DNA of 64,000 bases from contig OZ004581.1 of the NCBI GenBank assembly GCA_963924555.1, positions 5,557,338 to 5,621,337 of the forward strand. Direction: 5' to 3'. Position numbers and translations under genes: made by a program. How positions within the stretch are numbered: the stretch's first letter is position 1; each line of letters opens with the position of its first letter. This DNA comes from Crambe crambe (taxonomy: Eukaryota > Porifera > Demospongiae > Poecilosclerida > Crambeidae). This document shows positions 1 through 64,000 of this stretch, in pieces. The notes below the pieces were generated by a model. That model saw nothing but the letters and a program-made list of their open reading frames with translations. It was not told the origin of the DNA and ran no database searches.

Positions 1-1394
1 TGTGGATTCAGGATTGGTTTAGAATGCAACAGTTATTTGTGCTATAATAATATTTCCAATTCATTATGCTGGTATTTTCCTTGAGGAGCGCCCTCCTTTA
101 ATTTTTCTTCCAGAAAAGGTAGAGTAAGTTTAGATTTTCAATGTGATGGGGGCCCTCTTTGAATATTTAAAATGAGTAGCCAGTCGTACTCTGATTTTTA
201 TAATAGCATCTTGTGATGAAGAAGATTAAAGCCATGCAATGGCAGCTCAAAAGACATTCATAGCTATATCAGCTAGCTATTACCATACATACATACCCCT
301 TTAGGCATCCATTACATACATAAGATGCATAGCTATATGCAAACTTCAGCATCAACCACATCATGATGATTCCATGTAACAGACATTGGTCTAGTCACAT
401 GATAGGTCTTGAAGATCAACCTCTCTTGGAAGATTATACCCAGTGCTCACCACCTTGTGGGCTCACCCATACAAATTTGTTTGTTTATTGATTTATTGCA
501 GCTATAGCTAATTATTATTAGAACATAGTTCAGTGGTTTTACAGTGTTACTTAGAAAGACAGCAGGTTTTCTAAGTGCCTAACAGTAGGTTTTCTAAGAC
601 CTACTGTTAAGCACTTAGAAAACCTACTGTTAGGCATTATCTTGTTTATGTTACTATAGCTACTAATGTGATCACCAAGGAGATGTGAAAAAAGTATTGA
701 TGTTAGGCATTATCTTGTTTATGTTACTATAGCTACTAATGTGATCACCAAGGAGATGTGAAAAAGTATTAACCGTTTCTTTTTGTGTTTTGTATAAGTA
801 AATAATGATCATGGAATGATTAAGATAGCTACATACATAGCTATAATAATTATGATCGAAGTTTGTTCTATCTAAGTTACTGAGCTGATCCAGCATTGTA
901 GTTGTTGAAGTTAATTCATCCGTTTCTTCATTTGAAGGTTCACTGCTTGCTACATGTACAATTACAAGCTACCTGGCCCTTGCTGGTTCCTGCATGTGCA
1001 GGAGCAGGTGCTGCCACCTTCAATTCACCACCAAACAAGACGGGTCACTGCAGCGTTCAGAAATAGAGAAGGGGTACTCGTCAGTGCTAATATCTCTGTT
1101 ATTTACGTCGTAGAATCTTAGCATTATAGCTCTAGCTAGCTATCGCTCCTGCTGTGAAGATATGGAAAGTTTGCTGTTGCTAGGTAGTTTTTGCTATGTT
1201 CTAAATAAGTTAGACAGCTCGACCAACGGGATCTAAGTTATTTAGACACCCTCAGGCCCTTAGTAGCACCCTCGCTTCGCTCGAGATGCTACAGCCTCAG
1301 GCCTTCGGGTGTCTAAATAACTTAGATCCCTCGGTCTCGCTGTCTAACTATTATTTAGCTAATTATCTTTATTCATTGATTATTATTTATTAAG
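1..1394. other. Intron-like sequence at the left edge; no supported gene
   Basis: It holds a local duplication (TTAGGCATTATCTTGTTTATG...GATCACCAAGGAGATGTGAAA at 630-690 and 703-765). A possible 36-nt exon (898-935, LLKLIHPFLHLK, tgtag before and gttcac after) is too weak to call. Confidence 0.5.
1190..1370. repeat. Palindromic repeat, TCTAAATAA...TTATTTAGA
   Basis: GATCTAAGTTATTTAGACACCC at 1230 is repeated in reverse at about 1307-1330, with a GC-rich centre of GCCTCAGGCC and AGCGAGGG-like blocks. Related stretches are at 2985-3080 and 62700-62815. Confidence 0.7.
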
Positions 1395-2522
1395 GTATCC
1401 GACTTATTAAGAAATCTGCAATCAGATCATAACTCATTGGAAATCTTTCAAAAGCTTTGTTGTGTAAAGGAATTGCTGACTGAGGTAGGTTATTAAGGTT
1501 AATGCCCTTGTGAAATTATTATTACTTGATTATTATGAAATCTTCACAGCTAATTAATTCATACTCAGTTTCTGCAAACTGGCCCAAATTAATAAGCAAG
1601 TAGTTGAATCTCTTTTCTCCCAGTGCTTGAGCCTACGTACAGTGGAACCTTCATAATCAGGACCTCCATAATAAGGAAACCTCCACACAAATTTGATCCT
1701 AATCTAAATACTCACATGTGCAGGATTATCATAGGTATTCAGATTGCCAGCCTCACTGCAATGGCTGAAAAATTGCCTATGGTAGTAGTAATAACTGAGA
1801 GCTTCTGAGTGCTAGTAAGAGCAGAAGCACTATAATTCCTATGAAGCTCATAGCTAATCCCTAGGATTATTCTTGAAGAGTAGCTAATCTTGTTTACTTG
1901 TAATCTCTATAATGATACAGGATGCAATGAGGTCATACATGAAGGAATATGAAGTAACATTACGAGATTCATTTGGGGATGACATGTGGAAGAAATCTTT
2001 AATAATTCTTAAACGAAAGTAAGTATCAATATTTTCTAGCATAATCATAACTGTGATAGCTAACTCTGTACTTAAAATTTGTGTTCATGAAAGTAATTTA
2101 TCAAGTTTACAGCGTTTTTATTTGACTGGGATTTTGGCAGTTCAGCAGTCTTGCAAACTGATACTTGTAGTTCTTTGAATATGGTTAAAAGTCTTAAGAC
2201 AGAGGGAATACATGCATGCTAAAATTGACCGGACTGCACAGATCGCCAAATAAATTCACTGTCAATCTCATTTAATTTAATTTCTTATATAAGGATATCA
2301 GGTTGCTCAGATGTTGCTAAAGATTTGTTCCTGAAGATTATGAATGCTTATAAGGAGAAAGATTCCAGAATTCAGCAGATATTTTTCCAACAAATACTCA
2401 AAATCATTGATCCTGACCACTTTTTCAGTGATGATATAAAAGACTGGTTGAAGGGGGAAATTGAGACTTATATTGCCAATTATTCTTCTACAATTTCTAA
2501 TGGAGATATCTTTCGTATAATG
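1395..2522 (+). other. RNF213: RNF213-like gene: first three recognisable exons (N-terminal arm)
   Basis: Exons 1395-1484 (starts VSDLLRNLQ, ends before gtaggt), 1921-2018 (DAMRSYMKEY..., ends before gtaagt) and 2294-2522 (ISGCSDVAKDLF..., ends before gttagt). Phases are 0, 0-to-2 and 1-nt completion, and they join without a stop. The acceptor of the third exon is at 2293, because the later AG at 2301 gives a stop within a few codons. The residues are helical and charged with no motif, as expected for the divergent N-terminal stalk of this family. The start codon of the gene is upstream of the window. Confidence 0.7.
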
Positions 2523-4285
2523 GTTAGTCAATAATGGTGTGAATGGGTTTAAGTGGGCCAGTAAAATCTTGATGGTCACTTCTACTGTACACTAAGATTT
2601 CACCCCACACAACAGCTTAGCTGTGCTGAATCTGTAGCCTCATATGAAACAACCCACCTAACTACACTTATTTGCCATATTGGACTAGTAGCTTCTTAGC
2701 ATAATAACTTCTTTCCTACTGTCAGAAGCTCCTAACTTGAAGAACGAATACCTTCATGTGCCAAGACTCAAGTATGAAGAGCAGAGTATCATTACAGCTA
2801 TACTTAAAGAAATATGGCCCCTCTGATTCATGCAGATGAAAAGTCTGAAGAGCAAACCTGAGAGGTCACTGCGTAAATAGTCATCTCTCAGGCTCTGTAT
2901 AGCAGGAGAATAATTTCACAATGCAGATCTTTGCATCTACTTGCAATAATAGCCCAGGGTGCATAGACACTGAGATTGAAGAATCTACGGCATTAAGAGA
3001 CACGAAGGCCTAGTAGTGACCTCGCTGTGCTTGGTCACTATTAAGGGCCTGAGGGTCTCTTAAATGCTGTAGGTCCTACTTGTCGAAAAACTAACTAAGA
3101 ACATAGCTGCTAACCGTTTTCAAGTAGCTAGCTGAGTAGCTAGCTAGCTAGCTGGCTGGCTTCAGAATAACATCACATGGATTTTAGAGAGTAACTAGCA
3201 CTTCCAAGCTGGGTTTCTCTAGCTGGCTTACAGCACACTGGCATACCCAGCTTGATTTACTTGCACTCTCATGACAGTCCAAGATGAGATATAAAGGGAG
3301 TGAAGTAGGAGTAGTTAGCTCGCAGTTGGTGATGTGTAAGGGTTACTTGACTGAAATTCACTCTCTTGTTTCTGAACTTTTTTTAATCGCACATAGCCAT
3401 CCCTACTTTTCTTTTTTATTTAGAATAAGTATTTTCCCTTTACTTGTTCATCATCTTTTTTGATGTAATGCTATTATAGGCAACTGGATGCTATCAAAAG
3501 TTAAAGTTCATGTATTGTAGCTATGTAGTTCATTGGAGATTTCATCATAATATTGTATGAGCCGAAATGAATCTGATGAGGAAGATCTATACAGTTTATA
3601 ATAAGATTGCCATTGACCCTATGTAATTTTGTATATTAAGGCCTTTACTGATATGTACCTGATAACTGTTGCATCATTTATAACCACAGTAGTGCCTAGG
3701 GTTTATGTTCTGAGTAGCGAGAGACCAACATCACGAGATAAGCCGATGACAGATTCGTGTCAGTTGTGAGGTCAAAGTTCAAGAATCATGTGTACGGGGG
3801 CAGGTGCTAATCCTTTAGCTATCTTTAACTCAACATGTTCGAAACTAGCATGTCATTTTCCAACTCACTAGCTTTCAACCTACAACGTGGCAGACATTTT
3901 TATGCCCCGCCCCATACACGTGATTCTTGGACCTTGACCTCACAAATGACTGTCCTTAGCTATCTCTCTTGATGTTGGTCTCTTGATGCTCAGAGCATAA
4001 ACCCTAGGCACTAGTCTGGTTATGAATCAAGGCTTGATGTAACAGTATATCAGTAAAGGCCTAAAAAAATTATATCAGAGAGTGCAGTAACACTCTTTAT
4101 GTAGGGTTAGTCCGGAATGGGTGTGGCTTCTCTCATTAGAACAATACAAACTAGGCTCTTTGGATCTCTTCTATTCTTGCTACAGGCTCAATTAAACTGC
4201 TAATGTAGAAGATGTTATGTCCGCTCAAACTCCTCCAGAACAGCGTTAACAATCAGCACCAGCCACCGTCTAAATCTAATTATTC

Positions 4286-4320
<35 letters not shown>

Positions 4321-7300
4321 CCATCTTCTTTGATGCTGTAACTTCATGATCCTTTCACAACTTGTACAGTTATAACCACATATAAACGATACAATGTCAG
4401 CCATATTAAAATGACATCATTTATGTGCACATCTGTTACGGCCGGCGCACATGGCAAAGATAATCAGGTCATATACAAGTGAACAAACAAGTGAAGGGAA
4501 AAAAATTTATGCTGAATAAAAAGGCCATGTAGGGTTAGTCTGTACTTTTACCTGTAGCAGTTTCTGTGAACAAACATCAAACTATGCTGCCTTCGATAAT
4601 AATCCCTACATCACTGCCTAAACCAAGCAGAACACTTTTACACTGACATGAATTAAAGTAGCTTGGTGGGAGGCATTGATGTAGGGATTATTATTGAAGG
4701 CAGCATAGTTTGATGTTTGTTCACAGAAACTGCTACAGGTAAAAGTACAGACTAACCCTACACGGCCTTAAAATTTTTCCCTTCACTTGTTGGTTAATGG
4801 CAACTGCATAGATAGCATTAGCTAGTCATTCCAGATCAGATTTATTTCCTCATACAATATTATGATGAAACCTCCAATGAACTACATAGCTACAACAGAT
4901 ACTTTATGAAATAATTATTGTGCACTGGAGAAAAAAACTGGTGTTTGACTGACTTTTAGTAGAAGCTTGATAAAAAAGACCAAAATATCAGCCTCTAGAT
5001 AGTGCTCTATATTGTTTATGTGAACATGTTGCAAAGTAGAGTTTGTTGTCTTATGACCTTTGACCTGCCATCCTTACATAGAGAAATTACTGTGTGCATA
5101 AGTACTTTTAATTATCTTTATTTCAAACTTGCAAGAGCCAGTTATTATTGTTTTTAATTTTGCAGATAATGATATTTTCAAGGACAGATGAAAAGGTATT
5201 TTGAAGTTTAATAGTCATTGTAGCTTGTACTCAAATCCATGCACTGAATTTACAATTTGGTTTTGTACGAATTTCAGTTATGTCAGCTACTTGTATGCAA
5301 TCATAGCAACATTAAAGTATAACATATAATACTCGAATTAAATAGCGAGTAAACAAAACCTGACGAAGAATAAAGCCACAATAGAGTTAGCTGTAACAGC
5401 TTGCTGTGGTTTTAGTTTACCATCGAAACTCTCTTACATTATAAACTGCACAAGTATGTAGCAAACTTCTAGCAATAACACACTAGACTGGACAATGGCT
5501 TAATAAAAAAGTTATGGATATGCTATAATTGTATTGTAACTAACCTTTATGATATGCATACGTATAGCTAAATAGTGGGATAACTAGGTAACATATTCAA
5601 TTGGTGAGTGAAGTAGTTGGTGAAAGTCATTTGTACTTTGATTTCTTAGGCTAAGATATTGCTGTCAGTTGGGTGGTGGTGCAGCTACATACACAGGAAG
5701 CTGAGCTGTATAGCTTACCACAAGCAATTAGAAAACCAAGTGCCTACAATTCACTTATGTAGATAAGCCTAACACCTCTGCTGTAGAAAGAAATAAACTC
5801 TAGCTGTTTGTTGTTAAGTGTTGTGGGTATGTGGTGTCAAAGGTCAAAAGAACTTATGTGATGTATGTATTGAAATCCCAGTTTGCATGAATAAGGGGAA
5901 ACTCACTTCATTTGCCAATAATCTTGAGTTCAAAACTGATAAGAATTTAGATAACCCACAGAATTTCCTACTTATTCTGTGGTATGTATTATTCAACTTG
6001 ATATTTGATATACAGGTGCTTACTGCTATCCAAGAAGTAATCATGACTCTCATTCTGAAGGTATTCCAATAGATTTCATGATTTCAGGATCATGGAAGTT
6101 ACTGTATTTTTTTTTTTTAAATCTGGGATAGCTACTAGGGCAATGTGCAACATTTGACAGTGAGCAAATTAGCTATACCCTCCAACTTGTTCGTGCTTAA
6201 GTTCCTTAGATTATATAAGTCTAATTCATGCATGTCCATGCATGACCTGAGAGTCAGCTCACTCGCTCACAGTGAGTGAGCTTACATCTACAGTACATGG
6301 TGGAAATGTATGTAGTGTTTGGTTTGATTGAGGCTGCAGTAAATAATCCATATAGATCTTGGAGCCATCCTTAATTATTATTAACCTTTTGTGATCACTA
6401 GTTCCCATCCTTTTCTTTGTATAAGTAGTAGCTCAATGTAAAGTTTTGAATTGCTTGGATGCTCATTTGAAATTATAATGCTCGACATTGACCAATCTAT
6501 TGATGATAATTATCATTTTTTGGAGTCGTGGACATGATTCAGAGCTCAATAGTTTTCCTGATAACTCTAATTCTATTACGGGCTTGCCATTCTGAGCTGA
6601 TAAATGACTACCACAGCCCAGCAAAATTATTTCAACTCACTGTGAGGAGTCAGATTGAGCTGGGCTCGTTTAAAAAGTGGATTCACATCAACATCTCCCC
6701 CTTCTCAAATGGACCTCATTAGATCTGAAACATTTCTTAAGTTTTGATTTACTCTTCAGATAACTTTCGAACTCATTTATTTGCATGAAAAAAAAATGCT
6801 AAAACTAGTATACCTTTTAATTATACGATTTTAATTTCTTCAGGATATAGTTACTCCTGCTACCCTTAAAGGAGACTCTCCCCAGGAGTATTTCAATATG
6901 ATTATGCAGCTGCAGGACAATTATCCTGATTACCAGAATAGAATCCTACTGATGAACTTGACCATTAAATGCATTGAAATGTGTTCAGAATTACTGAAGC
7001 ACCACTGGGAGAATAGACCTATGAAAGGGCACTTAGATCATGTGCTTCAATTCGATAAGGTCACCGGTACATTGGTTCATGTATATCAGAGGACACTTCA
7101 CTCCAACTGTAATATTCCATTCGATGAAACAGTTAAACAATGGATCACTTTGATTGAAGAATTCTTTGATCGTTGGTTAGCAAAATCCAGAGAACAGGAG
7201 ATTACCTATGAAGAATGTTTTGGATTTATTTGCATTATAAAAGAATTGAAGGAAGTTTACACTTTACTGAAAGGAAAAGATTTATATAAAGAGTCAGAAT

Positions 7301-10300
7301 TGGATATGACCAAGAAATTAAAGGATTTCAAAGAAAAATTATTTCTCATAAAGGATGAATTATTACCTCTTACTCAACTTCCAGATGATGAAGCTGTAAT
7401 CAGGTATGTTATAGCTGTACTTAGGGTTAGGGGATTGTGTTAGCTTATGAATAATTTATGAGTTAATGATGCAAGTAGTGTAACTGGCTACAGTTGAAAA
7501 ATACAGTTTTATACTGACTAGCACTTCCTACGTACTCTACAACTGAGGGCAAGCCAGAGACTCGAGAACACTACCATCACAGAGAAACTCGACCACTAAG
7601 CAGCCACATCATGATCGTTTTTTTTCTTGAGCAACAGCCATGCGCTGACCGTATTTTATAATTATGTGAACCAGTGGGCAGGGCCAGACAAAGAGATTTT
7701 GAAAAGAAGCCACTCAAGGCAAGAGTCTGGAAATTTGGTCACTCGATCGATGGTAGAAGATGACAAAAATAGACACATGATCAATTCAAGTCAAAAAGAA
7801 CACGCTTCCCAGACTAGCTTCACTGTTAAACAACTCTGTCCACCTTCTCCTATGGTCTTTCATCAGCATATCAAGACACAAACAGCACTCCATGTCTGCA
7901 GCTTAGCTAGCTAATAATTTGTGTAGTAACAATATAATTTTGTAGCGTAGACATTTAAGTTATCCAAGAAAAGTGTGGACATGCAGAACCAGTAGGTTAT
8001 TGGAATTCGACCAGACCCTTTCTTTTGGATGGGTCTGGCGTGTGTGACACTATTTGAGAAAATTGACGCAAAAAAATTGATCGAGGTATGGCTGCTTAGC
8101 GGTTGAGTGTCTCTGTTCTCAAGTGTCTGGTTTGCCCTCAGTTGTAGAGTAGGAAGTGCTACTCTGTAGTTTTCAACTGTAGCATCCCATAGCCAGTGCC
8201 ACTACTCACCTTATTTGTCGCGCTTGGGGTTCTTCTAAGGAGTTTATTCAAGGACACAGCACAACACACTTTCACCAAACTTAGCATGTGCCTAGACTGG
8301 TCTAAACCAGTCAGGCCAGTCAGATCTACATCACAAAACCACAAACCACAATGCATGATCAACTACAACTAGCCAATTACTGTTCTCCCTGCTGAGCTCC
8401 AGGTCGTCCCTGACCTTGCAGTTACACAACTAAATAAGAGGTGATACAATCAATACTAAGTGAACACAATAACTGAACAAATATACAAGGTTACATATGT
8501 CACAGAGTTCATGGTTCTCCACGGGTCATCAATCGTGTAACGGGAACTGGCTTCGGTTGTCATGGTTTCAGTCTCCATGGGACTACTCTTTTTCTTTTTC
8601 TTCCCTTTTTCCCTCCATTTTCGACAAGGTCCAGTCCAGGTCTCATCTCCCTGCTCCAGATAGCATGAGCGTACTTGGTCCCATGACAAACAAGGATTCG
8701 GCAGTGGGGTCATCCACAAGATGACATGATACGATAGGGGCCATGGAAGGGCCTAGCCAGCTTCCACTTCTTTTCTTGAACTTCATATCATCACACAATC
8801 TCTGACTTTCACTTCAACAGGTGCTGTTTTCTCGTCATATTGGCATTTCAAATTCTGTTGAGCCTATGCTTGCTTGATGTTATTTTGAGCCAACTCCCAA
8901 GCTTGACTAAATCCAAGAGTTAATTCCCTCTTGTACTCGTCTAGGTCCACTTCATACACACTGCATCTCTGGGAGATTACAGTTGTAGTAGGAATCCTGG
9001 GGTCCCGCCCATACACCAGGTAGAAAGGAGACTCTCCAATTGACTGCTGCACAGAGGCTCTATAGGCAAACAAGACATCGGTAACTTGCTGTCCCATTCA
9101 CATGGGTTGTCTTCTGAACAATTCGCAATCATATTGATCAAGGTAGTGAACTTTTCTACTGAGCCGGGTGATACCCTGAGGTATTGAGTTTCTTCACCCT
9201 CAGTAGTTTGCAAACTTCTTGCATTAGTGTTGATAGAAAGTTCGCACCTCAATCTGGCAGAAGTTCTTATGGTATGTCATGGCGACACAATCTGCTCCAC
9301 AAATAACTTGGCTATGGTCTCTGCCGTCTGGTCTGCTACAGCAAAGGCTTCTGGCCACTTGGCCATGAAACAGCCACATAGCAGTTTCCATTCACTGTCT
9401 GCGGTAGCTGCAGGATGTCAACTGCTACACTATGAAATGGTCCTCCAACAGGAATAGGGGTCAAGGGTGGTTTGTGAGTCCTCTGTGATCCCTTCCTGGT
9501 TGCATAGATAAGGCAGCAAATACCAGGACACAGTCCAGGCCACCATATGTAATGGCAAAGTCTGTCATACACCTTCTTCTCTGTGAAGTGGCCTGCAAAG
9601 ATTCCTCCATGGGTTTCCTCCATGCGTTTATTACACAGTTCCCTTGGTACCACTGGACATGCACGGCCGGGAAAAGGTGGATTCTCATGATGTAGAACGT
9701 TATCCAAGAGACTATAGTGTCTACTTTCAAACACAATTTTTCTTGCCATTTTGTTATCTGATGGGAGACCTACCGCTTTTCAAGTAGTCCAACATAGGGA
9801 TCAGATCGGCATCTTCCTGCTGTTGTGAATGGAGTACCTCCATGTCCAGCACTTCATCTGCATTCACAGTCTCTGTTTCTTCAGGTACACTCACAGCATT
9901 CACTGTGACATCATTGGTAACTGGATTCTGGGAGAGAGCATCAGCATTCTGGTTCTTCTTTCCAGGCTTGTGGCAGATAACCAGAGGATGGTCAGTGTCC
10001 AACTAACCAACTTCCCTGATGGTCGACTAGAATTGACAGGCAGGCTACGTGATCGGTATACATGATGCATGGATGACCCAGCAGGTAGTTCCAGAAGTAA
10101 CACACTGCCCACACTAGTCCAAGTGTTTCGAGCTCTGAGATCCCATAGTTTCTCCCATGCTTATCCAGTGAGCGGGAGGCGTAAGCAAGTGGATGGATTG
10201 ATCCATCTTCTTGAGGTTGAGACAAGATAGCTTCCAGCCCCTCCACACTGGCATCAGTTTCCAAGATAAATGACTGGCCAGAGTTGAAATTAGCTAACAA

Positions 10301-13300
10301 CTGCTTAAGCTTGGTGAAAGCTTCTTCACACTCTTTGCTCCAGTAGAATGCTACACCTTTCTTCATCAAGTTGTGCAGAGGTTCAGTGACTTTGGCAAAG
10401 TTAGTAAGATGCCAATCCTAGAAACTGTCTCACCCTGGTAACATCAGTAGGTGGGGGAAACAACTGAACTTTCTCTGTCTTCTCAGGATTAGGGTGCTGA
10501 TATCACATGTCCAAGGAAAGTAAGCACTCGATGTAGCAAGTGACATTTCTGAGGTTTCAGCCGAAGACCAGCATCACAAAGTCTAGCAAATATCTCCTTC
10601 AGATGCTGTAAATGCTTAACAAAACATGTCTTCCCAAGTAATCCAGACAGAACTTACTGCATTAGCCTCTGGAAAGTGGCTGGCGCATTGCACAGCCTAA
10701 ATGGCATGTGCACAAATTCAAGCAGCCCATTGTAAGTGGTGAAAGCACTCTTTTGCTTTACTTCATCATCCTACTCAATTTGCCAGTAACCTGAAAGTAG
10801 GTCCAGCGAAGAAAAGTACTTGGCTCCACCTAGTGCATCGAGGATGTCATCTACTCTAGGCAGGGGGAAAACGTCCTTAGTGATTGCATTGGGACGTCTG
10901 TAATTCATGCTAAACCTTTGGTTCCCATCTTTCTTTGGCACGGGATTGCCCACAGACCATTGGATGACTGGATAACTCCCTGATTCTGCATCTGCTTCAC
11001 CATCTCTGACACCTCTCTACATACCACAGGAGTACGATATGGTTGTTGCCTGATCGGATGATGATCCCCAGTGTCAATAGTGTGCTTGGTTAGATATGTA
11101 CAACCAAGTTCTTGATCGCAGAGTGCAAAGACATCAGCAAACTCAGATACCAGAACCTCCAAATTCTTCCTTTCAGGTTCGACTAGTTCATCCATTGGAA
11201 GATTCAAGCGAGCCAAAATTTCCTTGATATGTACAGGAGTGACTGGCAAGGCTGTAACTCTAGCTAGTCACATGGTTGTCTACACCATCTTTGAGAGTTT
11301 TTGATCCACAGTGGGCGACTGAAGATCCACAGTCCCAGTGAAGTTCCTGCTTCCATTCTGACTGAGATCCCTTGATAGTTCAGCACAGGTATCCATACCT
11401 ATCCATCTTCACTAGCAGTGACAAGAGACTCCTGGGCGTTCTCACCTAAGGACTCTGAATTTGGTACAAATGCGAGGTCCCTAGTCTTCATCAGTGTTCC
11501 AGTCAGTATTTTTCCACGTCGACCAGGTATAGCGACTGCACCAACAAGACACACTTCAGCAACATCAGGGTCAGAGTTGCATATCACAAGGATTGGTTCC
11601 TTATTCTCATGAACCGGTCGAATACCAAGCTGAGGGATGATATTCATACCAAGGAGGCAACCTTGTTCACTCTCCGGTTGGACAAAAGTGGGTACAGTTA
11701 CGCTTTTTCCATCAACACTGAAGGTGAGTGAAGTTTGCACAGTGATAGCCAGCTCATGGTCCATCCTTGCCAAACTGTCGAACTGATGGTTTCTCTAGGG
11801 CAGAACAGGAAGTCCTTGCTGACGCAGGTGATGAGCAATGGCATGTAGAAGTTGCCGCGATATGATTGTGGATTGAGCTCCATGGCACTTACAGGTACAC
11901 CCTCGATGAGCAGATCCAACTTGGGGGTTGATCCAATTCCAGCGTGCTCTTGCGAGGCTTGAATTGCTCCGGTGTCCCTATATTCCCCATCCAGTAGCTG
12001 CTTCTTATGATTCAGTCGGCATTCTGTCAGAAGTGACTCCAGTTCTTCTTCGGTTGGATCTTCAACTGCCTGGACAGCTTTCACGGAACTATCCATTCGT
12101 GGCCTGGAGCCTCTGACCTCAGTGGACAATCCTGACGGATATGACCAAGCTGTTTACACTTGTGACAGCAGCACTCTGAATGGGTTGATCCAGTTCAGCG
12201 GAGGAGTCTGTTCCTTGACCTTGCTAAGTCTGTGTATGAGATTGGGCCTTTGGAGTAGTACTGGTCTTTCGACTTCCTTCTCCCTTCATGGTGAACTCCG
12301 ATTGGACATGAGCGGAACCTAAGTACTGCTTCTCATGTTGCTCGAGCATTCTGGCATGATGATAGAGCTCATAGAAAGATTCATCATGCTTTGGTGACCC
12401 CAGCTTATGCTGCCACCTGACATGCAGAGCCTGGTAAAAACGACCCTTCAGCAGCCAGTCAAACTCTTTCCCAACCATGCTAGGCAATGCTTTCCTTCCT
12501 AGTTGTTGGATGCTCAGCCCCAGTTGTTCAATGATTTCATCCCCTTGCATGCAGTGGTGAAACTCAAGTCCCCTGAGCTCTGAGGGTAGCAACAGCTCTG
12601 TCAAGGTCATTCCTCACCTCTTCTGGAATACATCTCTAGCTGTCCTCTCCAAGTGTAGTTTCAAGTAGTATAGTTGCTGTTCCCTTTCCCAGCCAGCTAT
12701 TTTAGGATGTTCCTGGAGTTGCTTGATCCATATATCAACATGGCATCTTTTCCCTCTCCAGTGTAAGGATGTAAGACAAGGAGAACTGCGGCTACCCGTG
12801 CTTGTGCTTCTGACTGAGCTTGGAATAACTTAGCTACCGTACTCACTACATCACTGGGAGGTACTGTACTGGTTCTAGATGTACTGGTACTGGATGTAGA
12901 GGTGGCTGTTTCGGTAGAGATGCTACTTACAGCACTTACTGGAATAGAACTGGGAGGAGTAACTGCAGTGACTGTAGTTGGTGCACCGGTGGAGATAAAA
13001 CGACTGAACTTGTGTAGCAGTGATTGGTGCTGTTGGACTAGGCATCGGTGATGTGGCCTGTCATCATTATAGGCTCTGTTGATGTTATAGGAGTAACCCC
13101 TCCCATGGTAGTGTGGACTGATGGGATAAGTGTGGAGGCTACACTACTAGGTACTGTCCTCCCATCCTGAATCGGGTCTAATGTAACTACCCTAGTACCT
13201 ACGTACTTCTGTAGTATCACTAGCACTTACTATTATTTCATGGGTACTCCTTTCAATAGTCTCTCCCCTTCCACTCTCTCCGGCTCCATCTGTGCCAGTT

Positions 13301-16300
13301 GGCTCTGGTGATCTATCATCTGAAGTTGGGAGAGGTCGTCAATCTACATCACTTCCTTCAGCCATGCCTCCTCCAAGGGGACGGTTCGGTCTCAAGCATA
13401 GTGATCCTCTGTAGCAAAGTTTCTTTCTCTTTCAGGAAATCTTCCTTCATCTCGTTCATCCACTCTTCCATCCTTGTATGTTCTCGATCCAAACGTTCTT
13501 TCTCTGCCTGTAGTGATTATTTGTGCTCTCGGTGCAGTTCGTTAACTTCTCGTAGGGTGGTCAGTTCAGAGTGAACATGCTCCTCTTCCAGCTGTCGTTG
13601 GAGTCTCACAGCTGTCTCATCAGCTTCAGCTGCTTTCATCTCGGCTTGTCTGGTTCTAACCTCGAGCTCTTCGAGTTGTTGGTCCCTCTTCACTAGATCT
13701 GCTACAACCCTTGCCAACTCCGCTTCCAGTCGGCTGACTGCCTCCTCTGTCTCTTTGTCGCTCATAGCTGTCTCCACAGTTCTTCCAGAACGAGTCTTTG
13801 TAAGTTTCCGGGGGTTAGAAGCTAGGGCTTTTAGCTCGCGAAGGGACATTCACTGAGTTCGAGTCTAAGCTATTGGCAGGGTCGCCAAATGCACTTGGGG
13901 TTCTTTTAAGGCAGTTTTATTCAAGGACACACCACAACACACTTTCACAAAACTTAGCATGTGCCTAGACTATGTCACAAAACCACAAACCACATGCATG
14001 ATCAACTACAACTAGCTGTATATATGTCAATCAGGGCATTACAATTAACTTAGGAATTATTCATGAGCTAACATATGCCCCAGGCATAGAATGGTATGTA
14101 GGTTGATTCGTAATGGAATTTTTAACATTTTTTTGAGAGTGCTTGCACAGGCATTAAACAATGCAACATAACCACAACAATATTATTTATTGGGATTAAT
14201 CACTTATCTAGCAGCCTTGGAAAAAATTTTTGGACAAAAGTGTCCTGTATTTGATCTTTATCCCCTGCATGCAATGAATTACCTAAGGTAACTTATTAAT
14301 GGGTACTCATTTTAGCGAATTTTAGCGAATTTGTGATTTTCTCTAATAAAAACAACGATTTTGACTACACCCACATGTTATCTTGCTAGCTAGAGATTTC
14401 TTCTTCATTGCTGGAGGAGTCGAGTTCTTCCAAAATAGTTGGAGTGATATCTTCAAACTTTCCATTTACAGTGAAATCTCTCTTAGTGGACCCTCCCAGA
14501 AGCAGATGACCTCTATAAAATTGACAACCATCAAAGCACCAATTGAACTTACCATAGAACTAGTGTATTAAAACCTCCGAGAAACAGACTACTTCTGAAC
14601 TCTGGACAATGGACACTGCTTGATGTCCAAAGCAATCAGAATCGATATAAAATAAAATTGTCTCCAAAAAGCAGACATTAGGCCACACTCATAGATCCTT
14701 GCTAAACGAGCACACAAATGAAATAATGACATACCTAGCTAAGTCTTGAGCTGTCCAGTAGCAGAGGGACATTATAGAACCTGGTAGAGACAGTAATACC
14801 TGCTGGTGAGAAGAAAATCACCTCCTTCACTGAATTTTGAGGAAAGCACTCATTCATGACTAGCTACTTTTCTAAACAAATAGCTTTCTATGTAGCTATG
14901 GAGCTTCCTGGTTGGAACCACCACTAACATGACCCTTGTCTCTGACACAATATCAAGCACTGGAGCCTATCAGCTACTTATTTACTCACTTGCTCACTGT
15001 CAAACGTTGCACATTGCTATAGTAGTAGTTGTAGAGGCTCTTAGGCTTATCTAAGTGCTTTGTTACATGGCTGTAAACTCAGCAACAAAATTTTCTAAAA
15101 GAGTTGAAACATTAAAGAATACTTGCTTGCTTGCTCGCTGTCAAATGTTGCACATTGCCCTAGTTTTATTATTACAAGGGCCAACCATATACCAAGTAAT
15201 TTTGAGCAGTTAGCTAGAATATTTGGTAAAGATGAATAACTTGTTCAGGGGTGGGGTTTCCATCTATCTAGCCAGCTCAGCTAGCTAGCTGCTAGTTCAT
15301 GTGCCAACCAAAGCCTAGGAAAGAGCTAGTCTCATGTAGCCAGACTTGATTCTTTCCTTTTTCTTAGGGGCCGGGGAAAGAAATGGTCTGGTCAAACTCG
15401 CATGAACGTTTTGTTTAGGAATTTGTTATTAAATGTGGGCAATAATATCGAGTAATATTTTGCTTGCATATTAATACTATTAATGTGCATCAAATAGAGA
15501 TGGAGCAAATCAATGTGTGTTCCAGACCCTATGGATTAGAGTACGTTAAAGGCCAGCAAACTAAGGTCATAGCTATCCCCTTTTGTACAGGGTCATGATA
15601 CATTCATGTCTTCACCTACTGGCTATGGAAAGTCTTCATTTTGCCTGGTGTATTTGACAAGATGGGCTAACTAACTGCACAGACTTACATAGCTTGTTAT
15701 TTCAATATGGGTAGTACCCACAGGAGAATTGCTTGCAGCCATCCTACTGTTATAGTGCTAGTTGGCTACCAACCAGCTGTTAAAATGAAAAAGGAGCACT
15801 GAGCTACATGTACACACTTTCTTTCGCACTACTTAAATTCATGTAATCACACCTGATACCCTTTCCGGTTGGTGAAAAATCCGGCAAAACAAAACATTCA
15901 TGCGAGTTTGACCAGACCCTTTCTTTCCCCTGCCCACAAGAAAAAGGAAAGAATCGGATCTGGCTACGCGAGACTAGGGAAGAGCAACAAGGTAGCTACA
16001 AGTAACAAGGTACAAGGTAGCAGATAGCTTAGTTCATAAAGCTGGAAAAGCCCACCTTAGTTGTTGGTGATTTTTCCACATGACTCTCTGCTGTTGGATT
16101 CTCCGTGCACGAAGCTTTCATGGCTGACTAGCTAGCTTTAGTGCTGTATTCATAAGCTCTAGAACTATCTCGCATGCATGAATATAACGTGTTCGATATA
16201 ACATGTTAGTACGAATTATGTAGCTAGGGAAAAAATGGTGTTCCATTCCGCTGGCCTCACTGAACTACCAACGTTTGCTGAGCAATGGCTGAGATTTCAT

Positions 16301-19300
16301 ATAATTTCTGGCTCTTTTATGACAGTAGCTAGTAAGTACTGAGATGGGAAAAATTAAACTCTAGAATGCATGTAAGAACAAAAACATTTATTAGGACATT
16401 AATTTTTCTACTTGGTAGCTATGTGATTTTTTTTTTTTTGGGGGGGGGGGGGGGAGTCATCTCTACATGGTGTTGCACAAGCAATAACATCATTTATCTT
16501 ATCTTAAATGAAATAATATTGGCTGAAAAAATTCTAAATCAGTTCTGATGCTAATAAGTATTGAGATAGCAAGATTAAAAATCCAGGGTACCTGATGTAA
16601 GAGCAGAGTTTTCTCAGTTGTTGTTACATAATCACATGAATGTACAATTATTACAGGATCGATGTAAGAGAGAGATTGAATCATTATGGAGTGAAGTTCC
16701 CAGATGCATTAGATGCCCAATTTCGAGATATGATTATACCAAGATGTGGTCCTCGTTGCATCGATTCTTTGTGTGAGAAGCAGAAAGAGGATAATAAGTG
16801 TTTATGTACACCTCCAAATTTCACACTTAATCAATGTTTGAAACTATCAAATGAATTGAAGTCCAGTATGATGCCATTGCAACCTAACATTGTTCTTTGG
16901 AAATATACATTGAGGTGTCAATTATTGTCAAAGTACGTTGATGTTTTTGTAAAGCAGCAAAAGTCAACAGAAAAATACAAAATAACTCTTTTAGCATCAG
17001 CTCTTAGGGATACAAGTGTTTTTTTCTCCAAAGCATTGAGAGGCAATACAAGGTTCACTTTGAAGGATTATTCAGTTGATAGATCATTGAAATTTAAAGA
17101 GTTTATGGATCGCAGAGTTATAGCAAAACAACTGAATGAAATTAGCCAGTTGATTGGTGGACAGGGAGACATTGAACAGATTAATAGAAATATAAAAAGA
17201 TTTACAGATATGCTTATTCTCTTTCAAAATTATGGCCATATTGCTGTTATTATTGAAGTTTTTGAAATTTATGAAATGGAAGGTTGCTTAAGTGATACTA
17301 TTACTGCTGAACTTAGACATATTTATAATGAATGTGAAGAAGAAGGATGTAACCCAGAGATTTCTGAACAATATTGTACTATAATTGAAGATGCATTTCA
17401 ACTGACTAATTCAAGAAATCACATGATGTTATTCAAGGAAATCAAAGATTGTAAGAATTTCTACATATTCTTGAAGGATCAATTCTCTTCCGATAATGGA
17501 GATATGCATATGGATAAAACTTCTTTTCAATCATGGTATGAGATTATCTCTAACCAATTACAAAGTATAGACTTTGAACGGCAAATTCTTCATCATTTAT
17601 CTACAGCTTTTGATCTTATGATGCCATTTTTTGATAAAAAACAGACAGTTAAAGAACTGATATCAAAAGTTAAAACAATTACCACTACTAGTGAGTTCAA
17701 AGAATTGAGAACAGTGAGAAGTAACATGCATCATATTGAAAGATGGAGTTCTCTAGCTGAGGTAAATTGTATGATTATGTGAAGTGTGTGTGGTTCATGA
17801 GTTTAAAATCACTCTATTGTAGCTACCATGAAGATTTCATATGTTGTTTCATGTGTAGCTAGTTAAATTCTTTCTCATGATATCGTACAGTTCTAAGGAC
17901 CCAAGGATAAGGATAGCTATTATTTCAAGGCAACCATAGCTACTTATTATAACTACATATTTATCTCACCTGCAAAAGAAAGCAAGCTAGTCAATGTCTA
18001 CCTTCATTAATAATTAATCATTAAACTGAGGCCATTCATTAGAACCTGTTTGACTGTTTAATGACTTTATGTCACTTCTTCATACTCTAATTTCTCTGTA
18101 TCTCATGATTACTTGGTGTTGAAAATCAGGTGTAGAGAACCCACCCATTACAAGTAATTATATTAAAGCTTGTAATAGACATAGAGGAGATTATAATTGC
18201 CTGTCAGAGGCAAAAATCTGGACAAAACTACTTGATGACAGATACTTGACCTGTCAGGTCATTTAGTTAGCATCTACTCATCCCTCCAGTCTAGCCACTA
18301 TTAATTAGGTATATTATTGGCTATGATAACCACCACATTGGGTCATTCACTTCCAATTACCTATCAAATCACTATTTTCAGATCAATGAAAATTTATAAT
18401 CCCCACTGTAGGCAGGATTCTGCCTGAATTGTTACACATCCTATAATTAAATTATTGTAGGGTGACCTCACAGTAGTGAATGTACAAAGGGATCTACAAT
18501 CAATCCTGACCACTGGAGTTTATTCATATCAAGAGCGGAAGGAGTTCACCCATGGTCATCCATTTGAGATAGTTTTAAATTTCACACATCCTGTCAGTGA
18601 AGGTGAGGATGCTGCAGACAAACATATAGAAGAGTGGAAGAAGGATCAGATTAGTGATTTTGAGCAAAGACTGGCACTTGTGGAATCTGATGCAACAGTG
18701 AAAGAAGAAGATATACAACAATTATTAGACTGGAATGAGGTGATTAAAGATTTGGGGTGGATGGAAATGCTGATTGATAGGAAAAATCATTCATTAGTGC
18801 TCTCTATGTAGGGATGGTGGGTCAAAGTCAAAGGCCGTAAGATAAGAATTTTTTCTTCTACCCTAATGCTAACACTGACAGAAAAGATGAACCATAATAG
18901 TTTAGTGAGTATGCACAGCAAACGAGTTGACATGACTCATGTAGATCTACCCTCCAAAATGCCCACCATAATTTAATTAGTGTACAACTGCAGCTGCTTA
19001 CCTTAGTTAAACCTCTATCATACTTCAATATCAGAGAGTGTGTTAGCACTCTCGATGTAGGGATGTAAGATCAAAGGTCTTAGACTGTTTAAAGCCTACT
19101 TATAGTGACGTCACTACATATCAGAGAGTGCGGTAGCACTCTCTATGTAGGGATGACTCGGACGGCCGCGCGCGCCGCCTATAGACTAATACTAAAGTGA
19201 AATTCTAGTTCTCCCACTTAGACCTAACAAAAGCTACTGTGAATGATTATCCAGCCTACTAAAGCCTACTACAATGTGCAGACCAAGTTTCAGGACCAGG

Positions 19301-19366
19301 GAGCTTACCGTTTCAGAAATACGGCAAGCAGGTAAATCGCTATATTCTTCTTCTTCTCTATTATTA

Positions 19367-19406
<40 letters not shown>

Positions 19407-22400
19407 CCTTAGACAACCATATCTCTCGAACCACTCAAGCTACAGCCATGATTTCTGGACAAATCCACTCCAAATTCTACCAACTACGATCTTTTCTACT
19501 CGTTGATCCTCGAAAGAGTCGATGAAAAAGGAGACACTATGGAGCGCAGCACTCGACTAATTCAATTAGGAAGCCATCTTTTCTATAATACGCATGCGCA
19601 TGTATTTGAATATCCAATTATTCGAAATCATAATATTACTCAGCTGTCTCTAGCTAGCTAGCTAGCTAGCTCTAGCTCTGGATAATGATGATGATAGACT
19701 ACTTTATCGATTCGGGGATTTAGATTCACCACGGTAGACTCTATTTCAGCATCTTCGACCTCCAAGTATGGCTCAACAACACAACACCTTGACTCGATAA
19801 TGATTGGGCTGGTATGCTATTGGAGAACTATTGGAGAACTTCTTTCATCTGTCCCTGCATACACATAGAAGAATGAACTCTAATCATAGCTAAAACCATA
19901 AAAGAGAGGAAAAAAGACCAGGAACAAGTAAGGGAAAAAGCATTTCGTGAAATGAAAAAAAGATGTAGGGATGACCACTGCTCAAAAAAGTAAGGAAACA
20001 AGAAGGATGGAAATGGGATCAATCTTTGTTCTGTATATCCAGCCAACAATCCCTACATATACGTCGGGTAACTTCAGATTATAGTGTAGTAATGTACGTA
20101 TATGTAGGGATTGTTGGCTGGATATACAGAACAAAGATTGATCCCATTTCCATCCTTCTTGTTTCCTTACTTTTTTGAGCAGTGGTCATCCCTACATCTT
20201 TTTTTCATTTCACGAAATGCTTTTTCCCTTATATCATGTTACAGTAGTCAGGTATTTGGTCTAATAGGACATGCATGAGTAAACAGTTATTATGGGGAAC
20301 CAGAAAAGTTACAAAACAGCAACATGAATTTTGAAGGTACGTAATTGCTGGCAGCAATCAAAGCCCAATCTGCACTAAAGAGCTCAGCTAAGCTAGAAGA
20401 ATCAGGAGCACGATTTAGGAACTTGTTCAGCATCTCCGTTTTAGAATTTCCTATGCTGGTGTAGGAATGATATGGGGACCCCCTAGCTTTAGGGACCCCC
20501 ATTAGGTATATAGGGTTGAGGGGTCCCCATATAACTAGGCCCCATGGGCCCTTAATCACTAGGGATATGGGGATGAGCATAGTGATTTAGGGACCTTCAG
20601 ATTGTTGTTGCTGTTACAAGTGGAACTGCATACCAAGTAGAAAAATGATATCATGCTGTTTAAAGAGTGGGGTTTCCAACTAGAGTCAGAGTCAGAGAGA
20701 AGCTAGTTCATGCTTGAAGCACCAACTAAAGCCCAACAAGGTACATTGCTCTACAGTGAGTTTAGAGCTTAAACTATAGTAGAAAGGCTTCAAATCTACA
20801 TAGCACTATAGTCAGCCATGATTTTTCATGCACGGAAAATCCAAGAGCAGAGACTCGCGTGGGAAATCACAAAACTAAGGTAGGCTTTCCAGCTTGTACA
20901 CTTACCGACTAAGCTATCTAATAGACTATGCTATCTTTGGGCTGGTCAATCATGCTTATATTGGGTAAAGAAATTACATAGTACGTGACGTCTAATTACA
21001 TATCTTTAAAAAAATGGTGTTCTGTTCTGCTGGCCTCACTACCAGTGTTGGCTGGGCAATGGCTGAGAAAGAGAAGATGGTATGTAATTTCTGGCTCTTT
21101 TATGACAGTAGTAAGTACTGAGATGGGAAGAATGAAACATGTAAAGCAGAAACATTAGCTACATTATTTAGTTTATTACTTTGTATGTAATTGGCAAGCG
21201 AAACAAGCCCCCCCCCCCCCCCCCCCCCCCCATTCATGCAAATTGAGATTTTGATATGTACTTCATATTCAATATACGTTAGTTTAACCTTTGATCTCAC
21301 AAATGAAACATACCATAATGCACAGCTAGAGCTTATTGCTTTCTACAGTATTTTGTCATAGAGGCACTATAGGCTTATCTAAGTGGATTGTAAGCGCTTG
21401 GCTTTCTAAGTGCTTGTGGTAAACATTATGTATGCGTACATACATCCGTCCGTCACAGTTTAAAGGTCAGTTGATAACGCGCATGCGTGTCGCTCATGGC
21501 AACATGAGCAAGGAAGGGCAGATCAAGCTGTGGAGTGGTTCGATACCCCCAAGCACTTGAGTTTCTAGCTATGGACTTGACTCAACAATGAATCTTGATA
21601 CTCTAAGAGTCCAACGTTACAAAGCTAAAGAGGTGAGGGAAGAAAGAAAGAAGAGAGAAATACAGATCAATAGCTAGCTACTGTGACTGCAGCAAGCCTA
21701 GCCAGGCTGGCAAAGATAGAAACAAGCAAGGGGCCGGAGACTGCAGTAAGCCTAGGCAGGCTAGTTATTATTATTATCAAAATAATAATTAGCTTATTCA
21801 TTATGTAAAACTGATGGGTTTAATTACTGGTACCGATATCCATCATCAGGGGAGTAGCCAGGTTTTTTATTTCACTGAGGCCAAATAGTTGTACAGTGGA
21901 TCGCGTGGCCGTAAAACCAAGACGAGGGGGAGGGGAATGTGTCCCCTCCCGTGCAGAGTGCAAACATTAAAAAAATAAAATAAAATAAAAATTAAAAAAA
22001 AATTTGGAGATCTAGAATCAATCATTTTACTGATAAGCTCATGCAGTATAAATAGATCAATTTTCTATATATTCATATGTACATGATGTGTGTCTTGCAC
22101 TGCAACATGTCCTAAATTTTTCACTGAGGCAAGTGCCTCAGTTGCCGCAATGGTAGCTACTCCTCTGATCATTACAAATCAAGTGTAGCTTCACCTACAT
22201 ATTGTGATACCATTCATGGCAAATAAGACACATCTTCTTGGCCACTCCAATCTGGCATTTTATATTTGCGGAAGCATCTTCACTGTTATGCATGCCGGAT
22301 ATCGACTAATACAGAAGTGAAATTTTAGTTCCCCCACTTAGATTTAACAAAAGCTACTGTGAATGATTATCCAGACTACTAGAGCCTACTACAAAGTGCA

Positions 22401-25400
22401 GACCAAGTTTCAGGAGCAGGGAATAAATACGGCAAGCAGGTTAGTTGCTGTATTCTTCTTCTTCTCTATTATTGTCTTCTTCTTCTTAGATAACTATATC
22501 TCTCAAACCACAGCTATGATTTCTGGATAAATCCACTCCAAATTCTACCAGCTAGCTACTATCGTTTGTACTCGTCAATCCTCGAAAGGGTCAATGTAAA
22601 AGGAAACACTATATCTGACTAACTTAATTATTGGAAGCCATTTTTCAATAATAATTATGCATGCGTGTAATTATGATATTACTCAGCTAGCTACTCTTTG
22701 TCTATCAACTCGGGGATTTTTGATTCACCTATCCATCTACCAGTAGACTCTATTTCAGATTCATCTGCATCCTCGACCTAGCTCAACACTTCAAGCCTTG
22801 GCTTGCTGATAAATAATTATCAGGCTGCTATGCTATTGGAGAACTATAGATCTCAAGTAACTTCTGTCCCTGCAATACCTGATGTATATGTAGGGATAGT
22901 TGGCTGGATATGCTTATTTGCATCCTTCATCCCTACCCTTGTTTCCGAGCAATGGTCATCCCTACATTTTTTTCATTTCACAGAAATGTTTTCCCCTTAC
23001 TTGAGCAATGTAGCTATGGTATGTCTATAGCTACTCTAACTAGAGATGCTCGTATAGCATTAGTTGGGCGAGCAAGCAGCCAGTGGTCATTTCAATGTGC
23101 TCCTCCCTCACTTATATGATTATATAGCCCCAACAGTGACTTTGTTTTCGATATCTATTCAGGTTGTTAACTGACTTGGTGCATGGGACCGACGAGGACC
23201 CCGGAATGCATGGTAGCACTCCTGTTCAGACTCAGTAGCTAGTCTCTCAAATAATGAGCCCTCATTTGCTCTAATCTGGCAGCTCTGTGTTCTGCTGACT
23301 CTGCTCTCCTTCTGGGTCTCATTTGCTCTGCTCTTGCAGCCTTATCTTCTGCTGACTCTTTACATTCCCTCCTCCTGGCTCTATCTCTCGCATTTCTTTT
23401 GGCTAGTCTTGTTTTTCTCTGTTCCTTTGACTCTGTTTTCCTTCTAGCTCTGTCTCTTTCATTTCTTTCATGAAGTCTCGCTCTTCTTTGCTGGTCAGTT
23501 TCTAGAGGGTGTTCTGGAGCCCTTCTTTGCTTGTTTTCTGGTTCTCTGGGTTCCATAATACTCGCTTTGCTATTAGACCAATGTTGCTTAGTAGCTATTT
23601 CATGTGCATGCGCATTCTAATTGACGTACGTTACATATAAATATCGCGATTTTCCATTTTGACCAATTAGTGTGGGGCTTCGCTTGCTCACCAATCATAA
23701 TTATCTGCATTGTAGAATAATACATTTTTCATTAATTAACTTCATCTTCATTCTGCTTGGTTTCTTTATTTTTCTTCCGATAATAATAATGACCATGGTA
23801 AAATATTTAGATCTTGCGTAAGTCATGCTTTGTTCAGTGGTTCTACGGTCTTCATCATAAAAAGTTCCCGTTGCGTTGCCGTACAATGTCCGTAGAACGC
23901 TCAAGCATTGTAAAAAAAACAGTGTGCGAACACTGTATGAATGTAAAGCAGGGGTTTGCGTTGAACGGCCAAATTAAACGTACGTAGTTGAGTTCGAAAT
24001 TACTAAACGTTTTTACGGTATGAAAGCACGCAGCAATTTCAGCAAAAACGTTCATCAGCAGCAGATCGACAGCGAGATGACCTGCAGGCAGTCTCCGAGG
24101 AAGGCCTTGAGCTCTACGTAGCTAGATATCGACTTGTGCATGCTAGTGGTGGTACAATTTCTTCTGCCTTCATCGTGTCTGTAAAGTTTCATCACACTGG
24201 AAATCTGACAATAGAACATCAGGGTGGTGTATGCTATAGCTAGCTGTAAGTGCAGAACTAGCTACGTAGCTAGCTAGCTCTAGTGCCAACATAAGCTAGT
24301 CAGCTTAGAGAGATAGTAGTCAGCCTAGAGAGATAGCTACGCATAGTTCTATAAGCTTTTAGGCTTAGGGTTACGTTTTGTAATAACGTTTTTTCACATA
24401 CGTACATACATAGCTATGCTTCTTACCGTTTCTTCGTGAACGTTGAACAGGCGTGCAACGCTTGATGTTATAACGGTGTAGAAAATTAAATGCATGAGGG
24501 ACTGTGTAGAAACTACAACGGTCAAGGCGTTCAACGCCAGTCCTACGTGGACGGAACGGGAACTTTTTTTTGCGGCCTACCGTAGATAGATTCCAGAAGT
24601 CAAGTAGTAGTCCTTTATAATACTGAGAAGTCATTGCTACAAACCAGGCTACTGTATGTGTGTGCACCATCTATGAGTATGCGTATGCAGCCGGGTCTAT
24701 ATCAATAGGGAAGCCCCTAAACGCTAACACTTTAGGGACCCCATGGGGGTCCTATTTCACTAGTGATATGGGGATGGGGGTCCCTAAATGTCCCCATATC
24801 AGCATAAACATCTAGCTACTCGGTTTTGAAACCTTGTAGATGTACTAGGTCACTAACTACTATGCATGACGTGGTACATTATGGTAATCACTTCATAAAT
24901 AACAGCATAATTTTTTTTGTAGACAACAAGAAGACTATTGAGTGTCCTAGAAAAGTTATATGAACTCGGTTGTCCTGAATACAAAGACTTCTCCAAAGAT
25001 TTGACCATCAATGATAATAAACTACCCATTGAAGATGTTAAAAAAAGGGTAAGGATTACTTAGCTAATTCTATGAAAATAGGAACCATGGTTGTAAAGTA
25101 AGCCATATGCCTGTAATAATAGTAGAGTTCAATTATAACAGAGGGAGGGGCACAGCTATTGTGCAGCCACAGTGATGATGTCACACGTGCAGGCATGCCT
25201 GGTCATTGCTGCGCAGGCATATAATCATAGAGAGGACAGCAGCTAGTAACTTGTAGCAGGAGAAACTATAAGCCTTGCTAAATATTTTCTGTAACAATGT
25301 ATGAATGAAAAGAATCACTACATAGGGCATTATATCCCTTCCGAAGGATGATTTGATACTGACACAATATTAGTTGAGCCCTGTGTGAGAATGGTGAGCT

Positions 25401-25955
25401 GGTACCAGATTTTTAGGAAGCATGCCTGCTGCTCCTGGATAAAAGTTGCATCCAGTGGCTAGTTCAGGTTCCTCATTAGACTCATGGTGGTGAATTGGTT
25501 AATTAATATAAGAATGCCTTAGCTACAGGTGTGGGGATAATTAGTGGGCTAGCTGGAGCTAGTTGAATGAGTATGTATGCCAATTTTTGATGTTGAAAAT
25601 TAAGTGTACCGGTGGAGGCTGCCTGTACAGACTGGCTGTGCATGCCCTCTGCCAACCTACTCAGTGTATCAGTGCAATGGGTTTCCTAGGTGCCGAGGAG
25701 TTATTAGAAACTGCTGGTAAGGCTATAGCAAGTGAAATGTTTGAATAAAGGACACCTTTGGGACCACAAGAAATCAATTTATCCCCTTTAGTATCATCTT
25801 CATGCATTAACACAGTCCTTATTCTCTTCTTTTAACTTTGATAATGGTTCCACTAGCTGTTCTAAAACAAATCAGATTCTATTGAAGTGTTTCCTACTAA
25901 CCCTATTTACAAATCCATGTAAAACAAGTGTAGGAAGAAACATTTCTGTGGAATG

Positions 25956-26000
<45 letters not shown>

Positions 26001-29000
26001 TGTATAGGGGTTCTTCATTTCACAGAAATTTATCTTCAGCTATGATAACAGTTATACATGAATGCAATTAAGTAGTAGAGTACTGTGGTACAGAGTGTCT
26101 CCTCCAAGGATTGAAGGAAAAGATCATAGCAGGTAGAATTTGGAGTGGATTTATTCAGAAATTGTAGCTTGAGTGGTTTGAGAGATATGATTGTCTAAGA
26201 AGAATAACAAGAACAATAGTAAAGAATCCACTGCTTGACATAATTATTTCTGAAATGGTAAGCTCCCTAGTCCTGAAACTTGTTCTGTACCTTGTAGTAT
26301 AGGCTCTAGTAAGCAGGATAATAGCATTTGTTGAGTCCAAGTGGAAGAACTGGAATTTCACTTTTGAATTAGAGTATAATATGCTGTATCCATGTCATCC
26401 CTACATAGAGAGAGCCACTGATTTCCTGCTCTGTGTACTAGCACATGCAGGTCTGATTTGTTATAATTATCCCACTACAATGATGTGCATTCATTCTTTT
26501 TTGGATTGATGCATACATAGGTAAAAGCTGCTGATCAGGTGTATAAAGAATGGCTCACTCAAGTGAAAAAATCAAGAAGTAACCACAAATGGCTTCTCCT
26601 TTTGACTTCCAATAAAGTGATGAGGCTCTACAGTTTGCTTGAAAAGAAGGACATACAGGGCATAACACGAGAGATTGGATATCTTTTTGAAAACACTTCT
26701 ACAGTGAGACAACTACTGTGTGAAAATATTGAGGTATGGAAGTCATAATTATTACTAGGGCAATGTACTACATTTAAGTCACAGCGAGCAAGTATTCTTA
26801 TAGCTTTTGTGCTGATAGCTATTCATTTGTACTTTCAACTCCTGATGTGAGTTTATATGTAAGTGCATATAGAAAACTGTAATGCTTACCTCAAAGCACT
26901 TGGCTAGATAAGCCTAGTGCCTACAAGCAGCTTAGATTTAACCAAAAATGCATTTGCTAACATAAGAAATGCCAAGTAAACTCGACTCTCCCCCGTAGTC
27001 GTTCTGCTTGCACAGAATCTCCACAGTAATGATATAGCTATATACATATAGCTAGCCAGTTGCTAGTAATGGAAGCCCAGAAGGCAGAGAGAGGAGACTC
27101 CAGAGGGAAGAATCATATTATTTGGAATATCATTAGATATCTTATTGAAACAAACAAACAAGCAAACAAGCAAACACAAGACACAAACAAACCAGAATGA
27201 ACAAAATGAACCTGCAGAATAAAGGTAGAAGAGAAAGAAGAGTTTTTTTAGTTTATACAGTCCTATGACCTTTGACCTGCCATCCCTACTTAGAGAGTGC
27301 TAGCGCACTCTCTGATAAAGAAAAAGAACAAAAGTCAATATTAGACATCGTTTTTTTCTCATGTTAGCAAATGAATTTTGGTTTTGGAACATTCTTCTCT
27401 CTTCTTTGTAGATGTAATAATTCACTGTAGCCTTCTGAGAACCTGTAGAGTAAGGGTAGAAGAGAAAGAAGAGTTTATACAGTCTTATGACCTTTGACCC
27501 GCCATCCCTACTTAGAGAGTGCTAGCGCACTCTCTGATATCAACCCCCCAACTTACTGGCTATAGTCATCAAAGTCTGTTTTGGCCATCTGTTAGAGCGG
27601 CACCTTGAGGCTGATCTTTTGCTATTAGTTTTGACTAAGGCTCTACTTTACTATTCCATACCACTCGGAACACTAGCTGATCTTTCTATGCCATTTTGAA
27701 GCACATGTCAGTAGGGGGTAGGGCTTATGGGCAGAGCCACATAAGCTTCAGTTCATAGGTCTTCAGTTTAATTGTTTAGCTAGCTATATGATGATGTTCC
27801 AGTCACTTCTTGCTGCATTGCAGTACAGATGCTCATCCTATAGTATAGCCTCGTACCCAGGCCTGGTTTTTTCGCAGGGCGGTGGAAAAGCAAAGGGCCT
27901 GGTATAAGTTGCCTGCGCATGCGCTTAATATGATACATAAAATATCATGTATGATGAATGATGTAATCATTGAAACGTATGTAGCACACGCACATTCAAC
28001 CGACTTAAAGCTAGCTAGCTAGCTAGCTAGATCTGGCTCCAGACCTTATCCACATGAGTGAAATTAACTAAGACACAATAAGAACAGCACTATATCCCTC
28101 TCAAGCCAAGCTTATGGTCAAAAACAAAAGGTAAGTTACGATACTTTGGATAGCAGCGACTCTTCTCATCTAACCAGTTGGTAGCGGCACAAGCAAATCA
28201 CTTCTTTCATAAATAGCTTGCACAGAACGCTTCTTAGAGTGAGGTGAGTTGAATCTAGCGTAGAAAGAACAAAACAGTCTCTATCTAGAGCTGCTGACTC
28301 AGCCCTCAAAATTACGATGATGTAATGTTTATTACAATTTGTGTAACGGACGTGCCCGAAAGGTGGATCTAAATTAATCTGGTTGATTTAGTGCACCATC
28401 CCTCAGGCCGTACTTGTGCACATGCTTTATCTATAAGGGAAAAAAATTCTGTGAAATGGAAAAAATGTAGGGATGACCATTGCTTAAAAAAGTATAGGGA
28501 TGAAGGATGGAATGGGATCAATCTTTGTTCTGTATATCCAGCCAACAATCCCTGCATATACGTACATTACTGTACTATATAATCTGAAGCTACCCAACGT
28601 ACGTATATACAGAACAAAGATTGATCCCATTTCCATCCTTCATCCCTATCCTTATTTCCTTACTTTTTCGAGCAATGGTTATCCCTACATTTTTTTCATT
28701 TCATGAAATATTTTCCCCTTACTTGTTTCTGGTCTTTTTTTCTCTCTCTCTTTATAGTTTTATATAAAAATTATGTACGCATAAATGTAAGAGTTCATTC
28801 TTCTATGTGCATGCTGCAGGGACAGGAGTTATTTGAGATGTTAGTTCTCCAATAGCATGTAGCAGCCCAATGATTTATATTGAGAAGGTCGAGGATGCAG
28901 ATGAATCTGAAATAGAGTCTACTGGTAGATGGATTGGTGAATGTAAAATCCCCAAGTTGATAGAGTAGTCTAAGATCTAGAACTTAGCTAGCTGAGTAAT

Positions 29001-32000
29001 ATAATAATTGGATATCAAATACATGCGCATGCATACTATTAAAAATGGCTTCCAATAATTAAGTGTCCAGTACTCCACTCATAGTGCCTCCTTTTACATT
29101 GACTCTTTCGAGGATTGATGAGTACAAAAGATCGTAGTTGATAGAATTTGGAGATTCATCCAGAAATCGTAGCTGTAGCTTGAGTGGTTCGAGAGATATG
29201 GTTGTCTTAGCTTGTCTAAGAAGAAGAAGAATCCAGCGATTTACCTGCTTGCCATATTTCTGAAACAGTAATTTCCCTGTTCCTGAAACTTGGTCTGCAC
29301 TTTGTAGTGGCTGGATAATCATTCATAATAGCTTTTGTTAAGTCTAAGTGGGGGAACTAGAATTTCATTTTTGTATTAGTCTATAATGTGGTGTGCGCCG
29401 CCGTCCACATCAAGTCTTGAATGTGAATGATATCATTGGAGATTTCATTGATAAATACAAGCCATAATGAATATGATCCTTGCTGTAGTAAATGCTGATG
29501 CTAATTATAGAGTATGATACTGAAGGTCTTTGCTTGTGTTACACATGTACCTGATATACTTTGGGGGATAGTTTTATCAGCTTTAAATGTTCAGCACACA
29601 CTCTATATTATGATAATGCTTATAATCAAACTTGTCTTCTTTTGCAAGATACCTGGTGTGATAAATTATTCACCTACTCCATTTGAAGTTATTGGAGTTT
29701 TTCTTGAAGATCTTTTGAAAAAAGACGAGATTAGTAACCATGTTCTACCAAAGCGTGTCAAACAAGACCATAAGACTCTTGAAGTTGGAGGGATCCTGCA
29801 TATAGCAATGGAGTTCACTCAGTCTGACATTATGAAGCTGTTGTTAACTATTTCTAAATGTTTGCCTGAGAATTATGACATTTTCTACTGTGGACCACAC
29901 ACAACAACTCAGGATTTAAATCTCTTCATTGATCGCTGCCGTGAATTTGGGTGTTCTTCATCAAGTAAATGGAGGGAGTTTTACTTCTTGGAAATCAACA
30001 AGTTACTCTATGAGCATCAGGAGGTATGCAGTACAGACAATTTTATTGGGGCAGATATCTGGTCTTTCATCAAGAACCATGCAAATCCACTTTCACCTGT
30101 AGCTATAATACAATATATAATTATAATTCATTATTATTTTCTGCTTCATCAGATATTGATGAACTTGTATCTGAATATCAAGCATCAAACAACTTTGGCC
30201 GTTCATTTTATTGAAACTAAGCCGTCATTGCTACGTACAGTCCCTGGCATTTGTTTACATGAACACAAGGTTGGTTGCATAATTATAGAAGTCAAATTTT
30301 TGACAGAGGTTCGGAACATAAAAATGATTTTTGATTTTTATTCCAAGAATTATAATCTTATTCACACAGATTGAAGACTTGGGTTCAATGAAAGCATGTG
30401 TGGATTCGCATTACATTACTGCAACTGTACATGAACCTTTCCATCTACAACTTGTGCATGGACCACCAGGTATGTATAGTAATTGCTGAGTAGAATCAGG
30501 AGCAGAAACATCACAACAAAAGTGTGGGGGGGGGGGGGTAGTACTAACAACCTAGAACAGTGTAGATACTACTGATTATCGTTATGTATGTGCCTGTGCA
30601 AAACACTCTCAAAAAAAAAAAAAAAAAAAAAAACTCAAACAATTGCTTGTAGGATAAATTGAGGTTCTTGATAAACGAGACTGTATACTGGGTCACACAT
30701 GCACATTTTAATCATTAAGATGATGGGCATCTATTATCGACCTTTGAAGCACCTACTATCGACTAGGTAGGAGGCCCCTCCCCCACTTTTTGACAGTTGA
30801 TATTGAATAATATACATGCACATGTATTATTATTATTAGTACATGGTGGTATAACTGCAGTTATTACGTGTGCATTCACACTTGAACTTGTCAAAGAAAT
30901 TGTTATTCCCCCCCCCCCCCCCCCATAATATTAAACTATAAAACAACAACAACAACAACAACAACACTAGTATTTTAATGTACTTCACTTATCTGGACTA
31001 ATTCACTTATCTGAAGCCTATGCTGATGTGCTAGGGTGAAGCTTTTACCATACGTGCTGTATTCCGGCAAGACTTATCTGCTTTTATCTTTATACTAGTA
31101 AATGCTCATACAGCATTGTTGGGTGAGCAAGCGCATTCAGCAATTGAATGTAGTGGAGAAAATTATAAACAAAATTACTATAGCTACTCCATGCTCATGC
31201 GCAAATTAACAATTATTGTATGAACTTTGAACTTTAAAAATATTATTATTAAACATGTAAGGCCATACAAATTTATTATTAGTTTCTCAGGCAATTTTTT
31301 TCAGAAAGTCATGCGGGATGCGATTTATTATTTTATTTTCATTAAAACCACACCCACTTCTGGTTGACCGTATATATTTAGTGTGCATGTCCTCCAAGGG
31401 ACATGCTATACCCTCCAGTCTCTACCAAGAGCAGTCTCTTGGATTAATATCTTGGTAGACAAAAGACTCGAACTCTTATAATTGGCGAGTGAGCGAAGCC
31501 CCACACTAATTGGTCAAAATGGAAAATTGCGATATTTATATGTAACGTACGTCAATTAAAATGCGCATGCGCTTACGCATGCGCATGAAATAGCTACTGA
31601 GCAACGTTGGTCTAATAACTTTTATGCAATCATTTTCATTAAGCTTGAAGTTGAAACACTATTGTAGCGAGTATTATGGAACCCAGAGAACCAGAAAACA
31701 AGCGAAGGAAGGCCCCAGAACACCCTCTAGAAACTGACCAGCAAAGAAGAGCAAGACTTCATGAAAGAAATGAAAGAGACAGAGCTAGAAGGAGAACAGA
31801 GTCAAACAAGACTAGCCAAAAGAAATGCGAGAGATAGAGCCAGGAGGAGGGAATGTATAGAGTCAGCAGAAGATAAGGCTGCAAGAGCAGAGCAAATGAG
31901 AGCCAGAAGGAGAGCAGAGTCAGCAGAACACAGAGCTGCCAGATTAGAGCAACAGAGGGCTCATAATAATGAGAGACTAGCCACTGAGTCTGAATAGGAG

Positions 32001-35000
32001 TGCTACCATGCATTCCGGGGTCCTCATCAGTCCCGTAGCCTGGGTTCAGAGAAGACACTCTAATGCTAACTGGGAATGCACCAAGTCAGTTAACAACCTG
32101 AATAGATATTGAAAACAAAGTCACTGTTGGGGCTATATAATCATAAGTGAGGGAGGAGTACATTGAAATGACCACTGGCTGCTTGCTCGCCCAACTAATG
32201 CTATGCTATACGAGCATCTCTAGTTATGCAGACTAATGGACTCTAATGCACATGCGCAATAAGAATTTAACCACAAAATTTTTATTAATTTAATATAAAA
32301 AATTGTATGTCCATAAAAAAATATGATGCGGGCGGGCTTGAGAAACTTGTGTAGCCTAAAAAATGTAATTTTCTTTTCTAAATTAAGTAATCTGTTCAGT
32401 TTCTGTGCATTACCAGTTAGCATCTGAGTGATCAAGTTTTGACCCCAGGCTACAGGACTTGCTTGTTTGCCAATTACAAAATGCAGTAGAAAGCAATAAG
32501 CTCTAGTTGATTGTTCTAAGTGCTATGGGCATGTTTCATTTGTGGGGTCAAAGGTCAAACAAACTGTATGCGCATGCATGCATATTAGCAGCATGTGCCG
32601 CTAGTTAAGTTTAATTCAGAAATTCAACAATGAAACAATAGTTTTGGCCTGACATGGGCCAGGATGTTCTATGTTGAACAGTTAGACCTTCCCATTAACT
32701 ACTGCGGGGGTGAGGGGCAGACAGCTCAGCCACAGGGAGGCATTATCCTTCAACAGTGAAATGGCAAGTCGCTGAAAAAGATGCCGTGTGCATTCAGCAG
32801 GGGAGATTCCCAGCCTAAGGCCCTGCAGTTTGCCAATGTCACAAATAGTGTGAACTGCACCCTCGCGCCATCCTCCCAGTGTCTCCACAACCAAGGGGAC
32901 AAAGGTGATCCCTATCTCTCTACATTCTTCAGCATGGGGTGCCATCTTCCGTCCATCGCCAATCTCCAAGGCATATCCCGGAGTAGCTGAGTCAGCTGCT
33001 GCATAGTAGAAATAACCGTCACATCAAGGGCTGCTGGTCGCCCTCTTTTCCAGTTGGGCAAGTAGATATCTGCTGGGTGGTTAGATGAGTCAGGAATCAG
33101 TGAGGGGACCTCCTTCCAGGGCGCTAAAGCAGCTGTTTGAGTACTGAGAAAAGTGCATCCCGGATGGAATCGTGTCGGTGAATCCTGTCCCCATTTCCCC
33201 CACTACTGCTGTATTCCCGCAAGCAGGACAGGGCCCCTCTCTGGTCATATGTAGGCCAAGCCAGTAGCTCATACATAACCTAAACTCTCTGTCCTGTAGA
33301 TGGAGACCTAGAGTGGATGAGGGTATGACATTTAGCCAGTCTCCAGCATGAGGGAGGGCTGTGGAAAGGGCAAGAGCTTTAGAGCGGATGTTAGGTGCTG
33401 AAGTGAGGAGTTGGTTGTAGGTAGCATCATCGATGGAATGAGATAAGGGATGTTGGCGGAGAGGAATGTCCACCTCCTCTAGGGAGGACCAATCAGGCCT
33501 TTCAGCTGCTTCAGAGAGAGCAGCAAGGATGGCAGACAAGTGTGGGGAAGGTTGTGGGTCTCATCCCAGGATTGTGGCTGCTATTTATTGATGTACCAAA
33601 TATCGAGAGTGTGTTAGCACTCTCTAAGTACGGATGGTTGGTCAAAGGTCATAAGTCTGTATAAACTAGGGTATGTTTGTGTATGTAGGGAAACTACAGC
33701 TTGCTATCTCAAAATTATATTCTCAAAAGGCAATCACATGTAACTATCTCGAATGTTCTAGAACATCACTAGTAAAACTATGTTAAAGTCAGTATATTAG
33801 AAATCATAATGAATTACGTGAATCATACAGTTTGTTCTTAGTCATCTGATGTCTAGTGTGCCAACACCTCCCCCTCCTTCACTGGCTGCGTGTCAGGAAC
33901 TCTCGTCAACAAACCGCCACCAGTAGCGAGAAGATGTAGCTTTTAAAATGTTGTGTACGCGTGTATTTTCAAGCAGACTGTGTGGTTTGAGCTCAATTAA
34001 CTAGTCTCCAGTTTCCAGAAACCTTAGAAACCCCCCTGGATCCGCTACTGCATATACTGCTGCTGCTGGGGGCAAATCCTGGATAATCTTTTCCCTTAAG
34101 ATGATGTCCAATACTTCCTTCTTCGTAGATCCTTCTCCTACGTATCTCTGTAGCAATCTCTTCCAGGTGGGTCGAATGTTGATGTATGTAGAATCCTTTG
34201 GCTTCGTAGCTTTCCAGAAGCATTCTCCCAATGTCTCTGGCTGTATTCTGAAGTTCTTCTCCAACTGGGTCTTGACTTGATCATAGTCTCTTCTCTCATC
34301 ATCTTTCATGATGTTGATAGTGGCTTTCATTGTTGGGGTGAGGAGAGGGTGCAGCTGGGTTACCCATTGCTCCTTTGGTATAACCAGGTCTTTCATCAAG
34401 TAAGAAATCTTCAAAGTCCTGTCCTTCTTTCAGTGGAGTAAGCTTAGGGGTCTCCTTCCTCCTAGTCTCTTCTTGTCTTCTCTGCTCTCATCTTGTTTCC
34501 TCTTCCTGGCGCTTCTCTTCCGCTTCCCGATGACGTACTTCCTCCAGTCGTATCCTCTCTTCTGCTCTCCGATACTCTGCTTCCAAGCATTGGGCTTCTG
34601 CTTGCTGTTGTTGCTCTACCTCCTTCTGGCGTTTCTTTTCATCTTGCTCACGAATTACGCTAGCCATTGTAACTTGCGCCTCCAACACGTTCATAAACTG
34701 CAAATAGTTTGTCTTCAAACTCCTTCTTCTGCTTTTCCGCCCTATCTTCATAGGCCTTCTGTCGTTTATCCTCATCCTCCATACGTTTTAACTCCAATTC
34801 CTTCATGAATTGCATCCATGACTGGTCCAGGTGTGGCGACCCAGTGTGATTGTCCATGCCACTAGGATCCCCTTTGAGAAGCGAGTTAGCTTCCTTCCAT
34901 CTTTTAGACATCTCTCCTTAGCTGTAGGTCCCAAGGTTCTTTCTCTTCGGAATGATCCTGAAGTTTCCTTCGCTGCCACCAGATGTAGGGAAACTACAGC

Positions 35001-38000
35001 TTGCTATCTCAAAATTATATTCTCAATAAGGCAATCACATGTAACTATCTCGAATGTTCTAGAACATCACTAGTAAAACTACGTGAAAGTCAGTATATTA
35101 GAAATCATAATGAATCACATGAATCATATACAGTCTGTTCTTAGTCATCTGATGTCTAGTGTGGAGGTGTATCCCCAACAGTGTCAATCGGCGAGTGAGT
35201 GAAGCAGTTGGTGAAAGTCATTTGTACTTTGACTTATTGGGCTAAGATATTGCAGTGGTTGTGGCAGCCACATACACAGGAGGCTGTATAATGCTTACCA
35301 CAAGCACTTAGAAAGCCATGCACCTACTATCCACTTAGCGCCTCTATGACAAAATGCTGTAGAAAGCAATAAGCTCTAGCTATTTGTTCTAAGTGCTATG
35401 GGCATGTTTCATTTGTGGGGTCAAAGGTCAAATGAACGTATGTGCATGCGTATTATTAACTATGCCCACTAGCTATTGATGTACCAAATATATATATATT
35501 TATTATGTAGTTACTGAGCATGTCCCATAGAGAATAGTAGTATCACAACTAGGGTGATATTCTACCATATCGCGTAGTCATATTATGTCCCCCTGGGCAA
35601 TCTTTGCATAATGATTTATTTTATAGCCATGATAATATATATAAGTGAAAAAATAGACTATACTTCCTTTTCGAGAGTTAAAAAAATAATTCTGCTGAAC
35701 TCCTAGGGGAAAAAAAAAGTAGCTAATTATACTATGGCAATGTGCAATTTGACAACAAGTAGTAAAAACATTTGACAGCAAGTGAAGCAAGTACAGCTAT
35801 ACCTTTTAGATGTGCCTAAACTCCTTAACTAGCTGCTGTAGTAAGTGGCAGTTCAGCCTGGCAGCGGGGTTGGTAAAGGGTCTGGCCCACGAGACTAGCT
35901 GCATACAGAGGAAGCTGTAATGCTAGCCACAAAGCACTTAGCGCTTACAATAGACACTTATAAGCCTAGTGTCTACAATCAGAAACGAAATGCTGTAGAA
36001 ATCAATTACAACTGTAACAAGTCAAGTTCACTCACAGAATAAACAAAACGAATCCAACGGCCTGAAGGCACCACGCATGCTCAGTAGTTACATAATAAAT
36101 TGATTATTACGTAAATACCGTGAAATATCACTCGTCTGATTGGCTGGTATTCTCACTCGTGCCTGCGGCACTCGTGTGAATACTAGCCAACAGACTCGTG
36201 ATATTTCACGGTATCAATGTAATAATATATATATATCACAAATCTCAATTTGCATTACAAGTGTGTGGCTCGCTCGCTCGCCTAATTAAACTTTTACGTG
36301 CTAGAGCTTTTTATGCTGTATGTGCAGTTTATGTTGTGTGCTGTATGTTCTATCCTTTACGCAATCCTGGCTTGCTGGGGAGAAGCTGCAAGATTTATCT
36401 TATATTCAACTTTTAGATGCTGTATGTGCTAGAGCTTTATGTGCTAGTATGTTCTATATTCAGAGTTTGTGTATTTATGTGTGCAATGCTGGCTTGCTAG
36501 GATTTAGTTGGATTTCTAGTACAGTTAGAGTCATCCTTTGAATTTCTTCAAAGAGAAGGAAACACTGGGATATAGCTATAGCAAGTTACTATAATAGCAG
36601 TGGTATCTCGAGCTAATGACTCACAGTTTATATGTAATTGCTGTAACTAGTCTTATGGATTTGTATCTTTTTAAGAATAATAATTGTCTATGCACAGGTG
36701 TAGGGAAAACACATTTTATACAGAAAGAAATATCCAAATTACCTCATTCTGTGGTCATTGTAATGAATGAAACATTTAATGAAAAAAATACAATCAAGAA
36801 GTTGAATGAGCTCCCTTATGAGAAGGATTGTGGGATTTTCTTCAATTTTACTATCCATGATCCTGGTGTAAGTTTTATTAGCTATACAAGCTATTTAGGT
36901 TGAGTTACTACGTATAATATAGCCTTAATCGCAAGCAAATAAAATGCTTAATTAACTTAAACTGTAAGTGGCTTTGAGTTGATTTTCATCAACTAAAATG
37001 TAGTAGTGCTAGTTAGCATGTGTGTAGTAATTGAAAGACTTCACCAGGACCTAATAATTATTTCATCAGAAAACTAATATTACAGATCAGTGGAACTCTT
37101 TTGAATTGATGGCTAGCTAACTAGCCAAATTTTTATAGCTACCCACAAAATAGTATCCTTGAAGTATACGTATATAACTAATAGCTATGACATTCTGTAG
37201 GACTTGTTAAAAGATGAACAAGAACAATATAAAAGGTGGATTGATAAAGTTGGTTGGTTTTTCTTTCAATTACTTGTGACTGGCTATGTTGAAGACATTG
37301 AGTCAGGGGAATGTTTCCAATTACCAGTTGGACTTGAATGGAAAATATATGTTGAGGTAAGTATGTATTATCACCTGCTGTTTCATCTTAATGCACTTAA
37401 CATGCATGCACACTCACCAGGTCCCACCAAGTGATGATGGATCACTATTGTCACTATCCGATCACCAGTATCCATCAGATAATGAGTCACTATCAGATAA
37501 TGAATCATCAGATAATGAATCACCATCAGATAATGAATCACCATCAGATAATGAATCACCATCAGATAATGAATCAACATCAGATAATCAATCATTATCA
37601 GATAATGAGTTACTTCACTACAATTCAAGTGATGACTTAGTTTCAGATGATGAATCACAATTAGATGACCAGTCACTATCACACAACCAGTCTCAAATAA
37701 ATGATCAGTTGCAATCACTTGCTCAGTCACTATCATCACAACCATCACATGATCAGTCATTATCAACACATGATCAGTTACTATCACATGATCAGTCACT
37801 ATCATCATACGATCAGTTACTATCACATGATCAGTCACTATCATCACATGATCAGTTACCATCACATGATCAGTCACTATCATCATATGATCAGTTACCA
37901 TCACATGATAACTCACTATCATCTCATGATCAGTCACCATCACATGGCCAGGCACTCTCATACGACCAGTCATCATCACATGACCAGTCACTGTCACATA

Positions 38001-41000
38001 ATCAATCATCAGCAGGTGTTCAGTCATTGCATCAGCTATCAGATGATGATTTACTATCAAATAATAAATCACTATCTGATTCAGTTTTTGTAAAGCAATT
38101 TCCAGTATTTGCTGCATATGGGAGAGAACGTTGCATTGATGCAGCTGAACAGTACGATATTGATGAGGACACAATGATCGTGTATCAATATCTGAGAGCT
38201 TATGATGATGGAAGAATTAATTCTCTTCATGTCCCAGGTAAGGTCATAGCTACTAAGATTCTGGAAAATTGATATAATTCACACTAGCTATATTCCAACA
38301 TTAATCCACTCCCCCCTCCCCAGAGGTTGCAGCTGCAACTCTAAAATATTCCTGTTATCTACCAAATTAGCACAAAATTTCCTGGACTAAATTTTTGTGG
38401 TCCTGCAGTTTCCTTCATTCTCTATTACATGAAAATAAAAAATTAAAATTACCCACACTGAAGCTACTGAGTCCAAAGTTCACTGCTCTGTGTGAATTTG
38501 AACCTAATTATGATTATCTTTACTCAGAAATCACAGAAGCAACTCTTGATATCAAGTTAAAACCTGGACTTTCTTGGAATGAATTTCAGGCCTTAATGAC
38601 TAGAAATCATCTAAGATTTGGTTTTGAAAGCATAATAAAAAAACTCTTTGAGGCTTATGAGGGAGGACTAATAACAAGAATTCATCTACAAGGTATTTTT
38701 AGTTTAGCTAGAAAATAACTATGGCTACCTACTTTAATGACTATTGGTGAGAAATCATCAAATCGCTATCTTTAGTACCTGTATGAATTCATTAGGTTTA
38801 AAGGGACATCTTAAATTAACATGAAAACTGTTAACATGCATAAGACAGCAAATCAATTTGTGGTACTAAATTTGGTTCATTTGGAGGAATAGAGTGGAAT
38901 CCTTGAATAACAGACATGCTTGGGATGAGCAGTTTTGTCCATTATTTGGAGGCGTCCTAGATTTTACTCAATATTTTATGGTTTCTCTCCTACAGGTAAT
39001 TTGTAGCTATGTTTATGATGAGTTTGTTGACCTATGTATATACTAGCCTGCACCCACAGAAAATCTGTGACTATCTTATTTGAAATTGCATGCTATTGGG
39101 GCTGGTTTCTTCTAGCTAAGCCTATGTTGTGCTGGTTTTCCTATGCAGTTTTCTGGCATCTTGCTTGCTATCTAGGCTTGCGGCAGCCCTGCATTCTTTG
39201 CTGGACTGCAGTCTCCAGCCCCTTGCTTGTTTCTATCTTTGCCAGGCTTGCTGCAGTCGTAGTAGCTATTGACCTTTGAACTGTATTTCTCTTTCTCCCC
39301 TCACCTCTTTGTAACGTTGGACTCTTAGAGCGTCAAGATTGTCAAGCCTATAGCTAGAAACTTGAGTGCTTGGGTGTATCAAGCTGCTCTGCAGCTTGAT
39401 TTACCCTTCCTTCCTTGCTTTGAATTTGCATGCTGCCACGAGTGACACGCATGCTCATTATCAATTAATTTGAACTGTAATGGACATACGTATATACAAG
39501 CGTATTAATATACATGTATAAGAAATGAGAAATGATCAAGTGAGACTACGTAGATCTAAATGTGTATGTGAGTGGAGATTTTACAGAATCTGGTTTACTG
39601 CTTCACAGTAGAGGTGTCTGCCATAAAGAATGTCCGTTAGAATCATAGGTAATTTTCAAGATCAAGGGTCATTTTCCTAAATACGTTGGGGTGCCTGACC
39701 TGGTTCTCTTGACCACAATCTCATCCCATTTTTAAACATGCTTTGATGAAATTATCACAAACTTCTGTCTCTGTAGCAAATTTCAAGACCTAAGCCACTA
39801 GTAGTCATGAGTTATGTGGCCAAGAATCAATATGTCTCTAAGTAATATTTGATTCTACCTGGGACTGTCACAATTATACTTGCTATTGAGTGTCAGGTTT
39901 GTCTCCCATTAGTTGGTCTGGCTTTGCATGAGCCTATGACTAGACCAGGTGGCTACCACGGTCATGCCCTGCCCACTCACAGTGAGTACTTGGATTGTGG
40001 ACACCAATAATTATACTGACCAAGATTAGGGGAGTTTGAGTTATTGGTGCATGCGCCACACTCCCCAATTGTATACTAGAGTTAGTCTCCCCTACAATAA
40101 TTATTCTCCTGTATCCCATGGGAAGGTCATAGATAATATTTTACAGTGAAACCTGGTTATAGTTGTCACTCTCAGGCCAGCAAGAAATGGGTGTTATAAA
40201 GAGGTGGCCAGGTTGAAATGTACACTAAAAGCCCTCTTGGGACTTGGACCCCTGACTGTTATGGAGAGGTCCCATTGTTGCCACACCAAAGTTTTTCATC
40301 CACCCTAATGGATTATAGTGCCCAGCAGAATTAAATGACCAATGTACTGTATGCACAAAAAAAAATTTCTATAATAACAAATACCACCATTAGGAGATAG
40401 AAAAAATACGTTACATTTGTAAAAACCCTTAAGTAGCTTTTGAAGTGGTTATGGCAGTTGCAGTGTGAGTTTTAACAACTGAACAAATGACCTCAAGTTA
40501 GAAGCTCAAGAAAAAAGAACCTAGGTTAGAGTACCTAGCTTTATAGCTACTTTTAGGCAACATACTGACTAGTAGTAGCTACAGAGCTGGTAGCTGAGTC
40601 AATAGACTTTGCTCTTTCTTTGTTTTGGTTGTTAGTGTTGTATGTGGATAGTTTTTTTTTTTCAAGACTCGACTGCATACTAAGTAGAAAAAAAACAGGC
40701 AACAAGTCTTATTCATATTTACAGTATATGATTTTTTTTACATTACAGATGTGTCACTGAGAGAAGCTGTCAAGGCAATAATTATATTGATCATTAAAAA
40801 TATTATTTTGTAGCGAGTTAATAGGTGAAAGGTCAGGAAGCACAACTCTACTCTCTCACTACTGTCACAGATAATTGAAGCTGGAAAGCCATAACCTGAT
40901 AAAAGACAGGAAACATTTCCATAATACAAGCAGTTGATTATGACCTAACTGCTTTTTGTCAGCTATTAATACAGATGATAGTTAAAGCTGACTAGATGCT

Positions 41001-44000
41001 CACCTGAACCACATAATGCCTGTACACGAGTCTCATCTCTGTCTGCAATCAAGGCTTGCCGCTACAGGAGAAAGCTAAAGAACTCTGCTTGTATGTGTTC
41101 TTAGGTTGCATGGTAAAGATCGTCAACATGGAGACAGTAGTATAATTACCGATGGTACGTAGTAAAGCTGACTAGATACTCACCTGAACCACATAATGCC
41201 TGTACGTGCTGCTGCTTAGCAGAGTCTCATCTCTGTCTGCAATCAAGGCTTGCCACTACTAGTCTACAAGAGAAAGCTAAAGAACTCTGCTTGCACGTGT
41301 TCTTAGATTGTATGGTAAAGATCGTCAACATGGAGACGGTAGTACAATTTCTGACCTGATGCGATATGCGCACAGTCCAAAATTAGTCTCGTGGGCCAGA
41401 CCCTTTACCAACCGCGAGGGAAGGAAAGAGTCTGGTCAAATCCAATACACGATCTTGTTGTGCACAGTCAGCAATCTTCGGAAGGAGGGGCGCGACTATG
41501 ACCTTATTATACATCACGAATTTAGGAAAAATATGCGCTCTGGATTTCTTAGCGCTACATGGCTGAGCAGGAATATGATTACAGACTGGAGGCGGCTATT
41601 CAAGAGAGTGGGAGGAGGCTTGGAAACAGCTTTCTGGTCAGAAAGTGTCGGAAATGTTTCCAGTGCAACTTCTGCAAGTACCTGGAGCAGTTCTTTGGTT
41701 GATGCACACCTTGGACCATGCAGCCTTTTCTTTTTCCTATGATCACCAATGAGATCTCTGCATACAAGCAAGCAGCTCATTAACATGACCATAGATATAT
41801 CTATGACATGACTAAACTCTAGGACTACTCTGTAAGTGCACGCGCGAAAAAATCTGTTTGAGAGCCGTGACGTATCGTGACGTTTTGCGCATGCCCGCCA
41901 CCAAATCTTTGGGCAATTGAAACAAGATCATGTATTGGATTTGACCAGACTCTTTCCTTCCCTCGTGGTTGGTAAAGGGTCGGGCCCGCGAGACTAGTCC
42001 AAAATGAAGTAGAGTTAGGTGCTCTAAGTTAATAGCATGGAGAAGGACAAAGTTGCTTTAGAGATTCGTGATGGCAGCGAAGCGCTGAGGTACTCAGGGA
42101 AGGATCATGCTTTGATTATTTATTTATTTATTTATTTATTTTGATATACATTATGTTGTTGTTTTTCTACTTAGCTAGTATATAATTTTTTGGCACTGAA
42201 AAAGTGCATAAAATGTGTTATAGCTGACCTAGTGCTAGGGAAAACTCTTCATGATATGTTAGCCACAACCACAAACAAAGAGAACGAGTCAGGCAAAGCC
42301 TATTTTCCTCCAGAAAAGTTAGCTATAAGCTTGCTATAACTCACTCAGTCCTGTAAGACTTTAAAGCAGACACTTTAATACTTCATCGCTGGAGGTAAAA
42401 GTGTGTCTGTTTCTTGATTCATAGCTAACTACATACCAAATTTAATGATCAACTGATTATGGGTGTCAGGGATGGCATTGCTATCTGAAGGTGGTCTCTC
42501 AAGTGCATAATCTCTTGCCGAGATTGAGCAAGGCCCAAAAGTTGCCATGATTTCATGTACACTTTGAACATTCAAATTTGTGCCACTGTCATAATTAATG
42601 ATCATTCTGGCAACCACAAAGACAATTTAAGTGGGCAGAGTATCTGCCTGTTCTTATGGATTGCCTCATCATCCTATAGCTAAATATCAACCACTCATCA
42701 TTTACAAAGGCCTCACAGAGAACTACAGTATCTTTGTGGTATTCTCTCTCAGCATGGTAATCACCACTTGACGGAGAGTAAAAAAGAACTTCTACTGCAA
42801 CCATTCACTCTGTTGATTACAAGTTCCCACACCAAGGGAGCTACTATATGATAAGTTCCTATATTGGTACCTGAGGAAGTACGGCTGGTTTAGTTGGGTT
42901 TAGAGGGGGGTAGCTATTGTCTTCTCTTTGTAAAAAACACAGACATCCAGAAGGGTAAGGGAATGTTCATTTACTAACTTCATGAAAGTGTATACGTAGC
43001 TATATGTACTTTTCTTTGCCATTGGTACAAGTTGTTGGTACTTCAAGATCACTATCAGTGTCTGAATTTGAACCTGATATGCATGGTTTCTATTCCCAAA
43101 GTTGATTGAGAGATTAGATTTCCAGTATCATCATATAATTATTATGAAGTTTGCAAGTAGCTATTGTTTACATAGCCTCATACCCAGACCCCTTTTTTTG
43201 CGTTTCCACCACCCTGCGAAAAAAAAGCGGGCCTAGGTATGAGGCTATTGTTTACCTTGACTTTTGGACTTGAAAAATGGTAAATTAAAAAAAAAGAGAA
43301 GTAGGGATGGCTCTGTGCAGTTCAAGAAAATTCAGCAACAAGAGAGTGAACTTCAGTCAAGTAACCCCTCACCCATCACCAACTATGAGCCAACTTCACT
43401 CCTATGATGAGATATGAAGGGAGTGAAGTAGGAATAGTTACCTCATAGTTGGTGATGGGTGAGGGGTTACTTGACTGAAGTTCACTCTCTTATTGCTGAA
43501 CTTTTTTGAACTACACACAGCCATCCCTACTTCTCTTATTTTATTCAGAATAAATATTTTTCAATTACTTGTTCATCTTTTTTGATGTACGGTAGGCCGC
43601 AAAAAAGGTTCCCGTTCTGTCCACGTAGGACTGGCGTTGAACGCCTTGTGCATTCAATTTTCTACATCGTTACGTTAGCATCAAGCGTTGCATAAATATG
43701 TATGTACGTAGGTGATAAAATATTGTTACAAAACGTAGCAAAAGCTTAGATATAGACTAGCTAGTCTCGTGAGCCAGCCTAGAGAACTATATGTAGCTAT
43801 CTCTCTAGGCTGACTAGCTATCTCTCTAAACGACTAGCTTATGTTGGCACTAGAGCTAGCTAGCTACGTAGCTAGTTCTGCACTTACAGCTAGCTATAGC
43901 ATAACACCACCCATGTTTATGATGATGTTCTACGTACACATAGAAGAATGAACTCTATACATAGCTAAAACCATGAAAGAGAGGGAAAAAAAGACCAGGA

Positions 44001-44699
44001 ACAAGTAAGGGAAAAAACATTAAGATGTAGGGATAACCACAGCTCAAAAAAGTAAGGAAACAAGAAGGATAGAAATGGGATCAATCTTTGTTCTGCATAT
44101 CCAGCCAACAATCCCTACATATACATACATTACTGCACTCAGTATAGTCTGAAGCTACCTGACGTATATGTAGGGATTGTTGGCTGGATATACAGAAAGA
44201 TCATTTCCATCCTTCTTGTTTCCTTAATTTTTTGAGCCCTACATCTTTTTTTATTTCATAGGCAACTGGATGCTGTGATCCTGCTATCAAAAGTTAAAGT
44301 TCACGTACTGTAGCTTTGGAGGTTTCATCATAATATTACATGAGCCGAAATGAACCTTATCTGGAAGGACTAATGCAATCTAAGATTGCCATTGACCTAA
44401 TTTTGTATATAATTTTTAAAAGGCCTTTACTGGTATGTACCTGATATACTGTTGCATAAAGGCTTGATTCATAACCAGACTAGTGCCTAAGGTTCACGCT
44501 CTGAGCATCGTGAGACCAACATCAAGAGAGTGAAGGAAGTTAATGACAGATTCCCTAGTCAATTGCGAGGTCAAGGTCCAAGAATCATGTGTAAAGGGCG
44601 GGCATAAAAATGTCTGCCTCGTTGTAGGTTCATTTTTGAATAGATTGGTATAAGAATTATAGCATTTGAATGAGCCATTTCTGAAATAAGTTGTTTAAC

Positions 44700-44730
<31 letters not shown>

Positions 44731-47700
44731 GACCAGTTAAAAATGGCTATTTTAGAAGTCGTTATAAAATGATACTGCTTTGTTCTCTGGTCTTTATACT
44801 TGAATCCTAACACATTGAAGGTGTTCTGTCTTCAAGTTAGGAGTTGCTGACTGCAGGAGGTAAGTATTCTGGAGTTATGAAAGAAAATATTAAGTACTAC
44901 TCCAATGGAGCATCCGTGCCATCCCTACTTAGAGAGTACTATCATACTCTCTGATAATCAATCGAGGGGCCATGCATACATGTATAATAGAGGCCTATTG
45001 CACTATAATTATTAGCTATTATTAATTTTCTTCTACTCAGATTCAGAAGTCAGATTTAAAGGTAATGAGAGTCCTTCCAAAAAGAAATGCTGGAAATACA
45101 TATACAGAAAAATGCCAAGAATTGTGAAGTCAAGCAAGATTTTGCAAAAGCTCTATATAAGGTATAATGTTACTACTGTGACTTAATAAATTTACTCAAT
45201 TTAAGAACTAGTGTAGAATTTAAAACAACCAATTTGAATAAGCAATTGGTTTACTCAAACATGTTTCTTAAACTTCAGTTGAATGATATGTCCACACCAA
45301 TATAATTATCAGCTGAAATTACACTAGCTAAGAATTATGGGACTGTCACATTCATAATTAAGAATAATCAACTAATGATCAGTGTAAAGACTAAAGTGAA
45401 GTATTCTCCAACTTGTTTGTGCTAATTCAATTCACTAGCTATTATTTGCTGTTCCTGCATACATACGTAGGAAGCTTTAACGCTTGCTATAAAGATAAGC
45501 CTAATGCCAGCAATCCACTGTAAGATAAAGGGTGCTGACATGACATGACACTTATGACAGCGAGTGAGCAAATAAAGTAGCTGATAGCTCCAACTTATTT
45601 TGTGCTTCAACGTTAGAGACAGAGTCATGTTGCATACATATGAAGCTGTAATACTTATCACAAAATACTTAGATAGTAAGTGAAGTACCTGTACAATCCA
45701 TTTAGATAAGCCTCTCACCACTGCGCCTATACAATTATACAATCGGAGCACTTCAGTACATATGCCTGCATGGGGCATTTTGGAGTGCAGACCTACTTAG
45801 ATATTATATCTACAATTTCAACGAGTCATGACTTGAAAGCTCACTGAATTGCTGGTTATTCAATACCTTTTGTTAAAATATTCCTAGTCACCTTCCACTG
45901 TAAATTAATTATAATTGTAAAAACTAGAGTAAAAGCTAATCACAAACTGGATTGTAACTTGAAATATACTAGTCATGTATATAGTTCAAATCAAACTTTG
46001 CTAGAAAAGAAATCATACCGAATTGTATAGATACCTGTCTCGACGTTTCAACTTCTTGGAAGAATTTCCTGGATACAATTATAACTCTGGACTAGGAAGT
46101 GAGATGGATACAAATTCTGTTGCTCTTGGTCAAACTTTGGTGAACAGCATGATTGAAGAAGTGACTCAAATGTGTGATCAGCAAGCTTGGGCCAGCAAAG
46201 TGTATCAGCAGGTTTGTGGGTATATGTTGTAATAATATGTCCCTTGGCTGGCTAGTTAACAAAGGATCTCAGATAATAGCAGGCTAAACTTACATGTATG
46301 ATCAGAACATAGAGATTGTGTAATATTTTTAATCCTAAAAACTCTGCATCAATGAATTACTTCACAGTTCTTCCTATGTCAAAGATGAATGATCTTTGAT
46401 CTCAGAAAAACCCTTGCAGTCAGAGTGTTTTTTTTTTTAAATTTTGTTCAAGACTCGACCACATACTAAGTAGAAAAAAACAGGCAAAAAATCTTATTCA
46501 TAGTGTATGATTTTTTTACATTACAGATGTGTCACTGAGAGAAGCTGTCGAGGCAATGATAATTAAAAATATTATTTTGCTAGTAAGTAAACAGGTGAAA
46601 GGTCAGGAAGCACAACTCTACTCTCTCACTAGTGTCCCAAGTCTCAGATTATTGAAGCTGGAAGGCCATAACCTGATAAAAGATAGGAAGCATTTGCATA
46701 CTGATTATGACCTAGCTGCTTTTGAGTATCATGTTAGCTATTAATACCGATGATAGTTAAAGCTGACTAGATACTCACATAGAATCTCATCTCTGTCTAC
46801 AATCAAAGCTTGCCACTACAGGTAGGTGAGAAAGCTAAAGAACTCTGCTTGCACGTGTTCTTAGATTGTATGGTAAAGATCGTCAGCAAGTACAACCTGA
46901 TGCGCAGTCCAAAAACGAAGTAGAGTTAGGTGCTCTAAGTTAATAGCGTGAAGAAGGACAAAGGTACTTTAGAGGTCCGTGATGGCAGCGAAGCTCTGTG
47001 GTACGCAGGGAAGAAATACGCTTTGATTATTTACATTACATTATGTATTCATTTTTTTACACAGCTCATATATGACTTCAAGGATGGATGTGGAACATTT
47101 GGTTTCATATGTGTGGACTTGGACAAAGTCCCTAAGGAAACACTAGAAGCTTTATGTTTGATTGGAGCCAAAATACCTGATGATATGAGGTACAGTACAA
47201 TCATGAGTGTAGGAACACAGTACGTTTAAAATCACTATGATATCATAATAGACAGGTTTGTGGTTTTAATAGTTGTTCAGTTCAGAGCTCAACTGAATTT
47301 GGCAGGAGGAATAATTATGAGCCATTCCAGTCCTGCAGTAAGATTTTCCACCATAGCAGGCCTTAGCCTCTGTGTATGTTTCTATCTAGGGGAAAGCAGG
47401 AAATTAGCTGCCTCAAGAATGTGCACCCTTACTTAATTACTGTTGCTGCATGCATGTGAGGATAGCCCAGGATGGAATGCACATAGGAAGCATGAGGCAT
47501 AGTGGTGCAAATGTAGTCTCTGTCCCAGCCCCCTAGCTCACAGCACTGGATGTATTGCATCACCAGCACGCGAGGAAGGGGTCTGGTGGTCGGGCTGCAG
47601 CAGTTACGGAACTGCGCCGGAATTCAGGCGCACCCAATGATTAGATTTCCATTTTACCACACATTAACTTTCGCGCGAAAAGGGGTGTGGTAGGTGAAAC

Positions 47701-50700
47701 TTGATAATAATGGAGAAGAGGCCAGATGATAAGCAAGCTGCTGTGGATGAAGCAATAAAGTATGCCTGTTCTAAAATGAAAATAAAAGAACTCTTACCTG
47801 AGCAAGATAAGTGTGTTAGAGCATTCTTGGAAGGGAAGGATGTCTTCATTTGTCTGCCAACTGGGTACGGAAAATCTTTGTGCTTTGCTATATTATTTGA
47901 CTACCTACGTGGACATAGAGATCATTTGTCAATAGTGATTTGTGTGGCCCCTTTGCTATCACTTATGGAAGATCAATACAATCGCTTTAAGGATTATTTT
48001 TCTGTTGTAGTTGTAAGTAGTAGTATTTACCAGCAAGTTTCTATTCAGGAGGTATTTGATGGAAATGCTCAGCTTATTTACATTAGTCCAGAAGCCCTGT
48101 TGACAAATGAGCAATACAGAGAGATGCTCCAATCCCAGATTTATCAGGATAATCTTGTTGCTTTCATTGTGGATGAGGCACACACTGTAAAGAGATGGTG
48201 AGTTATTTTAATGCAGTGATAGAGCTTGCTAGGCTCCAAATGCTGTTTTATCTTCCATAGGGGTGATAGATTCCGGGTTGAATTTGCTCATCTTGGTGAG
48301 ATACGGAGCTTGATCCCACAGCATGTACGTGTAATGGCACTCACAGCCACCGCTACAAGGAGTACTAGAAAAGCTGTGATTGAGCGTCTGAGTATGATTC
48401 ACCCAACAATTATATCAATCACACCTAACAAGTCTAACGTTATCTACAAAGTTATTGAAAAACGCCCTCTACAAGATGTAGTTGGTCCTATTGCAAGGCA
48501 ACTCAAGATTCATCACATGAAGACTGACAAAACACTCATATATTGCAGGTACTGTAAGGAAGTTGTTGACTTTTATGAGGAATTTAAGACACAGCTTGGC
48601 ATAAACTTCACATCACCCCCTGGTTTTCTTGATTTTGTGAAGTATCGACTTGTAGACATGTATATGAGTGTAACAGTGGCCTCAGTAAAGGAACAAATAG
48701 TTAAATCGTTCTGTGATCCGTCTGGTAACTTGCGTGTTGTTATATGCACTGTTGCCTTTGGCATGGGGTTAGATTGCCCAAATGTTCGTAAAGTTATGCA
48801 TTGGGGACCACCCACTGATTTGGAAGGTTACATTCAAGAGTCTGGTAGGGGTGGAGAAATGTGTGAATCTACTATTATGTATCATCAGTCTGATCAAGTG
48901 CACACCACAAAACTTATGGTGGAGTATTGTGAAAATAATAGTAGTTGCCGCCGACATAAACTATTTAAAGATTTTGATGATTATGACAGTTTAAAATTAC
49001 CACTATCGGCCTGTAAGTGCTGTGATATCTGCAGCAAAACATGTAAATGTAATGAGTGTCAATGTTAGTTCAGCTCCTAAGGTTGTTAGCTACATGGTAT
49101 CTTGAATGTCCTTAATTTTTCTTTTATGTACTCCTTCATTTGTTCTTCATCAATTCTGTCAATTAAGCTTCCATGAAATTTTGGGAATGTAGTGTGTTTT
49201 CGGCCAGGGACTAGTTTGAAAATAGCATCTTGTACTAGTTCATTCACTATCTTTTTGAGGTCATCTTCAAATTTGGCTTCTGAGTGAGTGGAAGAATGAG
49301 GTGTGACACTAGAAGATTTGGAAAAGGACTGAATTAATCTGGATAAGGGAGCGATGCATTTACCAATTCGCATAACTGCTGTTGGTGCTATATTTGCTTT
49401 CAGGTTTGCAATAGCTGTCTTACAAATACGGTTTAAGTGTTCCATATGAAGGTCCATAGGTATATTACAACCTGGCTTTCCAGCTGTGTTTATACAGCGA
49501 GACCAAATCAGTTGCTGAGCTAGCCTGGGTGGTAGCAGAATATAATATTGTGCTAGTAAGTGAAGACCTGCAAGGGCATAATTTTTTTTACCGGAGGCTT
49601 TAAACACTGGTAGTAGAAACTTCCAACACTGGATGATTCGAAATCCATCAGCTTCCCGAATAGCATCATGAAATTCAGCATAAAGCATTGAAAGAGACAA
49701 GACTTCTTTAGCATACTCGAGGACTGAATCTTGGGCTGAATCTTCTGTGTCTTCACTGAGCAAGCGTAGGTTGATGTACTCACTTACAATTTTCCGGGAA
49801 AACTTCATTATCATGTCATTCTTTTCTTCAGAGTTCTTGTTAGGGTCAATACATTCACTCTGAAGAAGCTCTTTTGCTGCAGCTACGATATGGCCAATTC
49901 CAACAACTTCCATGAAGTCTTCGCAAGCATTCAGATTGTGCTTTGGCTTGGTTGGTAAATTCTTCCTGTTAATCAAATTGCGCAGCTGGTGCAAAGTGCC
50001 ACCATCCATGCTTGAAGTTTTTCGATACAGTCTCTTCCAGAAGACCTTAATAAAAGGAATAATAAAGCTTGAATCTGAATAACATGATCAACTCACCCCA
50101 GCTAAGCATTGCTTCGCATGCCAATCTTCAATCACTGGGATTAAACCACTGAGCTTATCAGTCTCATCCTCAGAATTGCTCCTCATTCTCTGAGCACCTT
50201 CAGCTCTCACCTTAGTCACCTGGTCTCCTCCAAATAAAATGTGATGGAAATAATCATGATGAACCTCCTCATATTCACCACTTTTTCCAGGAATTGGCAC
50301 AGAGCTTGTTTTTCTGACATGTGGCACACAATTATGTAAGGATTCCATTATTGCCACCATTTCCTCAATGATGTTCTCATTCTTGAGTTGTACTCTTAGC
50401 GGTACCTGAACACAGCACATGAGATATCAATGCGCTATATACACAAAACCCAATGAAACACACTCACATAAATCAATACTTACCACATGTGATTTTTGTG
50501 CCATTTCACTGGAATATTTATGTGGAATATGATCCACCACAGCACCTTCAAACTCTGCAAACTCTGGTGTATGCTTTATAAGCATTCGAGCTATCAAAAT
50601 AGAGAAGTTCGTAGAAATCTGTTTTGGTTCAGAAGAACAAGGCAGGTAAGTAATTCAGCTGGATACAGGGAAGGATTGAGTTGTGATGGCTCTGCTGACA

Positions 50701-53700
50701 AAAATGAGAAATCAATCCTGTCACGAACAGCATATGCATGAAAGTAGTGGAGACTTTGACTACGTTGATGCAAAGTTTCATGCCTAGGTTTGACAGTCTT
50801 GTCTATATTGTCTCCAACAATCTTGAATCCAAACCAACCTTGAGGCAACATATCGCAACCTGGCTCTGTTGGAAAAGGCTGTGATGTTGTAGGCAGACCC
50901 TGACTTTCAACAGAAGTTGAGGAAGGAGAGGAATGCACTGATGATAAAGGAGAGAATGGAGGTGGAGATGGAAAAGATGAGGATAGTGGTGGTGAGGGTA
51001 AAAATAAAGGTATTGGAGACAGAGGCTGTGGAGATGAGGGACATTCAGAAGGTGATGGTGGAGAGAAGGGCAATTCTGTGTCACATTCAGTAACTTGAAT
51101 TTGTTGCAAAGGTGAGAAGGGCAGTGACAACTGAGGTGGTGGTTGTAGATCCTGGAAAATATTGCTATTATAATGGATATTGCTATTATAATGGATTTAA
51201 CTATTGTGTTTGTAGCCTACCAGGTATGATTTTAGGCTTCCAGTTAGCACATCTTGCCATTCCAATACAACTTGATCATACCCTTCACCAAGGCGATCTA
51301 GAAGGTGATGAACCTGGCTGGAGTCAACAGTAATCATACACCTTTGCAGCATTTGATGCACCTATGTATACATGTAATAGTGGGTGCCAAGTTGTTATAA
51401 TTACCAACATCTAACCTGTGAACCTGCATGTCCTGCATGAAGTAACAAGGAAATGGCAGATTGCACGTGACACATTTTTTGGTTCCGTAATTTGCTAATT
51501 AATGCAGCACATACACATATTATAGGTTTCTTGTCAGGCTTTGTTTTAACAGGTAGGCAGTTAGTCAGTATTGATGACAAGGTCGGTGCTTTGTTTGAAA
51601 TTTCCATCCAAATAGACTCCCAGCTAAAGTGCATTAATGATATGTCAGATGTATCACGCAGCATTGCGCGATAATTGTCAGAACACAATGACTTGACCTC
51701 ATGATAACACATTCTTCCGACTTTTTTCAAAATTTGACCTTGTAATGCCTTATTGCTGGGATTAAGGACCATGGCTGCTAGAGACCCCTTGTTTCCCCTT
51801 CCCAAAATTCGTCCAATCTTCTTGTGTGAAGGGGTTAAATTGAACGTTTTGGGCTTTTCGTAGCCTACAACAACCTATTGTAAGTAGCAAGCATACACCA
51901 GTAGTAAGAAGTCGTGTTCCAGTGTATCCACTTACAGCTACATTTGGAGAGTTGGTATTGTCAGCTGAAGCATTGAAGTCCAATCTCCTCTTACCCACTA
52001 TGCAAGGTCGTTTTGGAGGTGGAGAGCATTCAGGCTCCAACAAAGCATCTAAAATAGTTTAAGTACTCTGCTGTTACCCTAGTTATATTATAGCTACCTG
52101 ACATGCCTTATGTATAATGGTTAATAGCTTATCTGAATCGAGAAATAGCTCTGTGGTCTTGTATGATTTCAACTCTGAATGTAATGGGAATGCTCTCAAC
52201 ACCATGTGTTGAACCAATCTTGCCCCTCAATTTGATGTCCAGTGTCTGCAGTTCATTTTGAATCTCTTGAACTTGCTTTAACTCTTTATAGCATGGATGT
52301 TTACAGATCCAGGGTCCACCATTAGCTATTGGAGAGATCATTGCAGGGTTTATCCTTCCCTGGGAGATATACTTCTCTAGAACAGGTAGCACTTCCTTGT
52401 TAGCACTACTGTGGAGAACCCTGCGCTCTCTGTGATCAGTGAGCTCTTTCCCACAGACCCTGCAAGAAAGCTGCCTCATTGCTGCTGCATGCAATAACTT
52501 TTTCCCCGCGGCAAAATGAACACGCATGCGCATAATTATTGAATTTAAGTAAAATTCCAAACATTCCTCAGTTTCGTGACCGCTGCAGCCCGACCACCAG
52601 ACCCCTTCCTCGCGTGCTGGTGATGCAATACATCCAGTGCTGTGAGCTAGGGGGCTGGGACAGAGACTAGTGCAAATGTGAATGATAGGTAGCAGAAATA
52701 CAGAATAAGATAAAATGCATATAGAGTAGCTAGCATGTAATACTGGCACTGATGTAGAAGTGAGCAATAGCATGCAGTAGCTGAAAAAAGTTGGTAACCT
52801 TGACCGGAAGGATGAAGCTATAGCTGTTGAATGGCTTGCCATTCCCTGTACAGATGCACTCAAAAACCTGGTCCAGAGATATAGAGGATAAGCAGTGCTT
52901 GAGCTATGATAGAGTTTGACACTTGAACTGCTGCTGAGCCTCTGAGAAATCTAGATGTTCTGGAGCCGGGATGTAGAAGTTCTGCTGGTGGTCGAAGAAA
53001 CTTAACCTCTCCCACCAGTAGATCCCCTTCCAGATTAGGAATCTTGATGTAGAGAGGCTGCTCATGTACATATGGTACAGGCTTGGAGCAGGATAAAAAA
53101 TAGATGAGCAGGAAAAAGAATGCCTATATGACAGCTGCTTTGTTATACCTTGTGTAATTAATGTGAGCCTCCATTTGCTATGAATATGCACTTACAAAGA
53201 CCCTCCCATGGGAGTGGCCCCTTGATTAAAGATGCTCATTACAACTGGTAAATTATACCAGGAAATAGTTCGTACATCAAAATTTTACACCATGAATATT
53301 TTGTCCTATTGACATAGACCGAATGTGTGATCTACTCTTAAAATAAAATTAAATCTTTGTGCTATTCATAGGGTAATGAAACTAAGAGAGAATCTGGATT
53401 CTTGTCTGTCTCGAGCTCTGGGTGTACCACTAGTACAGGATCGTCTGAAGCTGATTGATGACTCTGATTATGTTCTAACCCTTGATTATGCATCTAAAAT
53501 GCTAAATATTCATGAAAGACGGAAGTGTGGTATTCCTGTGATTATTGAAGGGGAAACTGGTGTTGGAAAGACTGCTCTGATTCAAATGCTCTCGAAATTA
53601 TGGAACTACAAGTATGCAAATGAGCTGAATCTACTCAAAGAGACAGTCCTTGATATGGTACAAAGAGGTAAATTTAATTCTTATATGTTTGCCATACATT

Positions 53701-56700
53701 GACTATCTAATTGTACGAGGTTGAAATAATGGCTATTAAATTAGTATCTTAACAATCAGTATGATGAAGAACCTGCCCTCATAATTGTTTTAACAAGTAA
53801 AGGAGGAAAATGTATGCTAAATAAAAAAGGCCATGTAGGGTTAGCCTGTACTTTTACCTATAGCAGTTTCTGTGAACAAACATCAAAACTATGTTGCCTT
53901 CCCTACATCACTGCCTCCCACCAAGCTGCATGCATTAATTCATGTCAGTGTAAAAGTGTTCTGCTTGGTTTTGGTAGTGATGTAGGGATTATTATTAAAG
54001 GCAACATAGTTATGATGTTCATTCACAGGTATAAGTACAGACTAACCCTACATGGCCTTTTCATTTAGCATATTTTTTCCCCTTCACTTGTTAATTTTTG
54101 CCTCGGCACCGAAGTGCCGAGGCGCAGTGCTGGAAGCGACTATGATCGGCGATGGTGATACGTTTCACGCGCACGCGCAATGATGCACGATGATGCGTAT
54201 CGAGCACGTGCATTAATTTAGCTCTGGCTAGCTAGACAAAGTACTAAGGACAAACAGACAGGCTCAGCTCAGGCTCGCAGTTACTACGCGATAACTCTAG
54301 TACTGATGATTCTTGGCCGTCTTTGCCAACAAATCAAGCCCATTATCACATGCAGAGAACTGACTAAAAGACAGCAGTGAACAAAAACAACAGAGATTGC
54401 AAGGTACACGAACTAGTGCTTCGTTTGAAGGAGAGCCATGGTGAAGGAGAATCTCAGAACTAAGACTTTGAGGCTTCCAAACAATGAGAGAATCCAGTAC
54501 ACATACTTCAATCAAGCTATGCTGAGAATAACCATTAAACGACAGTTGAACAGCAAGAATAGTGTGTAAATACTAATCTTACTACAATAGCCATGTTGCT
54601 CAGTGTGCTTTATTTGGAACTCTCCACAGAAAAGAAGCTGAGAGAAATATTTTGGCAACATTTTGTAGAAACATTTGACCCCACAACCCCCCACACTTTT
54701 CATTCATTATGCCCATGAGTGTTCAGCCAATCATCCTTGTAGGACTCTGGTTTCAAGCCGGTGATCCTCAGTGTATCTTTATCGTCTCTTATATACCACT
54801 GTCATGTCGTATTCACTATAAAGCATTTAAAATTAAAATTAAATAGAGGTTGCACTTAAGTGCCGAGGCATTCCTAGTCTTTTTAAAAGACGAACTTGTT
54901 ATATAACCTTTACTTACTGTGTCACTGACTCATATTTAGTTATTAATGACCTCTTTACCACGCACGTGGCAGGTGCACATGTGATCATGACAGATACGCA
55001 TGCTGTCATTTAATTTTTAAAATAGTTAACATTGTATCGTTTATAATGAAAAGTTGTTTGATATGAGTGTGGATAACGATGGTAAAAGCACAATATGTGG
55101 TTATGTAACTGTACAAGTTGATATGAATTTGATTGCTGTAAGTAAAAGGATCATGAAATAGTCTTGCTAGGCCAGACCACATTTTTTTCGCGGGATGGTA
55201 GAAAAATAAGGGTCTGGTCAAACTCGCATAGCAACTAAAAAAGAAGTTAAATAATTAGTGAGCATGGCTAAGATCGCTTTGCACGTGAAGTGCAGGAAAA
55301 GAAATGGCTTTCTGTTATTTAGCTTTCATGCATTCAAATCTAAGCTAATGGCATCTGTTAGCTCCATCACTGCTAGCTAGCTAGCTAGTCCAGCCCACTA
55401 GCTAGCATTGACATAATCGACACGCACGAGTTTATTTATTGACCACACCCAGTTATAACCACATTGCATCCTGCTTGGCCAGTAAAAATTGCTGACAATG
55501 TTGCTATGCAAGTTTGACCAGACCCTTATTTTCTACTGCCCTGCAAAAAAATATGTGGTCTAGCCTAGTGAGACTAATCATGAAGTTACAGCCATCAAAG
55601 AAGATGAATCTAATGATGAATGAATTAGATTTAGACAGCGCTAGTGCCAATTGTTGATGCTGTTCTGGAGGAGTTTAAGCGGACATATCATCATCTTTTG
55701 AATTGTTTTCCAGATGTAAACATTTTTATTGAGCCTGTAGCAAGAATAGAAGAGATACAGAGAGTCTAGTTTTATATTGTTCTAATGACCCATTCCAGAC
55801 TAACCCTACATAGAGAGTGCTACCACACTCTCCGATAATAATTATGTAACTTCATTCTTGTAATCTTTATCACTAGATGATAGTGCATACAAGAAGCAAA
55901 TTCTGGATATCATGAAATCAGGAAAACACATTACAAGTGATGAGCTTTATATGTTTCTGAATTCAAACCAAAACTGGATCTCAACAGTGAAGAGTTGTTT
56001 TAAGAATATTGATCCAAAAATATGTACTATTGCAAGTTTAGCAATTTATCAGAGTGATGAGAATGAACTAATGAGATATATGGATCAAGTTTTTCATTTA
56101 TTGGAGGAATGTAACAGTGAACAAGAGGTAATAAAGTAGTGAAAGGTTTTGATAGGCACATTCATTGATCCCAGGTAGCAATATTAATTTTATTATTTTT
56201 TTTATAATATAGTGTTCAGCATTACTGTTATCTGTTCTGAATGCTGAAATGATTGACATGTTTTTCAAGCTGGATGTTCATGCAGGTACACAATTAATTA
56301 CGATACGTAGCTAAATGAACACATGCAACATTATATTGGGCTATAAGATAGTTTATCAGAACACATACTCGACGATTAGCCTTGTCCCCGGGCGATTCCA
56401 CACACAATAATAATTAGCTTGTGGAAGGCCTGGTACGCGACCACACGTGAGCTTGTAATCGACCTAGAACCGACTTAATTGGGCGTGGCAGTATATTAAA
56501 TTCCAGTAACTCTGCCTACGCTTTTTAATCACTGGATAGAGCCTTGAGCTGGCCGAGCCTATACGGTAGGCCGCAAAAAAAGTTCCCGTTCCGTCCACGT
56601 AGGACTGGCATTGAACGCCTTGACCGTTGTAGTTTCTACACAGTCACCCGTGTGTTTAATTTTCTACACCGTTAACATCAAGCATTGCGCGCCTGTGCCC

Positions 56701-59700
56701 ACCGTTCAACGTTCACGAAGAAACGGTAAGAAGCATAGCCATGTACGTACGTAGGTGAAAAAACGTTATTACAAAACGTAACCCTAAGCCTAAAAGCTTA
56801 TAGAACTATACGTAGCTATCTCTCTAGGCTGACTAGCTATCTCTCTAAGCTGACTAGCTTATGTTGGCACTAGAGCTAGCTAGCTAGCTAGTTCTGCACT
56901 TACAGCTAGCTATAGCATAACACCACCCATGATGTTCTATTGTCAGATTAGCAGTGTGATGAAACTTTACAGACACGATGAAGGCAGAAGAAATTGTACC
57001 ACCACTAGCATGCACAAGTCGATCTGCTGCTGATGAACGTTTTTGCTGGAATTGCTGCATGCTTTCATACCGTAAAAATGTTTAGTAATTTCGAACTCAA
57101 CTACGTATGTTGAATTGGGCCGTTCAACGCAAACGCCTGCTTTGCGTTTATACAGCATTCGCACATGGTTTTTTTATAACGCTTGAGCGTTCTACGGACG
57201 TTGTACACAACGCAATGGGAACTTTTTTATGATGAAGACCGTAGTACCTCAGCAAGAATGCCACATCTCGCCAGCTACTTGAATTGACCAACTAGAACTA
57301 GTAACATGCAGTTATTTTGTTTTCATGTTTATTATACTGTTTCATGTTGAAATTTTATTATAAAAAAAAATTCAATTTGATATCATAATAAACTATTTTG
57401 AGAAAATACATGTAGCTAGAACTTCAGATTTCTATGGAGACCGAAATCAAAGATTTGCTGAAGCAACATTACTCCAGTAAGCAAACGAGTGAATTATTCA
57501 GACTTTTGGATGAAGCTACCACCAAACTTCTGTCATACAGAATTAGTAACTGTGCTCTTTCTCGTGCTATTAGAGAAGGATTCCCTGATTCAGTGAGTAA
57601 AAAGGTTAGGGAGAAAAGACAAACTTACATTTATGGCCTAGAAAAAAACAATAACAAAAAAAAAGCAACAAACAAACAAATAAAAACAGCAAGTTCTTTT
57701 GATTAATCTTCTCTGGAGATAGCACTCAGGAGGAATGATGAACTACAGAGAGAAAATGATGAATTACGGCTAAGGATAGTGGAGTTGGAGCACAAATCAC
57801 CTGAGTTGGATGATCAAATTCAAGCATTGCTTGGTCAAAATTTGCACAGTTACCATGGTCCAGACACAATAGAGCACCTCAAAAGTCTCTCTTTGGGTGC
57901 AATCAGTGCCAAGTTCTCTGCTAATGCTCCAGACGTGGTTGAATTAATACATCAACTTGGAAACTGCAGCAGACATGAAGGTGACGAAGATGATGAGCAT
58001 TCACATGCTGCCACCATCATAGCTCTTTCTACCCTCCTCAAATGTTGTTCAGTGAAGGTCCTTGGGCTACAACTTTTCCTCTCCATCATGCTCATTGCTC
58101 GGGCTACAAATAAACGACTATATAAAATAAATACTAATACTAAATATCACACATACACAGGTCATGACAGTGCTTAACCATGCTGGTGTGTGCGTTTCAT
58201 ACACAGCAGCATGGAAGTACTTAACAATAGAGTCTAGGTACCTGGACATTGTGAGAGAATGACAATCTCAAAGTTTATCATAACTGAATAGAAGTAATAT
58301 CTAACTATACAAGCATATATATCACACAGCTATACATTAATTTTTACCATTTTTTGTATCACTCACTCACTGAACAGGCAGGCGCGAATTGAGTTTTTAC
58401 TGGCTGGATAATCAGGAACGATGGTTTATCTAGCTATATTTCGAGAGAACTTCATCCCTATTAGGCTAAGTCGCCAAACAACTGAACTGCATTGTAGCAA
58501 CACACCGGCCAGCTGTTCTGTTCCACGTGGCTGTAAAGTGTGAGTGTTCCAGAATGACGTCAAGGTGATGCGACCTTAATTGGCCAATGGCAAAACATCC
58601 GCCCACGATACACGTTTGGTGACATCACTTCCGGTGTGGTTGCATACCAGGCCTTCCACAAGCTATAATAATTGCGCATTAAATCGCCTGGGGACGAGGC
58701 TACTCAACGATAGCTAATCTGTGTATTAGGTAGCTAGCTACTATAATTTTATACTTATTGCAGGATTGACAGTCCATGATGTCATAGCCTTCTTTCAAGA
58801 AATCCAACAAAGAGCAAAGCGTTTGTTTGACATATATGGAAAGGATTCTCCTGATATTATCGTATGTTGACCATAAACTAATCACTGATGAAAGATAGAA
58901 TGTCAAAATAACCTCGAGGGCATTCAGTTTATTCATGATGTTGACACAGGTATATCTAGATGAAATCAATACTTCATCTTGTTTGGGTCTACTGAAGGAA
59001 ATCATTATAGATTCAAGTATGGATGGAAAGGTAACCTGAGAAAGAATGATGTATAAAATTTCTTATCTTTAAGTGAGCAGTACGCTTGACACAGGGAGTG
59101 GAACTAGGGCTAGGGATAAACATGAAAGCTGCACTTATAACTACCACAATGAGTATCTTAGATTTTAATTAATACCATACTAACAAATAAAGGAAAATTA
59201 TTGTTTATTCTAAATAAAAAAGGAAAGTAGGGATTGCTGTGTGCGGTTCAGCAATAAGAGACTGTTATGTCTTTATTTTCTAGATTCAACTCACCTCACT
59301 CTCAGAAGCGTTCTGTGCAAGCTGTTTATGAAAGAAGTCAAGTATCTTACCTTTTTGACCATACATATATACTGTACTCGCACGTAATTAGGCGTATGCG
59401 CTTATATCTCCACAGGAAGCAAACCACCGCTTAATAGCGAGTATGCACCTAACAGCGGGATGGATAATTTAATTTGGGTGGGCATTAATTAAATTACCAC
59501 ATGAAGCGAGCGTGAAGAACCAGCAGTAAGTGGCAGTTCCCTGCAGAAACACACTTATAAGTGAGATAAGCTTAGCAAAGAGTTGCTAAACCAGAAAAAA
59601 TAGAGCTCATAAGTAAGGAGCACTTAATAAAGAGTAGTTAGTGCAGCAAGAAAACCAGTGCCTAACAATGAATGTGTGCTTATTAACGAGATGCGCCTAA

Positions 59701-62700
59701 TAACGCGTGAGTACAGTATAAGCTTGGCTTGAGGGGATAGTGCTGTTCTTGTTGTGTCTCAGTTTATTTCACTGATGTGGATCAAGTCTGCAGCCAGATC
59801 TAGCTAGCTAGCTAAGCTATGTTGCACTGATGAGCACACATGTGCTACAGATGATTACATGTACATCATTCACCTTCACATAATTTTACGATTACGTGTT
59901 TAATTAAGTGCATGCGCATGCAATTGTTATCAGGAGGTATTATTACAGCAACTTTTATGTGTGCAGCAACCTGCCACTTATAACATACTCAACAGCAAAA
60001 TCTTAGATAAAATTTAACGATTCAAAGCCTATCAGCTCTAGTTACTAGTTCACTGTCGATTGTTGCATATAATTATTCTAAGTTGTTTGGCTGGAACAAC
60101 TAGTACTCTACTTCATAATTATTTAAATAACATTGAAACCTATCTGCTCTTAAACTTAAATGCTGCTCACTTGCTGTCAAATGTTGCATATAGCCCAATT
60201 TATATTTCCAAGCATACATATCAAGGTGACTTAATATTTCATTCTATATAGGCAATTCCCAGCAATGTGTTCATCATTGCAGCCTGTAATCCTCATCGTG
60301 GGGATAGCACAGCACTTTCACATCATGGTGAAGAATGCTCCTTTGTCAGTGATTCATATTTTGTACGTAAACTTCATCCAACATTGTCCCTACTGAAATG
60401 GGATTATGGAGCTCTAAGCCCTGAGGAGGAACACGATTATATCCGAGAGAAATTGGTAATGATACAGAGTAAATTGGATGTTGAATTAGAAGAGCCACGT
60501 CGTGAAGCACTTGCTGATTTAATAGTAGACAGTCAAAAGCAAGTGCGCAAGTATTTATACGAGCAATTAAAGCATATTTTTCCTGACTATGAGGCTAGGA
60601 TTCGTGCAAGTTGTTGTGTTAGCCAGAGAGATATACAGCGAGTGATAAAGTTTTATATGTGGCTATTGGATGTATTTAAATCAGAGAAAATTTTTAATAG
60701 AGATGATCATCATCGTTGTGCATTGTTAGTCTCACTTGGTTTGGTCTATTATCTACGTCTACCTGCCAGACTAAGGAAAGAGTATGCAAGATTTCTTGAC
60801 TCTGAAAATAGAAATCTAGGCTGGAAAAAATCCTTCCAAGATACTTTTAGCCAAATACTTGAGTGGTATAGTAAAAGTGAGAATTTGGAAGTTCCTCCTG
60901 GAATTGCTAGAACTGATGCACTGAAAGAAAACTTGCTTGCCATCATTATGTGTTGTGTGACACTTACTCCTTTGATTATAGAGGGAGCTCCAGGCACTTC
61001 CAAAACTCTGTCATTTAACATTGCTATGGCTAATATGAAAGGGAGAGGATCAAGAAAGAATATTTTCCAACGTTATCCATCATTGGAGCCACAATTTTAT
61101 CAGTGTTCAAGACGAACAAATCCAGAAGAGATTAAAATTGTTTTTGAGAGAGCAAAGAAAGTTCAAGGAAACCGCAAAATTAATGCCAAAAGCTTATCAG
61201 TTGTCTTTATGGATGAAGCTGGCTTACCTGAAAAGGCTCATGAAAATCTGAAGGTCCTTCATTACTATTTGGAACATCCTGAGGTATCCTTTGTTGCCAT
61301 TACTAACCATCCTCTTGATGCTGCTAAAACAAATCGTGCCGTTAGTGTTTATCGACCTGAAACTTCCTCTAGCTTAGGAGATCTAAAAATTCTTGGAAGA
61401 GATTGCCTTGGTATTGAATCTGACCCCAAAATTCTGAAGTTGTGTAATGCATACAAGGAAGTGATGTCAATGGACGAGTCAAAATTTTATGGACTTCGAG
61501 ATTTTATTTATTTCCTTATATATCTACATGGAAAAATAGATGAGCATAGCCCTGATTTTTCTGCAGAAGAGCAGCAGCATATATTGCACTCCATTGAACG
61601 CAACTTTGGAGGAACTAAACCATTAGAATTTCAAAAAGTTTTCAAATGTTTCTTAAAATCTGATGATGTAAGCAATAATGTTATTGAACATGCTTGTTAA
61701 GTACTTAGAAAAGTTGACAAGTCCTATCAATTATCATAGCTCACAATAACAGTCAGTCACAGGACATTTTCCGATCAATTTCTTCATTCGTCCACTAACT
61801 TTCTATACATTCAAACTGCTATTTGTAATAGAATGTTACTGTGAGCCATGAAAAATAACTGATTTTGCTTAATATTATTTTCTTCAGATAGAACCAAGAT
61901 CAGTTCTAGAAGTTTTAAAGGAAAGTCTCAACACTCGGAGATCACTTGAGGCCACTGAAATTCAATATAGTATCCAGAGTAATACTCGTTTCCAGCTAAT
62001 CATTGACCCAAGTCATGACCAGTCCATTATGAGACTTCTATTCACCTTCGGATTATTGAAGAGAGGAAAAACAAAAATGATTGTGTGCAGCAACCTACCA
62101 GGAGATATACAGGGAGCTGTAAGTTGTTTACAATGAAGACTCCTAATAAATAACTGCATATTTATCTTTTGTTGTCCTCTTTCCTAATTTCTAAATGCAT
62201 ATTATTCAGGTGAATACTATTGCAAGAATCCGACATTCTGCTCAAGAAGGCTATTCAGTCCTTCTATCCCAAGTTGATGATATCCAGGAGAGTTTCTATG
62301 ATCTCTTCAACCAGAGATTCAGATGTGTGTACATAAAGAATGAAAACCGTTACTATGCCAACATATCATGTGGAGCACACTCTAAGCTGAGTTGTATTCA
62401 TCCTGATTTCCGTTGCACTGTCATTTTGCGGGAATCTGATTTGAAACACACTCCAGGACCATTTCTCAATAGATTTGAGAAGTATTACATCTCTTACGAT
62501 GTTCTGTTGGACCATTCCCTGCAGAATCTTCCAGGCACTCTAAGGAATATAATGAAAGCTGTAGAGAGTAAGGTTAGTCTCAGTGGCTCTTCTGATAATT
62601 AGAATAGCAATTTGATTGGTTACTTTGCAGGCTCTTCAATCACTTAGTGCCCTCTTTTTAGTGCCCTTGTTCTGAGGGCATAGGCTGTATATTGCCACTG

Positions 62701-63667
62701 GTACATTGCTATGGCTATGCCTAGATAATTAGAGGCCCCTAGCACTCTGCTTGGGATGCCACAGCCCAGGGCCCTCAGGTTTCTAGATCCCTTGATCTTG
62801 TTGTCTAACTATATTATGTAGTGGTTATTCTAACGAAAAATATTTAACCTCCCAACAAAGAATATGACTGTGGATAGGTAAAGTATACTCACTTAGTGTC
62901 CTGCTCAAAATTCATGCATGCAAACTAAGTGTCTTTTACTCTCAATAACACTACCTTGTATTGTTTATCATATAAAATTTTCTAGATAGTTGAATTTGTG
63001 GAAAGTGCTGGTGCCTCAAAGGACTTTTATGGATATGAGAAAGACTCCACAATACCATCACTTCTCATTAAACATTTGCCTACTGTACCTATGAGTGATA
63101 TACCACTAGGAGAATATCCTACTAGTAATCATCAGAATACATTGACCTTCATACTTAAAGTATTGTGTAATGGCCTAAAAGAAGTATATGGATTTAAAAT
63201 CATTGAAGTAAGTCTTCAATCATTTCTATTCCATAGTATGTCAGGTTTTATGACTGGTTAATGTCCTTTATGTTATAGCTACAGGAAGAAAGTGCGTGTG
63301 AAGAAGCAAAAGAAATTTTTGATTTTATAATAAATGAAAGACCTGATAAATTTGAACAAATAGTAAACAACCTAAAAAGGAAGACGACAGAGCAAGTTTT
63401 AGAACTTATTAATAGCGTTTTTCAAGTCTTGAAGGATCCAAAATTTAATGAGCGGGCATCAGCGGAAGTTTGTTTGATCATTACTGTTATGGTCCATTTT
63501 TTGATCAGGTATTTTTGTCGATGTCTAATGCAAGTTCTAACTCCAGAGGGACTGGCACTACGTCATAAATTGATACCACAGTCCTTTTGTAGGCATTACA
63601 TGGATCATCAGGAACACTTTTCTTTAAGAAAGCTGATAGAGAATCATATTGAGGATACAAACTCAAG
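1395..63667 (+). CDS. RNF213: RNF213 (mysterin)-like AAA+ ATPase / E3 ubiquitin ligase, partial, multi-exon
   Basis: Spliced gene, incomplete at both ends. Exons read: 1395-1484, 1921-2018, 2294-2522, (5166-5195 and 6016-6060 tentative), 6844-7403, 16657-17761, 18461-about 18798, 24923-25048, 26521-26733, 29649-30023, 30153-30269, 30370-30469, 36698-36867, 37201-37356, 37421-38237, 38409-38692, 45041-45161, 46031-46211, 47065-47189, 53372-53667, 55877-56127, 56213-56285, 58764-58861, 58950-59030, 60252-61667, 61888-62118, 62210-62572, 62986-63207, 63279-63667. Nearly all are bounded by AG/GT with matching phases. Family assignment rests on three P-loops, the Walker B strands, and RNF213-like blocks such as FDIHAG-like FKLDVHAG and NRFEKYY. 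In vertebrates the family is a cytosolic dynein-like AAA+ core with a RING E3 module, acting on lipid droplets and intracellular microbes. The RING part is not in this window. About 2,900 codons are visible. Confidence 0.88.
3640..4060. repeat. Long fold-back around GGTCTCTTGATGTTGG
   Basis: The left arm 3640-3800 (GGCCTTTACTGATATG...CCTAGGGTTTATG...GAGACCAACATC...AAGAATCATGTGTA) is repeated in reverse at 3900-4062. A partial single-arm copy is at 44415-44620. Confidence 0.75.
4073..4330 (+). repeat. Dispersed repeat starting with the GAGAGTG hairpin (pair with 55590-55835)
   Basis: Hairpin at 4077-4108, then CAGGCTCAATTAAACTGCTA-type sequence, CTCCTCCAGAACAG and a (TCA)n run at 4282-4320. 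Confidence 0.7.
4487..4791. repeat. Fold-back element, family F1 (copy 1)
   Basis: AACAAGTGAAGGGAAAA... GGCCATGTAGGGTTAGTC ... GTTTGATGTTTGTTCACAG and the reverse complement, with a loop of about 55 bp around TTTTACACTGACATGAATTA. Confidence 0.88.
5166..6060 (+). other. RNF213: Two tentative mini-exons of the RNF213-like gene
   Basis: 5166-5195 (30 nt, IMIFSRTDEK, tgcag before and gtattt after) and 6016-6060 (45 nt, VLTAIQEVIMTLILK, atacag before and gtattc after) are both phase 0, as required between exons ending at 2522 and starting at 6844. They would add 25 residues. They may be chance splice-like signals, because 2522 can also join 6844 directly in frame. Confidence 0.35.
5588..5860. 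repeat. Dispersed repeat (pair with 35190-35440)
   Basis: Shared blocks: GTGAGTGAAGYAGTTGGTGAAAGTCATTTGTACTTTGA (split here), GGCTAAGATATTGC, CTACATACACAGGA and GGTCAAAGGTCAAA. Fragments also occur at 21340-21430, 32470-32560 and 45440-45730. Confidence 0.6.
6844..7403 (+). other. RNF213: RNF213-like gene exon, 560 nt
   Basis: Starts after ttcttcag with DIVTPATLKGD and ends at ...DEAVI plus two bases of an arginine codon before gtatgt. The codon is completed by the G at 16657, after a 9.25-kb intron that holds an inverted-repeat element, a whole gypsy-type retroelement and a MITE. The translated block is about 187 residues, mainly amphipathic helices, with no recognisable motif. Confidence 0.8.
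7475..8205. mobile_element. Non-autonomous element with about 110-bp imperfect terminal inverted repeats
   Basis: The arm at 7489-7605 (TACAGTTGAAAA..., then GCACTTCCTAC...CTACAACTGAGGGCAA) is repeated in reverse complement at 8087-8181. A weaker match extends the arms outward through ACTGGCT. The middle has an open frame (7627-7914) with no recognised similarity, which I do not call a gene. No target duplication was recognised. It lies in the 7404-16656 intron, next to the gypsy-type element. Confidence 0.65.
8219..8373 (-). repeat. Left LTR (3' LTR) of the gypsy-type element
   Basis: It matches the right copy at 13890-14016 over the TTGGGGTTCTT start and the GATCAACTACAACTAGC end. It carries an internal stretch (GGTCTAAACCAGTCAGGCCA) absent from the other LTR. 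Confidence 0.7.
8864..12129 (-). pseudogene. pol region of the gypsy-type element (protease, RT, RNase H, integrase; broken)
   Basis: Pieces in order on the minus strand: 11399-12129, a retropepsin-like region (GMNIIPQLGI); 10905-11249, the start of the reverse transcriptase (HTIDTGDHHPIRQQPYR); 10771-10953, the RT palm start (FPLPRVDDILDALGG, then SLDLLSGYWQIE); 9992-10369, RNase H (FILETDASVEGLEAILSQ); 9336-9749, the integrase zinc-binding and first core strand; and 8864-9097, more integrase core (DVLFAYRASVQ). Each piece is separated by a frameshift or stop. The part between 10370 and 10770, which should hold the RT active site, is interrupted. Confidence 0.82.
12224..13849 (-). pseudogene. 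gag region of the gypsy-type element (broken)
   Basis: The first open piece, 13517-13849, is a heptad-rich coiled coil (SRLEAELARVVADL...). After an interrupted Ser/Thr/Val-rich stretch (12620-13500), 12224-12610 encodes a capsid-like helical block with WLLKGRFYQALHVRWQ and a Tyr/His-rich segment. At 12120-12180 a CCHC zinc knuckle (CHKCKQLGHIRQDC) is visible in an adjacent frame. At least two frame changes separate these pieces. Confidence 0.72.
13890..14016 (-). repeat. Right LTR (5' LTR) of the gypsy-type element
   Basis: 127 bp, next to the primer-binding site at 13875-13887. On the minus strand it runs TGTAGTTGATC... to ...CCCCAAGTGCA, with the TG...CA ends usual for LTRs. Confidence 0.72.
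15327..15976. mobile_element. MITE with TAGTCTC termini and 9-bp target duplication (copy A)
   Basis: A 650-bp element. The left end is TAGTCTCATGTAGCCAGAC and the right end, in reverse complement, is TAGTCTCGCGTAGCCAGATC. The inverted arms extend about 80 bp, through GAAAGAATC and GGTCTGGTCAAACTCGCATGAA. The flanks are GGAAAGAGC (15318-15326) and GGGAAGAGC (15977-15985), 8 of 9 identical. A related stretch at 20701-20750 lacks the insertion. The middle is AT-rich with no gene. Confidence 0.85.
16425..16456. repeat. Homopolymer junction, poly-T followed by poly-G
   Basis: About 12 T then about 15 G in the intron just upstream of the exon at 16657. Similar single-base runs are poly-C at 21209-21231 and 30909-30924, poly-G at 30526-30538, and poly-A at 25957-25998 and 30609-30633. 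Confidence 0.9.
16657..18798 (+). other. RNF213: RNF213-like gene exons 16657-17761 and 18461-about 18798
   Basis: The first is a long exon of 1,105 nt. It starts IDVRERLNHYGV and holds a cysteine-rich patch (RCGPRCIDSLCEKQ...CLC), then helical arm sequence ending before gtaaat. The second starts GDLTVVNVQRDL after ttgtag. Its 3' end is unclear: the frame stays open to a TAG at 18809, but that stop lies in a dispersed repeat. A phase-0 donor that joins the next exon could be gtgatt after 18738 or gtgctc near 18798, both weak. Confidence 0.75.
18790..19170. repeat. Cluster of three AGAGAGTG-hairpin repeat ends
   Basis: The motif (A)GAGAGTGxxxTAGCACTCTC followed by TATGTAGGGATG occurs at 18797-18815 (half), 19032-19062 and 19123-19153. 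It is usually followed by GGTCAAAGGTC. The same hairpin occurs at 4077-4108, 27292-27313, 27513-27534, 33604-33636, 44928-44956 and 55800-55832. It marks the ends of a dispersed non-autonomous element family. Confidence 0.75.
19123..20235. mobile_element. Non-autonomous repeat, composite family (copy 1)
   Basis: It begins with the GAGAGTG hairpin and runs through a stretch with TTCTAGTTCTCCCACTTAGA and a CTTCTTCTTCT/ATT run. It contains TGCTATTGGAGAAC and ends in the fold-back at 19923-20230. Related copies are at about 22290-23005 (+), 26080-26420 (-) and 28434-29400 (-). No gene; the ORFs inside are ATT-repeat artefacts. Confidence 0.65.
19923..20230. repeat. Fold-back element, family F2
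   Basis: Long inverted repeat. The left arm runs AACAAGTAAGGGAAAAAGC ... GATGTAGGGATGACCACTGC ... GGATATACAG and the right arm is its reverse complement, with a spacer of about 40 bp around 20065-20095. Other copies are at 28434-28725 and 43999-44262. Confidence 0.85.
20440..20600. repeat. Imperfect palindromic repeat rich in GGGACCCC
   Basis: The blocks ATATGGGGACCCC...TAGGGACCCC and GGGGTCCCCATAT face each other. A related stretch is at 24690-24815 (TTTAGGGACCCCATGGGGGTCC and GGGGGTCCCTAAATGTCCCC). Confidence 0.6.
20690..21240. repeat. Copy of the repeat that carries MITE copy A, without the MITE
   Basis: 20701-20750 (AGCTAGTTCATG...AACAAGGT) and 21008-21130 (AAATGGTGTTC...TGAGATGGGAA) correspond to 15290-15326/15977-16020 and 16225-16350. 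It ends in a poly-C run at 21209-21231. Confidence 0.6.
21440..21780. repeat. Dispersed repeat with an ORF-like segment (pair with 39050-39480)
   Basis: The minus-strand copy at 39050-39480 shares CACTTGAGTTTCTAGCTAT, AGAGTCCAACGTTACAAAG and AACAAGCAAGGGGC. The shared part could read as a short basic peptide, but neither copy keeps a useful frame. Confidence 0.55.
23037..23703 (-). mobile_element. Element carrying an arginine-rich STPR-like ORF (copy 1)
   Basis: One end (23037-23075, TAGAGATGCTCGTATAGCAT, then TTGGGCGAGCAAGC) is an inverted-repeat terminus also found at both ends of the 31094-32226 copy. The other known border is 23703 (GCTTGCTCACCAATCATAAT). It contains the ORF at 23239-23556. 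The far end seen in the second copy is missing, so this copy may be truncated. Confidence 0.65.
23239..23556 (-). CDS. Arginine-rich STPR-like repeat protein, 105 aa, mobile-element associated
   Basis: The protein starts MEPREPENKQRRAP and then repeats a unit of about 23 residues with the pattern RxRRxxESxExRxxRLxKxNxRDRA, four times, to the end. This resembles the STPR (score-and-three-amino-acid-peptide) repeat, known as a DNA-binding helical array and found at the N terminus of some helicase-type transposon proteins; that comparison is from memory. The start is the only Met before the repeat, and the same start is kept in the copy at 31676. It is probably an N-terminal remnant of a larger element protein rather than a host gene. 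Confidence 0.55.
   Translation of the reverse strand: MEPREPENKQRRAPEHPLETDQQRRARLHERNERDRARRKTESKEQRKTRLAKRNARDRARRRECKESAEDKAARAEQMRPRRRAESAEHRAARLEQMRAHYLRD
23846..24582. mobile_element. TA-flanked MITE with CGGT termini (copy 1)
   Basis: Termini CGGTCTTCATCATAAAAAG and, in reverse complement, CGGTAGGCCGCAAAAAAAAG are both followed by TTCCCGTT. It is flanked by TA on each side (23844-23845, 24583-24584). The second complete copy, 56564-57241, lies in the opposite orientation, and a truncated copy starts at 43590. There are no intact genes inside. Confidence 0.82.
27218..27540. repeat. Two near-identical tandem segments ending in the GAGAGTG hairpin
   Basis: 27218-27318 and 27447-27540 share GTAGAAGAGAAAGAAGAGTTT, TATGACCTTTGACC and CATCCCTACTTAGAGAGTGC. 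Each ends in a perfect stem AGAGAGTGC-TAGC-GCACTCTCT (27292-27313; 27513-27534). Confidence 0.8.
27843..28265. repeat. Dispersed repeats, including a TAGCCTCGTACCC end
   Basis: 27846-27905 resembles one end and the middle of the mini-element at 43173-43247 (TAGCCTCGTACCCAGGC, then TTTTCGCAGGG). 27995-28265 is a reverse copy of sequence at 59270-59810 (ATAGTGCTGTTCTTGTTGTG in reverse, GAACGCTTCT, GAGGTGAGTTGAATC). No genes. Confidence 0.55.
28434..28725. repeat. Fold-back element, family F2 (copy 2)
   Basis: The arms are TGTAGGGATGACCATTGCT ... CTTTGTTCTGTATATCCAGCC and the reverse complement, with ends GGGAAAAAAATTC and ATTTTCCCC. It matches 19923-20230. Confidence 0.8.
31094..32226 (+). mobile_element. 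Element carrying an arginine-rich STPR-like ORF (copy 2, both ends)
   Basis: Terminal inverted repeats: the left is CTAGTAAATGCTCATACAGCAT, then TTGGGTGAGCAAGC, and the right in reverse complement is CTAGAGATGCTCGTATAGCAT, then TTGGGCGAGCAAGC. Inside, a second set of GAGCGAAGCCCCACACTAATTGG sequence (31490) leads to the ORF. Relative to copy 1, this copy has about 40 extra bases at 32036-32075. Confidence 0.68.
31676..31997 (+). pseudogene. Frameshifted copy of the arginine-rich STPR-like ORF
   Basis: It starts MEPREPENKRRKAP, closely matching the ORF at 23239-23556. A deletion of about 14 bases near 31803 shifts the frame, and the repeat part continues in another frame (QTRLAKRNARDRARRREC... 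to the stop at 31995). The two copies are in opposite orientation 8 kb apart. Confidence 0.65.
32682..33539 (-). pseudogene. 3' fragment of a retrotransposon reverse-transcriptase gene
   Basis: 33090-33539 encodes a block with LPHAGDWLNVIPSS, LGLHLQDREFRL and the zinc-binding start CPACG. The reading continues in other frames through PNWKRGRPAALDVTV (about 33040) to 32682-32969 (EECREIGITFVPLVVETLGG). I recall this architecture as the C-terminal region after the RT domain in invertebrate retroelements; the exact clade is uncertain. The RT palm is absent and there are at least two frame breaks. Confidence 0.65.
33684..35180 (-). mobile_element. Gag-only LTR retroelement
   Basis: Two direct repeats, 33684-33866 and 34984-35180, share about 180 bp (TGTAGGGAAACTACAGCTTG ... 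ATCTGATGTCTAGTGTG). On the minus strand a primer-binding-like TGGTGGCAGCGAAGG follows the 5' LTR, and a purine tract (AAGGAGGGGGAGG) precedes the 3' LTR. The interior of 1.1 kb has gag fragments only. The flanks GTGTA and GTGTC are a likely 5-bp duplication with one change. All of pol is missing, so mobilisation would need proteins from elsewhere. Confidence 0.8.
34001..34911 (-). pseudogene. gag fragments of the LTR element
   Basis: 34488-34911 (in two frames) encodes a charged coiled coil rich in Glu/Lys/Arg (MEDEDKRQKAYEDRAEKQ). 34001-34414 encodes a capsid-like helical domain (LLTPTMKATINIM, FRIQPETLGECFWK, STYINIRPTWKRLLQRY). A frame break lies between them near 34420-34490. No protease or RT motifs. 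Confidence 0.65.
36114..36214. repeat. Palindromic fold-back of about 100 bp
   Basis: TACCGTGAAATATCAC at 36117 is repeated in reverse complement ending at 36213. The arms continue through GATTGGCTGGTATTC and its near-complement GAATACTAGCCAAC, meeting at GTGCCTGCGGCAC. Confidence 0.85.
36698..37356 (+). other. RNF213: RNF213-like gene: exons completing the first P-loop
   Basis: Exon 36698-36867 begins with the two bases that finish glycine and continues VGKTHFIQKEI, so the spliced motif is GPPGVGKT. Exon 37201-37356 (DLLKDEQEQYKRW...) ends at YVE before gtaagt. By position this should be the AAA2-type module, which in mouse RNF213 holds a bound ATP; that mapping is inferred. No clear Walker B follows in these two exons. 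Confidence 0.8.
37421..38237 (+). other. RNF213: RNF213-like gene exon with a polar tandem-repeat insertion
   Basis: An 817-nt exon that starts VPPSDDG and returns to family-like sequence at about 38086 (VFVKQFPVFAAYGRE...), ending HVP plus one base before gtaagg. Between these lie about 210 residues of Ser/Asp/Asn/Gln/His repeats: first SDNESP units (about 37465-37610), then S-x-x-x-DQ(L/S) units (about 37670-38000). The nucleotide repeat keeps the frame open on both strands, so the long minus-strand ORF here is a shadow. Such a repeat is expected to form a flexible loop on the AAA module. Confidence 0.78.
40600..42120. repeat. Duplicated segment carrying gene fragments and MITE copy B (pair with 46430-47035)
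   Basis: It shares with 46430-47035 the blocks CATACTAAGTAGAAAAAAA, GATGTGTCACTGAGAGAAGC, GGTGAAAGGTCAGGAAGCAC and GGTAAAGATCGTCA, plus a short coding-like end (RDGSEAL...GK...ALII). This copy has an internal tandem duplication (41005-41158 / 41163-41340) and the MITE at 41384. In the other copy the frame MSLREAVEAMIIKNIIL... stays open for 71 codons. It looks like a relic of a gene; the end RDGSEALxYxGK-ALII may be the start of a caspase-like domain, a weak guess. Confidence 0.6.
41384..41996. mobile_element. MITE with TAGTCTC termini and perfect 9-bp target duplication (copy B)
   Basis: A 613-bp element. The left end is TAGTCTCGTGGGCCAGACCC and the right end, in reverse complement, is TAGTCTCGCGGGCCCGACCC. 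The arms are about 80 bp and include TTTACCAACC, GGAAGGAAAGAGTCTGGTCAAATCCAATACA (split here) and GATCTTG-like sequence. The flanks GTCCAAAAT (41375-41383) and GTCCAAAAT (41997-42005) are identical. The related sequence at about 46915 (CGCAGTCCAAAAACGAAGTAG) is the unoccupied site. ORFs inside are not recognised. Confidence 0.92.
43173..43247. mobile_element. 75-bp mini-element with TAGCCTCATACCC termini and 9-bp duplication (copy D)
   Basis: The ends are TAGCCTCATACCCAGACCC and, in reverse complement, TAGCCTCATACCTAGGCCC. The centre is TTTTTTTGCG...CGAAAAAAAAGC. The flanks are TTGTTTACA (43164-43172) and TTGTTTACC (43248-43256), 8 of 9 identical. Confidence 0.8.
43310..43590. repeat. Fold-back element with AGTAGGGATGGCT arms
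   Basis: GAAGTAGGGATGGCT...GAGAGTGAACTTCAGTCAAG...CCCTCACCCATCACCAACTATGAG and its reverse complement meet at about 43405. The half-copy at 3283-3460 matches its right arm. Confidence 0.8.
43590..43927. mobile_element. Truncated CGGT-terminus MITE (copy 3)
   Basis: It begins TA-CGGTAGGCCGCAAAAAAGG at 43588 and follows the sequence of the 56564-57241 copy to about CACCCATG at 43924. It then breaks off; the inverted terminus is missing. Confidence 0.7.
43999..44262. repeat. Fold-back element, family F2 (copy 3)
   Basis: The arms GATGTAGGGATAACCAC...GGATCAATCTTTGTTCTG...CAACAATCCCTACATAT and the reverse complement match 19923-20230. The right arm has lost a few short blocks. Confidence 0.75.
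44698..44727. repeat. (GAT)n microsatellite
   Basis: Ten GAT units. A complementary (TCA)n run is at 4282-4320, and both lie in copies of the same dispersed sequence around CGTTCATC. Confidence 0.9.
46430..47035 (+). pseudogene. Gene-fragment repeat (pair with 40600-42120)
   Basis: 46529-46744 keeps an open frame (VSLREAVEAMIIKNIIL...SLRLLKLEGHNLIKD...). Farther on, 46948-47035 reads MKKDKGTLEVRDGSEALWY. No splice signals join them convincingly. The same pieces, more decayed, are at 40737-40930 and 42037-42120. It probably represents a captured host-gene piece carried by a repeat. It is directly upstream of the RNF213-like exon at 47065. Confidence 0.45.
47514..47601 (+). repeat. Left terminal inverted repeat of the helicase/DUF6589 transposon
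   Basis: 88 bp, identical to the reverse complement of 52582-52669. The start TAGTCTC is shared with the MITEs at 15327, 41384 and (as TAGTCTT) 55159. Confidence 0.93.
47710..49068 (+). CDS. RecQ-like superfamily 2 DNA helicase, transposon-encoded
   Basis: Two exons, 47710-48197 and 48261-49068, split in a Trp codon; the 63-bp intron has gtgagt/ccatag. The protein is 431 aa, starting MEKRPDDKQA; TTG and other upstream starts are not needed. Motifs: Walker A CLPTGYGKSL (residues about 48-57), VAPLLSLMEDQ (motif Ia), VDEAH (154-158), LTATAT (III), TLIYCRY (IV), VVICTVAFGMGLD (V) and QESGRGG (VI). A RecQ zinc-type tail follows (YCENNSSCRRHKLF ... CKCCDICSKTCKC). There is no winged-helix or HRDC domain. 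Motif VI lacks the second Arg of the usual GRxGRD pattern. RecQ enzymes unwind DNA 3'-5' with ATP; here the likely job is strand unwinding during transposition, inferred from linkage only. Confidence 0.9.
49086..52533 (-). CDS. DUF6589-type protein, probable transposase, seven exons, one frame break
   Basis: Minus-strand exons in order: about 52533-52190 (zinc-finger-like CRVCGKEL...CKHPC), 52048-51936, 51874-51416, 51361-51221, 51151-50484, 50405-50097 and 50045-49086. From exon 2 on, AG/GT borders and phases agree. Key blocks: FGFKIVGDNIDKTV...SLHYFHAYAVRDRID, then GGDQVTKVRAEGAQR, DWHAKQCLAG, WKRLYRKTSSMDGGTL and ADGFRIIQCWKFLLPVF. These match my memory of DUF6589 proteins common in sponges and cnidarians. 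The Asp of GDN and of GGDQ are candidate metal ligands (inference). Exon 5 has a Pro/Ser-rich linker and a frame change near 50641-50655, where two extra bases seem present. The first intron's donor could not be placed. Possibly no longer functional. Confidence 0.82.
52582..52669 (-). repeat. Right terminal inverted repeat of the helicase/DUF6589 transposon
   Basis: 88 bp, the reverse complement of 47514-47601. It is followed at once by the second GTGCAAATG. Confidence 0.93.
52679..53371. other. Intron sequence after the transposon; no gene seen
   Basis: About 690 bases between the target duplication and the RNF213-like exon at 53372. Frames on the minus strand are open but have no recognised similarity or splice pattern. 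Confidence 0.5.
53792..54091. repeat. Fold-back element, family F1 (copy 2)
   Basis: AACAAGTAAAGG...GGCCATGTAGGGTTAG...CAGTTTCTGTGAACAAACATC and the reverse complement, ending CCCCTTCACTTGTT. It matches 4487-4791. The loop has TGACATGAATTAA-like sequence in both. Confidence 0.85.
54095..54875. repeat. Repeat with TGCCTCGGCAC hairpin ends
   Basis: GCCTCGGCACCGAAGTGCCGAGGC (54101-54124) is a perfect stem. A related AAGTGCCGAGGCA ends the stretch at about 54872. No gene inside. Confidence 0.5.
55159..55576. mobile_element. MITE with TAGTCT termini and 9-bp target duplication (copy C)
   Basis: A 418-bp element. The left end is TAGTCTTGCTAGGCCAGACC and the right end, in reverse complement, is TAGTCTCACTAGGCTAGACC. 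The arms are about 85 bp and include AAATAAGGGTCTGGTCAAACT and TTGCTATG. The flanks are ATCATGAAA (55150-55158) and ATCATGAAG (55577-55585). Confidence 0.85.
55590..55835 (-). repeat. Dispersed repeat ending in the GAGAGTG hairpin (pair with 4073-4330)
   Basis: Shared blocks in inverse order: CATCATC, AATTAGATTTAGAC, TTCTGGAGGAGTTTAAGCGG, GAGCCTGTAGCAAGAATAGA, TAGAGAGTG...CACTCTCCGATA. The 4073-4330 copy lies on the other strand. Confidence 0.75.
56564..57241. mobile_element. TA-flanked MITE with CGGT termini (copy 2), nested
   Basis: TA-CGGTAGGCCGCAAAAAAAG at the left and CTTCATCATAAAAAAG in reverse complement at the right, ending ACCG-TA. It is the inverse orientation of 23846-24582, inserted within the DUF6589-type element. 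Confidence 0.82.
57434..58262 (+). pseudogene. N-terminal part of a DUF6589 protein, truncated
   Basis: Exon 57434-about 57606 starts METEIKDLLKQHY, and a probable intron holding an A-rich stretch follows. Exon 57716-about 58113 has a heptad coiled coil (RNDELQRENDELRLRIVELE) and the block STLLKCCSVKVLGLQLFLS. After a second intron, 58161-58262 reads VMTVLNHAGVCVSYTAAWKYL and then meets a stop. I recall this order (coiled coil, cysteine/leucine block, LNHAGV...AWKYL) from the N-terminal half of DUF6589 proteins. The GDN/GGDQ core is missing, so the copy is dead. Confidence 0.72.
59031..60251. other. Intron before the 60252 exon; repeats only
   Basis: 59270-59810 is the counterpart of 27995-28265. 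TATA-rich and TAGC runs (59797-59812) are present. No splice-bounded coding block. Confidence 0.5.
60252..63667 (+). other. RNF213: RNF213-like gene: third AAA module and downstream exons
   Basis: Exon 60252-61667 (1,416 nt) begins with the sensor-like strand NVFIIAACNPHR, passes to LIIEGAPGTSKTLSF (Walker A) and VVFMDEAGLPEK (Walker B), matching AAA4 of RNF213. The exons 61888-62118, 62210-62572 (...FLNRFEKYYISYD), 62986-63207 and 63279-63667 (...LTPEGLALRHKLIP) correspond to the family's region leading to the E3 module. The last exon ends in phase 2 before gtgaat. No further exon is visible in the remaining 330 bases. Confidence 0.88.
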
Positions 63668-64000
63668 GTGAATTATAGCTAATATCAAGGTTTCATCTAC
63701 TGGAGGTATTTTTCTGTGTATGGGTATGATGTCTGGCTAACTCCATTGCATAGCAATATTAAACTTGACTCTGATAGCTAATAATGAACTCAAAATAATA
63801 TTTTTGAGGGCTTTCAATACTGCTTCTAAGTTCTTCCCACATCCAAAAAGGGTGTGGTTAGGAAAAGTGGGCATGGCCAGGCAAAAAATTTTGTGCACGG
63901 ATATTCTCCCCCCAAACTCTAAATCCTAGATGTTATTTGAACTGCAAAAAAATTATCCAAGATAGAAAAAGGTTAGCTATATATTGCACAAAAAATCTGG
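63668..64000. other. Intron at the right edge; gene continues beyond
   Basis: Starts with the donor gtgaat after 63667. No acceptor with an in-frame exon is seen before the window ends. Confidence 0.6.

Follow-up and report, generated by a model that had tools for sequence, protein, structure and literature searches.

A very probable AcademH-type DNA transposon of the sponge Crambe crambe encoding a RecQ-type helicase and a DUF6589 protein

A RecQ-type helicase gene and a DUF6589 gene lie convergently within a single transposon of 5156 bp (positions 47514–52669) in the window, a 64,000-nucleotide stretch of Crambe crambe contig OZ004581.1, and their pairing raises the question of which protein moves the element and whether the two define a transposon superfamily of their own. 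The first-pass annotation had proposed DUF6589 as the transposase, the helicase as its partner, and a new helicase-bearing superfamily. Direct comparison of the element ends reproduced the perfect termini and identical flanks that it had described: the first 88 bases are the exact reverse complement of the last 88, the inverted arms stretch to 101 nt at 97% identity, and the flanking 9-bp duplication is identical at 9/9 positions (Table 1). Genome-wide, there are 58 exact matches to the terminal 20 bases (28 forward, 30 reverse), against none for the letter-reversed control, which argues against recurrence by chance. A search for an empty insertion site elsewhere in the genome found none, the only matches being the two flanks themselves.

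Table 1. Features of the transposon and its flanks, in window coordinates
Feature	Position	Strand	Evidence or remark
Left target-site duplication copy, GTGCAAATG	47505..47513	.	9-bp repeat
Left terminal inverted repeat	47514..47614	+	Perfect over 88 bp; 97% identity over 101 bp
Helicase exon 1	47710..48197	+	PF00270 DEAD, 73 bits; best PDB matches RecQ5, RecQ1
Helicase intron, 63 bp, GT-AG	48198..48260	+	Inferred from sequence
Helicase exon 2	48261..49068	+	Above cut-off for Helicase_C and RecQ_Zn_bind; top PDB hits BLM, RecQ, WRN
DUF6589 last exon	49086..50045	-	PF20231 positions 154-410; MEHLNR with candidate catalytic E; exon start approximate
DUF6589 preceding exon	50097..50411	-	PF20231 positions 68-152; GGDQ and EDWH as second-D candidates; ends approximate
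DUF6589 stretch with VGDNIDK (candidate first D)	50484..51160	-	Frame change 50690-50645 inside; ends approximate
DUF6589 upstream coding stretch	51220..51361	-	Kept in L025
DUF6589 upstream coding stretch	51413..51862	-	Partial matches in L009, L025, L016, L015
Possible additional DUF6589 exon	51935..52058	-	ORF and splice donor only
Possible DUF6589 first exon	52132..52518	-	Pfam: no family above cut-off
Right terminal inverted repeat	52569..52669	-	Pairs with left arm
Right target-site duplication copy, GTGCAAATG	52670..52678	.	9-bp repeat

The helicase gene starts at the ATG at 47710 and, as spliced here, encodes 431 aa. Its exons exceed the Pfam cut-offs for DEAD (PF00270), Helicase_C (PF00271) and RecQ_Zn_bind (PF16124), that is, for the SF2 core and the RecQ zinc-binding domain, which it has in common with the RecQ helicases BLM, WRN, RecQ1 and RecQ5; unlike these, it is transposon-borne and short. 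In the PDB, exon 2 matches BLM best (E 1.5e-21). The NCBIfam model recQ_fam, with the helicase scored exon by exon, gave 83.0 and 120.8 bits, below its cut-off of 219.8. Domain assignments are Pfam matches, and the helicase motifs go by their customary names. The DUF6589 gene, on the opposite strand, comprises several exons whose borders are estimates only, and matches PF20231 at 49089–50087 (123 bits) and 50088–50426 (39 bits; cut-off 27). The first-pass annotation was right about the identity of both genes and about their number: the ORF list and Pfam yielded no recognisable third gene among the scanned ORFs of at least 80 aa, and DUF6589 is the sole transposase-type family that Pfam gives for the scanned pieces of the element. 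DUF6589 was found neither in phage records nor in a Pfam search of 14 control genomes.

Candidate D, D and E residues were located in motif alignments of DUF6589 (GDN; GD or EDWH; EH), in which the helicase-type rows were picked partly by those same motifs; the conservation of these motifs there is therefore no independent evidence. The DUF6589 reading frame changes between ~50690 and ~50645, and the relatives L029, L019 and L025 hold both sides in one ORF. Near 50650, 55 combinations of GC/GT-AG sites could formally bridge the change, but nearly all of the resulting introns are very short or would cut out residues that align in the relatives; a genuine frameshift, an intron or a mistake in the assembly could each account for the change. 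Because of it, we call the element self-contained with respect to its ends and gene content, and only potentially autonomous.

The pairing recurs, as the first-pass annotation had anticipated for convergent genes within 6 kb. Forty of 81 DUF6589 loci in the same genome lie convergent with 40 of 54 related helicase loci, separated by gaps of 203–1065 bp, compared with 0.37 pairs expected by chance within 6 kb; when the single-gene type described below is set aside, 63 DUF6589 loci remain, and 22 of these have no helicase match within this distance. The anticipated TAGTCTC-like termini and 9-bp duplications were likewise found, as TAGTCT ends and 9-bp repeats, in the recurring pairs tested. The family of the window element is represented by one full-length copy and more than 20 short derivatives that keep the ends; five longer derivatives also occur. 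Twenty-seven copies of this family, the window's own included, were tested at both ends, leaving out six copies with only one exact terminus, and showed a perfect 9-bp duplication in 24 cases, a perfect 8-bp duplication in two and none in one (derivative L112); two of the 27, on C20, have common flanks and count as one insertion. A second family, whose helicase is 46–47% identical and whose terminal inverted repeats are ~72 bp long, comprises no fewer than seven two-gene copies, of which the five tested, a set without the C13 and C16 copies, all show a 9-bp duplication (four 9/9, one 8/9; four of the five read by hand). Four near-identical two-gene copies (L047–L050) were also observed.

These duplications bear on the possibility that the element is KolobokH-like, with a Kolobok transposase and a RecQ helicase of the fungal or red-algal type. 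Kolobok elements insert at TTAA, the KolobokH target, which none of the 29 listed duplications contains, and the duplications here are 9 bp long; the transposase family differs as well, DUF6589 being the only one that Pfam assigns to the scanned pieces. Kolobok lineages with a RecQ helicase do exist, the red-algal one carrying it on the complementary strand, and they likewise combine it with a DDD/E transposase, according to a passage of PMC9587614. With the duplication length and the inverted repeats as they are, we reject this reading as highly improbable.

DUF6589 is also found in a second type of element that has the DUF6589 gene alone. After merging, this single-gene type amounts to 51 loci, with such a helicase within 6 kb at only one of them, a nested insertion. 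Its termini are different and inverted at 17/20 bases, and two of three elements tested have 4-bp duplications (TTGT, GTTC), the third having none. A nuclease in these L122-type elements is suggested by eye only, and Pfam reports none. Comparison of the two DUF6589 types by profile was weak (hhalign probability 22%, E 9e-4), and the link between them rests mainly on one common Pfam model. No solved structure resembled the single-gene DUF6589 core by sequence at E 1, and the C-terminal part of the single-gene ORF gave one match, at E 0.66. The first-pass annotation had held that copies consistently lacking one gene without a helper, or DUF6589 genes with no flanking inverted repeats, would count against its reading. 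DUF6589 genes without the helicase do occur in this sister lineage, and those tested belong to transposons with inverted ends that fit AcademX. A nested insertion on C5 was considered as a single-gene DUF6589 element with helicase-family termini and a 9-bp duplication, and was rejected because the 9-bp duplication belongs to a ~380 bp derivative hosting a 6.6-kb element with a 4-bp duplication. The genome carries both duplication systems side by side, together with a three-level nest of them.

Since DUF6589 is common to helicase-bearing elements and to single-gene elements without such a helicase, it is the better candidate for the transposase, and the role that the first-pass annotation had assigned to it gains support by this inference, short of direct proof. 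The converse arrangement, in which the helicase mobilises the element in the manner of a Helitron, with DUF6589 as its cargo or as an accessory that binds DNA, would agree with the fact that Helitrons are driven by helicases, and the role of DUF6589 is itself deduced. Inverted repeats and fixed-length duplications, both present here, are not known as Helitron features, and DUF6589 also occurs in elements without such a helicase, with 4-bp duplications in two of three tested. We therefore reject the Helitron-like reading too, as having very little probability.

Terminal inverted repeats are lineage-defining for AcademH. In PMC10045372, AcademH is described as having a helicase and 9 or 10-bp duplications, and AcademX as having a nuclease and 3 or 4-bp duplications; AcademH is credited to Kojima 2020 (Mob DNA 11:15), in a title that gives animals and fungi (via excerpts of PMC10045372 and PMC10799480). 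A "RecQ Helicase in Academ" was in print by 2013 (excerpt of PMC3627910), and Academ is counted among the DDD/E superfamilies (passage of PMC9587614). The window element, with its helicase and a 9-bp duplication, resembles AcademH, known here by description, with no difference from it established, and differs from AcademX, its sister lineage in the same superfamily, whose duplication length the L122-type elements fit. As helicase with 9 bp and single gene with 4 bp follow the AcademH/AcademX pattern, DUF6589 is most likely the Academ transposase. The element is thus very probably an AcademH-type DNA transposon in which DUF6589 would be the DDE transposase of the Academ superfamily, assisted by the RecQ-type helicase, an identity drawn from architecture and duplication length and not from a reference sequence.

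That basis leaves a little room for a helicase-bearing DNA transposon superfamily that is new and not related to Academ. Pfam lists DUF6589 as of unknown function, and none of the papers searched mentions it. Against a new superfamily stands the match of both lineages, one with helicase and 9 bp and the other with 4 bp, to AcademH and AcademX as described in PMC10045372, and we consider it very unlikely. The first-pass proposal of a new superfamily was accordingly not supported, AcademH and a RecQ helicase in Academ having already been described.

For the AcademH-type element, a plausible mechanism is that the DUF6589 protein binds the long inverted repeats beginning with TAGTCTC, excises the element and joins it to the target with a 9-bp stagger, the catalysis being attributed to the putative DDE residues; host repair would convert the stagger to the 9-bp duplication. 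The RecQ-type helicase most likely assists, whether through the unwinding or remodelling of DNA at the element's ends or at its target, or in repair and replication after the cut, and the short ends-only derivatives would be mobilised in trans. It is conceivable, and we put it forward tentatively as the less probable view, that the partner enzyme, or an accompanying change in the transposase, sets the spacing of the strand cuts, at 9 bp with a RecQ helicase and at 4 bp where one large protein acts without it. A tie between duplication length and helicase or nuclease has already been suggested (passage of PMC10045372); none of the papers searched brings Academ and XPG together with transposon and target site duplication.

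The element is a clear and well-preserved further example of the AcademH class, and it opens no new transposon class. It adds an AcademH-type family that has one complete element, over 20 short derivatives and, in the same genome, sister families. For the Pfam family DUF6589 it suggests a function, very likely that of the Academ transposase, which may aid annotation, and the two lineages provide material for studying the effect of the partner enzyme on duplication length.

The two-gene element begins with 88 bases that are the exact reverse complement of its last 88, its terminal arms reach 101 nt at 97%, and GTGCAAATG is present at both flanks. The first-pass annotation had proposed a transposon here with 88-bp inverted ends, a flanking duplication and two genes, and its coordinates and description hold. 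The genes are convergent. The DEAD, Helicase_C and RecQ zinc-binding domains of the helicase are all over the Pfam cut-offs, with RecQ5 and RecQ1 as top PDB sequence matches of exon 1 and BLM, RecQ and WRN as those of exon 2. Upstream stretches of the DUF6589 gene have counterparts in relatives. An ORF downstream of the element resembles, through PDB sequence matches at E 5.6e-15 and 4.4e-8, an AAA module as in midasin or RNF213.

Features of the two-gene element and its surroundings in the window
Feature	Position	Strand	Description
Element	47514-52669		5156 bp
Helicase gene	47710-49068	+	one 63-bp intron; 431 aa by own splicing
DUF6589 gene		-	several exons; DUF6589 over Pfam cut-off in two exons
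Downstream ORF	53331-53702

The reading frame of the DUF6589 gene shifts between about 50690 and 50645. At three related loci (L029, L019 and L025), a single ORF covers both sides of the stretch matching window 50645-50690, and nearly all of the 55 GT/GC-AG intron combinations that could bridge it would delete residues aligned in relatives. The frame change near 50650 may reflect a damaged copy, an assembly error or different splicing. Among the matches listed, whose counts are lower bounds, the window element is the sole full-length copy of its family.

The pairing of the two genes recurs in the source genome. The Pfam DUF6589 search gave 110 matches (81 merged loci) and the search with helicase exon 2 gave 64 (54 merged loci; E 1e-10). 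Convergent pairs spaced by 203-1065 bp were formed by 40 DUF6589 loci with 40 helicase loci, as compared to 0.37 DUF6589 loci expected by chance to have a helicase inside 6 kb. A 41st DUF6589 locus, also less than 6 kb from a helicase, belongs to a different type of element, which is nested there, and 14 helicase loci are without a DUF6589 partner inside 6 kb. The 81 DUF6589 loci comprise 18 of a single-gene type and 63 others (40 paired, one near a weaker helicase match and 22 without a helicase match inside 6 kb). Six of these 22 are grouped on contig C16 at about 4.36-4.55 Mb.

The exact first 20 bases of the window element occur 58 times in the genome versus 0 for a letter-reversed control. 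Target duplications, which the first-pass annotation had noted at 9 bp for the window element, were assessed at both flanks of 27 window-family copies, the window's own included, leaving out six more with one exact terminus; they were perfect over 9 bp in 24, perfect over 8 bp in two and absent in one. Short derivatives of 83-1297 bp account for 21 of the 27 copies, and another five of the 27, of 2.1-5.5 kb, match the window element in their interiors in pieces only. Two derivatives on C20 (3223078 and 3231639; L114-L117), about 8.6 kb apart, have the same left 20 bases and 19/20 right bases in common; because of these common flanks they were counted as one insertion, pointing to local duplication after insertion. 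A second family, whose helicase is 46-47% identical to that of the window, begins with TAGTCTCGCGCG and has at least seven copies with both genes. Each of the five tested (C20, C19, C5 and two on C11) is flanked by a 9-bp duplication, which is perfect in four of them and 8/9 in the fifth. There was no strong consensus among 29 listed duplications.

A three-level nest on C5 (6045200-6057459) joins different element types, with duplications of 9, 9 and 4 bp from outer to inner. The outer, two-gene element of the second family is flanked by ATTGCCGTG, and the middle one, a third-family derivative of about 380 bp, by the 9-bp duplication GGTGTCACG; a sister copy of the latter on C6 has the 9-bp duplication GGTGGCAGG. 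A family of non-autonomous elements, about 360-380 bp long, ends in TAGTCTGGCATAGCACC termini, e.g. C6:4608698-4609077 (L134, L135; 9-bp duplication). This terminus gave at least 55 genome matches (best 40 of 292 candidates scored) and is also common to the two-gene copies L047-L050.

The inner element is of the single-gene type (6.6 kb; about 338-6953 of locus L122, C5:6045240-6052270), with termini CAGTCGTTACGCAACC, a 4-bp duplication TTGT and one 1861-aa ORF that carries DUF6589 mid-protein (57 bits versus a cut-off of 27). By eye, the C-terminal part of this ORF looks like an XPG-type nuclease; the Pfam search of the ORF reported no nuclease. Read by hand, a C18 copy has GTTC at both sides and a C3 copy has no duplication at its flanks. 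Searching with the L122 DUF6589 core gave at least 96 matches (best 64 of 555 candidates scored), merging into at least 51 loci; among the 51 listed, a helicase of the window kind lies inside 6 kb at the nested one only.

Candidate catalytic residues were sought in ORFs of at least 150 aa at 30 fetched DUF6589 loci with 1.5 kb flank each. DN[IVL][DT] was found at 18 of the 30 and E[HN][LM][NV] at 23. In one alignment, ten helicase-type rows have VGDN, VFDN or WGDN, then I, V or L, then D, a conservation that is not independent since the rows were picked from the motif-scan list; two single-gene sequences are out of register with the other rows, and thus homology of the first D is not demonstrated by it. 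D-L-x-x-E-H-x-N is present in 10 of 11 rows of another alignment, the 11th being the last-but-one exon of the window's DUF6589 gene, which is misplaced and does not span the stretch. Four of four single-gene sequences, not chosen by motif, have [VA]DN[IL]D, GD, PGD and DEAHEM. Profile comparison of the two DUF6589 types was weak (probability 22%, E 9e-4) and aligned the EH stretch with DEAHEM.

DUF6589 was not mentioned in the literature searched. In the portions available to us, PMC10045372 gives target duplications of 9 or 10 bp for AcademH and 3 or 4 bp for AcademX, a difference that seems tied to helicase and nuclease. In the available text of PMC10799480, AcademH, KolobokH or Helitron elements are named as the source of the DEAD and Helicase_C domains seen in fungi, and AcademH is described as low-copy in several fungal groups. 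Excerpts of other papers list a RecQ helicase in Academ, after Kapitonov et al. (PMC3627910), count Academ among DDD/E-transposase superfamilies and describe KolobokH with RecQ (PMC9587614), use an Academ DDE/D profile (PMC10294476), or cite the AcademH paper (PMC12210899, PMC8290104, PMC9970103). The window element resembles AcademH, as outlined in these citing excerpts, in its helicase and 9-bp duplication, and L122-type elements resemble AcademX, as outlined in PMC10045372, in their 4-bp duplications; the L122 element is probably AcademX. Taken together, the helicase, the duplication length and a sister lineage that lacks this helicase and makes 4-bp duplications agree with what has been published on Academ. 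AcademH-type transposon is the best designation for the window element, whose Academ membership by sequence is putative. The most likely identity of DUF6589 is that of the Academ transposase, with a presumed catalytic role, and the helicase would act as a helper of transposition.
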